Below, in pieces: positions 1 through 64,000 of a stretch of DNA of 64,000 bases. This DNA is from Heterotrichella gracilis (Eukaryota; Sar; Xanthophyceae; Tribonematales; Xanthonemataceae). Where the stretch lies: contig JAULBX010018414.1 in the NCBI GenBank assembly GCA_032358255.1, forward strand, positions 20,988 through 84,987, written 5' to 3'. The position numbers and the translations under genes were made by a program. Below the pieces are notes generated by a model, which was not told the DNA's origin, searched no databases, and was given only the letters and a program-made list of their open reading frames with translations. Position 1 is the stretch's first letter. Every line of letters starts with the position of its first letter.

Positions 1-804
1 TCAAGATATTTGCAATATTGTAAATGCTTTGATTATTGGATTTATTTAATGTTCATATTATAATATTGCTCTCTGTTTTTGTACTTCCCCGCTTTGGGTT
101 TACGTAATATCTACAAAACGGCTTCTACCGCCAACTTTCTGCAGAATGGCCAATGTCTAAACACTGTTTTCCGTGGCCCTGCGTCTGTTCGTTTCACTAG
201 CAACCCAACTATCTGCGGACTGTGGCTTGTGTGCAAAACCTGTTAGTCCGGACTTTGCGCTGCGTCCTGCCGCCGTGGTTCAATACAACCAATTGGACTT
301 CAGTGCATGCTTGCATAAGCAGGCCCGCTACTATTAGAAAATCAGTACAACAAGTGTATAGGATTGGAACTTTGGACTTTCGCAGCTGTTGGTTGGAACT
401 GGGGCTTGTGTCCATAGTGGGTCATATTGCCACTCTACAGCCTGGGACAACCACAGTTGTGGCGTTTTACCATTGTGACACTGCCGTGCTTTGTGAAGGT
501 TCAGGGAGGTCAAGACTGGTGTGTACGGCCTTTTCCATAACCGTGTTTGCCAACGTGTTGGCAACAAAGCTGTTGGTGTGCTTGGTGCGAGGGAGTGGGT
601 GGTGATGCAGTAGTGTGCAGCGTTTCCCATAGTTTTGTGCTGCTCGGTTAAGGTTTCAGCCCGGGAGCTGAAGCCACGCTTTCCTTAACTACAACACTTA
701 GACAAACTCGGATCACAGACGCTTTTCTCACATACACTCACCTTGGAGCCGGGAGGCTTGCAGCAACTTCACGTTGCTGTGGCTCACAGCTTCCAGCGTT
801 GAGC
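1..804. other. non-coding stretch upstream of the vasculin-like gene
   Basis: No exon could be supported here. The open frames in both directions are short and overlap each other without recognisable domains. The last few hundred bases presumably hold the promoter and 5' UTR of the gene starting at 805, but I see no convincing TATA box or other named element. Confidence 0.5.
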
Positions 805-2999
805 ATGGACAGTGACCTGCCAAGCTTAGCCCCGCAGTGGTTGAAAGCAGGAAGCAACTCTAGTTCAGGGCAGCAAAGCGGAGTCAAGCCTCTCAGTGGT
901 ACGTGCGCCCTTGTCACCCAACACCCCGCAACTTGCAGCAAATATTCCTTTTCTGCTGGCGTTGGCAAGACATGTGTAAGCCTCTCACCTCCTTTGCCTG
1001 TTGGTGTTCAGGTGGTAGCAGCAAAGCAAAACTTGACCCTCCTAGTGCTTCAAACTACAACAGCAGCAGGGACGTGCAGCACTCACCGCGGGGCAGGCCA
1101 CCACCAGTGGACACCTTTGGCAGGCGGTACCCCAGTAGGGACGAGAAGTGGGGCTCAGTACAGGACGAAAAGTGGGGCCAAGCACCACAGGACTCCTTTG
1201 GCGTTGCACGCCGCAACACTGCGCCTTTCCAGCGCAGCAGCTATGACGGGCAAGAGGTCAGCTCCCCTGTCTTCCGCAATGGGGCCAGCAGCGTGCCTTA
1301 CCGCTCCCGCAGTGTGGGCTACCCACAGCTAGGCAGGGATGAGTTCCCGCCTCCCCAGCCGGACTATGGCCGCCATGAGGAGTTCAGGAGGGACAGAGAC
1401 AGGGCATATCGGGCCCCGGCGCCCAGGGCAACTGAGCCAGTGAGGTCCAGCGCAAACAACGCTAAGGTGCGGCTCCTGCCGCTTGCACCCGCATGCATGC
1501 GGGCACACCGCGTGAGTTTGCAGTGCTGGCAGCATTCCAGGTTCCTGCAGCACAGTATTTTGCCGACAGAATATGCCTCGTGCCGGTGCTCGGCTTGAAA
1601 GCATGTCTGGAGAGTTGTTGGCATCCTGTTACGGTAATAATTTGACTCTGTTCCAAGAGTGGTACCCTTCAGTTGCATTCCAGGTTGTCGTGGACCCATC
1701 CTCTCGTGTTCTTCCAGGTGCCAACAGGTGTGGTGTGTCCCTCACAGGCCTCCTTTGAGAAGGACTTCCCCTCCCTGGGTGGCCAGCCCAAATCCGCCCC
1801 CGACTCCTCCTGGAAGGCGCCCCTGCTCAACCCCTCTACCCTGCCCGTCCTGGACCAGCAGTGGACCAGCAAGCTCGCCGACCTGCCGCCACCGCAGCCG
1901 CAGCCCGCCCCGACGCCCGCGCCCGAGCCCCCCGTTCCCGCAGCCGCGCTCAGTGCCTATGCAGCTGCAGCGGGGCCCCGCATGGCGGACGTTGCTGCAG
2001 CGGGGGTGAAGGATGGCAAGCGGGAGCAGCTTGCGGTGCGCCAGTCCAAGCAGCTGGTGCCCATGGTGGCTGGCGCCAAGGCCAAGCAGGCCAACGTGCT
2101 GGGGAGCAAGACCGAGCTGCTGCCGCGGTCCAAGAGCATGCCGGGCGGGAAGCCGGAGGCTGGTCGCGCGGCTGCGCCGGTAGCGAAGGCTCCTCCTCCA
2201 CCCCTGGGTGAGTGGGCAGCGCTCACCTGCACCTGCACCCATCTGCATAGTTGCATACCCCACATCCCACAGTGCACACAGTGGCGCGCACCACGCCACG
2301 TGCACTGCCTGCATCACAGCATGCTGCATCATGCTTGTAGCATTCATTGCAACCACGAAGGGCCCGCGTTGCTCACAGCGCGTGTGTGCGTGTGTGCGTG
2401 CAGTGGTGGGCGCCTCTGACCCCAAGGGCGGCGGGCGCAACATGTTCTTCATGAGCTTGCGCAAGAAGGCGGTGCCCTCGCCAGCCACGCCCAGCCCCAC
2501 CGCGCCCAGTGCCGCAGCCGGTGCTGAGCCCACCACCAATGGCTTCCACGCACCCAGCCCGCCACCGCAGGCCGATGGTGGGCTCACAGCAGCAGACAGC
2601 GCTGCAGACCAGCTGGCAGATGTTGTGCTCCAAGACCCCGGCCACGCCAATGGTGCGCCTGTGCAGCAGCTGGATGCCAAGGACGACAGCCTTCTGCACA
2701 TCCCCCCTGAGGTGGCGGCTTCAAATTCAAATTCAAACTCAAATGACGATGGCCTCTTGCACATCCCCCCTGAAGAGGCGGCTTTCCTGCGGTCTTTGGG
2801 ATGGAGCGAGGCGGAGGTGGAGGGCGACGCGGAGTTTGGCTTGACCGAGGACGAGATCCGCCAGTTTGAGGAGCAGAAGGACCGGGTGATGCAGCAGCGC
2901 GCGTCTGCCTCTAACTCGCCGGCGCCTGGCGCGGTGGGCAGCTTCGCCACTGCGTATAGGGCTGGCGGGGCCAATGGGCGGTCCAACCTGTCAACCTAG
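805..2999 (+). CDS. vasculin / GPBP1-family protein
   Basis: Four exons (805-898, 1012-1466, 1748-2207, 2404-2999) give a 534-residue protein. Family resemblance rests on three blocks in the same order as animal vasculin (GC-rich promoter-binding protein 1): an N-terminal LAPQWLK block at about residue 8, FEKDFPSL at 186-193, and a C-terminal block with FLRSLGWSE followed by LTEDEIRQFEEQ at about 483. The rest is Pro/Ala/Ser-rich and probably disordered. Animal vasculin is a nuclear transcription regulator and a similar role is inferred here. The start is the ATG at 805; the frame just upstream offers only TTG. Exon 4 contains an internal duplication, DDSLLHIPPE then DDGLLHIPPE, separated by a short Asn-Ser run. 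Intron phases 1, 0 and 1 are consistent. It converges on the p32 gene downstream. Family call fairly secure, function inferred. Confidence 0.72.
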
Positions 3000-4497
3000 A
3001 CTGTTTCCAGCAGCGCGGGGAGCAAATGAGGCCTAGTGGAGTGGGGTGGGCAAGGATGGGCAGAGTGGGAGCCTCTCTGCCAGTGTGCATGGTGCAGTGG
3101 GTGGGCAAGGACGGGCAGGGTGGAGCCACCAAGTCAGCTTGCATTACATTTGTTTTTTTGCATGGTTTTGTCGATTTATTCAGAGTAGGGCGTAACGCGC
3201 AGGGCGCGATAGTGGCATGAAGATGGGGCTGCAGTGCGCCAACCATGTGCGTTGACTTTGCAGCGACAAGTGCTGCACTTGGAGCTGGTGAATGTGACGG
3301 TCTGTTTCCCCCAAGTTGTTCACAAGTAGCAGTCAAGTAATGCTGCTGGTCACCTGTCTATCTGACTCACGAGAACGTGGTTCTAAATAGCCCTGGGTGT
3401 GGGGTGGAATAGTATCACCTGTCCGTTTCTCATGCTTGCCTTGTCCAATCATAGGACATATTGTCATGTGTCCTGATCATCAGGCTGTGGTTTAACGCGA
3501 TTGCGATATAGTATTCATCTGCCACGAGCTACTCAATAACGTAGTAGTTGTGACGGTAGTCTGTTTTTTTGGTAGCCTACTAAGATCTTGGGGATCTAGT
3601 TCAAGCTGAAACCGTTTGTGGCACCTGGTCCAACAAGGCTGCCAGTACTTTAAACTTTGTGCTTTTCTGCAATTCGCCGATTGAATCTCAGCCTGGTTGG
3701 GCCAAGGCGCCAGGAGCCCTTGATATATTCAAATTGTCAGGCGATGTTGTCTGCTCACGGAGCAAGCAATGCTCACACAGTTTCCAGTCGGCACTACATG
3801 GGTTCCTGGTTTAAAGGCCCACGCAGTCTTGTATCGCTGTAACCAGGTCCTGAGGCAGTGCCCCGCTTCCTTCGCCACTGTGCGTCCCCTTTCTATCTTT
3901 ACAAATTGACAAGGGCAGACTGCACATGCGCACTTGAATGTGTTTTACAGCTGAGCAGCACTGCGGTACATGTTGCAGCTTCATGACAACCATTGGTAAG
4001 ATCTTGATGATTAGTGGTGCGAACTGGAGCTCCATGCAAATTACTGTGGGCCACTGATAGCCAGGCCGAGTGAACATGTTCAAATTAATGGAATGTCATG
4101 CCCATGAAGGCAAGTGCGACACACTGTGCGCAGCACCACCGCAGCACCAGCGGCTGGCCGCTCACTAGTGCTCGCCACCCCTGTGCTTACTGGCCATCAG
4201 GGCTAGAAGTGGCCAACACTGAGGCCCTTGCTGACCATGAACATACCATTGCCCAACAAGTTGGCGCACCTCCCTTCGCGCCTCTCAAATTCTAACATCC
4301 TGGCCCAGATTTGAGATAACCACATTCAAATCCCCAGGGCAATGACACCCAAACGTTTAATGCCCTCCTCTCATCCTGCCCCCCACATCATCATATATGG
4401 GCATGCCCCACTCACTCCCACGCCTGCACCGCGCCTCGCTCCCCCCTCCCCACCTGCGCACCCCCATTCCCTACACGCCGCATCTCCTCCATTCCCT
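3000..4497. other. intergenic region between convergent genes
   Basis: Probable 3' UTRs of the vasculin-like gene (+) and the p32 gene (-). No exon, RNA gene or repeat family is recognisable. A TGTAA, the usual poly(A) signal of chlorophycean algae, occurs on the + strand near 3835, which is too far from the stop to be convincing. Confidence 0.4.
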
Positions 4498-6859
4498 TCA
4501 CGCCTTGTCTGTCACAAACCCCTTCACCCTGTCCAGCCAGTCCATGTACTCGCGCTGCTCCTTGTCCTCCACCAGGTTCACCAGGTAGCCGCCCAGCTGG
4601 GGGCCAATGCCGCGCTCCTCAAGGAAGTTGACAAACTCGTACTGCAGGTTCTCGTCAAGCTCCTCGTACACCTGCGAGGGGGGCATGATAAATTGAATGT
4701 GGCCCATCATCAACATCTCAAATCCACACACCATCATCATCATCATTCATCATCATCTCACATCCACACTGCAGTCGGGCATGGACCGTACATGGGAAGC
4801 AAGGATGGGAAACCACCCCCACCATGCATTATCATGTAATGCTGTACCAATGACATGTGGTCATGAGGTGCATCCCCAGGCTTTAGGTTCACCACAGGCA
4901 GGGCAGACAATGGCATTCTGCCACCAGCAGTATCCTTTCACAGGATAGACAGGCTGAGTCCACCGACGCCATATGTTGGAATGCACAGGCTGGGTCCACG
5001 TCTTACCGGTCCTGTGTAGATGTCATCGTCTGTCTCCTCCCCACAGGGTGTCAGCCTGACATCCCGGATCTGCATGTATGATCCATCACTTTGGCACTCA
5101 AACCTGCAGTGGGAGAGGGCGGGTGAGTGAATAGGCGGGTGCACACGCCGGCAGAGTAAGGGGCAAGGTTCCTCTGCATTGCAATATACATAGGCATATT
5201 GTTTGGAATTTGATTCTTTGTTGTTGGTCATGATCTATAACCATGTCGCTTGAGTAAGAGCAATGATTACCCATCCAGCGCCTTGTCCTGGTGTACCATG
5301 GCACATGCAACCTCCATGAACATGCGCCCTGGTCTAGACCCATGCTGATCCTCACAAGATCCGTAGCTTGCTCCCGGCACATACAAGCGTATACATCCAA
5401 ACTGCAAAGGGGCGCCCTGAACTAGATCCCATGGTGCTTGTTCACCCAGTTCCTAACTTCTTGTGTACTCATGCATGCGGAATTGAGTCAACAGCAGCGC
5501 AGAGTACCGTGCCGCTGGCTGGAGTGCACCCTTGAGAATCTATTTGTGATTAATAGACACTCTTGATACCCCTTCGCAGTTCCGGGGATGACACAGCGAC
5601 CGCCTGATCAAAGCGGAGTCTCTGTGTGCGCGCATGACCCTTACCCCAGTGACTGCTCCCCCTTGGTGATCTCCACATTGAACACCACCCCAACATCCAC
5701 TTCCAGCGGGTCTGGGTTGTCATCGGCGCCCACTGGCTCCACCTCCGCCTCCTCATCGTCGTCCTGCATGCGCCACATCGGTGTAGTCAGGGCCTGTGGA
5801 AGGCGTTGAAAGGGTCCATGTACAGGAGGGGAACCTGTGTCCAAGTGGACCTAGGAAGCAATGCTGCTGGCAGCAGATTGCCATACACCACTGCTCCTGG
5901 CGCTAATTCAATACCCGGTGGAAGCGCTATGTATGTATAAAGTAGAGCAGGGCGTGATGATGATAATGATGGGAATGATGCAGGCCATGATGATAAATGA
6001 TGGAGGTGATGGTGATATGCTATTGATGTGGTAAAGGTCACCCTCTACAGAGCCGGCAAATGGCGAGGTGCTAAGGCGGGGTGTAGGGCCGACAGTGCAG
6101 CACGGCTGCTCCAGCCCGCACCTGGTCATACACACTTGCAATGACTGTGATCTTCTCCCCCTTGTACTCACGGGTCAGAATCAGCTCGGCGTTGCCTGGT
6201 GTTTCCGTCAGGGTGAAGGGCTTTGGTGGGCCAGTGACCACGTCCTGTGCAAGCCAGGTGGGTGTCAATACAAGGGAGGTGGCCAGCTGGTCTAGAAGTG
6301 GGAGTCAATGCAAACCCTTATGCAACCGCATCCCATAGGTGTCTTCGGTGAATGCGGCTGTGTCACAACTGTTGCACAGGCTTATGAAAAACCAGGTGCA
6401 AAACTAGACGGCTGTGGTGTAGTAACGCATGCAGTTGGCCCGGTGCCCGAGCCACAATTACTGACTAAAACACGAACTGGCATGAACCCAATGCTGCACA
6501 TCATGGGCAAAGATAGGCGTTGCAGTCCACAGACCACAGCTGGGCTCTCTGGGTGGTGGGCATATGTGATGACTAATACTGGGCAATGTCGCATTGGCGC
6601 ATTGCTTTACCTCAGGCCTCTCAAAGTTCTCCTTTTCGTAGTCCAGCTCCTGTTGGAGCACGCCCTCCAAGCTGGCGGTAACAGGCGACGTGAAGAAACA
6701 CCGTGATGGGGTGTTTGCCTTAGGCAAGGTGCGTGATGCAACTGGCATCAGGCTCCGGCACGCCAAGCTGAGAGTAGAGCTGCTGCTTATTGTTCGTGCG
6801 TTCCCAAAGATACCGGTAGCTCTTGGAAGAGCCATCTTGCACAAGTGTCGAAGGGCCAT
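4498..6859 (-). CDS. mitochondrial p32 / MAM33 family protein
   Basis: Five exons on the minus strand (6859-6611, 6244-6122, 5763-5645, 5103-5007, 4671-4498) encode 253 residues, the usual length for the family. The N-terminus is Arg/Ser-rich without early acids, fitting a mitochondrial presequence. The acidic mid-region (DDDEEAEVEP) and the C-terminal block with YEELDENLQYEFVNFLEERG and YMDWLDRVKGFV are typical of the C1QBP/p32/MAM33 matrix protein, a doughnut-shaped trimer implicated in mitochondrial translation and respiration. Junction phases are 0, 0, 2, 0. The start at 6859 has a second in-frame Met eight codons later; the first was chosen because it lengthens the presequence. The gene is divergent from the DUF4864-like gene, with about 590 bp between starts. 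A decayed copy of its last exon lies at about 12.0 kb. Confidence 0.88.
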
Positions 6860-7445
6860 TGCTCTGATAAATGAAATGGCAGTTTTGCTTCAGATGCCTT
6901 GGCCGCCACGGGTATATTCTATTTGCACAATACTATGTGGATAGCTGCACTTTTCATACACCTCCTTTTGCTATTACCCACGTCAGACCAGTACACCACT
7001 AACGAGTACACACTTTCGGTTCTGGAAACGACCAACGAAGTGGGTGACCTTGTGCTTCTGTCGCTTGATAGCCCGCCACCTGGCGGACAGTTTTGCATGC
7101 ATGCATGCATGTGCACTTTGACACACATGCACTGGCCTGTGAACAAAGCGCATTTTTTCCTAGTTGGAGCTTTGTGAACCTACTCTCCACGCCGAGCACG
7201 CTCGCCCAGCTGGACACTGCTCCGCATGCATGCAGAACCACACAGCCCAAGCACCGTGTGCTGCTGCCCACTGGTGGTATGTGTGCCCCGTGCCTTGCAG
7301 TGCTAGCCTGAGAGTATAACGACTATCGTTTGAAGGGTCGTTTCCTCAGATCCAAATTTCTCCGCGTAACAGACCTCCAGAAGCGGGGCAGCCCCCAGCA
7401 GCCAACAACAAACGACCCTGCCATCAACAGGGCCAACGTCAGAAG
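6860..7445. promoter_or_regulatory. divergent intergenic region, p32 / DUF4864-like genes
   Basis: The two starts face away from each other, so both promoters must lie here. The part from 7085 to 7205 (GCATGCAT runs, then a GAACCTACT...CGCTCGCC block) recurs in altered form at about 10970-11127. No core promoter motif is clear. Confidence 0.4.
7085..7205. repeat. dispersed direct repeat, copy 1
   Basis: Begins with GGACAGTTTTGCATGCATGC and contains CACTGGCCTGTGAACAA, then GCTTTGTGAACCTAC and an end near ACGCTCGCC. The same ordered blocks occur in the same orientation at about 10970-11127, with insertions and substitutions. It looks like an old duplication of non-coding DNA; no coding capacity. 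Confidence 0.7.
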
Positions 7446-10380
7446 ATGCACTTCAACGTGCAAAACGTGTGTCATATGACTTCAAGCCTGCTGGTTTTGC
7501 TACCCAAGGTGCCAAAACCTTCAGCCAAACAGCGCGCCTGCCCATTCACGTCTAGCAGCAGCAGCCAGACACACCATAGGCTATCCCGTCACGGTCCATC
7601 GGGTTCCAGGACAAACCGTACAGTATGCTACTGTGACAGCAAACAGCAAAGGCACACAGCGGGTGGGAGCAGCCCAATGCCACCCGCAGAAGTTGTGCTT
7701 ACATGCCTACCATTGCTGCGCAAGATGGACGTCCCTACGTGAGTACAGCACCCCCAACGTAGCCTGTACACATGTCACCCAGCATCAGCCACACACTTTT
7801 TAAGTTACACCATCAAGGCATGACCAGCGTCCTCATAAAATGTCAGCACGCTTTTCTCCTGCATATACCCTCCTGGAGGGCAAAACGACATGCACTGCGG
7901 GTCTATATGCACCAACGGAAGCTATTGGTCAGGGTGTGATGACAAGCCCCAGAGGGTGTTTCTACGCGTTTGCTTCTCTCCTGCACGAGTAATGACCGCA
8001 TGTGGCGCAGTGAATTAAGGCTTGATTAATATTGATTTATGTGGATTAAAGTATAGCAGGGCACCTGCCACCCACAGGTTGCTGGAATATTTTGACCTCC
8101 GGCGAGCGCACCAGCAGCCCAGCCTCCAGGTTGCTATTGGTAGCGCGGTGGTCAGCGAGGAAGGGCCCCTCACCACCTTGGCAGGTCAGGCGCATGTGCA
8201 GCACCAGGTTGCATCATCGCCGTGCAAGGATTGGCACCCTTGACACCACTCCACTCATCACCTTGTATGCATGTATTGTAGTGTCGGCACACAGTGTTGC
8301 AATGTTTGGTAGATAGTGCGCATACGCCTGCAGTGTCACACGCCCACCAGGTTGGGATCCGTGACCATTACCACCCACCCACCCACCCACCCACACCACC
8401 CACCCACCCCCAGGGATGGATCCATTTGCATCCCTTTGTGAGCAAGTTGCCGCTGCTTCAGTTGCCGGCTTGTGGACTTTGTTGCCAAGCACTGTGGGTG
8501 ATGCATCTTTTATCGCTCCAACCCAGCCACACATTCACTGCAGGTTCTCTGGATGTGGCTGCGCGCCGCTGCATGCCTGGCCACCTCCTGCGGCGCTGCC
8601 AGCTGCTGAGTGCTGTCCAACTGGCAAACCAGTGGCAGGTCAGGGTGGCGATAACAGCCCGCGCAGGGGAGGAAGCCGTGTTTCTGTGGACCCTAATCAA
8701 ACCCTGCAGGGCGCCTGAGAGTCCTGACAGTGAGGAGGGGTGCTGGAGTGTCGAGAGCGTGGTGCGAGATGTGTCGTGTGACTTGCCGCTGCCGACGACG
8801 CCTCACCCCAGGCAAGCAGATATTTCCTGGTGTTGCAATTCGTCCGGCTCGTACTCAGCGCTTTAGTGTGCTGGACTGGTTGGCTGCGCATGCAGATATA
8901 TCTGCTGTGCAGGGTGGTGCGGCCGGCAACCCTGCCGGCAACCCGGCAACACTGCCGGCAACCCACGGCCCAGCAAAGGTTGTTTGAATGTGATCCCTCA
9001 TTGCGTTCATGCTCGTGGCTGTCGCTAATGCATCCACGCACCCAATGAAACCTCCCCTCACACCTTCTCAGGCATGCAATCCTGAACCACTAAAGCTTGG
9101 GAGTGACCTACCCATGATGTGATCCCTCATTTGCGCAGCCGGGAGCACCGTGATCGTGCCCTTCTGCAACCCGCCCCAAACTATTTCCCTTCAAGGGTCA
9201 ATACACCATCCCACAATGGTAGCAATCTTTTCAAACAAAATCAGCACCCCATAAGCGTGCTTGAGCAGTACGACATTCCAACGGTGGTGCATGTATTCTC
9301 CCTCGCAGGCACTCCCCCGAGGCAGTTGTGAGGGCACAGCTGCTTGCGCTTCAACAGAACGATGTCCACCTGGCAGCCATCTTCAACAGCTGGCCGCACA
9401 GCCTGCCCGGACCGCAGAGTTGGGGCTACCACCACCACATGCTGCAGCGGCTGCTGGAGCAAGCGCCCTACAGCCTGCTGGTGGGCCACTCACAGGTACC
9501 GTAAGGGTACCGTAAGGGTACAGTTAGGGTACAGTAAGGGGGCAGTAAGGGTGTGTCTGGCACAAGTGGCCACAATTATACGGCGTCGGTCTTGGTTTTC
9601 AGGTCTAGGGTTTAGGGTCTAGGGTTCAGCCCCAGAGCAGTGGCTATCACCACCACATGTTGCAGCGACTGCTGGAGCAAGAGCACTACAGCCTGGTTGC
9701 GGGCCATCCAGTGGTGGGGTGTGACTGGCACAATGGGCCACGATGGAGCATATGCATTGTAAATGTCATTTTGGCCTTGCAGGTGCAGCCAAGCGTGTAT
9801 AGTGTAAGTGTAATGCGCATGTGTCCACCATCTGCTTGCATGAAAAGCCAGCGCATGGCTGTGCATGCCTGTGCATCAGCGCATGCCTTCCCGTCGTGGG
9901 AAGCTGTGCAAATGAAACTCTGTGCAGGGTATACTCTGACATGAGTTCAGACACGTTAGGCGCGATGGCCTTCAGCAGTGAGTAACTGCATCAATCCACA
10001 CCAATAAATGTGTGCCATACACTACAGAATCTGCAGTGGTCCTACATAGCACCCAATGCTATGTGATGTAGTTATCTGGAAGTTGGGGAAAATTTTGATT
10101 GGGCGGCACAACCCTGCCAACACTCACAGGCTGTCCTCATGCCTTATGTTATTTTCATTTTTCATCACATTGGAGCTTCCGATAGCATTGAACGCAGCTG
10201 TGTCCTCCCATGCAGGCCACTCTGAGCGTCGCTGCCCTGCCCAGCCAGAGGCGCTTCCTACAGGAGGTGGTGGTGGGGGGCGGGCAGCCGCCTGTGGCAG
10301 CAACATTCGTTTTCAGCCTAGGCCTGCAGGCCAACGGGTGCTGGATGGTGGAGGAGATCGCCTGCGGCCCTTTGCACTGA
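7446..10380 (+). CDS. protein with two DUF4864 / NTF2-like repeats, organelle-targeted
   Basis: Proposed exons 7446-7738, 8078-8184, 8544-8775, 9309-9495 and 10216-10380 give about 327 residues. The first ~75 residues are Ser/Lys/Arg-rich and transit-peptide-like. Two repeats follow. Repeat 1 starts PPAEVVLTCLPLLRKMDV and ends in VRVAITARAGEEAVFLWTL and GCWSVE. Repeat 2 starts HSPEAVVRAQLLALQQND, passes PYSLLVGH, and ends TFVFSLGLQANGCWMVEE. That pattern (AQL.AL..ND, later L.GH, then F.W/FxL..GCW) fits the DUF4864 group of NTF2-like folds found in bacteria and plants; its biochemical role is not known to me. All phases agree, but the exon 3 donor is uncertain: 8775 and 8829 both keep frame. 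A copy of exon 4 sits in intron 4. Confidence 0.55.
9604..9722 (+). repeat. copy of exon 4 tail in intron 4 of the DUF4864-like gene
   Basis: After a degenerate TTTAGGG-type tract (GGGTTTAGGGTCTAGGGTTC), the sequence repeats the end of the preceding exon: the encoded GYHHHMLQRLLEQ and YSLVAGH match the exon's GYHHHMLQRLLEQ and YSLLVGH. No splice acceptor of its own is evident, so it is read as a decayed duplication. Confidence 0.8.
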
Positions 10381-11982
10381 TGTTCCCATCAGGCACAATT
10401 GATTTGCTTCTGATTAATGATTTGTTATGTGCTGTAGCCCCCCGCGCCCGGCCAGACTGCTGCAGCATGTCCAGCAGGAAAAGCCAGATGTAAAGCCTGG
10501 AGTGTCACAGCAGGTGTAAACTCTGCTGGGTCTAGCCGCTACCAGCCGCACGCGCCGCAGACTTGATCAATCCTCCAGCTTCCCCCACCCTCGGGACGCT
10601 TATTCTGACTAACAATTTATTTTATTAGGCTATGCCTTGTGTTTCTCGTTTTCATATTTGGCATGTGTCGAGGTGGAGCACGCCCTGTTTTGTACACATG
10701 TGTGTGTTGTGCCTGGCTGTCATGTGGGCGTTTCCTTCCTTTCTCCTTTGTTCTGGCCCAGACTTTGGACTGAGGCCTTTGACTGATCCGTGAAGGCGTT
10801 CCCCAGAAATGTATTTTACATTTAAAACTATATTGGTGCAAAAAGGTGCTGGCCGCAGTGGCACCTTTTTGCAACCAAGGGGCTGATAGGAGGACTTCAA
10901 TACCGTATTTGTGGTGTATTCAAATGCCGAGGAAAGGCGCACTTACCCGTTTGAGACTGTGTCAAGGGGCGGACAGTTTTGCATGCATGCATGTGCACGC
11001 ACATTGACACAGTTTTGCATGCATGCATGCACGCCTTAATAGCGCACTGGCCTGTGAACAACGCACGTTTTAACGCTCCTTTTAAAGTGGGGCTTTGTGA
11101 ACCTACACTGCACGCCGAGGACGCTCGCCACAAACCTGGTCTTGTCTAGGTTTATTCGACAGCCATGCAGTTTGTTTTATCAAGTTTATGGCATCAAGCC
11201 TGCAAGAGCAGTTCCAGCACAGGCCAGGTCGGCTGCCTTGCGTGCCCGCAGCTTGCAGGGGTCCTTCAGGTCCTTCCAGGGTGCGGCGCTGCCCAAACCA
11301 TGCCGTGCTGCTAAGAGGTTGCGATAGGTTCAGCAGCTGCAAGCCCTGGACCAGTGCCAGCAGGCACACCAGGGACCGACAAGCAGCCAGATGACTCTCC
11401 CGACCACAAGGTTGGCTGTCTAGGACCTATATAAATCAACCAGAAGCTGTCAAGTTTGCTCAATTGTTGGCCACCCCCGGCCCCTGCACACTGCACCCTC
11501 TGGTGTAGTGCGTTGTAGTACTGAACAAAGTTTGTTCACAATGGGCTGCCGAACTGCACCACAAGCGTGTTTAATTCACGACCCAGTTGCTGGATTACGA
11601 CACTTGTAGTATTTCAAGTTGGTGATTGAGGGTTTCAATATGGCAGTGGCTGAAGTGGAAGAACCGCGCCGTGTTGTTCTGGGACTGGCTTGCCTACCAG
11701 TTCTTCTGGCCGTTCGTAGCCACCCTTCACTTCTTTGCAATTATTTTCATAACGGTCTTTTTCTTCGGCTACTGAGGTGAAGGTAAGTCTCTGCTGTGGG
11801 ACAAATGTCGATGCCACGGTGGACGTGCATCTATGGATATGCACACCTATGTTCATGGCGATGACGCCATCTTTACAAGATGCACATATTGTTTTGACAG
11901 TAGCATCGAGAGAGAAGGCATGCCTCACACGACTGCTGGAGGGGCATTGCTTGTGCGTGATGCAACCTCCCTTTCCTTGTAG
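10381..11982. other. intergenic region with repeat copy and a TATA-like site
   Basis: The second copy of the 7.1-kb repeat lies at about 10970-11127. At 11431-11438 there is a TATATAAA-like site (CTATATAAATC). An open frame at 11626-11775 without an ATG encodes a Trp/Phe-rich hydrophobic tail (WDWLAYQFFWPFVATLHFF) ending in a stop. A frame from 11188 begins MASSLQEQF and is Arg/Cys/Pro-rich. These could be exons of a small membrane-protein gene, but I could not join them and do not call a gene. Confidence 0.35.
10970..11127. repeat. dispersed direct repeat, copy 2
   Basis: Same orientation and block order as 7085-7205: GGACAGTTTTGCATGCATGC, CACTGGCCTGTGAACAA, GGGGCTTTGTGAACCTAC, CGCTCGCC. 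An internal stretch holding the GCATGCAT motif is duplicated here, making it longer than copy 1. Confidence 0.7.
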
Positions 11983-12134
11983 GTGTAGGAGGTGCTTAGC
12001 GGGAACTCTCAGCAAGTTTCTTGTCAAGTTTTCTGGATGAGCGCGGCATCGGCCCCCAGCTGGGGGCGCACCTGGTGAACCTGGTGGAGGATGAGGAGCG
12101 GCGCGAGTACATGGACTGGCTTGCGGGGCAGTAG
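11983..12134 (+). pseudogene. decayed copy of the last exon of the p32 gene
   Basis: The strand is opposite to the functional p32 gene. The piece begins just after an AG acceptor-like site (CCTTGTAG) at the same place as the real exon 5, but its second codon is TAG and a net 2-bp insertion shifts frame about 45 bp in. The rest still reads FLDERGIGPQLGAHLVNLVEDEERREYMDWL in its own frame (only key parts given: GIGPQL, LVNLVEDE, EYMDWL), then stops at 12132-12134. The other four exons are absent nearby, so this is a partial duplication rather than a processed copy. Confidence 0.85.
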
Positions 12135-13792
12135 GCGTGAAAGGGAGGGAGGGAGGGGTTGTGTATGGGAGGGGTGGGGCAGGGGTGCTTGGGAAGGGGA
12201 GATGGAGGGGTGGGTGTTGGAGGTCATGTGAAAAGGGGGAGCTCACGGCGAGGCTTTTGGGCTGTGCATTGCTGGAAGGTGAAAGTGGGTCAGGTCGAGG
12301 GTTTGGGAGGTACGATGCCATTTTAATTTTAAGGAGACACTTTGCGGATAAGGAGACACTTTGCGGATAGCTTGTTATTGGGATAGCTTGCAAGGTTGCT
12401 AGTGAAGAAATAAACATCGTAACAGTGGAATATGTCATAGCCTGTAACGCTTACCCCAGCCATATGCTTTACACAGCGGCAAAAATGAGAGGGGCGGTCC
12501 CCCCTGATCTGTACAGCTTGCAGGAACTGAACCACGAGTTCCATTGTGGGTGTGGAGGACCCACTGGGGGCTGGGACAGGGACACTGGTGCCCAATGCCA
12601 TGTCGAGCTTGGCGCATGTCATGTGATTTTATGGACATACCATTTGGTATGGCATATCAGTAGTGTTTATGTGTCATTTGCGTACCGTACTAGTGAGAAT
12701 GCATTGCTCATAAATAATTAAAATGTGCCTGCGCAGAGGCCTGCGCAGTATCGAATTTAATTGGTTCACGGCTGCGCAGTAGCCTGCGCAGTGTCGAAAA
12801 TAATCCAAAGAGCTGGAGTGGCCAATATTTAAAGTTTGAAGTAAATTGTGCATAGACACGAAACCCTAAACCCTTTTTGCATGTATACGTAGATCTGCAC
12901 CTGTTTGTGGCTAGCCTGTAACTTGGCAGGTAAGCGCATTCTTTCAGAAAGGAAAAGAATCGCTTCTGCAATTGGGTGCATAACTACAAGGCAGCATAGT
13001 CCACAGGATACATAATATATATATGTTGTCATGCTCTAAGTGATTAGGGTATGAGAGGTGGTATTTATCCCTGGTTGTGCGAAAGAAAAAAAGAAAAGTG
13101 TGCGGGGTTGGTGATAATCACCTGCATACCTGCGCACCTCATGCTACAGGCTGCAGGGTGGCACTGCAGTTAGTACTACATGCAGTATAGGGTGTGCAAT
13201 GGGGTACGCAGTGGCAATATTAATTGCGGTTTTTGGGTGCGCAATGGTGTGCGCAGTGGCAATATTAAATCGGTATGTGGTGCGCAGTAGGGTCGCAGTG
13301 GTATTATTAATTAGGTTTCTTGAGGGTGCGCAATGGGTTCTCACTAGTACGGTATAGCGTGGTTGAACGCTGGGCAAAATCTTGGTTGAACCGCTGCCCC
13401 CGGAACACAGCGCAGCAACAGGAAATAGAATAGCAACAAACAATTAAGTTATATTGCATCCCATCCTGCCTGACCCCCTGGCTGACGTTTTTCAGTTTCA
13501 CAAAACCCTTCTTTAGGGTTTTGAGTCGTGGCAACCCTATCTTTTTATCTGTGCAAGGGGGCGGGCCCTGGAGACACAAGGGTTCGACGGCTGGAAGAAG
13601 AAGGTTTGCACAACCTGAAGGCGTGTCTTTGCAGCATAGTCCCATTCCTACCCACTTTTGACGCTCTTTGCGCCTGGTATTGTGAGTGGGTGTAGAAACA
13701 TCGGCGCCCACCATTCGCCAGTCTCTGCTGTACACAACGTAGCCCACTGCATGTGACATATCACAGGGCACTTTGCAAAGGCACGAGGCAAG
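12135..13792. other. intergenic region with short tandem repeats
   Basis: No exon is supported. Short repeats include GGAGACACTTTGCGGATA twice at 12332-12369, two CCTGCGCAG/TCGAA units at about 12728-12803, and three units of about 43 bp at 13193-13336 (GTGCGCAGTGGCAATATTAA). A CCCTAAACCC tract lies at about 12864. The final 100 bp lead into the PPR-SMR start. Confidence 0.5.
13193..13336. repeat. short tandem repeat, about three 43-bp units
   Basis: Units share TGCGCAATGG, CGCAGTGGCAATATTAA and a T-rich end. AT-rich compared with the surrounding sequence. No coding potential. Function unknown. Confidence 0.65.
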
Positions 13793-16700
13793 ATGCGGGC
13801 TTTGCAAAGCCCTGCGAGTGCCGGAAGAGCGTGCCCGCCCTATCAAACTGCCGAGCAGCCAAGACCGCAGGTCCCTTTCGTGGGTGGGCACCGGCTAGCC
13901 CTGGGTGGCACTCCGTCTGCTGGCGCAGGGTCAAGGAAAGCAGCTCCGCAAGTGGTGTGCCGGTCTTCATATGAGCTCCGCGCTCCTCCAGCCTACACCG
14001 CAGGACCTGAAGAGCCAGAAAGACCAGCCAGAGTACAGCAGGAGTATGTAAGGCGGGAAGACAGGCCTGAGTATGACCGGGCGTACAAGAAGAAGCAAGT
14101 TGGTACGCTAAGTCAGCTGCCTGAAAGTGCTGTAGGCACCAATGTTGTGTTTGCATTATGAAAGTGAGCTGGGTTAAGTATGCAAGGGTGCTGCTTGGCA
14201 TGACAATGGTAAGCTGCTTCGACTTGCAGCACAGTTGGCAGCAGTTGCACCAACCCACAACAGCAAACCTTGGGGGAACAGTGGTCATTATCTTCACAAA
14301 AACAACTTTTGAGGGCGCCATTGGTTCTCCACATCCCGCACCAGCATCCCTCCCTCCGTCCAGCACCATCACCCTCCCACCATCCCCCTTGGTCCTGACC
14401 CCTTGCCCCCTCATGCCCCACCAGAGGCCCTCCCCGAGAGCTGGGAGGCCAGGCAGGTGCTGTCGGTGGATGCCTTCCGATCCTGCCAGTCAGATGAGGA
14501 GTGGGCGGCGCTGGTGTGCGACACATGCATGCGCCTGGCGGCAGACAAGCAAGTTGAGGACTGCAGGCGGCTCCTGGTATTTGCCCAGAGGCAGCACCCG
14601 CACATCGAGGTACCACAACCACGCCTTGCACCCGCACACCCACACCCACAGTCACCCACACCCGCCCACCTCCACGCTCCACCCCTTGGGATGCTTGGAA
14701 TCTTGCTTCGAAGCTGGAATGCACACATACTCTCAGCAGCGCCCGAGTGCCACCAAGCGCAACAGACTGAGCAGCGGAGCCAAGTGCATGGTCTCACAGC
14801 TAACCCCAAAACCCGAACCCCATCGCCCCGTGCGTGCAGGTTGCCACGGGCAAGTTCCCTCGCAAGGTGCTGGCCAAGGCTCTTCAAGGTGAGGGCATCC
14901 TGGGCGTGCTGCCGCTTCTGTGGAGCCTACCGCCAGACATCCGCCTGTATTACCTGCTGCTGGATGCATGTGTGGACCGGAAGAACCTCAAGGTGGGTGG
15001 AAACCTGAACCCTACTAAAGCCAGCCGGCAGGCATATGGGTGTACTACCTGCTGCTGGATGCGTGTGTGGACCGGAAGGACCTCAAGGTGGGTGGAATCC
15101 TGAACCCTAGCTGTATACCCTAAACCCTGCCGCCAGACATCCGGCTGTACTGCCTGCTGCTGGATGCGTGTGTGGACAGGAAAATCCTGAAGCGGGGGGC
15201 GCGTGGAGAAACATGATCCTGGGTGTATCCCCTAAACCCTTTGGGGCTGACTTTCGCCTGTGGTACTTGCCATTGGGTGAAATCGTATTACATACCCCGT
15301 GCCATCACACCCCAACCCACCCACCCATCCCCATCCAACCCCCCCCAGGCCATCAAGGCCATCATGAAGGGCATCCGCAACGACCGGCGCCTGGACAACG
15401 AGATCTCGCGCGAGACCTACCTGCAGCTCATAAAGTGCTACGGCAAGCTGCGCAAGGAGGACGAGGTGCACAAGGCGTTCAACTGCGTGCAGCAGATGGC
15501 GGGGGCGCGCAGGACCGACGTGGTGCTGCTCAATGCCTACCTGAATGCTCTCTGCTGGAACGTGAACCTGCAGTTCAACAGGTGGGCGTGGAGTTGGTGT
15601 GGGAATGGGGTGCTGGGGTGCATGCCTGGATGCGGGGGAGGGTGGTGTGGAGGGGGTAGCACTGCGTTCAGCTGCGCACAGCAGGTGGCGGGGGCGTGGC
15701 GGGGGTGCGCAGTTTGGATGTGGTGCTCCTCAACGCGTACCTTCACGCGCTCTGCTGGAATGTGAACCTTCAGTTCCAACAGCTGGGTGGTTGTTTGGGC
15801 CATGGTGCGTTCTGGGCTGCCGCGCACGGTGCATGCTGGGAGGGGGGGGAGGGCGGTGGTGTGGAGGAGGCTGGCATTGAGAGGTGCAATCCCACCCATC
15901 GCAGTCTGCCCACTGCCATGTGGAAGGAGAGCAGTGAATCACGTCTCGTCTGCAAGCAGAATACAGTGCAGGCATTGTGTCAAGCAGTGTGCATGTGCCA
16001 TGGACAACAGTGCAGTGTGCTCCGCCACTGGCCCCCATCTACCCTCCCCCCCTTGGCACAATTACCGCCATATACATTCTTGTCTCTGACACCCTACCGC
16101 AGTCACAAATTGGGACCCACGTCTCCCCCCCACCCACCCACCCATACCGCACCCCACAGCACCCCCACGCCCGCCACTGGTTTGCCCAGCTGCGCCTCCA
16201 GGGCTACGCGGTTGACCTGGTCACCTACAATACCCTCCTCAAGGGTTGCATACTGGGCTCAATTGCTGCCACCTGGCGCCATGACACACATACATACAAC
16301 ATCTTCCCGGCTTGCAACTCCACATTCCTCCTTGCACCCGCCTTCGCCCACTGCCCTGGCACACACCCCCCACCCCCCTTGTACCCGCCCTTCAGGTTTG
16401 CCCAGCTGCGCCTCCAGGGCTACGCGGTTGACCTGGTCACCTACAACACCCTCCTCAAGGGTTGCATGCTGAGCGACGATGTGGTGCGGGCAGACAGCGT
16501 GTACCAGTGGATGCAGGAGGACAAGGTTGCAGCTGATGAGTACACCTTCAACACCCTAATCAAGGTGGGCTGGGATAGGTATTACGGTAGGGGCAGCAGG
16601 TTAGGATGCGTGGGCTGGTTCCAGCGCTTTAGGTTGGGATGCTGACATTTGGGGTGGTTGGTTCCAGCAGCGCAGTCAGAGTGACAGTCAGGCTTGACAG

Positions 16701-19700
16701 GGGTTTGCGCCACTAAGCCCTGTCTCATTCCTGTGGATGAGCACACCTTATTGCAGTGTTAAAAACATTTAAAGCCCTCATCAAGGCCATTTTTTATGGT
16801 AAGGGAGAGCTTTGCCTGCCAGGCTGCCACCCTACACACCTCCAGTACAAGTGTGCTTTTTCATCGCACCTCGTTTGTTTATTTATATCATTCGAGGATG
16901 TTAATTGAGTGGCAATGACCTACCATCCTCCCCAGTGCGTCCCCGCAAGCTTTATTGAGTGCACCTTAAGCACTCCACACACCACCCTCCGACACCCACC
17001 ACCACCCACACACGCATCACTCTCGACATTGGCACTCATCCCCACCCCCAGGTGTACTCCTACGGTGGGGATTTGGAACGGGTGCTCAAGGTGCGCAAGC
17101 TCATGGAGGAGCAGAATTTCGCTCCCAGCCTGCGCGTGTGGGGATCCCTGTTTGCGGCCTGCGGGAAGGCAAACCAGATGGAGACCGCCATGGCCATGTG
17201 GACGGAGGCAAAGGCAGCGGGCATCGAGTTCCAGCTGGACCAATACCATGCGCTGCTGAACGCATGCGTGTGGTCGTTCCAGGTAGGGTTTGGATGATGC
17301 AATCAGTTCCTTTTAAGTTCATTTACCGTCTTCGGCAATTCTCCATTTCTCTGCTGGAACCATCATCAAGTCCCCAGTGCAGACCCCCTGGGTAAAAATT
17401 AGGAAAACCTCACAGCAAAATCTCTGGGAAAAACTTGAAAGTTCAAAACCTGCCCCGCAGACCGACCGTGCCCTCACCGTACTGCGTGAGCTTATCGCCT
17501 CCCCCCTGGATCCCACCACCCTCACATACAATATCGCCATCAAGGCATGCGGCGCCGCGCCGGGGCTGTCCCTGCGGTCCTGCCAGCTGGAGCAGGCACT
17601 GGAGTTGTTTCAGGAGATGCTGGACAGGGAGCTGGAGCCTGACCTCATCACCTTCAGCACACTGATTGACCTGTGCGCCCAGGTGGGTGTGATAAACCAA
17701 GGGCCACAACAGCACCTCATAGAATCTGCAATGACCATGGAATTTGATGTAATGATATACAGTATGGCGGTTGCATGTAATGCATTATTGACAGGAACAA
17801 CGAACGTTTTTAATTTTTTTTGTGTATTATTGAAAGACAGCCTGCCCCTTACAAACCATACCAATGCCATAACTAACAGAGTCAGTCAAGCTTCCACCCC
17901 TTGTGCGGTACACCTCTCAATCCCCTCCCCCTTGGGTCACAGGCCAAGCAGGGCGCGCGTGCCCAGCAGCTGTTTGACGACATGCTTGACCGCAACATCA
18001 AGCTGGACATGGTGGCGTGCAACTCACTCATCGCAGCCTACGCGGCTACAGGTAAAGTACCCTACTTCATGTGGCTCTTTCTCACAGCAAATTCTCAATC
18101 TTAATGTATGAAATCCGTTTCTTTTATCCTTGCTGGAGAGTGCCGGCGTCGCGCACAGTTGAGTAGGCGTGGTGGATTCCTGCAACACCCCTACGACAGG
18201 GTTATGAGCCCGGGGTGGCTCCCTCATGACTGCCCAAAAATGCCCTGTAAAATCCTGTTGCGCAAACGGCGGGCGGTGCCACAATGTTATCTCCCTCCCT
18301 GTGCCTGACACCCCACCCTTGTCCCCCGCCACAGGCATGGTGGCTGAGGCGCTGGCTGTGTTTGGGCGCATGGTGTGGGGGCCCTCCCGCATGAAGCCCT
18401 CCCGCCCCACCTACACGTCGCTCATCCGCATGTGCCGGGAGCACGGCGACCTGGAGAGCGCACTCAACCTGTACCAGGGCATGCGCAAAGCAGGTGGGGG
18501 GTCGGGCCATGGGCGCATGCAGAAGTTAGTGAGGTTAAGGCATGGGCGCATGCAGGACTTAATGGGAGCGGGGCCATGGGCTCATGCAGAAATTGGGGAT
18601 GTGCACCAAAGTACGATGGGTTATGCATGGGGTACATGCAGCGGCGAGTGCTGCGTGCTGTGCCCTATTTTTGCGCATGGTCCGATGGATGGGCATGCAA
18701 ACGAGTACTAGGCTAGTCGATGTCCCATGGGTACGCAGCTTATAATCTGCTCCACAATGATTCTCTCCTCAGGCTTTGCCCTTGATCACCATCCCTTGGC
18801 TTCACACCTTAACCCTCTTTGTGTCTGTGCCGTGATGGCTGTGCCGGGACCACACCGCAACCGCCCGTCCCCATTCCTCTGAAGATTTTGACTTAAAACC
18901 CTAAACCCTAACCTCCTGTGCCTTTTCCCAGGCTTTGCCCCTGACAATCAGGAGTTTGAGGAGCTGACCAGCGCGTGTGCAGACACCGCCCTCCACCTAA
19001 GCACCGGCACAGCAGTAACACCCAGGGGCTCGCCGGTGAGTATGATATAATTGGATTGTTTTCCAAGAAGGTAATTTGAACCCCTGTCAAGCCACATTGC
19101 CTGTGTGTTTTCACATGGTTTTGAACCTGACCCCCCGCCCCCAGTTCCCCTCCTTGCTCGACCCCAAGTCCGCTAACCCTCCCTTGTATATCTGCTTCTT
19201 TTTTTCCCTTTAAATCTCAATTCCCCCCTGTCCCCAGTTCCCCTCCCTGATCGACCCCCAGTCCCCGGAGCTTGACCTGCACGGCCTATCAGTACTTGAG
19301 GCGCGCAGCGCTGTGTTGTGCACGCTCAGCAAGCTGCAGGCGGCTGCACGGGAGGGGGCGGAGGTGGAGGGTGACCTGGTGTTCATCACAGGCCAAGGGG
19401 TGCACAGCGATGGGAGTCCCAAGCTGCGGGATGCGGTGGTCAGGTGGGTGGGGAGGGGACTTTTGAGTGTAGTACTGGTGTCAAGGGGTGCACAGTACTG
19501 GTGTCAAGGGGTGCGCAGCGATGGGACGCCCAAGCTGAGGGATGCGGTGGTCGGGTGGGTGGGCTGTCGGTGGTGGCGGTGGTGGGCAGGGGGCCAGGAG
19601 GGAGGGGGTTTGTGTACATTACTGGTGTCAAGGGGTGCACAGCGATGGGACTCCTAAGCTGAGGGAAGCGTTGGTCAGGTGGGTGGGCTGTGGGGGGTGG

Positions 19701-20079
19701 CGGTGCGAGGCATGGGGAGAAGTAAGACTTGTGGACATCACTGGTGTCAAGTGTGCGCGGCGAAGAGCCCGCCATGGTCAGGCTCCTCAATCTCCCCCTA
19801 AACCCTAATGCACTCCACAGGTTGCTGGATGTCGAGCTCCACCTGCCAGTGGTGCCTGCGCCAGGCGAGGAGCGGGCGCAGGCGGGCACCAGCGGTAGCC
19901 AGGAGGGGGCCAGCACCGCCCGCGCATCGCCAGGCACAGGCGAAACAGCGCACAGAAACGGGGCAGGGATGGAGAAGAACCTTGGGAGGGTGACGGTGCG
20001 GCGCGGCGAGCTGGAGGCGTGGTTGCAGATCCGGTTGAGGCGCAGTGGGACGGGGCAGGCAGCTAAGCAGCCTGCATGA
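13793..20079 (+). CDS. PPR-SMR protein, probably plastid-targeted
   Basis: Twelve exons (13793-14102, 14425-14609, 14840-14992, 15349-15581, 16396-16564, 17052-17282, 17461-17682, 17943-18051, 18335-18493, 18932-19035, 19238-19443, 19821-20079) give 779 residues, every junction keeping frame. Residues 1-100 are Ala/Arg/Pro-rich and transit-peptide-like. Residues ~230-610 hold PPR motifs, visible as DLVTYNTLLKG, DEYTFNTLIK, DPTTLTYNIAIKACG, EPDLITFSTLIDLC, KLDMVACNSLIAAYA and RPTYTSLIRMC. The C-terminus is an SMR domain: LDLHGLS at 637-643, ITGQGVHSDG at 675-684, and NLGRVTVRRGELEAWL near the end. PPR arrays bind single-stranded RNA and PPR-SMR proteins act in organelle gene expression; a specific target cannot be inferred. 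Introns 3, 4 and 11 carry decayed copies of neighbouring exon ends. Confidence 0.9.
15028..15285 (+). repeat. copies of exon 3 tail in PPR-SMR intron 3
   Basis: Three successively weaker copies of the end of exon 3 (DIRLYYLLLDACVDRK). The first keeps the exon end and its GTGGGTGG donor, ending at 15087; the second is at about 15128-15190; a faint third is at about 15238-15285. CCCTAAACCCT tracts separate copies 1-2 and 2-3. Donor-to-donor distance to copy 1 is 95 bp, not a multiple of three. Confidence 0.85.
15674..15785 (+). repeat. copy of exon 4 tail in PPR-SMR intron 4
   Basis: In one frame the copy reads VVLLNAYLHALCWNVNLQF, matching VVLLNAYLNALCWNVNLQF at the end of exon 4. The donor site is not preserved. 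Confidence 0.85.
16173..16252 (+). repeat. copy of exon 5 head in PPR-SMR intron 4
   Basis: Near-identical to the first ~75 bp of exon 5 (FAQLRLQGYAVDLVTYNTLL), but without an AG acceptor directly in front. Here an exon beginning, rather than an exon end, has been copied into the intron before it. Confidence 0.85.
19485..19762 (+). repeat. tandem copies of exon 11 tail in PPR-SMR intron 11
   Basis: At least three copies of the GTGCACAGCGATGGGA...CTGAGGGATGCGGTGGTC segment, which in exon 11 encodes GVHSDGSPKLRDAVV of the SMR domain. Copies start at about 19505 and 19630, with partial ones around 19485 and 19740. Two keep the GGTGGGTGGG donor-like end. Confidence 0.85.
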
Positions 20080-21143
20080 TAGTCCTCCTCAAGTGGCAGA
20101 CTCTGAAAGCAGACTTTGCCGCGTGTAGATTTGGCTGGCTGCTGTTGGGGGTGGGGATACGTATTGGGTGTGGGGTGTGGGGTGGGTGGGTCGAAGTTTC
20201 AGAGAAACAGGTTAGTTTCTTCTTCAAAAGCAGGTGGGCGCCTGAGGGAGGGTGTAGCCCATGCGGGTTGCTGCAGTTGGCCCTGGGTGAGAGCCAGTAA
20301 CTGCCCTACGGAGGTCTCTGGTGTTTGGTTTTGGGCAGCAGGCAGATTATCCACTGTATTGCACGGGCTTGTTGACTCACACACTCGCAATTTTTTCAAT
20401 CAAAGAGTGTTACACAACGAGTGCCTCGCAGGGTAGCACTGTCGTAATGCTCAACAAGCTCGTGCATGCCAGATGCTTTGCGTTGGGTTGTATGCTTGTA
20501 CTGTCTCCAACGCTGATGAAAGCTTGCTCCTCATTTGAAAAAGTCCCAGCATTGTCACAAGACTGTGTATCTGTTTATCTGTTCCTTCTGAAGTTCAAAG
20601 AGCCGCAACACCTCGCTTACCTGTAATGCATGCATAAACCTCGCTAAACCCTAGCAATGCATGCATATGCACACCAGTCATGCAACGCTGCGGCCTTCCA
20701 AGGTCGTCGCTAACAACCATGCGGCCATCCAAGGTCGTAACTTATAACCATCGGTTCTAAGACAGAACCATTGCAGGACATGAGTCACAAAGGTCGTGGG
20801 AACTGTCTTTTGGCTCGTTGTTATACCCAGTAAGCACATAGGGTAAGCACATTATGTTGGGGGGCTAGCCTGAGGAACGGCAGTATGCACTGTGTTCTTC
20901 TGCAGCACAAAACTGATTGTCGCCTTCCTATCGACTTGTATCGCTGTTGCAAGCCATCCTGAAAGGCCGGTGAAATGCACCCACCACCCAACACACACTA
21001 AACCCTGCACCCTCTGATCGCTCGTTTCTCCACAACACATCTTGGAGCAAGTCGGTGCATTGTCGAAGGTTCGAACGGCTAGTTGCAGACATGCCTGTCC
21101 CAAGCCACCGTGCGACTTTACACGATCTGTGAGGGAGCTAGCC
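20080..21143. other. intergenic region
   Basis: 3' UTR of the PPR-SMR gene and upstream region of the glycosyltransferase gene. A direct repeat built on GCGGCC(T/A)TCCAAGGTCGT lies at about 20690-20750. GCATGCAT runs occur near 20627 and 20656. No exon is supported; the long minus-strand open frame at 20852-21673 is antisense to the glycosyltransferase exon and has no domain. Confidence 0.45.
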
Positions 21144-22585
21144 ATGCATATCGCAGCGGTCATCTGGGCACTCAGCGCACTCATTGCGATCAATGCGTTG
21201 GTTGTGGCGGAGGAGCAGTATGTGTGGGCTCCAGTTGTCTCCAGGAAAGCAACGATATACTTCAGCACCGAGCACGGGCTGGGCAACCGGCTTCGCTCGC
21301 TGGCGTCAGCAGCAACGCTGGCCAAGACGCTGAACGCGAACTTTGTGGTGCACTGGCCGACCACCAAGGGCCACTGCAACGCAAAATATGACGAGCTATT
21401 CGAGTATCCAGATTTCACTCTCGGCAAGCGACCCAAGGGCTGCCGGGTCAACAGCATGGCCTTCCATCCGAAGCCATTCACAGTGGCGGAGTGTCTCTCG
21501 CTCTTCAACTGGACAGGTACGGTCTGGCGTTTCTCAATGCTGGATAGGCTAGGGACTTGGGTGAGCCATCTCTTTTCAGCTAGCTTCCCAAAGTTGTCAG
21601 AGCTCAACATGCACCAGTGGGCATGCACATGCACATGCACCAGTGGACGTGCATGTGCATGTGCACAGCTCAACCTGTGGACATTCCCCCCCCACCACCT
21701 GCAAGCTTATCACCAGTGGACAAGGCTACTGTACCCACTCAAAGCAAACGTGCAAAGCTGGTACACCCTTGCCCCAGGCAGTCTGCATTCACCACAAACA
21801 ATGCATGGGAGGCGCCTCTAACCCGCTGTGTGACTTGGGCAGTGATCGACGGCCGTGACGTCCTGTGCATCAATGGCGGGGCAGTTGGGTTCTATCTGGA
21901 GCCGTGGCCCACCTCCTCTCAGTGGTTCTTCCAGGCCCTCACCCCCGCCAACCCAATACAGACGCTCATGGACAGGTTCAAGCTGGAGACAGAGTGGGAG
22001 AAGCACGACTGGATCGGGGTGCACATACGGGGCGGGGACAGGCTGGAAACATACCTGAAGAAGAAGAAGCTTGCTGGATCGTTGACAAAAAACTCCTCCG
22101 ACTGGCTCAACGTGCTGTGGCCAGTCAACAGCTTCATCCCAATCATGCGGTCAGTGGGCCTGCAGCACTGCACCCCGGGCTCCCTATGGATGACCAGCAA
22201 GCAAGTGCGCTTCTATGTGGCCACCGAGTCCCAAGAAGCATTTGACGAGGTGCAGCAGAGCTTCCCCAGGAACGTGGTCCACACCACAAACAAGACCTAC
22301 CCAGTGGAGGCATTGGCAGCCAGGGCAGACCTGCAGAGCTTGTATGGTGCTGTGGCCGATTTCATGTTCCTGTCTAGCACAAGGGTGCTCATTGGCAGCC
22401 ATGGCAGCAGCTACAGTGCGGTTGCGTTTTTGACAAACTACCCGTGGTACATCGGGGTGGACACGGGAGGGAGGCCAATCTCGTGCAACAAGCGGCTCAT
22501 GGGGGCACCCAAGCGGCATGGGAAAAGCGGGAGAGCCTTGGCAAAGTGCACCAAGCCTTGGCAGGAGAACTGTATTGCAACGTAA
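21144..22585 (+). CDS. type II membrane glycosyltransferase, fucosyltransferase-like
   Basis: Two exons (21144-21516, 21843-22585) encode 371 residues. Residues 3-22 form a hydrophobic signal-anchor directly at the N-terminus, so the protein is probably a Golgi type II membrane enzyme. Motifs are HGLGNRLRSLASA at 44-56, VHIRGGDRL at 184-192 and, late in the protein, RVLIGSHGSSYSAVA. This layout (GxGNRL near the start, H-x-R-x-G-D in the middle, a Ser-rich GS/SS block near the end) resembles the NodZ/POFUT/plant xyloglucan fucosyltransferase fold, but I cannot place it in a CAZy family. The intron (phase 1) was set by the one acceptor keeping frame, CTTGGGCAG before 21843. The intron contains a GCATGCACATGCAC repeat block. 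Donor specificity is inferred only. Confidence 0.7.
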
Positions 22586-24422
22586 TCATCCCTATGATGC
22601 GCTGGTGTCGCCTTTGTCATAGGAATTTTTCTTTCATTCCAGTTCCTTGCCTAATTGTGGGGATCGTTGATTCACAAGCACGATGGGTGGGCAGAAGCAG
22701 GTTAGTTGTAGTGTCCAGCTGCTTGCTCCGCAGTTTTCTGTACACGCCCTCTGTGGTGTCCCAATTATTGCTATGTCACTGACATATTACACTGCTGGCA
22801 TCAAGGGTAATAAGATAATAAATGGTCCTGTTATTATCTCATTACCCTAGTACTGATTTTCTGAGACCGTCATCAGTTGCCCACTGAAATAAAGCCTCAT
22901 AAGTCTTCCACCCGCGCTCCTCTTCCCGTCACAACCCCTCGATTTTTTTTCTCACTTAGAGGACAGAAAGGAAACGCCCACGTGTACAACTACTCAAATT
23001 TGAAGTCATTTACCTCCTCCGCGGCGCGGGCCGCCATTCGCCCGCCAACTTGAAGGTTGTGGGAGCAATTTTCGATCCGAGGCACTCACACGCACTGCCA
23101 GTGCGTTCTGTCATACGGCACATGTGGTTGATGAGGTTTCTGCCGTGGCAATGGCTGCACGTAATATACTATATGGTTGTATACAATTTTATTACAACGC
23201 AACACTGTTTTGACATGCCTTGGTTTACCCGTCACGGTTTACCCGTCACGGTTCCCTTGCCATTCAATGCCATTCAATCCAATTTGGTTGCCATATACTG
23301 TAGCAGATGCCTAGGCTGCTTGCAGACTCCACGTTGGTCCTAGGCTTGAACTTCAAGGCAATTTTTGAGGTCAACTTGAAGGACGCATACGTGCACCATG
23401 ACAGAGCATGCACATGCCGTTATCCACTATCACTTGGAACTTTTAACGGTCCTGCAATGACACAGTGCCATGTCAATGCGCTTGAAGGTTAACCATTGAC
23501 AAATTTGCTTAGCCTGCCAGCGGGCAGATTTTGAAATTTCCTAGCTGATATCGTAGTAGAGCACAACCAGCAGCCTCCAAAACCTGACAAAGCTGCACAG
23601 CGACATCATTAATGTACACTGTACCTGTCAGGCATTGTAAGTGGCCTTTACCCGTCACGGTTCACGAATAAAAAGAGTTCACACCTTTGGCGCCTGGTTT
23701 CTTTCGTTTCTTCACACTACCGTGCCTCAAGGAAAGCCCCTACAGTACCCATTCGAGGTATCACTATCCATGGAGTTACAAACCACCTGTAGTCCCACCT
23801 CTCTGCTGTGAATATCGCAGAATTGTCAATTCAACACCCATCCATGAATACCAAATGCGACAATTTCAATGCATCTAAAAGCTTTTAATGTGCATGTGGA
23901 TTGCCATTTAAAGTTGCAGTGCAATAACCACCCTCCCTTACCCCCGGTAGAAAAGAGTGGCATTTGAGATGCAAGCACAAAAGCATGCACTTGCAAAAGA
24001 AGTAGCCCGAACTGATGCAGTAAAGAAATAACGATTCTGGCTATGAAAGGTCAAGAAGTTCACGCCAGAAACTGTGCGCACATTCTTTAAGCTGGCTTTA
24101 TGCATGCAAAAACTACCAACGATTTGTATGAGCAATTAAATCCTTCCCGCCAATGCTCAATTGCACGAATCTAAGCGCCGGCCAGCAGATGCCTCGTTCA
24201 TTGCATGTCCATGTCCCATATGAACCCTCCTAGCCCGTCCAACAACATATGCGATATGAACCCCCCTTACCCGCCTCCCATCCCTGCACGCTGCCCTTAT
24301 CCAACCTGTGCTACTCCCCCTGCCCCATCGTGAAGAAACCACCACAGTGGGTAAGCATCGCTGTCACGCTCCAATAAAAAGAAGTTGCTCACAATATTGT
24401 ACAGTCGCTGGCTGGTGGTAAC
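22586..24422. other. intergenic region between convergent genes
   Basis: No exon is supported. Features are a strong hairpin at 22804-22848 and the 14-mer TTTACCCGTCACGG three times (two adjacent at about 23222-23250, one at about 23647). The rest is unremarkable and moderately AT-rich. Confidence 0.45.
22804..22848. repeat. perfect-length hairpin (18-bp arms, one mismatch)
   Basis: Arms AGGGTAATAAGATAATAA (22804-22821) and TTATTATCTCATTACCCT (22831-22848) pair at 17 of 18 positions around a 9-base loop. It lies about 220 bp beyond the stop of the glycosyltransferase gene. Could be a mini-inverted-repeat element or a 3' UTR structure. Confidence 0.8.
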
Positions 24423-26361
24423 TCACACCGCTGCGTATGGGTCCTGCTGTGTATCCAGCCCTGGGATTGGCTGGGCAAGCCCCGGGAGTGGCTGAACGGG
24501 GAGGTGTGCAAACTCCTCCAGCGCGCGGATATGGGGGGTGAGCGCAGGGAACTCCCCCAGCACAGGCGACTCCCCCAGGGAGCAGCGAGGTGTGTTGTGC
24601 AGCGCAATCGCGTCCCTGTTGCAAGAACGCTGGGGTCAGCAGACGTACACATGTGCCTGTGCACTTTGCAGGGCCGGCAGGCAGCATTGGACTGCATGGC
24701 GTGTGGCGACTGGTGATGCATGCATCCCGCGGGGGCACGCATGCATATGTAATTGTAACTGTAAGCAGCCTCACTGCAGTGGCATGCATACCAGAGGCCG
24801 TGCAGAGAGGTTTCCTGGTGCAGGTGGCTTATTATGAGTATGCAAACACACATGTGGCACAATTCCGCACCGCAGCCTAGTGACCTTTGACAGGCCTGCT
24901 GAGAAGGCGTCCACCCTGCCCTCTGCGCCGCGGTAAAAGTGGAAGAAAGGGAGCACCTGCACACGCACGCGTGGTCAGCAACGCAGGCCGGAACGCGAGC
25001 ACTGATGCCTGCCATGCTGTGCAGGCAAAAGCGCTGTCGGCTGACCAGCCAAAACCCTTGGCCCAGAGCCAATGGCTGCCACTTTGTGCCAAGGAAGCGC
25101 CCACTGCTGGCCAGGCAAACATCCCCAAACCCTACCCCGGTGGCTTCACACAGTCAATCACACCTGAGACACTATGTGGCACAATGTTGGGCCGGGTGCT
25201 CACCTTGATTCCCAGCTGCTTGCACAGCTGCCTGTTCTCGTCAAAGTTGACCTTGACAATGACCACATCGGGGTATTGCTCACACAGCTGAACCAGCTGC
25301 ACACGCAGGATCAAGGGATCAGATGGGGACATGGTTTCCTTATGAGGGGTGCAATGAGCGAGGGAAGCGTGCACTGGTGATGCAGGCACACAGCTGCCCT
25401 CTTTTATGTTCAGAAGCTGGAGTCAAAAGCTGGAGTCCGATAACCTTTGCACAGGTGCTAGTGTCGTTGAATTTGCACAATAATTGGGCGCCTGCCCCTA
25501 CCTTGGGGTACAGTGCTTTGCATGCTCCACACCACGAGGCAAAGAAGTCGATGATCACCAGCTTCTCTGTGTTGCTGGCCTGCACACAGAGCGGACTTGC
25601 ATGAGATCCGGTATCCGATATGCGCTGGTAGCAACAACTGGGCGCCCGGCAGCTAGGGCGCGCTCTTAGGGCTATAACTAGGGTTTATGCCGTAGTGGCA
25701 CCCCACGCCCATGCCATGCATTGATACATAGTCATCGACCTGCTACTCCACCACCAGCGGCCATTCACCTGTGCCGCTCTCCATGGGTTTGTGGCACTCA
25801 CCAGCACGTCAATGAAGTCCTGGACGGTGTCACACTCGACCATGTTGGGTGCAGACGCCTTGGTCCACCAGGGCTGCTTGGTGGCGGCCTGCCGCTCCGC
25901 AGTGGTGGCGGTGGTGCTCACCCGCCTGCAACCAGGGTTGCACATATGGTTTGAAAACCTTGAAGCGGGCACCTGTATGCTGACGTGCAAGTAGTGGGTG
26001 ACCTGTACGCTGACGTGCAAGCAAGTACCTAGCCCTGTGCTGGATTGGCTGTCAGCATGATACTGGGGTGCCACAACTGTAAGATTCGCGGTGCACTAGG
26101 AAGGTTGCTTCGTGTGGGAGCTTGTGGCAGGGCAGTGAGTGGCAGGGCGTTGAGTGGGCAAGTGGCGGGGTACGACCCCAAACCCCACCTGGCGCTGAGA
26201 TGCTGGTGCTGCACGCTGCGCAGCGCGCTGGGCAAAAAGTGTACTGCGGGCTGTGGTTGCCTGGCTGGGGCTGTTGGGCAGGGGCTGGCTGAGTGATGGG
26301 CGCCTCGGGAGGAGACCTGCCATCTGCTAGTGAGGCCTGAAGACACCATTGTGGTGGCCAT
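24423..26361 (-). CDS. ACHT-type atypical thioredoxin, plastid-targeted
   Basis: Six exons on the minus strand (26361-26189, 25925-25802, 25579-25502, 25296-25204, 24956-24871, 24615-24423) give 248 residues. The first ~60 residues are Ser/Ala/Gln/Arg-rich, fitting a plastid transit peptide. WWTKASAPNMVEC precedes the thioredoxin fold, as in plant ACHT proteins. The redox site is WCGAC (Cys116, Cys119), the loop before the cis-proline is VLPFFHFYRG, and the C-terminal extension opens with PRCSLGESP, another ACHT hallmark. ACHT thioredoxins are thylakoid-linked, with fairly oxidising potentials; in Arabidopsis they act on 2-Cys peroxiredoxin and one acts on ADP-glucose pyrophosphorylase. That is family knowledge, not shown here. 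Phases 2, 0, 0, 0 and 2 fit. The start is the first of two nearby Met codons. Divergent from the phosphoglycerate dehydrogenase gene. Confidence 0.9.
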
Positions 26362-27928
26362 GATGCTTCAACGGGTGAGTGAAGACGTGGAGTGGCTGTC
26401 AGCAATATGCAGGGCTCTTGCCACCTCTGCGACCACGGAGGGGCATCGTCAGCATAGAACTCAGATTATCTTGGTGAGATGTGTTAAAGGAGGATTGGAG
26501 CAATCACGTGGGGTATGGGTCCCTAGTGATGCAGGTTTCTAAAGGGATACTAATGGCACTGCCCATAACGACCCACAAGATTGCAAGAGACAATGTAGCC
26601 AAGGTACAGCCCTCGTTTCAGGACAGCAGTGCTGTCTGCCACAGACAGAGCAGTGCCTACAGTGCACTTAGGAAGGCAACTCCTTGAAACAGAGGCTGAG
26701 GAAACAAAATGAAGTGGTGCGAGGTGGGTGTTTACAGCTACCACAGGTACATAGGCAACGAAGGGATCCACGCTGTGAGTACTGGATTACAGTGGCTGCT
26801 ATTTGAACCGCCCAAGATGCCAGACCACAGAGTTGCCCGCATGCGAAGCTGATGCTCATGTGCTTGCTAACAACCCACGTCCACTGCATTGTGGTTTACA
26901 ACGACCGACTCAAGTCAGTACGCACCAATCAGTTCAACAAGGCGTGAAGGGGTGGAGATCGTCCGGCGTAAACACCTCTTGGCGGTCAGCCTTGCAGCAT
27001 CTGTCGTTTGCAGTGTTCACAGAAATAACAACAGGGCACTATTGTACCCAGCAAGCAGACAATTGCAACGAGTTCAAACAGCACAACGCATGGCAGGGTG
27101 GTTTGAGCAAGATCTGTTTTCAGAAACTACTGGGCAATATTCTGGCACACACGCAGGTGCTCGGTAGAAGGGTAGGCAGGCCAAACGCTGCAGTCCTTCA
27201 ATTGTCAATACAGCAACAGAGCGTCGAGGTGCACTAGCTGTAACAAGTATGGAACTGTTGTTTGGACTTTGTGGGCGTGGACGGTGTTTGCTTGTGTTTG
27301 ATAAACGCCGGACGTGGTGACTCACCGGCAAGAGGGCACGAGTGGCAGGCCGAGTGCGCACGCGACTGGCTGGCTCTTTGAGACTCCGGCTCAGCTCCGG
27401 ATGAGTGCTGAGCTGAGGAGATTCTGTCCGAGGCCTTGATCAAAGGGTTGGATCACTGCAGATATATGCAGGCATTCGAGTAATATGGCGGCCAGGCTTT
27501 GAAAACGTTTTGCAGGCACGCACTTTGTGACGAGCACTTTGTGCACAAAGCGAACGCGATCCGCCTTGCACGACATATACCAAGCCCTGCTCATACTGCA
27601 TCGGTGTTGCTGCGCTTGTAACTGGTTGTAATATTGCCAATCGGCTTGGACATTAGTAACACGCACCCACCATGAGGACAGCACATGTTGGCCTTTGCGC
27701 CAGCCAGAAAGGTGCTGTAGCACTGATGCCTGCCACATGCAGAAGCGCAGCTTGCCAAAGAACCAGCCCAGCCAGGCTGAACCAACTAGCAGGCTGCAAG
27801 TCCCAGGTAAACCTTCGATCCAGCGCTCAATGTCTGCCCACGACAATTTGGTTCGACACACTTGCTGGGGGGCGATTTGATACTGCAACCATGCCTGATG
27901 CGCGCGATGTGTCCTGAGTTCTTCTCTA
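26362..27928. promoter_or_regulatory. divergent intergenic region, ACHT / PGDH genes
   Basis: Both starts face outward, so both promoters should be here. No defined motif is recognisable. A 254-codon open frame on the minus strand (28155-27391) overlaps this region and the first PGDH exons; it has no recognisable domain and is not called. Confidence 0.35.
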
Positions 27929-30900
27929 ATGCAGCTGTTTGGCAAGAACGTCGCGGTGTGTGGGCAGGCGGCTGTCAGGCCAGTGCCATCCAGGTTCCAA
28001 GGTGCGTTTTTTGCCCCCTGCTGACTGCACCCCTGTGTGCCGAGGAGCACTTTGACTAAGGTGGGATGCCCAATGCAGTGACGGCGGTGGCGAGCAGCGA
28101 GGGCAAGCCAACCATCTTGGTGGCCGAGAAGCTGGGAGCCGCAGGTAGGGACCAATCCCGCTCCCCGTAACCGCTGATCGGGTTGTGAGCAGACAAGGAA
28201 TTGACCCCTCCCCTGTGCCTCTCAGGTATCGAGCTGCTCGAGGAGTTTGGCAACGTGGACTGCAGCTACAACCTCACTCCCGAGCAGCTATGCGCCAAGG
28301 TGTCCCTCGTGGATGCCCTCATCGTGCGCTCGGCCACCCAGGTAGGCCTGATCTCTACCCCCTGGCGCCACCTGCTGCCCATATGCATGCATTGTGCCAT
28401 GTTTGATGGCACGCCATGAAACCCGATGGCAACGGATCCTCCTGTTTGAGATGCCTCGATGTGTATGATAACCTCTTTTATTTACTGGTTGGCTGCCCAA
28501 CGCCACCATTTTTGGCTCAATTGCCCCCGATCGTCTTGCTGTTTCACCTACCTGGAGCGCCCCTGAAGGTTGGCAGCTTCTATTATGATATGAGGCATTC
28601 ACACAATACTAACTGCTGATGACCAAGTCAGTACCATTGTACCAGCTCAGCTTTCACCTCCTGCACCTCTCCTCCCCCAAAACCTCCCCAGCACCCACCA
28701 TTCCACACCCTGCCCCTCCTGCGCCACCATGCTCCACCCACACCCGCCTGATGCACCCCCACCCCACCCCCGCACAGGTGACCAAGGAGGTGTTTGAGGC
28801 CTCCAAGGGCCGCCTCAAGGTGGTTGGCCGCGCGGGTGTGGGTGTGGATAACGTGGACCTCACCTCGGCAACAGAGGTGCGCTGCACTGAAACCCTAAAC
28901 CCTAGCTCCTACGCGAATCCGCAAGGGACTACACCCAACGCTCTGCACACCACCGATGACCAGGATGACACCTTGCTACCCAAGCCTTTGAGCTGCAAAT
29001 CACCTGTTGCACACAAGGCGCACATACCTGATCCATACCGCCAGCCAGGCCGCAGCAACTGGTCACCAGGCCCCTCTTGACCCCACCCCACCACCGCGTG
29101 CAGAACGGCTGCCTGGTGGTGAACGCCCCCACCGCCAACACCGTGGCCGCCGCCGAGCACGGCATCGCCCTGCTCACCGCCCTGGCGCGCAACGTGGCCC
29201 AGTCCGACGCCTCGATGAAGGCCGGGCGCTGGGACAGGAACAAGTACGTGGGCGTGTCGCTGGTGGGCAAGACAGTGGCCATCATGGGCTTTGGCAAGGT
29301 GGGTGCAGCAGTTTGGGTTTTAGGGTGTAGGGTTCACCTCTCCCCGTGTGCATGAGTACACATGCGCGGGAGGTCCCCTGTGGGCTGGAGTGGACCCTTT
29401 AACGTATATCCCCTGTACCACACCTGGTTATGATTACATCATCCTTATAAGTGCATGCCGCATGCCATGCACGCCCTCATCTCCCCGCCACGCTGCACCA
29501 CCACCACTCTCCCATACTTTGGCTCTGGCGTCGCCCGCCGCGCCAAGGGTCTGGGCATGCAACCCACCCAACCCCCTCGCCCACCCACCCACCACACATG
29601 CACGCGTCTCCCGTAGGTCGGCTCCGAGGTGGCCCGCCGCGCCAAGGGCCTGGGCATGTCTGTGGTTGCCCACGACCCCTACGCATCCGAGGAGAAGGCC
29701 ACCGCCCTGGGCGTGAAGCTGGTGACCTTTGACGAGGCGCTGGCCACAGCCGACTTCTTCTCGCTGCACATGCCGCTCACGCCGCAGACCAAGGTGCGCT
29801 GCCAGGGTGGTGAAAGTGGGTGGGGGACACATGGCTGAGAGTCACCTGATGTGTGCTGCAATTGTCTTTTAAGTGGGTTGGATCAAGTGGGTGAGGGTTG
29901 CCTCACGTGCACTGCACCATGCGCCGGGATCGTGCGCTGTGCGATTCTGCACATATGGTATCTGCAAGCGCAGCAAGGTGCACCCACGTGGGTCTGGCCA
30001 AGGAGTGGCGTAGCCTAAGCGAGGGCTGTGTGTGGCCCTATGCACTGGGGCCGTGCTGCATGATGCACCAGAATCGTGTGCTGAGGTCATGCATTGTGGG
30101 GGTTGCAGCTGTGTGCACCCCATTGGTGTTTTGCAAGGGGTTGTGCGTCACCAGCGGGCGGCAACGTACTAGCCATATCCATCATGGCACCCTCATGACT
30201 GGCCGGCCATGCATGGGATCCCCATGCACCGCCCGCATGGGGCATGCCGCATCGGGCGTGCCAGGCAGCCATGCGATGCACATGTACACATCAGCAGACC
30301 CAAGCATGCGAATCATATACCGTGCACCAACCCCTCCCCTGGCCCACTTTGCCGCCTGTGCTGGGGAAAATCCCACACCATGCTGCCCGGTGCGATACCC
30401 CCTGCTCCCCCCTCCCCAGGGCCTGTTTGGCGCCGAGGCGTTCGCCAAGATCAAGAAGGGGGCGCGCATCATCAACGTGGCGCGCGGGGGGGTCATCGAC
30501 GACGCGGCGCTGGCTGCGGCCCTGGATGCGGGCCAGGTGGCGGCGGCCGCCATCGACGTGTTTGTGAAGGAGCCCCCACCAGCGGACCACCCCCTTGTGG
30601 GCCGCGCGGACGTGATTTGCACGCCCCACCTGGGCGCCAGCACTGAGGAGGCGCAGGAGGAGGTGGCCATTGAGATCGCAGAGGTGGTCATCAAGGCGCT
30701 GCAGGTGGGTTTTGGTTTTAGGGTTTAGGGTTGATGTAGGGTTTTTTGCACGCCCCACCTGGGCGCCAGCACTGAGGAGGCGCAGGAGGAGGTGGCCATC
30801 GAGATTGCAGAGGTGGTCATCAAGGCGCTGCAGGTAGGTGCAGGGTTTAGGGTTTAGGGGTATTGTTGCACGGGCCACCTGGCCGCCAGCACTGAGGAGG

Positions 30901-32972
30901 ATATTGAGATCGCTGAGATGGTCATCAAGGCGCTGCAGGTGGGTGCGGGGTAACACACAGGCACACCCTCCTCCTACCCCAGACATGCGCATCCATGCAC
31001 CTGCCTGTGTTAACCCCCCTTGTCCCACCTCCCCTGCAGGGTGAGCTTGCAGCCACCGCCGTGAACGCACCCATGTCCTCCCCCCATCCCCCCCACCCCC
31101 CGTGCTCACATTCACACTCACACTCACCTCTCCCCCCTCCTCTTACAGGGCGAGCTTGCCGCCACCGCCGTGAATGCACCCATGGTCCCGGCTGAGGTTC
31201 TCAAGGAGCTGCGGCCATTTGTCAACCTGGCGCAGGGCCTGGGCAGGGCGGCGGTGCAGCTGGTGGCAGACGCAGGCTTCAGCGACGTGGTGGTCACGTA
31301 CCACAGGTGGGGCCGGGGGGGGAAGTGGGGTGTTGCAGTGCATGGTGGCTGGTTGCTTGTGCAGCAGGTGGGTGGTGCCACTTTAGTCCCAGGACATACT
31401 GGCCATCCCAGTCTAGGGTCAAACTGGAAATGTGGATGACCCGCCACTACTCCCTCAAGCATTCCCAACCCCACCAACGTTCCTGCCATCCTCCCACCAC
31501 CCACCACCCATATTTCGGCAATATGACCTACATGGCCCCCGAAATCATGTTCTTTTCCGTATAGCATCCATGACCAGTACGATAGTCAGTAATATAATAC
31601 CACAGCCAATTATAACTACGTGCAAAAAAGAAAGGCTTGTAATTAATTCAATTAGTATCACCGCCACCACCCACCACCCCTCACCCACCCGCCACCGCCC
31701 CGCAGCCCCCGCGGCGACGACCTGGACACCCGCCTGCTGCGCGCCATGGTCATCAAGGGCATCCTGGAGCAGATCACCACCGCCAACGTGAACCTGGTGA
31801 ACGCCGACCTGCTGGCCAAGGCGCGCGGCCTGCGCATCATCGAGTCCATCGTGCCCTCCGAGGGCCGCGAGGTGCTGAGCAGCATGACCGTCAGCCTGGG
31901 CACCAGCCAGAGCAAGTTCAGCTCGGCGGTGGACGCCAGCGGCAAGATCAGCGTGGGCGGAACGGTCAAGGGCGTGATGCCGCTCATCACACAGATCGGC
32001 ACCTTTGACGTGGAGCTCAGCATGGAGGTGAGCATCTACACCCTGAAATCCTGAATCCAAAGATCCTGAATCCTGAATCCTGAAATCCAAAAGAATCCTG
32101 AAACCCTGAATCCAAGAGACTGTACCAAGTGCACTGTTCAATGAACGCCTGTTGGAGTGGCATGGGCGTACTCCTGGTCTGTGCCTACTGGGTAGCTATT
32201 GGTGCAACAGCTGCGCAATGACTGCGCAGGCGCCCCCTCCCAAGTTCTCAGTCCTTGGGACCAAGGCTGGCATCAATGCGCACGCCATCTGAACCCTATG
32301 TCCTGAACAAACCCTAAACCCTACTCTCAACCCTCCGCAGGGCGACGTCATCCTCGTGTCCCAGACCGACAAGGCCGGCATCATCGCGCGCGTGAGCAGC
32401 GTGCTCGCCGAGAGCGACATCAACATCTCCTTCATGACGGTGTGCCGCACAGGCAGGGGCCAGGAGGCGATCATGGCCATCGGCGTGGATGCGCAGCCAG
32501 AGCCCGAGGTAGGATGCATGCACATGATTATTTCAGAAGTAGGGAATTGTTTTTAATGAAAAATCCATGTTATTACGATAAATCACATTGTTGATTGTCC
32601 TGATATTCTCGCACAAATTTGGGTGCTCGCACTGTGCCCTCGCACAGTGTGTGGCTGGCTTGCGCATGCGCATGCGCAGCACGTGGTACAGTGGGTTGGG
32701 TGCGCTTGGTTGACCTTGCTCTGGCATTTCTTCACACCACCATGTCTATTCATTCATGTTTTTGAACGCATTATTGCATCAGAATACTGGTTGCCCGCCA
32801 CTGGTGCGCTGCGCCGGACCAAATGCAGCTCCAGGAAAACTAATCGAACAAATGAGCTACTGCGCTGCAGCATACTCATGTGCCCGTCCATGTGCTGCAG
32901 GTGCTGGCCCAGGTGGCGGCTGTGGACGGCGTCCACGAGTGCAGCAAGATCTCAGAGTCCATGCTGCGATAA
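27929..32972 (+). CDS. D-3-phosphoglycerate dehydrogenase, plastid type
   Basis: Eleven exons (27929-28001, 28079-28144, 28226-28341, 28778-28876, 29104-29298, 29617-29793, 30420-30704, 31149-31306, 31706-32027, 32341-32508, 32901-32972) give 576 residues. The enzyme oxidises 3-phosphoglycerate with NAD+, the first step of the phosphorylated serine pathway. Residues 1-30 (MQLFGKNVAVCGQ..) look like a transit peptide on their own exon. The Rossmann motif is GFGKVG at 180-185. Catalytic-site residues are Arg264 (VARGG), Glu293 (KEPPP) and His312 (CTPHLGAST). An intervening domain follows, then a C-terminal ACT domain from about residue 497 (DVILVSQTDKAGIIARVSSV). Length and order match plant plastid PGDH. 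An alternative start at 28066 would drop the presequence. Introns 5 and 7 and the region after the stop hold exon-end copies. Confidence 0.93.
29519..29562 (+). repeat. copy of exon 6 head in PGDH intron 5
   Basis: GGCTCTGGCGTCGCCCGCCG and following bases repeat the beginning of exon 6 (GSEVARRAKGLGM) about 100 bp before the true acceptor; no AG acceptor sits at the homologous position. Confidence 0.75.
30718..31075 (+). repeat. copies of exon 7 tail and exon 8 head in PGDH intron 7
   Basis: Two copies of the exon 7 end, with donors kept, end at 30833 and 30938; both carry the coding for the GAST...VVIKALQ stretch, the second shortened. TTTAGGG tracts follow the true exon end (about 30716) and copy 1 (about 30842). 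At 31037-31075 the head of exon 8 (GELAATAVNAPM) is also copied, with a CAG before it. Read-through from the true donor meets a stop at 30726, so these are not usable exon extensions. Confidence 0.9.
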
Positions 32973-34556
32973 GTTGGGCTGGGCCAGTGGCCACCCTGAC
33001 GGGGGTCCCCTTCCACCTCAGCAACATTTCTCGGAGTGGTTGCTGCGATACATTGGGTTAGGCTTGATGGGAAACTGAGGGTTTTCCCCTGAGGGTTTTC
33101 AGCTGAGGGTGTTGCTTCCTTCTCAGCAAGGCCTTCGTGTTCTGGGGGCTCAGCTTCCATCAGCAGGGATGGGCACTGGGGGGGAATGATGGGGACTGGG
33201 CTCGTCCCAGGGGGGGGACAGCACAGCCGGAATCAGCAGGGCAGCATTGGGTGGGAGGCTCCAATGCAGTGGGTGGGCCCGCCCAAACGCTATGCTGGTA
33301 CGAACCATGCATGTCAACGGTAGAAACAGCTTGCATATATGGCGTTCTACAGGGGACCTCTGCATTACCAGTCATTGATCCTGGGCCATGCATGCCTTGC
33401 ACTGCTTGCATGATACGCAGCCTACCTTAGTTATGCTGAGCAAGGGGCACTTAGTAGCATCTCGCATGCTTTATCCAGCAGTATTCCCAGTGATACAAGT
33501 TTGTTGCCCATAGAACAGAGCTTTCAGGCCATTGTGGTAATGATCATGCCACCCGCGACGCTGTTGAGCAGCTCAGCTGTCAGGCTGACAGCAACTGTTT
33601 GAGTCGGTGCACTGCATCCTTGAAGTGTCAGTTCTCAGAACTGTGAGTCACTGAACCCTAGACCGTGAGCACAGTTGTCGTCCGCACAAACGACACGGCA
33701 TTGTGTAACACAGTCTGCGCGTACTGGGGGAGAATGGTCCCTTCCAGGAGGAATTATATTATTATAAAAAAGTTACACATTCCCGGCTCGTTGCTGCACG
33801 GCGTGTACCCTACTTCAGAATCTGATGTGCCATTGGCTTGTATCACATAGGAATATTGGAAATTTAATTTCAACTGGTTACAGTTACATACGCCAAACCC
33901 TTTTGCATGCCATGCCTGCAGGCATTGGCTAATTAGGCCTCAAGGCCTAACCTTGACCAGCCGTTCTGGCTGGTGTGGTGCCCTGGTGCGAGCCAGTGGC
34001 CCCCTAACTACACCTCTTTGCGTTCCCTTTCTTTCTTTCTTTTTTACAGCCGCTAGCATGTGACTTTGACTGATCTCGGCGACAGTTATTGAACAATTCA
34101 TGAATTCAGCCATGTTAAACAAATATCCTTTCAGAATACAGGTCATGACTTGCGCGACCATCAAGCGAGCGTCACAATATTTCCCTGATAATCATTAAGA
34201 AGGCATGATTCTATATTACTGCCCATTGGGCTCTGAATTAATTGAAAAAAACATGCATGCAACAATACACCCAAGACAAATGCAGAAAAGCCACCCTGGG
34301 CAGCTCAATAATAAAACACACTGTGCAACACAATATTGATGCTGGATCCATCAGGCTGTCAGCTGAGCAGCGAGCGCTATCACATCTGAATCAATGTACG
34401 TGATTTAATAAGACAACATTATGATAGACTGAATATTAAGTGTTCATTCACACAGTACAGAAAAGTCTGGCCGTACCTGCCTGGATTGTCACATCAGGCA
34501 AGCTCACTGCAAAGAACCCCCGGCGATAAAAAATATCATCCATAAATACACCGCAA
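32973..34556. other. intergenic region with PGDH tail copy and interspersed repeat
   Basis: At 33032-33055 a short sequence (TCTCGGAGTGGTTGCTGCGATA) resembles the end of the PGDH coding region around its stop. The interspersed repeat at 33892-34046 is described separately. The final ~100 bp, with GTGTTCATTCACACAG at 34440, resembles sequence beyond the end of the third secreted-protein gene (43535), suggesting a shared 3' UTR. No other gene is seen. Confidence 0.45.
33892..34046 (-). repeat. interspersed repeat, copy 1 (inverted relative to 42.5 kb)
   Basis: About 155 bp, ending in a CTTTCTTTCTTT tract. It is the reverse complement of 42501-42656 with only scattered differences over CCAGCCGTTCTGGCTGGTGTG, CCCTGGTGCGAGCCAG and the Pu/Py tail. 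No coding capacity. The (GAAA)n end suggests a SINE-like or other short retroelement, but no Pol III box B was found. The two copies flank the first two secreted-protein genes. Confidence 0.8.
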
Positions 34557-36831
34557 CTAGACACCAATAGACATGATTGCCACCCCGTCTGTGCTGCCGG
34601 CTGCCGCTGGAGCAGTTGCTGGCGCCAGGGTGTTGGCGCCAGCAGGGGAGTCAGCATTGTCAGGGGGCAGCGCAAAGCAGAGCAAGTAGGGCGCGCCTCC
34701 CGGCCCGTGGGGCATCATGCCGGAAGGAAGGGGTCCTGGGGCTGGGAGTGGGGTGGATCCGCCGCCAGGGGCGGCCAGTGGGGCTCCCATGCCAAACTTC
34801 CCGCGGCGGGGGCCAGGGAACCTGGGTCCATCATGTCCACCCATGCCCCTACCCCTGCCGCAGCCAGGCCCTGAGGGACCCTGCGGTGGCGCATCAGCAG
34901 GGGGAGCAGGGGGGATCCACAGGAAGGGGAGGGTGCCGTTCCACTCGCCGTCCACCAGCTCGGGCAGGGAGCCGTTGATGAAGGAGAGGCCGGTGAGGTT
35001 GCCGTCAAAGTCCTTCATGGCCTGGAAAATGGCTGGGTCGGGGCCGGGACCAGGGGCAGCAGCTCCTGGGAAGGGACCCTTGTGGTGGGGACCCTTGTCG
35101 CCGCCTGGGAAGCCCCCACGTGGCAGTGGTCCGGGTGCGCCAGGGAAGGGGTGTGACCCGTTGATGCCGGGGAAGGGGGCTGACTCGTTGAACTTGGGGA
35201 TGGTGGCGTTGAGGGTGATGTTGAAGTTGGGGGGGAGGGGGAGGCAGCCAAAGGGGAAGGGGATTGGGCCTGCAAGGGGAGGAACAGCAGCAGGTTAAGG
35301 ATTGTGGTAGGGTATTTAATCCAGCTCACAATGGTGGCAATGTAATTCAAGGGCAGAATGGGTTCTGTCACTGGCCAATGTGAGATAAAAGTGAGTGCAT
35401 TGTGAAGCTGTCAGCATGAGTGTGGGGCAAGCTGTGCTGCATGTACTGCATGATGACATTGTGTGCATGCCGAGCTCAGGCACCAACTCCTGCAAACAGG
35501 TGGCTATACATAAGAGGGTATATACGCACCAAAGTCAAAGCCATCTGCAGAGGGGCCCTCAGCAGCGCCGTCGCATGGGCCGCCATGGCCACCGGGACCA
35601 TCAGCACCGTGGGGTCCCTTAGGGTCACCACCACGTGGGCCGCCCTGTGGGCCTCCAGCGCCCTGTGGGCTGTCACCGCCACGTGGGCCATGTGGACCGT
35701 CGCCGCCGTGGGGTCCGCCCTGCCCAGCGCCGCCGTGGGGTCCGTCAAAGGCTGCACATGGTGGGTGGGTGTTAGTGGGTGTGGGTACGTGTGTTACAGT
35801 GATGGCGGTTGTTGTGGGTGCTGGTGGTGGTGGTGGTGGTGCTGGTGTGGGGTGACAAATGGTGGAACGAATGGAACAAAGTGCGGCGCAGCTTCATGGC
35901 GCCTTGCCATGGTGAGTGCATCACGGTGAGGTGTCAGGCATCCAGCTCTGGCCATGGCTATCAAGAGCAATGAATTGGCACTGGCGCGCAATGCCGCGCA
36001 GGTGCAGTCAAAGAGACAAATATGCATCAGGGATGCCATTTAGGGGTTTAGGGTTTAGGGTGGTGCAAACCCTAAACCCTAAACCCATTGCATCCCCTGC
36101 TTGGGGTGTTTCGCTCACCTTGCAGCAGGCCGCGGTGGCCATTGGTGTGGTGGTTGCGGCTGCCCTCAGTGCCGGTGGTGGCCATGGGTGCCTTGGGTGG
36201 GCGGTTGCCGTGGGGAGGCCTGGCGGGGTGGGGTGGGCGGAGGGGCGCGGGTGGGCGATCACCTGCAAGGGGTGGAACAGAGTCAGTGTGGGCAAGGGGA
36301 GTGAGCATGTGGACTATGTACAGGGCAATATGCCGTTGTCATAACTGTAGTTGTATGCATTGGAAGGGCATTAAGGGTGGCATACGGGTGTACAGGGTTG
36401 AGCGGTGCAGGACATTTTGGAAGTGCAGCGCAACACCCTAAACACCCTAGGGTGTAGGGCTACATGTGAAATTGCGGTGAAAGTTCAAGGAGGCAGGTGT
36501 GCAGTTGACAAGTCACGGGCTTACCTTTAGGGCCTTCATCACCCTTTGGCTCTGGCTTGGGACCCTTTGGCTCTGGCCTGGGACCCATGTCGCCAGGGCC
36601 ATGGGGCTTGCCCCCCTTGCCACCAGGGCCGGGGTGGGGCAGGTCACCATTGGGACCAGCTAGAGGGTGCTCTGGCTCTGTACCAGGAGCTTCAGCAGGC
36701 CTTGGGATCTTTGGTGGCCTTGGTGGGTGGGTGGCAGAGTCCTTGGCTTTGCCCTTGGCTTCGGTGGTGAGGGGGGCACCTATGGCCAGGGCTGCCACGA
36801 AGGCGAAGAGGAGCAGCGAGCGGCGTGCCAT
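34557..36831 (-). CDS. secreted collagen-like Pro/Gly-rich protein, family member A
   Basis: Four minus-strand exons (36831-36525, 36262-36119, 35751-35530, 35269-34557) encode 461 residues; all three introns are phase 1. Residues 1-25 are a signal peptide (MARRSLLLFAFVAALA, cleavage likely near TEA). Exon 1 continues with Pro/Lys/Gly-rich sequence (PRPEPKGPKPEPKG). Exon 2 is basic and Pro-rich, with NRPPKAP and NGHRGLL. Exon 3 is collagen-like for about 20 Gly-X-Y triplets (GPHGGDGPHGPRGGD). Exon 4 has a Phe/Pro-rich start (PFPFGCLPLPPNF) and N-glycosylation sequons NIT, NAT, NES, NGS, NLT, NGT. Two paralogues with the same exon plan follow upstream at 39.5-40.9 and 43.7-44.5 kb. A cell-wall, mucilage or adhesion role is plausible but inferred. 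No known family recognised. Confidence 0.8.
36043..36086. repeat. head-to-head telomere-type palindrome in intron 2 of gene A
   Basis: GGGTTTAGGGTTTAGGG (36044-36060), a 9-base spacer, then CCCTAAACCCTAAACCC (36070-36086): perfect 17-bp arms of the TTTAGGG plant/green-algal telomere repeat in inverted orientation. Confidence 0.95.
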
Positions 36832-39080
36832 GGTGGCTGTAATGCAGTGGTGCCTGTGGGATGGTACACATGCAGGTTAAGAGGGCATATCTGTGTGGTA
36901 TGCCTGGTTTATCTGAAGCGGATTGGTCTGGCCTAGGCCGGAATGCGGACCGCATGCACCCATGTGGGTGACAAATTTGCATGGAACTTTTGAAATTGCT
37001 GCGTACTATGCAGATGCTGAGAAAGTTGATTGTAAAAATGGCGTGCCGCAGACTTGTGATTGGAGGGGTTGGGCGACGCGGTTCGCAATGTTGCGCTAGT
37101 GCATGCATGTTGTTGAACACCCAAGTCATGACACGAACACGCTGTGCATACATACGCGCAGGCAAGTCAACACAGCTTGTAATAAAACCACACCCACATA
37201 ACCGTCGCAATTTACCTTGAATATTTTTATGGGCTCAGGAGAGCTGGGTTCCAAACCACGGTGTGGGAGCGAGGTACTCGAGTGTGGGCTCAGTGTGCCG
37301 CGAGGTACCACCTGCAAAGCCACAAAGTTGCTCAGTGATCTAGACAGAAGGCTTTAAAGGGAGGTGGGGCGCTCGTGCAACACAACGACGCCTGCTCTGC
37401 TTGCGCACGCTAGGCGCGCGCCGAATGGCCTCTCACCCAGCTTCCAATTCGAATGCACAGCCCTACGAAGTGTTGGTGACACAAAGCAGCGAAGGGTGGC
37501 AGCAATAGCAAATCAGGTGTCGCTGGGACTGCACGGGTGCTCGCTTGCACCCTTAAAAACGCACCAGCAAGGGTTGAAGCATCAGCACTTTTCGCGGGAA
37601 CTGTACGTCAGCTGGCAGGGTGGGCATGCATACAGTAGTGCATGGTGGTGGTGCAGACTGTAGTGTGTCCCTGACAGGTACTTAGCTGAAGCAAGATCAT
37701 ACCCGTACTTTGAAGGTCGTCAGGCGGCGTTGCTGTGTGGGAGAGGTCCGGACCCTGCCCACTGGCGTATGGTGTGTTGCTAAACCCCAGTGTTGCAGTT
37801 GCAGAGGGCTACAGTAGTGTGAGGGGCTGCAGGTAGGCAGTATGATACCAGGCTTTGCAAGTGGGCCACTTATGTAGCAATCGTAAGCTTCTAGGCGTGG
37901 AAGTCAGCGCCGGGCCCAGGTCACCAGCCAGTTTCCTCAACCGGTGCCTGTTGGTATCGGCAGCACTTGGAAGGCGAGCTGGAAGCCAAGGTGGAAAACA
38001 GTTATGAACCAGGGAGTGTCGCACCTGCGACCCCCTGGGGGTCGATCTGACGCTGTTCAAGAAGCCAAGTTTGAGCAAGTGCTGAGGAGCTAAACGCTGT
38101 GGAAAAGGACAAGCTTGCTGCACTTGACGGGCAGCTGCTTCTGAAGCCAGGAGCCTGCACACCCATGGGCCCACGAGGGCTTGCACATATATTGGAAGAT
38201 GGAGGGCATACAAGCCACCTGTGTCTCCCTCTGCACACTGTTGTAGCCGCCCATTGCTGTGTTGTTGGGCGTTTTATACCGTGACACGGCGATCCTGTGC
38301 AGTACACGCTGCTCTTACCATCTATCTCTGCACTGATGGCTCCCCGGGCCAAGCCTGCCTGCTGGCATCAGGAGCAACTCAGGATAACGATTGCCAGCGG
38401 CTGTCCCAGGCAATGGTATGTTCACTAAACACTTGAGCAGGCTTTACCAGGCTTCAGACTGTAAAGTGCACCCATTTATACAACTTCTTCCACCCCATGT
38501 GACTCCACCACCATCACACCGGCACAATATGGCGCACAATACTTGTCTGTGCATGTCTAGATTTCCTTTCCAGGTTGTGAGACCTATTCAAATACAATTT
38601 TTCAAGTACCTTCTTGGACCCGCAAGGTGACGTGAGGCAACCCATTCATGCCGCGCTGTTGTGGGGCCAGACATGGGCACCCTGACATGCGTGGGCCATG
38701 ATTGCAAACAGAAGAGTACGCGTGCTCGAACTTGACTGTATAGGTTTGCATGCCGCAGCATTTCCCATCTTACAATTAGCCAAGTAATACAAAAAATTTC
38801 GTCATGGGGTACAATAACCCTGTCACACCGTATTGCCCAGAATAAATACTGAAACGACGGTTCCACCATGCTGACCCAACAAACTTGCATGAATTATGAA
38901 CATTTTCGTAATGATTACTATCTCAATTGGAACGTTGATTTTGGATCACATACTTCTAGAAATATTTCAAGGAAATCATACGCTTGCAGCAGCAATGTTA
39001 GCGCCACCGGCAAATGTAAAAAGGCATTGTGCCTTGGTAGCGCAAGGAATACAAGCGCATGATAATAATCATCAGCGCAA
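36832..39080. promoter_or_regulatory. upstream region of secreted gene A
   Basis: Contains blocks also found upstream of genes B and C: GTGGTGCCTG(T/C)GGGA just before the start codon, an E2F-like plus TGACGT module at 37589-37610, and GAAGCCAAGGTGGAAAAC at about 37983. No exon is supported. The distal part, from about 38.3 to 39.0 kb, holds nothing recognisable beyond the presumed 3' end of gene B. Confidence 0.5.
37589..37610 (-). promoter_or_regulatory. E2F-like box plus TGACGTA half-site upstream of gene A
   Basis: On the minus strand: TGACGTACAGTTCCCGCGAAAA. About 760 bp before the start of gene A. The same arrangement occurs upstream of B and C on the + strand. TTCCCGC matches the E2F core and TGACGT the bZIP/CRE core; regulation is inferred. 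Confidence 0.55.
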
Positions 39081-39238
39081 CTAAGTTCTCAAACAGGCAA
39101 CACAAAAAAATGTCTGGCCCACGGTGGCGCCTGTGCGCCAACCAGGGGCATGACTCATTGCACTTGGGAATGGTGGAGTTGAGGAGATGTCGAAGGTGGC
39201 TGGCAGTGGGAAGCAGCCAAAGGGAAAGGGGACGTGAC
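39081..39238 (-). pseudogene. relic of a fourth exon of secreted gene B
   Basis: Homologous to the beginning of exon 4 of gene A: GHVPFPFGCFPLPATF here against GPIPFPFGCLPLPPNF there, both after a CAG acceptor with phase-1 continuity. It is open for 52 codons, then stops at 39081-39083, whereas A continues for 237 codons. As annotated, gene B stops in exon 3 and never reaches it; a GTGTGG donor after CACAAGG in exon 3 would join it in frame, so a longer isoform is possible. Confidence 0.65.
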
Positions 39239-39492
39239 CTGAAAGGGAGGAACAGTACCAGGTTAGGGCATTGTGGCAAGATATTTCAAACAGGTCAGGG
39301 TGTTCAGGGCTGAATAGTTCATCTAGCAGCACAAACGGGTGCATATGTCCAAAAACATGTGAAGCCAGGAGTGCGCATTAGCTGCTCAACATATGACCGG
39401 AGCAACATATGCATGCATTGAAGATACCTCTGGAATGCGGTAGTATACAATGAGCAGGTGAGACAAGAACGATGAGTGCACTCACATTGGGC

Positions 39493-40865
39493 CTAGGCAG
39501 CAATTGCCGCCGCCACAGGATCTGCTCCAACCTCGACCACCACACCCTTGTGGCATGGCTCGCCATGTCCACTGTGGCCGTGGGGGCCATGCTCGTGATC
39601 ACCGCCATGTGGGCCACCATGTGGACCATCATGTGGTCCGTCGTGGGGGCCATCATGTGGTCCGTCGTGGGCGCCATCATGCGGGCCGTCAAAGCGCCCA
39701 ACAGCTGCACAGCAGAATGGGGTGTCAAAGGATGTAGGGTAGGTACAGCAGCGGGTGGTATAGCGACGGTGGCACATGGGGCTTGGTGTCATGCATGGGG
39801 TACACATGCACGCATTTACGGCTGGCGGTAGGTGCTGCTAGCAGGGGTGCAGCACATGAAAGGGCATCAAATAAGTGGCAGCAGCATGGGCCCCTCCTAT
39901 GCGGGAATGGTCAGACACGCCCGCTAGCGGCGGCGGTGGCACAACGCGCTGCTTACTCACCTTTCAGCAGGCCGCGGTGGCCAGTGGAATGGCGGTTGCG
40001 GATGCCATCATGGGCTTCGGTGGTTGCCTCGGGTGCCTTGGGTGGGCGGTTGCCGCGTGGGGGTTTGGAAGGGTGGGGTGGGCGGTCAGCTGCAAGGGGT
40101 GTAAGAATGTGAGTATTGCGGGAGGCGTTGGGGTACATGCATAGGAAATTCTATAAAAAGCAAAAAAAAAGCTGTAATAGGTAGCAAAATTATGTGACTG
40201 CCAAATACATATTTTAAAATACATGTTGTAAATATATATTAACAGTCCAGTTTAACTTTGTAGTTCTGTGACGCCACACTGTGGCTACTGCGGCGACACA
40301 CCGGGCAAGGAGCGCAATTGGAATGGCAAATGCAAGCACGTATGTGCGCATGGCTGCTTGTCAATATTGCCTTACCTTTGGGGCTTTCCTTGCCCTTGCC
40401 GCCATGGCCCTTGGGCTCAGGCTTCACACCACCCCTGCCGCCATGGCCCTTAGGCTCGGGATGAACCCCGCCCTTGCCGCCATGACCCTTAGGCTCGGGC
40501 TTGTGACCCTTGCCGCCGTGGCCCTTGGGTTCTGGCTTGTGGCCCTTGTCTCCTGAGCCATGGCCATGGCCGTGGGGCTTGCCCCCCTCCCCGCCGGGGT
40601 GGGGGAGGTCCTCCACGTCCCCAATGGGGCCGGGGGCAGGACCAGGGCCCGCTGCAGGCAAGGGAGTAGGTGCGGGGTGCTCTGACTCCGGACCAGGGGC
40701 TTCTACTGGCTTGGGGCCTGGGCTCATTTTCCTTGGGCGGTTGTCTGGGCCCTCGCCCTCGCCCCCGCCCCTGCCCCTGCCCCTGCCCTTGGCTTGGGTG
40801 GCGAGGGGTGCGCATATGACCAGGGCTGTCATGAGGGCGAAGAGGAGCAGGGAGCGGCGCGCCAT
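39493..40865 (-). CDS. secreted His/Pro/Gly-rich protein, family member B
   Basis: Three minus-strand exons (40865-40376, 40089-39961, 39704-39493) give 276 residues, phase-1 introns again. The signal peptide MARRSLLLFALMTALV is almost that of member A. Exon 1 then carries a Gly/Arg-rich stretch, Pro-rich linkers and four degenerate units of the type KPEPKGHGGKG. Exon 2 corresponds to exon 2 of A (NRPPKAPEATTEAHDG, STGHRGLLKG). Exon 3 is strikingly His-rich, with GPHDGPHDGPHDG repeats in Gly-X-Y-like register, and ends AAAIAA before TAG. His-rich stretches may bind metal ions; this is inference. An ATG further upstream in frame (40964) lacks the signal peptide at its front and was rejected. 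A fourth-exon relic lies just downstream. Confidence 0.75.
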
Positions 40866-41596
40866 GGTGGATTTCCTGCAGTGGTGCCTGCGGCATCCCA
40901 AGAAGGGGTGAGTGTGGGAGCCAATTGCGTCGCTGTGGGATGTGCTGTGACAGTTGTTGCACAATTGCCGTTGCTATGTATGCACAGAGCAGAAAACAAG
41001 CGCATACAGATATTCACATGCCGTGTGTTTGGAGGTGCTAGGCGAATTATGGGTGCACATCATGAGTGCGCTGAAGGAGGGGTGTTCCCTTGCAAGGTTT
41101 AGGGTTTAGGGTAGGGTTTATGTTAGTTCAGTACATGGTGCAATGGCCAGGCCAGCCACGCTTTGAAATCCCCACCACAACGCATTTACCTCAAGTATTC
41201 GAGCTGGGCAAAGGCTGGGTTACAACCGACACGTATAGCCTACAGCGCTTACAGGCTAGCCAAGTAGCTAGTCTGGGTAAGTCTAGGAGCGAATTAGGGA
41301 CAATGTGCCAGAATCGAGTTGTTTCGATGCTCCGTACAGGAATTCGGACAATAATCAGGTTTCCCGTGCAGCACAACGAAGTGAAAACGAACGGTAACCT
41401 GAAAGTGAGGTTGCTGGGGGGGCACGTGGCGATTGCGTCAACACTGGCATTGAGCCTGGTTGCAGACCAGCTCCAGACCCAGTTCGTTTCCACACCTCTG
41501 TGAAATGCTGGTGAAAATTTTGCAGAGAAGAGTACAGGCTATTTTGCGTCGTTGTTCCTGGATTGGGGTTTCAGACGCATGGCTTGGTGTGGGGCA

Positions 41597-41618
41597 TGAC
41601 GTACATTTCCCGCGAAAA
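41597..41618 (+). promoter_or_regulatory. TGACGTA plus E2F-like box upstream of gene B
   Basis: TGACGTACATTTCCCGCGAAAA, about 735 bp before the start of gene B. It matches the gene A element at 20 of 22 positions, but in inverted orientation relative to the gene. Confidence 0.55.
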
Positions 41619-42500
41619 ATTATTTTGGTTCGTGCAGCCTGGAAACGTGGGAGTCTCCACGCATATATGCAGGGTGTGATCGTGTATAATTTGGTGCGTT
41701 TACAGGTACTCAGCTCGGTTGGGAGCATGCTCGTACCTGTTGAAAGTAGGTCACGCTGTGGCGAATCAGTGACGCTGCCCAGCGAGGCCGATCGACAGGG
41801 GAATACTGGGTCACAGGCAGGCAAAGTGTAATAGGCTTTGCTAAGCAGGTGTCTAAGCATGCCCACATATGCAGTTCAGCGCAGACCTCAAGGAAGATAC
41901 GGAGACACCTGTCCAAACTTTGTCAACGTGCTTGTACCTCTAGACCCCCAAGGAAGGCGGGCTAGAAGCCAAGGTGGAAAACACCACAGAATTGAGGAAA
42001 GGGTGTGCTTGCCATTGCAACGTATTTCCTCCAATAACGGCTGCTAAGGAGTGGTTGGGAGAGGTAACTCAGGGCTGACAAACAGCAACTTGCTTATTGC
42101 AAGCAGAATCTTGCAAAGCAGCCATGGCGGCACTGATGGGTTCCCCATGCCCCCATGCACATGCATATAATAGAATAGTAATAGAATAATGATGAAAAGC
42201 CCGCCGCATATGCGGGTGACTCCTGAGGGTGCCAGCCACGGGGAATGATTCCTGCACCTCCGGGTGATGCACAGGCACTTCAGCTGCTATAGTGTTACTA
42301 GCGTGCTCAGTATATGTGTTGTGCGGTTCACATGTTCAACAGTGACTGCAACATTGCACCAAACAGCCGGCGATTATGGTACAACAGGGCGCGGAAGCAA
42401 TGGCTGGTGTGCCGCATATTTTGCATTGGCAACAGCACTTCATCACGCATGAATGCAGCAACTGCACATATATGTATCAACGACCACTATATCTATCTAA

Positions 42501-42656
42501 GAAAGAAAGAAAGAAAGAAAGGGAACGCCCAGAGGCGTAGTTGGGGGGCAACTGGCTCGCACCAGGGCACCACACCAGCCAGAACGGCTGGTCAAGGGTA
42601 GGCCCGGAGGCCTAGTTAGCCAATGCCCGCAGGCATGGCATGTAAAAGGGTTTGGC
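42501..42656 (+). repeat. interspersed repeat, copy 2 (inverted relative to 33.9 kb)
   Basis: Starts with a (GAAA)n tract, then GGGAACGCCCAGAGGCGTAG, GGCTCGCACCAGGGCACCAC, CCAGCCAGAACGGCTGG, ending at GGGTTTGGC. Reverse complement of 33892-34046. Confidence 0.8.
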
Positions 42657-43683
42657 ATTTAGTGTACACAGCATAGGAGCCTTGAATAGCAAGGAGTTGC
42701 AACTCAGGAATAAGTTTGGTAATCACACGTGGAGCTAAACCTAGAGCAGTCAGGGCTTCAAACGTAGAAACTGGGACAATGCCGGTGGTGTCAATAATTA
42801 GTGCATGACAGGTGACGCTCCAACCATCGTTTCTGAGGTGGGTAGCTAGACCAACGGGTCTGAGATGGGTGGCCTGTCCTGTGTGCTGGTTGAGTGCTGC
42901 AAGATGATCCGTATGAATAGGAAGTGACTTTGAATCCAGCTATGCAAACTGGAAAGGCTGTATGACGTCAATGTGGTAACTGTTAAAAACAGTAAAAAAA
43001 TGGCTTATCAAGGATTGATCAGCCATTCCTCCCGGCCCTGGGTTGTTCATGAAAAGGCCACTTCCCTAGACACTGGTTTGTGCATGAACAGTTTCCGCCA
43101 GGTCATTGCGTGATTGGCGTTCAACTGCTACAGCCAGCCGGTGAGGTCCCCTGCTTTATTGAGCTGTATTACAGTAGTTGGAACCAAACATTGTGTATTA
43201 CAGCGTGTACTGCAAAGCTGACAAGTCACAAGGGATCCCAAGCTCAATCGAAGATAGAGCTATTGTTGCATATGTGCACTGCACTCTATGGAAATGTCAG
43301 CCACAGTACCATAGTAATACCAACTCTAGTTGGCGCCGCGCTACATATCAAACTTATTCCACAATGCCACTGAATTTGTCACTTTCATTTCTGAGGTACT
43401 ACCTGCTGAATGAAATCGTTATGAAAAGCAAGTCCAGCGGCAATATGCCACAGACAAATGAGAAAACGCAATAAATAGTTGCGCATGGTCAGATGTGGTG
43501 ATGAGCGTAATGTGTCATCAAAAGTGAGATACAAGTGTTCATTCACGCAGGACAGCCTGCATAGTTGGGTTCGCTAGCTGTCTCAGAAATTGAGATTGGG
43601 AAGGTATTAGGTTAGGAGCGCCAGCCGCATGCCCCTGGGGTCATGCTAGGTTACTGCTAAATAGCCAAGCAATTGAGTCTGAT

Positions 43684-44545
43684 CTACAACAGGAAACGGC
43701 GGCTGTGGTGGTTGCGGATGCCATCAGTGTCGCCGGTTGCCTCGGGTACCTCGGGCGCCTTGGGTGGGCGGTTGGCGTGCACGCGTGGGGGCTTGGTGGG
43801 GTGGGCGGGGTGGGGTGGGTGGGTGGGGTGCGCGGGGTGAGGTGGGTGGGTGGGGTGGGCGGGGTGGTCGGCGTGTGGGGACTTGGGGGAGTGCTCTGGG
43901 TGGGGTGAGTGGTCGGCATGCGGGGACTTGGGTGAGTGGTCGGCGTGTGGGGACTTGGGGGAGTGGTCGGCGTGTGGGGACTTGGGGGAGTGCTCAGGGT
44001 GCGGCGAGTGGGCAGCTGCAAGGGGGTGAACATATTTGGAGTGAGTATGGGGAGGGGCGATGGGTATGTGCGCATGTACGTTTGCTTTGGCATGGAGGAC
44101 CCGGGTTAGCAGGGTGCAAGTGAATTTGGGATTGCAGCACATGGCTATGTATTGTCCAGCAAATTCCAAGCCAGACCAGCGGCAATGTGCAAGTGGCAGA
44201 TAGGTTTAAGCGCCTGCCTGCCTGTTTACATGACACGGGCTTACCTTTGGGGCTCTCATGGCCCTTTGCAAGACCCTTGGGCTCTGGGTGAGGAGAGTGG
44301 GCAGGCTTGGGGCTTTCATGGCCCTTGGCGAGACCCTTGGGCTCTGGGTGAGGAGAGTGGGCAGGCTTGGGGCTTTCATGGCCCTTGGCGAGACCCTTGG
44401 GCTCTGGGTGGGGGGAGTGAGCAAGCTTTGGGCTAGCCTTAGGTGAGTGGTGGACCTCGGTCTTTTTCTTGGCCTCGGTGGTGAGGGGGGCGAATATGGC
44501 CAGGGCTGCCACGAGGGCGACGAGAAGCATGGAGCGCGATGTCAT
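43684..44545 (-). CDS. secreted Pro/His/Lys-rich repeat protein, family member C
   Basis: Two exons (44545-44245, 44015-43684), phase-1 intron, 210 residues. A signal peptide (MTSRSMLLVALVAALAIFA) and TTEAKKK follow the family pattern. Exon 1 holds three near-perfect 20-residue units with core PEPKGLAKGHESPK, encoded by 60-bp tandem repeats at about 44263-44428. Exon 2 holds five SPHADH/HSPKSPH units and HPAHPTHPP repeats, then the family block ANRPPKAPEVPEATG and DGIRNHH. A and B continue from there with HRGLL and a splice site; C instead reads SRRFLL and stops, so it lacks the third (collagen/His) exon. No homologous exon 3 was seen downstream. An extracellular structural role is inferred. 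Confidence 0.78.
44263..44428. repeat. 60-bp coding tandem repeat, nearly three units
   Basis: Units contain CATGGCCCTT(G/T)(G/C), GAGACCCTTGGGCTCTGGGT and AGTGGGCAGGCTTGGGGCTT. The last two are almost identical, implying recent expansion or homogenisation. Being a multiple of three, unit number can change without frameshift. Confidence 0.9.
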
Positions 44546-46735
44546 GGTGGCTGTTTTGCAGCGGTGCCTGCGGGACGGAGGCGAACGTTCAGCGGGCGCG
44601 ATACGTACACGGGGTCTGGCCTAGCTGCTAGCTGGTGCGGGCTTGCCAAGCAGGATTGTCAGTGACAAGGGTGCATTGTTGCCGTGCAGTATGCACAGGG
44701 TGAACTATGCCTACGCGGGTCTCACAAGCAGTGTGTTTGGAGGTGCTAGGCCGTGCAGTACTTGTATTCCATGCCTATATGCTGATTACGCGTGGCATGA
44801 ACGGTGACAGGTTGTTCCAAGTACAAAGCAGTGACACGAGACTAGCATCAAACCCAAGGAAGTCTTGAAGCGTGTACTACAAACACTCCTACACACCCAC
44901 GCACTTGCAAACATACCTGCAGGTTTTCGAGTCGGGCACAGGAGGCTGGGTGGTGCAGCTGCAGGAGAGGTGTACTGGGTGTCCAGAAGTGTTCTGCAAA
45001 AGCACAGAGCTGCTCAGTGCTTCAAACGTGAATCATTACAAGGACCTGGTCATCATGCAACACAATGAAGCCGTTCGAACTGTGCACCGCCGTGAGCTCG
45101 AGCATGCTGCATATACACATGTGCGGGATGTAAAAGCGACCCTCCAGGCCTGGCGGCCAGGCAAGGCTCCAACCCAGTTCGCCCAGCACATACTCGACGA
45201 ACACAAAGTGCGAAGGGTGCAAGCAACACCCATGGAGGTGTCAATGTTACTCACGGGGTTTCGCAACGTGGCATGACGTATTTAGACGTATGATTCCCGC
45301 GAAAACAAAATGCCGTTGCATGCACGAGTGAGACATGCACGGAGCGCTGCGCAGTCGCACCCCGTTAATGGCAACTGGGTACTTGCAGATGGTGCAAATT
45401 TTGGTCATGTCTGTGCATCAGCACGTACCTGTGGTGTGAAGGCGTCGCTGTGTACTGGGAAGGGTGGTGGGCAAGGACGTTGCAAAATAAGGGGCGACTG
45501 GCGGCATATATACCAGGCGCGCTTGAATACTAGCTATGCAAGACAGCGCAGAGCACTCGGTAGTCTGACACGAGCCTGACACGAGTCCTAAACACCAGGT
45601 CTCTCGTACCGCAGTGGTGGCACCTTTACACCTCGACAGACAGAGGGCCAGAATGGAAGCCAAGGTGGCGAAGGGGTGAAACGTAAGCGGGGAGGAGGGA
45701 AGCTGTCTACGTTTCCATATGTCCCTGTCACCAAACGGCCGCTGGCCTCAGCCAGAACGAACAAAAAGCCAGCACACGTGCTATCAGACCAGCTACAGTG
45801 CTTGACGTGCAGCTGGTCTGGTTGCAGGACTTTGTAAAGGCCAAGCTACCGACACATGCCCGGCGTCCGATCCTCGCATGTGTGCATGCAACGTGGATTG
45901 ACGGGTGACAGATCCTTCCACGTGTCGTTACAGGTGTATGGACAAGGTCTGCCACGTAGCGACTCACTGACTAAAGAGGCGGCGCGGTGTCGTATGAGTG
46001 CGCTGGGAGTCCCAGCCTGGGACTGTCAGAGCAAAGTGGCAGGTCTCAACTTGTGACAAAACTTGTGCATAGCTTTGTGGGTCCAGCCAGTGGTGAAGGA
46101 AGCGCTTCCCACCAGTGAAAGGCACGTGCATGCTGCACGCACAGAACCCACAACACGTTGGGTACCACGCTCCAGCTGGATGCTGAGTATCCACAGCCAT
46201 CGAACAACTAGAGGTCCCTTCAGTCACAGCTGCCAGTGTATCAGCTGCCAGTGTTACACCTGAGTGTGGTGGGTGCAACTGCCCAGTGGGACCAACAGGG
46301 ATGCACACAGTGCCATAGTAGTGGGTTCACAGGGAAGTAAGCATTGAGCTCCAGCCAGGGCTTGGATGCCTGTCAACGTGACTGTACCACAGTCGGCCAG
46401 GGGCACCTCTGCCCCAACAGGGCTGCTGGCGAACTGCTGTCGCGCAAACAAAGTCTGCAAGCCTAAACCCTAGATCCTACGCCAGTATTCAGCAGCTGGG
46501 ATACAACACTAGCATCACACATGCCTGTTCAGCGCCAAGGCAAATGGCACCACCCGTTAGGTAGCTGGCGCAGGTCAACAACCACACGCGCACGTTCACC
46601 CCCACGCGCACGGTGTCATTACTCTGCTCGTCACTTGCCCCCACACCAAACAGCCCAACACAATTCCACACCCCCAACCCCCCCCAAACCCTTGCGCAGG
46701 CCCCTAGGCTCCTCCCAAACGCTGGCCTAATGCGG
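44546..46735. promoter_or_regulatory. upstream region of gene C and 3' flank of the phosphatase-like gene
   Basis: Carries the 5' UTR block GCAGCGGTGCCTGCGGGA, an element with TGACGTA at 45274-45280 and ATTCCCGCGAAAA at 45293-45305, and GGAAGCCAAGGTGGCGAA at about 45655. From 45.7 to 46.7 kb no exon or repeat is recognisable. Confidence 0.45.
45274..45305 (+). promoter_or_regulatory. TGACGTA plus E2F-like box upstream of gene C
   Basis: TGACGTA, a 12-base spacer, then ATTCCCGCGAAAA, about 730-760 bp before the start of gene C. Spacing is longer than in A and B, but the position and orientation match gene B. Confidence 0.5.
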
Positions 46736-49536
46736 CTACCGCCGCTGTAGCATGGGCGGTACGAGCCAGTCGATCCCTTTCATGCTCCGCACTTGGTCCA
46801 CAAGGGCGGTGCGCACACTGGTCCCCTCCCCCGCCGCACCCTGCACCTCCTCCATCCAAGCCAACAGGCCGCGGCACGCCTCCTCGATAATCTGGGCAGT
46901 CTGCGCTACAGACACCTGCGCAATGCTGCGTTTAGGGTTTAGGGTGATGAGGAGGTTTGGTTTGCCCGGTACAGACCAGGATCAAAGAGCTGCACCCATG
47001 GACGGGTGCATGCTTAGGATGGTGTGTGCCATGCAAGCATGGGTCCTAATGTACCCCACATTGGGGTTTTCAAACAATCATGAATAGACATCTGCAGTCA
47101 TTGTGAGTCCATGTACGTTGGCTACATAAGCTTCTGCTACAGCACACTGTGCAAGCATGCAGTTTAGATGGGTCACACAAGGGCTGGCAAGCTCACTTCC
47201 CTTTGTATAACATTATGACCCTGCGCACTATATTGTACTGGACAACCCAGCAGCCTGCTCTTCGAAATACATACATACATAAACATCTACGCAGCCTGTC
47301 TTTGAACCCTGCACCATGCTCCTCATGCGAGGTGCCTACCTCTTCCTCCTCCCCTCCAACATTCCCATACAGGGGGTCGTCGATGTCCTGGCCATCGGGG
47401 GACTTGATTGCCTTCAGCTTGGGGTGGTACTCCCCCAGCCGCCGCACCTTGCCGGTGTAGTTCCCCTCCTTGTTGATGGTATCGTACACAGACACCTGCC
47501 ACAGGCAGCGGCGGGTTTAGGAGGCTACTGAGTTAGGAAGCTGGGTGGAATGCAGTCCAGCAGCACAGCCAGGTCAGCAGTCGCCTGTGCACACGCGGTG
47601 CCAAGCAGTTGAGGATAGGGCTCCTCATGCGTGGGATGCACCATACCCGCCTCCCAATTAAGCCATGTACTTGCACAAAGGGTGCCATCACATGCCAGCA
47701 CACTTCACACAGCACAACCTGAACCCTAAGCCCCTGCAGACGGATGCACGCATGCCGCCCCAGGCCCCCATCCACCCCCCTAAGCACCCCGGTAAAAATA
47801 CCTGCACCCTGCACCCACCTCCCGGAGCACCCCCAAAAAAACTCTACCCCTACAGCCTACAACCTACACCCATCTCCTGGAGCACACCCGCCAAAACCCT
47901 AAACACTACACCCTGCACCCAACACCCACCTCCCGGAGCACACCCGCCAAAACCCTAAACCCTAAACCAAACCCTACACCCACCTCCCGGAGCACATCCG
48001 CGGCAGTGTACTTGTCCATGACAACAATGAGGTCGTAGAACACGATGTCGCGCGCAGGCTCAAAGGTGTGTGCGCGGAAGGTGCGAGCCAGATGGTAGCC
48101 CAAGGACTCTGCAGCCTCGAATGCAGCCGGGTCGGGCGCCTCGCCCGCGTTGTAGTCGCGGGTGCCCTGTAGTGTGGGTGGAGGGTTTTCACAGAGGTAG
48201 GGTGTGGATGTAGCGTTTAGGCTGCAGGGTCCCCTGTGCTGTTAAGTGGTGAATTTCATGGTATGAAAATGGCACACGGGTAGGAAACCGGGAGCTGTGC
48301 CCATGAGTAAAGCATAGGCACCAGCAACAAGAATGCCAATGAAAATGCCACGAGAAAAGGTACCACAGCATCGTTCCAACAGCAAAAATCCGCCTTCCTG
48401 TCATAACCAGGAGCAGAAAGAATACCATGCCATGCAGCGCCATGCCAAGTAAACACCATGAGAATTGCCAAGAATTGCCAAGAATTGCCATGAAAGATGC
48501 CATGAGAAACGCCATGGGAAACCCTCTTACACCCCATGCCGCTACGCCTGAACAGGGTGTAGGGTGTTGGGTTGAAGGGTTTGATGGGTCGCGCCCTCCC
48601 TCACCTTTGACCCCACCTCCACCTGCCCCGCCAGCCCACTACCCTCCACCAGCTGCGTGAACATGACCTGCGCAAGTGGCCACACCTTATCTATAATTCT
48701 TCGTATTGCCAACAGAATGGGACCCAACTGGCCCATATTATTCGTGATGTTGTTCGTGTTCGATTTTTTCACTGGGAAAACCAGGAGGACTTCTTTTCAG
48801 AGAAATATTCTCAGAGGTTTCCCCTGAAAACGTAAATAATGAGGAAGGTGTGACCACTGACCTGCGCCAGCACCGAGCGGCACACGTTGGACTCGCTGAC
48901 AAAGCACACGCGTGCGCTGGCCCTGTCCTGCATGGCCTCCAGCTGCTCCTGGGCCCAAGGGGTGGAGCGGTAGCTGGTGGTGACAACAGAGTTGGACACA
49001 TCCAGGGACCCTGCGTCCTGGGGGAAGGGAGGGGGGCGGTGGGTGAGCAGGTGGCTGCACTGGTGGGCATTGGCAGTGTTTAGTGGGGGTTGGTGGAAAG
49101 GCGGGGACAGTAGAATAGCCCAGGTGCTGGTTAGTCACTTTGGGGCATATGCATGCATATGGTCGCCTAGCAATTTTTAAGCTGCAGGAGTGTTGCACGT
49201 TTGCTTGGTACTTAATTAAGTGAAGGATGACTCGCCCAGAGGCATAAGCTAGTGCTCAGCACAGCGCTGCTTGCTGAGCAGCGTTGGCTGCTACACCCCA
49301 GGTGCAGAAACAATACCCAGGGCATGTGGGTGGGACGCTACCTGTTCCTGTGGTGAAGACGAAGAGGCGTCCTCTACCACGGTACAACGTGTCCTTGCTG
49401 GTGCACCCCTTGGGGACCGGCTGTGCTGCTGGGGTGCACGCTGGGACAGAGGTGGCACACGCTGCGCACCCCTCGAGCTGACTGAGGAAGGGCTGCAGCG
49501 CTGATGACCACTGATCATGGCTCTCGACATTGTCAT
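46736..49536 (-). CDS. LMW-PTP-like protein with substituted catalytic Cys
   Basis: Six minus-strand exons (49536-49342, 49017-48862, 48667-48605, 48166-47984, 47495-47340, 46915-46736), all phase 0, give 310 residues. The first ~65 residues are Ser/Arg/Gln-rich and transit-peptide-like. The low-molecular-weight protein tyrosine phosphatase fold follows: a P-loop at 104-113, then GTRDYNAGEAPDPAAF, an ARDIVFYDLIVVMDKY block, DIDDPLYG at 236-243 with the general acid probably Asp239, and a C-terminal helix IIEEACRGLL. The canonical P-loop is C-x5-R; here it is FVSESNVCRS, with Ser106 where the nucleophilic Cys should be. Arg112 and Asn109 remain. It is therefore probably not a normal tyrosine phosphatase. 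Plastid location and any binding role are inferred. Divergent from IspE. Copies of the exon 4 tail lie in intron 4. Confidence 0.82.
47811..47983 (-). repeat. copies of exon 4 tail in intron 4 of the phosphatase-like gene
   Basis: CACC(C)A(C/T)CTCC(C/T)GGAGCAC, the exon 4 end with its donor, occurs at the true junction (47984) and again at about 47815, 47868 and 47930 along the intron, with CCAAAACCCTAAAC tracts between units. Spacing is about 55-60 bp. Confidence 0.8.
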
Positions 49537-50130
49537 GTGTGCTTATTGAAACTGGGCGTGCAGGGTTCGAGTCAAGAGCGCTTGGTTACAGCCCCAGTGC
49601 GCACATGCCACTGAATGCCACTTATGCATGCATCGCCCGAGGTGTGCAGATTGCTGACCAAGGTGTAGCATTTGATGTAGACAAGGCGCCGTGCGGGAAT
49701 GTTGGGAGTTGGATAAGCTATGCACGGCTTGCCATTGTTTTGTACAGTACAGTTGCGGCTGGTCGAAAATTGGATAACTTTCAAGGATAAGGTTGTCCGC
49801 ACTGCCTGCAGACTGCCTGCAGGCATGCACCTGAATTTGCTCGCTTGGCTGGACTTACCACACAAGGGGTCTGTACAAAGGTTGCTAGAACAGCAGCATA
49901 TGCAAGGATCCCCTTGTGCCCACCAACTGGCCGTTGCAGAACCTGTCTACGTTGATGTGAACTGGGGATGTGAACCTGCATGCATGCATCAACCATTGGC
50001 TAGTCTGCTTGTGGAGGCACGCCAGTGCGGTCGCCTCGCACCACTGACAGCATAACATCAACAGGTATTTGTGCACCCATCAGCGCAAAGTCGCAGTCTT
50101 TGAAGGCTTGGCCAAACTTGCCCAGGCCCA
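49537..50130. promoter_or_regulatory. divergent intergenic region, phosphatase-like / IspE genes
   Basis: About 590 bp between two outward-facing starts. CTGCCTGCAGACTGCCTGCAGG at about 49801-49823 is a local direct repeat. No named promoter motif. A GGGTTCGAGTC at 49564 resembles a tRNA T-loop but has no matching arms. Confidence 0.4.
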
Positions 50131-52487
50131 ATGGCTGCACTGTTAATGCACCAGAGTCACAGGTCCCTCCTTCAGCAACCTTTTGCTGCTGGGTCGGCCT
50201 CGTTCAGTAGACGCAGCCCTTTAATCGTACAATGCAGTAGGAAACGGCTACAACGGGGTCGTTTGGTCGCTTGCGCGGCCTCTGCCAGCAGTTTGCAGCT
50301 GTTTTCTCCATCTAAGGTATGGCACTGCAGCATTGCACTGCAGCAATGTGTTCCTTGCACGGTGTGGCACTGCACCAACCACAGTACAAGGAGATCATCT
50401 CCCAAACTCAGAAGGTGTGGTCACCTGGCGCAGATCAACCTGTTCCTGAGGGTAGTGCGGCGGAGGGAAGATGGGTACCACGATCTGGCCTCGTTGTTCC
50501 ACGTAAGTTGCCTTTTCTTCACCGATTTATTTGTTACACCCACTGGGGAGCATTCAGGTTGGCAGTGTCAAAATGTTCAAAATTTGTGACAGGTGATCGA
50601 CCTAGGGGACCAGATGGACTTCCAGCTTCTACCTGACGCCAGTGAAGACCAGCTGACCTGTAACCTCACAGACATCCCGTTAGACGGCTCCAACCTCGTG
50701 ATCAAGGTGAGGAAACCACATGTACCCTGTCCCAAAGCTAGGCATAAACAAGTTCTAGTTCAATGACCACATCGTACGCGCTCTTGAACCATGCATTACA
50801 GTGGGCCACCATCACCCTGCACAGCCGCCAACAGCTTCGCATACGCTACACGCGTGCACTGGCGCATGTGCTTATGCAATGACACATGCACTGATGCAAT
50901 GACCACGCCATCACCTGCCGCCACCCTGCATTGCGGATATACTTTCCTTTTCTTAAAATACCATTACTTTACTAAAACAATTATAAGCTTGAGACATAAA
51001 ACAGAGAGACCACCATTGTCCCTTTCAATAACAAGGACAATGCCCCATTGTGGGAGGCATTGTCTTTGCAACTGAAACTATCCCAATAGTGGAATAGAGA
51101 ACAGTACCCAGGGGGGAATTTGACTGGGGCGGTCGCCTCACAATGAGCAACACCCTAGCATCTGGCGCACCGGTGCACTGACTGCCTCCCTCACCCGCAT
51201 GCGGACAGGCCTTGGACCTTTTCCGACGGAAGACAGGTGCCAGCCACTTCTTCAAGGTCCACCTTGAGAAGCACGTGCCTCATGGAGCGGGTTTGGGCGG
51301 GGGCAGCGCCAATGCGGCAACCACGTTGTGGGCGGCCAATGAGATGAGCGGCAGGCCAGCGAGCAACGCACAGCTGCTTGAATGGAGCGGGGAGATTGGC
51401 TCTGACATCTCGGTGTTCTTCTCGGATGGAGTGGCGTACTGCACCGGCAGGTGGGACATTGGCTTTGCCACGATAGCTTTTTCCAGAGGAGAAGAGAGAC
51501 ATTTTGTGTTCGTCTTGGTTAAAGTGGTAACTGCACCGGCTTGTGGCAGCACATGAGTCAACATGCACTTATGCTGTGGTTGGAACCAATGAACGCATCT
51601 CCCAGTGGCACCTGGGGTCACAATCGTGGCAATCGCAGTTTCATACACCAGTTGAGCCTGCCCCTGAACCCTAAACCCTAACCACCCTGCAGGGGCGAGG
51701 TGGTGGAGAACGTGCCCGCCCCACTCCCCTTGGACACCCCGCTCCTACTGGTCAAGCCGGGGGTGGGCCTCTCCACACCCGAGATTTTCAAGGCGCTGGA
51801 CCTCGACCGGCGCAGCACTGTAGACCCTCTGGACCTCCTGCAGGGCCTGGCTGCGCAGGGACCCTCCCCCGCGGTGTGCGTGAATGACCTTGAGCAGCCT
51901 GCCTTTGACAGGTGCGTGTGGGGGTGGGGGCAGCCGGTGGTAGGGTAGTAAACCCTAAACCCTACACACCGCGTATCATAGCGGCTGCCCATGGGCCCTC
52001 CCCCGCGGTGTGCGTGAATGACCTTGAGCAGCCTGCCTTTGACAGGTACATGTGGGGCAGCTGGGGGAAGGGGAGTAAACCCTAAACCCTGCGCACCTGC
52101 GTATGATAGGGGCTGCCCATGGGCCCCTTCTTCTTACCCCAAGTCCAGCACATTCCCCGCAATGCCCCAGGCTACGTGAGCTCAACCTTGAAACCCAAAT
52201 CCTATCCTGAGCTTAACCCTATCCTGAAACCCTGTCTGCACTGCCCCAGGCTACCTGAGCTCAAGGCCCTCAAGGACCGGCTCGCGCAGGATGGGGGCGC
52301 CGCATACAGTTCTGTGTTCATGACGGGCAGTGGGAGCACAATTGTGGCGGTGGGGGATGATGCCACGCCGGCATTCCTAGGGGAGGAGCAATACGAGGGG
52401 ATGTTTGTGTCGCCCGCGCGCCTGATTGTGCGCCAGCCAGGGGGGTGGTACGCTCCAGCCCGGGTACCGGCGGGGCAGGCAGCGTAG
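50131..52487 (+). CDS. ispE: 4-diphosphocytidyl-2-C-methyl-D-erythritol kinase (IspE/CMK)
   Basis: Six exons (50131-50316, 50434-50502, 50593-50706, 51209-51450, 51693-51911, 52250-52487) give 355 residues. The enzyme phosphorylates CDP-ME at the 2-hydroxyl with ATP, step four of the plastid MEP isoprenoid pathway, and is a GHMP kinase. Residues 1-55 form a transit peptide. SPSK at 59-62 joins across intron 1 to INLFLRV, the usual N-terminal strand with its conserved Lys. The ATP loop is PHGAGLGGGSANAA at 147-160. The catalytic Asp is probably Asp189 in GSDISVFF. The third GHMP motif is MTGSGSTIVAV. Length fits plant CMK. Introns 4 and 5 are phase 2, the others phase 0. The start is the first Met of the exon, five codons before a second Met. 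TGTAA occurs about 110 bp past the stop. Confidence 0.95.
51970..52175 (+). repeat. copies of exon 5 tail and exon 6 head in IspE intron 5
   Basis: 51985-52045 repeats the exon 5 end (GPSPAVCVNDLEQPAFD) with a GTACATG donor, each preceded by GGCTGCCCATGGGCCC and followed by AAACCCTAAACCCT. At about 52160 GCCCCAGGCTACGTGAGCTC repeats the exon 6 acceptor and first codons. Donor-to-donor distance is 134 bp, not a multiple of three. Confidence 0.85.
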
Positions 52488-53468
52488 GGTGGCGGGTGGT
52501 GCTTGGTCCCAAAAGGGTTGCTGTGGGCACCTGTGGCAATGGGGAAAATCGTCATATTGTTGTGGCCGAGCAGTGTATTTTGAGCCCTAAGGGCGGCAAT
52601 GTAAGGGTCGTGCCAACTCCTTCCAAAAAAGCAAAAAACAATTGTAAGGGTCATGCAGTCTTCTGCTGCAGTAAGCCATGCTTGCAACTGCCCTTGTAAG
52701 GTTTCATAGCCGACATTTGATGCGAATTTCTCCAGGCTGTTAGCCAATTGGCTGTGGCTCAAAGCCTTATGAAGTGCAGACAAGTTTGTACTGTTTGCCA
52801 ACTTGCCACTCCAAATACACCACTGGTTCTGCGGGACGAGCAAGGCAAGGCGGTTCATGATATTGTGGACAGAATTGGACAGTGAGATGTCTGTAGTGAG
52901 TTGCCTAATGGTGCGCTTTCGCTGGGATTAATCACCAGACAATGTCAGCTGCAAACCCTAAACCCTAAACAGGGCATAAACCCTATATTAGGGTAATGAT
53001 AATTCAAATTGATTTCCCCCCGCTTCGTTGACCGTGATCCTTATCTGCCCATCCTGCCCACTTCGGCCGAGTCAGCTTCGACCCAACAATCTATCAGCTA
53101 TCACCACCACCAGTGCTGTGCAGTACTTTACTGTTGGTGCGCCCGAAGCCTATTACTAACGTTTTGCGCTCAAAGGGTTAAAGTTAGTTCACTAGCAGGT
53201 GGTTTCGGACAGTGTTGGTTGGGCCTTGGTGGACCTTGGTTTACCTGATCACTTATCCCTGACACCCACTTTCCGAGAGTGGACGACACTTTAAAAACCC
53301 AAGGGCAGTCCCCGCTATAGCAAGCAATTCCATCCTAGTCCCCTGTGTTTCCACGGGCGAGAGGCTCCGTCACTGGTCCCTTGCAACCCCGTGCATCTTC
53401 TCATCTTGCCCCAAATAGATAACACCCAACTAGCGGAACACAGCCCAGTGCTGGCTTGGGTGCCCACC
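52488..53468. other. intergenic region between IspE and starch synthase
   Basis: 3' UTR of IspE, then the upstream region of the starch synthase gene. A CCCTAAACCCTAAAC tract lies at about 52955-52969 and a spaced repeat (AACCCTA.. then TAGGGTAAT) follows it. The minus-strand open frame 53401-53856 overlaps starch synthase exon 1 and is a shadow. Confidence 0.45.
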
Positions 53469-56400
53469 ATGCCTCCGACGGCAGCAATGGGGCAATTAAC
53501 TGGTGGCCTGCTACATGAAAGAAGCTCATCCCTCGCCATCCCGCGCGTGGGGCTGCACAGACGGCGCTGCAGGCCGGTGGTGACCACCGCTGGTGCTGCA
53601 TCACATGCCACTGGTGGGCCATTCTATAGGCCTCCTGCACGGGGAAGGGCTTCGGCGGGGCGTACAGCGCCAGGCAGTACCAGGGATAGCAACGACTCTG
53701 AGCTATGGGGCCTGCACGAACAGCTACTGCGCCAGGTGCGCCAGATGGCAGGGGGTGGAGTTTGGCCTGTGGGCAGTTGCCAGGCATGCTACTTGCAGCA
53801 AACAGTATTGTGGGTGAGGTGGGCCATAGGTGCTTTTGCTGTCTGAATATCTTCAAAGGTTTCAGTGAGCTGCACTAGTGACCATCGTGGCATGATCATG
53901 CTGGGGATGTTGAGGGGTGACCCTGGTCAACCTAGCTCAAGCTCTGACTAGCCACCCCGCCTATGGCGTGCAACCTGTCCAGGCCTGTGCGGGTCCAGCG
54001 GGCGAATCTCTATGTCTGGTATACCCTTGCAATTTACCTGGTTGCTGATCCACCGTGCGTGGGCCACTAGCACGTCGGCTAGCCATCTCCATCCCATCCC
54101 AGCTGCCAGTGCCTCACACTGGTCATCACCTAGGTCTAGGCTACATTGCTAGCACTAGCCCATGCGCCAGTAATGTAATCGCGCTGTATGTGCATGTGTA
54201 TTTTTTAGGCGTGCATGCATGGTGCAGCACCCACCTACCTCCCATTGCCTGACGTCCCTGTCGCCTGTGCAGATCGAGGAGCGCAAGAAGCTGCAGCGGC
54301 AGCTGCAAGACTCGCTGCTACGGAAGGGTGTCACCTTCGAAACGTGCAACATCACACAGGTGGGTACCAGCCCCTCCGTCTGTGCACTGTGACTGCACCG
54401 CCAGGCCACCCACCCTGCGCAACAATCTGCCGCACCCCATGGGGATGCCCTCACCAAGCCACACCCACCAGGCCACCCACCCTGCGCAAGCCCGCTTGGT
54501 TGGAGTTACCTGCTAGCACTGCCACAACATCCACCAGCTGCATCTACCCCCCACTGCATCTACCGCTGCCTTGGCGAGCAATGCCCAAGCTCACACGTTG
54601 CCTCCCATTCCGCCTAGGGCTCGGAACCATACCAGATCGCGCCTCCCGCCCCGATGGCGAGGCTGGCGCCCCCTGCGGCGGAGGTACCCCCGCCTGCTGC
54701 GAAGGAGCCCCCCTTAGCAGGGGAGAACGCTATGAATGTGGTGATGGTGGGGGCGGAGATGGCGCCGTGGTCCAAAACAGGTGTGCCCCGGCCCATGACA
54801 CACGACCCTTCTTGTGGAAATATCCTAATTTTAGAACATCGTTTTTTACATCTGGTGTGCAGCTGCGCCTCATACCAGGCCTTTGGCATGCTTCCCGTGT
54901 GCATCGAGTCACCAGCCTCTGTGCTGGAGTGTGAAATGGCAGTGGGCCTTGCTTGGTGATATGCATGCTGCAGGACTCTAGCATGGGTCGCCCATTTACG
55001 TATGCACACTCAACTTTCTGGGCAGAAGAGGCCCTTTGCATTTCTTTGATCCTGAGCCTTGCGGGCCACACTCTCCCTCCATGGGTCGCATTTAGGTGTT
55101 TCAATGCATAGGGTCTATGGTTTTGTTGGCCACACATCCCACCGGCCGCACCCTTCAACAGGCGGCTTGGGAGACGTGATGGGCGCCCTGCCTCGGGCGC
55201 TGGCTAAAAGAGGCCACCGGGTGATGGCTGTGGCGCCCCGCTATGCCAACTACGACAACGCGTGGGACACCAGCGTGCGCGTGACCTTCCGGGTGTTTGA
55301 AACGGACCAAGAGGTGCGTTGGGGGTTTGGGGTTTGGGGTTTAGAGTTTAGGGTTTGAAACGGGACAAAAAGTGCGCGCAGTGGGGAGCTGAGTGGCCTC
55401 AGGGATGTACTAAATATATTAACTTTGGTTAGTATAATTAGTATACCCTTGGTGGCCTCGGGGGTTTGCAAGTGAGAGAGCTGTCATGCAGTCGAGTGTT
55501 CGTGGGACAGGTTTGGATGGTGTGGAGCCATGCATTCAGCTGTGGATGCATAGTCATGTGGAGCGGATGTGGTACACCTACTGCGGCATGGGGTGTGTGT
55601 GGGACAAGGCGTGATTCCCTGGGGCGCATATGGGATGAACTGTGGTTGCATGGGGTGCGTGTCGTACAGCTGTAGTGGCAGTGGTTGAACATGTGACGCC
55701 GACTGCGTGGGGCACAGCTGCATTTGATGGATCCGTGATGCATTTGATAGATCCGTTGGGCGCATGTTGCACAGCTGTTGTGGCAGGATCGCATTTGGCC
55801 ACTCTGCCTTGGTTTGTGGACACGGGGTGTGGATTTTAACCCTAAACGCTCAAAAGCAGCAATGATGTAATCGTGCCGCCCACCGTTTTCTTACTTTCCT
55901 CCCCAGGTTGCCTACTTCCACGCCTACCTGGACGGTGTGGACTGGGTGTTCATTGACCACCCCTGCTTCCACGCATACGCAAAGAACATCTATGGGGGGG
56001 ATCGCGCGGACATTCAGGTGGGGCAGTAGCTTTGGACCATGTGGGACTCGCACTTATCGCCAGTGCCCTGAACGGATATTATGCAGCTTTGTGGTTGGAT
56101 TTTCTGAACCACAAGTGGACAATCGCCATACCACATGCTTGGTGGTGTGCAATGTACAACCAGCTTATGTTGTTTCATATAAAATGTCCAGGCGTCCAGT
56201 CACCATGTATTTAGATACCTGATTGCAACACAGTGAACTTTCTTTTTCCATCCAGTTCCGATGCGCGCTGCTGTGCAAAGCAGCTTTGGAGGCGGTGTGG
56301 CACGTACCCTGCGGCGGGATACCCTATGGGGACTCCAATCTTGTGTTCATTGCCAACGATTGGCACACGGCGCTGCTGCCGGTATACCTGCAGGTGGGTG

Positions 56401-59224
56401 GGGGGTGGTAGCGCTGCAGGCGGAGGCAGGGAGGGTCAACATGCAGTCTAGTGCTTCTGGGATGGGTGGTGGGTGGTAGCGCTGCTGGAGTGCTGGAGGG
56501 TGGGTGCATGGGATGTGGTGGGGGGAGGTGGGGGCCACTTTGCCGCGCATTGCACACTGGCATGCTGTGACATCTGTAATTGTAGAAGGAGGGAATTTTG
56601 TGTTGAGCGCCCTTGCGCCAGCTCCTACACCATTGGGCCAGCCCTCGCTTGCACTTGACCCAACGCCAGCTCAAAACCTACGAACATATCTACGTTGTGT
56701 TTTTGACCCGCCACGGTTACCCCCCACGCAGGCGCACTACCGCGACTACGGCAAAATGACCTTTTACCCCAACCCAGAATCTACACAAGAATTATCTTTT
56801 GTTTATAACTCACCACCCTAAACCCATTACCCGCTCCGCAGGCGCACTACCGCGACTACGGCAAGATGACCTTTGCCCGCTCCGCCCTGGTCCTGCACAA
56901 CATGGCGCACCAGGGGCGGGGGCCGCTGGACGAGCTGCCGCGCCTGGAGGTTCCCCCTGAGCTCAAGGAGCTGTTCTTCCTGGATGACCCCATAGGGGGC
57001 GAGCACATGAACATCATGAAGGCAGGGCTCATCACGGCGCACAGGCTGGTGGCTGTGTCGCACGGGTGAGTGGAGGGTGAGGGATCACTGCGCAGGTGCT
57101 GGTGGTGGTATCGCATGGGTGTGTGCCACCATGGGGTGGGGGTGGAGATATTGGGGGGCGGGGGCTGTTCCACTTTGATGTCTGTGTGCGGGTGAATGGT
57201 GGTGCTGCGGGCTCCGCACATGCCATGGGCACAGTCTAGTGCATGCCCTACAAGGGGCAATGACCCCTACTCCCCCACCCTCCCTGGTGTATGCGCTATA
57301 GCCGGCGTTCACCCTCTCGTAATGCGCAGGTACGCGTGGGAGTGCCAGACCCAGGATGGGGGGTGGGGCCTGGACCACATTTTGAGGGAGCACTCGTGGA
57401 AGCTCAAGGGTATTGTGAACGGCATCGACATGAACGAGTGGAACCCCGAGATCGACACCCACCTCACCTCAGACGGCTACATCAACTACAGCGTGGAGAC
57501 CCTACGGGAGGGTAAACGGCAGTGCAAGATGGCGCTGCAGAAGGTGTGCGCGATGGTGCCCCTTCCCCATCCCCTGCATATCATGATATTGCGCCCCAAA
57601 GCCTCCCCACACCCCCCACACCCCCCACACACATATCCTCCTCCCCCGTCTTAATGATGACCATGACCACTCCCACCCCTCCTGCACAGGGGCTGCGCCT
57701 GGTTTGGACCCAACACCGATGCTTAGGTTTATACTGACTGGGATTAAATATGTATATAGATCTTGAAAAATATGGGTTTGATATTGATCCCCCCTTCTCC
57801 CCCTCAATCCAGGAGCTGGGCTTGCGCGTGGACCCCAACATCCCCATGCTAGGGTTTATCGGACGCCTGGACTACCAAAAAGGCGTGGACCTCATCCGTG
57901 ACAGCTACCAATGGATCATTGAGCAGGGGTGCCAACTGGTCATGCTGGGGTCAGGGCGGGAGGACCTGGAAGCTAGCCTGAGGTGGGTGCTGGACTATGG
58001 TGTGGTTAGGGTTTATAGTTTAGGGTTTAGGGTTTGGAAGTCGAGGATCATAAAGCAGGGTTGCCAGCTGGTCATGCTGGGGTCAGGGCGGGAGGACCTC
58101 AAAGCCAGCCTGAGGTGGGTGCTGGGCCACGCTGTGGTTAGGGTTTAGGTTTAGTGCGCGTGGATGTGTAGGCTGACGCTGTGTCTAAGGTTTAGGGTTT
58201 GGAAGCCAGGGGTAATTGGGCAGGGCAGGCAGCTGGACATGCTGGGGCCAGGCAGGGAAGAGCTGGGGAACTGCGTAGCTGGGTGCAGGGGTACTGTACC
58301 CTGTGTTTGGGGTTTAGGATTTGGGACTCTTGCATCATGAAGCAGGGCTGCCAGCTGATTGGGTGGGAGTACTTCACTGCCACAAAAAACTTTCCGCACA
58401 CCAGTCGCATTCCCGTCCATTCCCCACCCCAATCCCCACCCCAATCCCCAGGGAGATGGAGAGCTGGAACCAGCAGCAGTGCCGGTGCTGGGTGGGCTTC
58501 TCGGTGCAGACCGCGCACCGCATCACCGCGGGATGCGACATACTGCTCATGCCCTCGCGGTTCGAGCCCTGCGGCCTCAACCAGCTGTACGCAATGGCTT
58601 ACGGCACGGTGCCGGTGGTGCACGCGGTGGGGGGCCTGCGGGACACGGTTAAGCCGTACAACCCCTTTGAGAACACAGGTGCGTGGGCATCAGCAAAACC
58701 CTAAAGCCTAAACCCTTAAGAACCCTTTTGGGCATACAGGTGTGTGGGCCAAGGCACAAACCTTAGCCCTAAACAATCTCTTTAGGAACACTGTCCTGGA
58801 CCCCAAACCCCAACCCTGAGACCCTTGCCCTCTCAAGAAGCATGTGATGTGCTCCGCGTGTTGACGCAAGGCCAGATTCTCTTGGCCAGAAATGTGCCGT
58901 TCGCTCCTCAAAGGATGTGGTGCATTATGAGCACTGTGCGACACTGCAAAGTAACCCTTGCAGAGTGCGGTGTAGGGTGTAGGGTTACCCTAAAGCAGCG
59001 CTGAACCCTGCCCGAAACCCTTGCGCGCAGGCACTGGGTGGACCTTTGAGAGCGCGGACGCGGGTCGGTTCCGCGACGCGCTGGGCAACGCGCTGTACAC
59101 CTACCGCGAGTTTGGCGACTCGTTCCGCGACATTCAGAAGCGCGGCATGACGCAGGACCTGTCCTGGGAGCACGCGGCCGCTCAGTATGAGGAGGTGCTG
59201 GTGGCAGCAAAGTTCCAGTGGTGA
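53469..59224 (+). CDS. soluble starch synthase, class II
   Basis: Eleven exons (53469-53735, 54273-54359, 54618-54780, 55162-55313, 55907-56017, 56256-56393, 56842-57065, 57330-57543, 57813-57982, 58452-58678, 59031-59224) give 648 residues. The enzyme adds glucose from ADP-glucose to the non-reducing ends of alpha-glucan chains in the plastid. Transit peptide and a short linker (Pro/Ala-rich, with a basic helix [11 protein letters not shown]) occupy about 155 residues. The GT5 catalytic domain runs from [23 protein letters not shown] at 171-175 binds ADP-glucose. NDWH, NMAHQG and VNGIDMNEW are present. The GT1-like half starts near [10 protein letters not shown] (467) and holds [17 protein letters not shown], with Glu547. 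The ending [20 protein letters not shown] is that of plant SSII. Exon 1 is assigned by its transit-peptide character and phase, so is less certain. Confidence 0.92.
57999..58345 (+). repeat. copies of exon 9 tail in starch synthase intron 9
   Basis: Copy 1 (58045-58114) repeats the exon 9 end almost exactly, with its GTGGGTGCTGG donor; weaker copies are at about 58209-58285 and 58331-58365. TTTAGGG tracts precede each. The frame from exon 9 stays open through the true donor to the copy-1 donor, 132 bp further on. Confidence 0.9.
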
Positions 59225-61035
59225 TCAGGGGCGGGTGCAGGAGTGAGCTGGAAACACGCGGCTGCGCAGTGTGGGGGGGTTCTGGTGGCAGCCAAGTTTC
59301 AGTGGTGACCTGGGGCGCAGAATTTGGCACCTTTTGGGCTGTGGTTTCAGCAGGAGCTCGGTTCTGGCCCGGCCATGTGGCCATGAGGTGGGCAGCATGG
59401 CACAGTGGGGGTGAGGATCAGTGGGGGGAGACAAGATGCTGCGCAGTGTGAGGAGGTGCTGGTGGCAGCAAATTTCCAGTGGTGACCTGGGGGAGGGAAA
59501 AGGGGATGGCGTGCGGAAATGAGCTGGAAAGAGGGTGCTAGTGGCAGCCTGTCCCAATTGTGACGTGGGCAGTGTCAGGGGCATGTCATTTGGTAATGAG
59601 ATGGGAGCACGCGGCTGCGCAGCATGAGGGGGCGCCGATGGCAGCTAAGTTGCAGTGGTGACGGGGGCAGAAGGCAGGTGATGGAGGCTCACAAGCACGT
59701 AGCTATGAGCTGGGAGCACACAGCTGCGCAGTGCGAGGTGGTTGTGGCAGCCAAGCGGCAGTGGCGATGCGGTGGGGTAAGGGATGGCGATGAGAATGTG
59801 AAGAGACTTTGCATTTTTTTTATTCTCAAATTATGTGGTAGATTGCAACCAACTTGGAGTCGCATCCATTGGGCCTGGGGTTGGGTTTAGGGTTTAGGGT
59901 TTTGGTGGTGGTGGGGGGGGGAGTGTGAAAGGACATGAGGGGTTGAGGTGAGGGTGATAGGTTGTGGGGGCTGTGCAGCGCAGCTAGAATTGTATCGCAG
60001 GCGCAGTCTGTGACATTGCCATAGTGTCTCTTGGCTGCCAACAGTTGTTGTCAGTTGGTGGGGTATAGCCAGGCTGAACCGCTAACTGATGTTCATGCTC
60101 AAGGGTTAGGGCTGGGGTGACAGGCAGATGGGGCGGCAAGCGTCACGATGGCGTTTGCAGAGAATGTGGGGAGGGCATAGCTTGCAGATAGTTTGCATTA
60201 TTTCTTAGATAGCGACAACCAATGTCACCGGAGTTAAATTGGTGCACTGGGATTTTGGATGAACATAACAGTCAAATGCTTTTTATGAGTTTTCCGAGGT
60301 GTACCGTATGTATCCCGCTTTGATCAGTCATCATTGGAAGCAGTTTTTTCTGCTGTATAGGTGGGCAAACCACAGCATTGAACACATTAGCTGCTTCTTG
60401 TATGCAGTCAATGTCTTGGATTGGTATGGAAGCAACATCGTATGCAACGGCCACCTTAAGGGCAAGCTTGTGTTGCATCTAGGTATGCTACCTGGTATAT
60501 GACAAGCAAGGGTAGGGTAAGTGCATCCATTCACGTTATGGTACAGGGTCAAAAAGTTTGAATCTTTGAAACATCAAGTTTCATTGGCTGCCCAAAGTGA
60601 TTGTCCGCTCTTTATCCTGCCAATGAAACATCAAGTTTTATTGGCTGCCCCAAAGTGATATGTGCCAGGCACTGAGGCTTGCACCAATTCACAGCGTCCT
60701 TACATGTATCTTTACATGCCATGCATACAGTGTGACACACTTTCTTACGGTAAGCAAACGAAATGCTGTAAGAACTATCAAATGGGGTTATGAGCAATGC
60801 TATGTTTCCCTCCTTTGGCAAATGCACGCAGACTGCCACCTGGCCGGGCAGTCCCTGCCGCGCGGCACTGAGTGTCACTTTAAATTAAAAGCAGTACTAC
60901 AGGGCCTGTGACAATATTAGCAAATCAACCCCACCAGGTTTGCACCTTACATTGGCATGAAATTGGAATTTACCGTCCGGGATGGAACCCATACGTGCCC
61001 ATGGGATCAAATGGCATCACAGTAATGTTCAATAG
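59225..61035. other. intergenic region: terminal-exon copies, then short repeats
   Basis: 59240-59770 is the terminal-exon minisatellite described separately. A GGGTTTAGGGTTTAGGG tract is at 59883-59899. A direct repeat (GAAACATCAAGTTT(C/T)ATTGG and the following TGCCC(C)AAAGTGAT) occurs at 60568-60602 and 60625-60660. No exon is supported. Confidence 0.55.
59240..59770 (+). repeat. decayed copies of the starch synthase terminal coding segment after the stop
   Basis: Five copies of the segment encoding [19 protein letters not shown] plus stop lie downstream: about 59245-59307, 59430-59485, 59521-59563, 59600-59662 and 59707-59770. Each has GGCTGCGCAGTG-like and GTGGCAGC(A/C)AA-like parts and most end CAGTGGTGA. 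All lie beyond the true stop and have drifted. Confidence 0.9.
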
Positions 61036-64000
61036 CTAGACCAAATACCCAGCAACCACAGATATGCAGCTGCTGTTGCCTATGCCGATGACCTCTCCCT
61101 CATGGCATCCACCCCAGCTGCCCTGCAACACCAACTCCAGAAAGTGGAACGTTTTGCAGCTTGGAGCGGACTGTATATAAAGGACGCTAAATGCACCACC
61201 ACAGGTATCCTACTATCCACTTCACCCAGCCAACCCATTGACCCTGCCCTTATCACCACCACCCTCTCCAACATCACCCTCAACAACACCCCCATCCCCA
61301 TTGTCCAACCGACAGACCCTTTTAAATATCTTGGAGTACACTTTACCCTCACAAGGGACTGGACCCACCAAAAAGCCTACATTGCAGAACAGATCAAAAC
61401 CAAAACAGCACAACTACTAGCCTCAGATGCATCTATGAACCAGAAACTCATCATTGAAACCCAATCCATCTTAGGCGCCATGCGCCACTCCTTCTGCGTT
61501 GCCCCTTTCAACCCAACTACTCTCTATTACCTAGACACACTGCGCGCTAATCTCCTGAAACGTATCAATGGCATGCCCAAGCAAGCCAACCAGAGTTTCT
61601 TGTACCTCCTTGGATCAGACTTTGGGCTAGAGCACCCCTCTATCCTCCACGATTACATTCGGGTTTCCACCACCAGTTTGCTAGAATCTCTGAACGATAC
61701 TGGACGGCTGGGCACACTGACCAGAGCTTTGCATACGCAGGAACAAGCCCTGCACAAACAACATGTCAGGTCCACTACGTATACGGACCCACACCCTCGG
61801 TTCAAAAACATATCAATGAACATGAACAAACTCTTCTACATCACACATTTCACCTCCCTTACAACAGATATCAACACCTTGTGCTCCCCCTTCCAGCCAT
61901 CAGACACGATCTATGAAACCTTAGACACCCACACCAAACACCTAGAGGCCCACCTACACGCAGACGACTACCACAATGTCCTCAAGCACTTATGGAAGCT
62001 CGGCATATATGCAACCCAGGACGTATGTAATCCTTCCACTATGTCCTTGCTCACCACCCCTGAGTTCAAAAGGAAATACCCCCTGGCCACCCATAACCAA
62101 CTCCACGCTTTCCAGTTGCTCTGTGGACAGTTGAGTCCCCCTGCGGCACCCCAGATCCACCCTGACCACCCCAGCAGGTCCCCACCTAGAGACACCAAAG
62201 TTACCACCACACCCTACATCAAGGCTTTCCAGCCAATCCTAGACAACCCTGATTACTCTCTTCAAATTGAAACAGCAGAAATCAACCCTGACCTGGACAT
62301 TGAACCAACCGGCGCTTACTGCATTCGCACCGATACCAGCACCAGCCCTTCCCTCTCACACTTATACGCCCCCACAGGCCGCCACCTCTTCCAAATTTCC
62401 ACCAACACGCTAACCGACCTGCACAATGACTACATGGCTACTAGACAGCCCTCGACCTCTGCAACTCCGTTCCCCACCCACCTCTACCAGCTCCTCACTC
62501 GCTACAAAACCGGCTACAGGGAGCACAATCACACCACTGACATGCGCAACCACTGGGCAACACCACCAGATCTCATGCGGGCAATTGCCCAATCCTTTTC
62601 CACTGAAATGGAATGGTTTGCCTCCCCTCTCAACCACTCCCATACTATCCCCCAGTACTGCTCAGCCTACAAAGAGGACACCCTCTTTGGTGCAAGCCAT
62701 GACGCATACAAGCACATCTGGACCAAGTCAGGCCAGTGTAACCCTGAGTACACATCTGACCAGATGTTCAAAGCCACCAAATGGGCCATCAACTCAACGC
62801 TCTCAGAAGACCCATCTCTGACCATAATGGTCCTCCCGCACTGGCCCAGCTATGCGTATGAAAAGTTCCTCCACCACCCAGCAGTCCACACCTTGGCCAC
62901 AATCCCAGCCAATCACCTAGGGTTTGTCCCACCCACCCACCACATGCATGCAGATGCACCCCCAGCACGATTTCCGGCTGCCAAATGGCCAGTTTTAATC
63001 CTCCTAGTTGCAAACTCCAAAGGGCTTGATGCCTTTGTCCGCACGCAACACCTCCATCACCTGCAGACCACCCTCAACAGCTATGGCTGTAACATCACCG
63101 ATCTTGCTGTCAACCTTGCTTCGTATACATCCCAGCGCAATGACCCAACTGAAGTAGCAGCAACCTTCACACTCTCACAGGCATTCTTAGCAGCACAACC
63201 CTTGGCAACCACGCCACCCCCTGCACCACCCTCAATACCATTGCCAGAAGCCTTCACCCAACCGCCACAACTGAGATATGACAAATCCCAATTTGTTTAC
63301 ACTGACGGTAGCAAAGCTGGCACAGCCATTGGCGCCTCGGTGTTTGACCCAACACAAAAAGCTGTCTGGAGAATTTCCTTCAAGGACCATGATGGTAGAA
63401 TCAATACCAATCTTAGGGCAGAATTGGCAGCTATATTTTGTGCCTTGTCCAACACAGCTGCACGCACCCAGCTCCATATTCTCACTGACAGCTTGACCTC
63501 ACTCCAATTGATCAACACAGTGCTCTACAACCCTGAACGACTCCGCCTCCACAAACACAAGCACATGCTCCACGCTATCATGGCACACATCCTACTACGC
63601 GAAGGCCGAATCATATGTGGCAAAGTTCGAGCTCATACAAACGTCTGGGGTAACGACATCGCTGACATGGTCGCCAAACAGGCCACCCACACTGACATCA
63701 GTACCAGCCCGCATGTCTGCATGCCGTCCGGCACCGCCGAAACCGATGCTGAGTTTACCGCTTTTCCCAACGCGGGTCGAGGCTCCTCATGGCTGTCTTA
63801 CAACACGGCGGACGGAGACCTTTGGGAAGTTGACAATTTGCAATCCCATGTCCATAAACTTACAGCTCAGACAACGTACAAACACCTGTGGAAGCGAGCT
63901 ACAAAGAATGAAAAAAGCTATCCTGGGTATCTCAAAAAGCTAGCTGACACCACGCTGCCAGGCAAAGGCCTCTGCCACTCTAGTATACCACGTATGAAAG
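61036..64000 (+). mobile_element. non-LTR retroelement: RT end, adenine-MTase-like domain, RNase H (5' truncated, runs off window)
   Basis: One frame is open from just after a TAG at 61033-61035 to the window edge, 988 codons with no stop. It begins 15 codons before the RT catalytic box YADD (61081-61092) and includes the next RT motif FKYLGVHF (61321-61344); the RT fingers and palm upstream are missing. About 400 residues without a known domain follow. Next come WATPPDLMRAI at 62554, FASPLN at 62617-62634, YCSAY, FGAS, CNPEY (NPEY at 62740-62751), LTIMVLPHWP and later VLILLVAN: the order expected of phage-Dam/PCIF1-type adenine N6-methyltransferases. RNase H follows: TDGS (63301), LRAEL (63412), LTDS (63481), AHTNVWGNDIAD (63631). 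Reading frame, Pro/His/Thr-rich composition and codon use differ from the neighbouring genes. Clade not assigned. Confidence 0.85.

Follow-up and report, generated by a model that had tools for sequence, protein, structure and literature searches.

Arrangement of the window copy

The window, i.e. the whole stretch of 64,000 nucleotides of the Heterotrichella gracilis contig that was analysed, closes on a 5'-truncated copy of a LINE (family A; see below). The DNA similarity of this copy has a shared start at 61034 with both L009 and L016. Its reading frame is open from 61036 to 63999 (988 codons) and runs off the window end, where the contig itself stops. No stop is seen in this frame against 25 expected from the base composition by codon position, and the other two forward frames contain 30 and 47 stops across the same stretch. 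The Pfam matches in the frame follow the order RVT_1, PF12237, RNase_H, and the features are as follows (P0001 is the translation of the window frame).

61034..64000 (+): 5'-truncated family A LINE copy, 3' side cut by the contig end
61072..61344 (+): C-terminal part of the reverse transcriptase (RT), with YADD and FKYLGVHF; PF00078, E 1.4e-8, residues 13-103 of P0001
62356..63105 (+): PCIF1-like methyltransferase domain, residues 441-690 of P0001; alignments A1 and A2, PDB profile match
62443-62850 (+): PF12237 match inside the domain, E 1.9e-15
62548-62568 (+): NHWATPP, in the window frame
62617-62634 (+): FASPLN block, in the window frame
62740-62751 (+): NPEY block, in the window frame, at the place of NPPF in PCIF1
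63283..63684 (+): RNase H domain; PF00075, E 7.6e-13, residues 750-883 of P0001
42619..42918 (-): C-terminal coding-end fragment of the same element family as the window copy, 84% identical to the L042 C-terminus over 100 residues

A first-pass annotation had proposed an adenine-methyltransferase-like domain within a non-LTR retroelement polyprotein at 62530..63120. All the motifs that it quoted (NHWATPP, FASPLN, QYCSAY, FGAS, NPEY, LTIMVLPHWP and VLILLVAN) lie where it placed them, in order and in one frame. The stretch common to the relatives of the domain is wider than that interval, ~62356-63105. Elsewhere in the window, starch-synthase-like exons with TTTAGGG-like repeats in between were noticed by eye at 57700-59230 (+).

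Homology to PCIF1

The PF12237 model ('PCIF1_WW') matches the window frame with 57.3 bits for a cut-off of 31.1, which bears out the earlier proposal of a methylase in the element as a predicted methyltransferase-family domain. That proposal had drawn comparisons with both PCIF1 and phage-type Dam enzymes: the former was right, by PF12237 and by the PDB profile described below, and the latter comes as a weak second. The PF05869 (Dam) model reached 13.9 bits (E 0.045) in the whole window frame and 16.4 bits (E 0.0074) against the domain alone, under its cut-off of 28.1 in both cases, and Dam was rejected on this score as the domain's family; its likeness over the core is weak, and PCIF1 scores far higher.

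Searched alone against PDB sequences, the window domain gave the PCIF1 entries 6irx and 6irv at non-significant E-values (0.033 and 0.056) and nothing else at E ≤5. With a profile built from 12 of this genome's sequences, the same entries were matched at 4.8e-6 and 2.9e-5, respectively, and nothing else at E ≤10; the alignment extends beyond the catalytic block as far as position 257 of 298. A single family B sequence reached PCIF1 at 0.00041 and 0.0022. Given the profile and family B matches, homology to PCIF1 is sound as far as sequence goes. The likeness to PCIF1/CAPAM (PF12237; 6irx, 6irv), a cap-adjacent m6Am methyltransferase, is a homology that takes in most of the methylase core, the blocks FASPLN, a QYCSAY-like block and N-P-x-aromatic following each other in a common order. 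The element differs in having NPEY for NPPF, in being part of a retrotransposon polyprotein and in that no WW domain was matched in the element pieces scanned, whereas PCIF1 proper has a WW domain at its N-terminus for binding phosphorylated RNA polymerase II. PCIF1 is described as acting on the cap-adjacent adenosine of RNA (PMC6318281).

Distribution of the domain among element families

We searched the genome (68.5 Mb, 903 contigs) and obtained 28 listed matches to the window domain, among which a single copy can count as several pieces, and 12 listed matches to PF12237, 11 of them over the cut-off. The RT, methylase, RNase H and other parts were then mapped by tblastn on 21 sources, namely the window and 20 loci. 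Fourteen of the 21 show the methylase, and RNase H lies downstream in the same direction in 11 of these 14. As for the three others, the sequence stretch or the contig ends first in L011 and L034, and no RNase H was found in L016 (C660) because the copy breaks off within the domain. RT lies upstream of the methylase, within the available stretch, in 7 of the 14 (window, L009, L011, L015, L016, L018 and L034), and RT, methylase and RNase H occur all in order in the window, L009, L015 and L018.

By the same mapping, 11 of the 12 PF12237 places adjoin RT or RNase H of these elements; the twelfth, at the contig end of C503, shares 92% of 151 residues with the window copy, and all 12 listed matches were assigned to such elements. 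A host PCIF1 gene was rejected as the source of the matches since the 12 lie in retroelements, and an exon-by-exon search of the genome found no free-standing host PCIF1-type copy, a search that an intron-split gene could escape. The elements fall into the following families.

Family A: window, C723, C660, C245, C503 and others
Family B: C866 and C810, joined on the basis of RT or linker by C727, C429 and C636
Family C: C734, with RT (2.6e-32), methylase (7.7e-9) and RNase H in a neighbouring frame
Family D: C763; C715 and C571 are 81% and 68% like C763, respectively

Families carrying the domain are about 28-46% identical within it; identity to the window copy is ~28-38% for families B and D and 43-46% for family C. 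The methylase and RNase H identities rank the copy pairs alike (rank correlation 0.82; 44 of 47 ordered pairs, which are not independent, so that no P-value is given), a pattern that one would predict for a domain already part of the element when the families diverged. By the mapped loci and these identities, the methylase domain is no one-off and is retained at a fixed place in divergent element families. At L015 3830-5410 (-), a frame matching alpha-amylase (E 8.7e-10) was noticed to have the C734 element directly downstream.

Several copies carry a PHD finger ahead of the methylase: C866 (E 3e-10), C810 (E 6.8e-9) and, by tblastn, C636 and C715. It sits between RT and methylase in C866, C636 and C715, and the available part of C810 shows no RT. 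These PHD fingers (loci L011, L012, L018 and L034) fit a reading in which the domain would methylate DNA, placing N6-methyladenine on the new cDNA or on the target site, so that a new copy would pass for an active gene instead of a silenced transposon; the PHD finger, where present, would bring the complex to active chromatin. The place of the domain between RT and RNase H and the weak Dam match agree with such a role, but the far nearer relative is PCIF1, an RNA enzyme, and no PHD match was obtained in the family A pieces scanned. We regard DNA methylation as unlikely on balance.

Probable membership of the Dualen/RandI group of LINEs

When the C723 RT was searched against the PDB, R2 proteins came closest (best E 1.3e-17), and LINE-1 ORF2 (3.2e-7) was the next of the LINEs. 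An RT query found at least 17 places in the genome and a C-terminal query of similar length at least 110, with several pieces per copy possible; this excess of C-terminal places is the bias towards 3' parts that goes with target-primed insertion. Four family A copies, whose 3' ends were compared by eye, share a common tail ending in CTTT repeats, after which the sequences diverge. RandI families of green algae are described as having non-A tails, and a CTTT tail is given for a RandI-2-tied SINE (PMC3747384).

An APE endonuclease is matched over the cut-off in family B (PF03372, E 2.6e-9), and family A reached 21.7 bits, under the cut-off of 24.5. The C-terminal blocks CPLC...HCLGAC (CCHC) and KPDIV...LLEVKC, recognised by motifs alone, are conserved, also in C832 at 41% identity; this CCHC / PD...ExK-like region gave no Pfam or PDB match. 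By eye, the presumed second nuclease of C763 (L013 5820-6338, +) reads VHIIKIKY against IHLLEVKC in family A, and the catalytic Glu may be lost there. In family B, C429 (L045 1166-3001, -) has a Josephin-type cysteine-protease-like frame upstream of APE (E 0.0017, under the cut-off).

The Dualen/RandI group is described as encoding both endonuclease kinds (PMC3636483, PMC4640811). The likeness to this group comprises APE, RT, RNase H, a putative C-terminal CCHC and PD...ExK-like block in related copies, and non-A repeat tails (PMC3636483, PMC4640811, PMC3747384), and this domain content, as opposed to an RT tree, suggests that the element belongs to it. The difference, in a comparison by description only, is the methylase domain, which goes unmentioned in the parts of those three sources considered here.

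DIRS1-like elements also have one pol with RT, RNase H and methylase (PMC3266345). The role of their methylase is given as not known. Their order is RT-RNase H-methylase with a tyrosine recombinase, whereas the present element is an APE-bearing LINE in which RNase H follows the methylase. A DIRS1-like identity was rejected because the methylase lies ahead of RNase H in 11 of 11 loci having both; no tyrosine recombinase was matched in the pieces scanned, which are parts of elements. An assignment of L012 to Ty3/gypsy was likewise dropped, since the frame with its weak protease match is a different one, further upstream.

The same genome has another type of methylase in retroelements, in two listed copies that are 95% identical: L048 1300-1758 (-) and L047 901-1683 (+). 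These are Dam-like (PF05869, E 2.4e-7 and 5.3e-7, respectively, over the cut-off), have an intact NPPF and stand ahead of a Ty3/gypsy-like RT; in L048, a gag zinc knuckle precedes the domain as well.

The catalytic block NPEY

We examined the catalytic site at 16 places, of which 14 were readable (the frame is broken there in C734, and C439 does not cover it). NPEY was read in 11 of the 14, with NPAY in C511, NLEY in C715 and NPES in C832; the sites of C511 and C832 were read via family B and D queries, the window query having aligned them differently. NPPF or NPPY occurs in none of the 14. ASPLN is present in most readable copies and ASPVN in two, and HWAxPP is likewise kept. The first-pass annotation had asked whether NPEY is conserved among copies, and it is, across divergent families. 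Its doubt that the Glu might mark a decayed site is answered in part, NPEY being the norm in these families: the count argues for a conserved variant and not for the decay of one copy.

The activity of PCIF1 is reported to fall when NPPF is disrupted (PMC6318281). Other RNA methylases are described as having NI/LPY (PMC8868631), so that the middle of the motif can vary, though not necessarily to Glu. A Glu in the middle of the block in nearly all copies of a domain under selection (see below) is what one would expect if the domain were catalytically dead and retained for binding nucleic acid or the cap, so as to position the element RNA or the nascent cDNA during reverse transcription. Yet the Asn, the first Pro and the Tyr of the block are kept in those 11 copies, as are FASPLN and HWAxPP, and NI/LPY shows variation inside the motif of other RNA methylases, as far as described in PMC8868631. 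We consider such a non-catalytic role doubtful, if a shade more probable than DNA methylation.

Selection on the domain

We calculated dN/dS by the Nei-Gojobori method. For the domain, the window copy gave 0.075 with C723, 0.141 with C503, and 0.223 and 0.302 with C245 and C660, the C245 and C660b rows being kept with caution as they include short divergent ends; the C866-C810 pair gave 0.178. The corresponding ratios are 0.101 and 0.310 for RT and 0.147 and 0.086 for RNase H, and the linker, PHD and other rows span 0.05 to 0.50. Left out were the C660a domain (42% identity, misaligned past its frame), the C503 RT-domain link (42%) and the C866-C810 link (12%). Note that C723, the source of the lowest ratio, lacks 14 domain residues and may yet be a dead copy. 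As copies are presumably neutral after insertion, the values are too high, if anything. By these ratios, the methylase domain is under purifying selection, about as strict as that on the replication enzymes RT and RNase H.

Many copies are truncated or contain stops, as would be the case for a functionless host fragment captured and carried by chance. Such a fragment would hardly show the same place in divergent families, dN/dS values well under 1 and long open frames on several contigs, and we hold this explanation to be very improbable.

A possible role in methylating the element's own RNA

The best explanation, which we put forward tentatively and rate somewhat short of an even chance, is a Dualen/RandI-like LINE pol whose PCIF1-family domain methylates the element's own RNA at adenine N6 in cis. 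A PCIF1-family methyltransferase domain would have come between RT and RNase H in an ancestor of this Dualen/RandI-like LINE. It would bind SAM and methylate the N6 of adenine, presumably in cis, since non-LTR proteins tend to remain with their own RNA. As substrate, capped RNA of the element itself would be the likeliest, with the methyl group placed on the adenosine beside the cap or close to it, a preference that comes from the nearest enzyme being the cap m6Am writer. Methylated element RNA might gain in stability, translation or escape from foreign recognition, and NPEY, which keeps the Asn, the first Pro and an aromatic residue, would be a specialised version of NPPF. The host genome has MT-A70 and YTH matches, and the host therefore probably writes and reads adenine methylation itself.

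Several points stand against this explanation: the block is NPEY and not NPPF, whose disruption lowers PCIF1 activity; a WW domain was not found in the pieces scanned; the position by RT and RNase H also fits a cDNA substrate; and the window domain by itself has no significant PDB match (E 0.033). The marking of DNA and the non-catalytic role are both strong rivals to RNA methylation in cis. A further-reaching reading is that an old LINE lineage encodes an adenine methylase, a relative of the cap m6Am writer whose active site has been rebuilt as NPEY, and that some branches pair it with a PHD chromatin reader; during insertion, the element would thereby mark its RNA or its new DNA as part of an active gene. 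We see this as possible, on the doubtful side and marginally ahead of the non-catalytic role.

Origin and significance

PCIF1 is described as eukaryote-only (PMC8868631), and small adenine methylases of jumbo phages are described as closest to the PCIF1 clade (PMC7824862). A tblastn of the family B domain gave no match in the phage records. On viral contigs, no relative was confirmed using alignment A2, the family B domain or the window domain, and none was found on prokaryotic genome contigs, both scans being seeded by short patterns and hence blind to distant relatives.

Among the matches listed from the open-licence literature, titles and abstract starts gave no report of a PCIF1-type domain in a retrotransposon or LINE. 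Iyer et al. 2016, reportedly a study of eukaryotic adenine methylases, and Repbase may already mention such a domain, and Kojima and Fujiwara 2005 reportedly dealt with Dualen. For Dualen and methyltransferase together, no listed title concerned such a domain, and in the part of PMC3636483 considered here 'methyltransferase' occurs solely within a reference.

Retroelement methylases are already known, unlike the role that they play. With a PCIF1-type domain that is under selection and always in one position, in LINE families some of which have a PHD finger and some not, it becomes testable whether a mobile element methylates its own RNA or DNA and whether this protects it. Should NPEY be active, the definition of the adenine-methylase motif would widen, and if the proposed reading is true, PCIF1 would gain a branch outside cellular genes.
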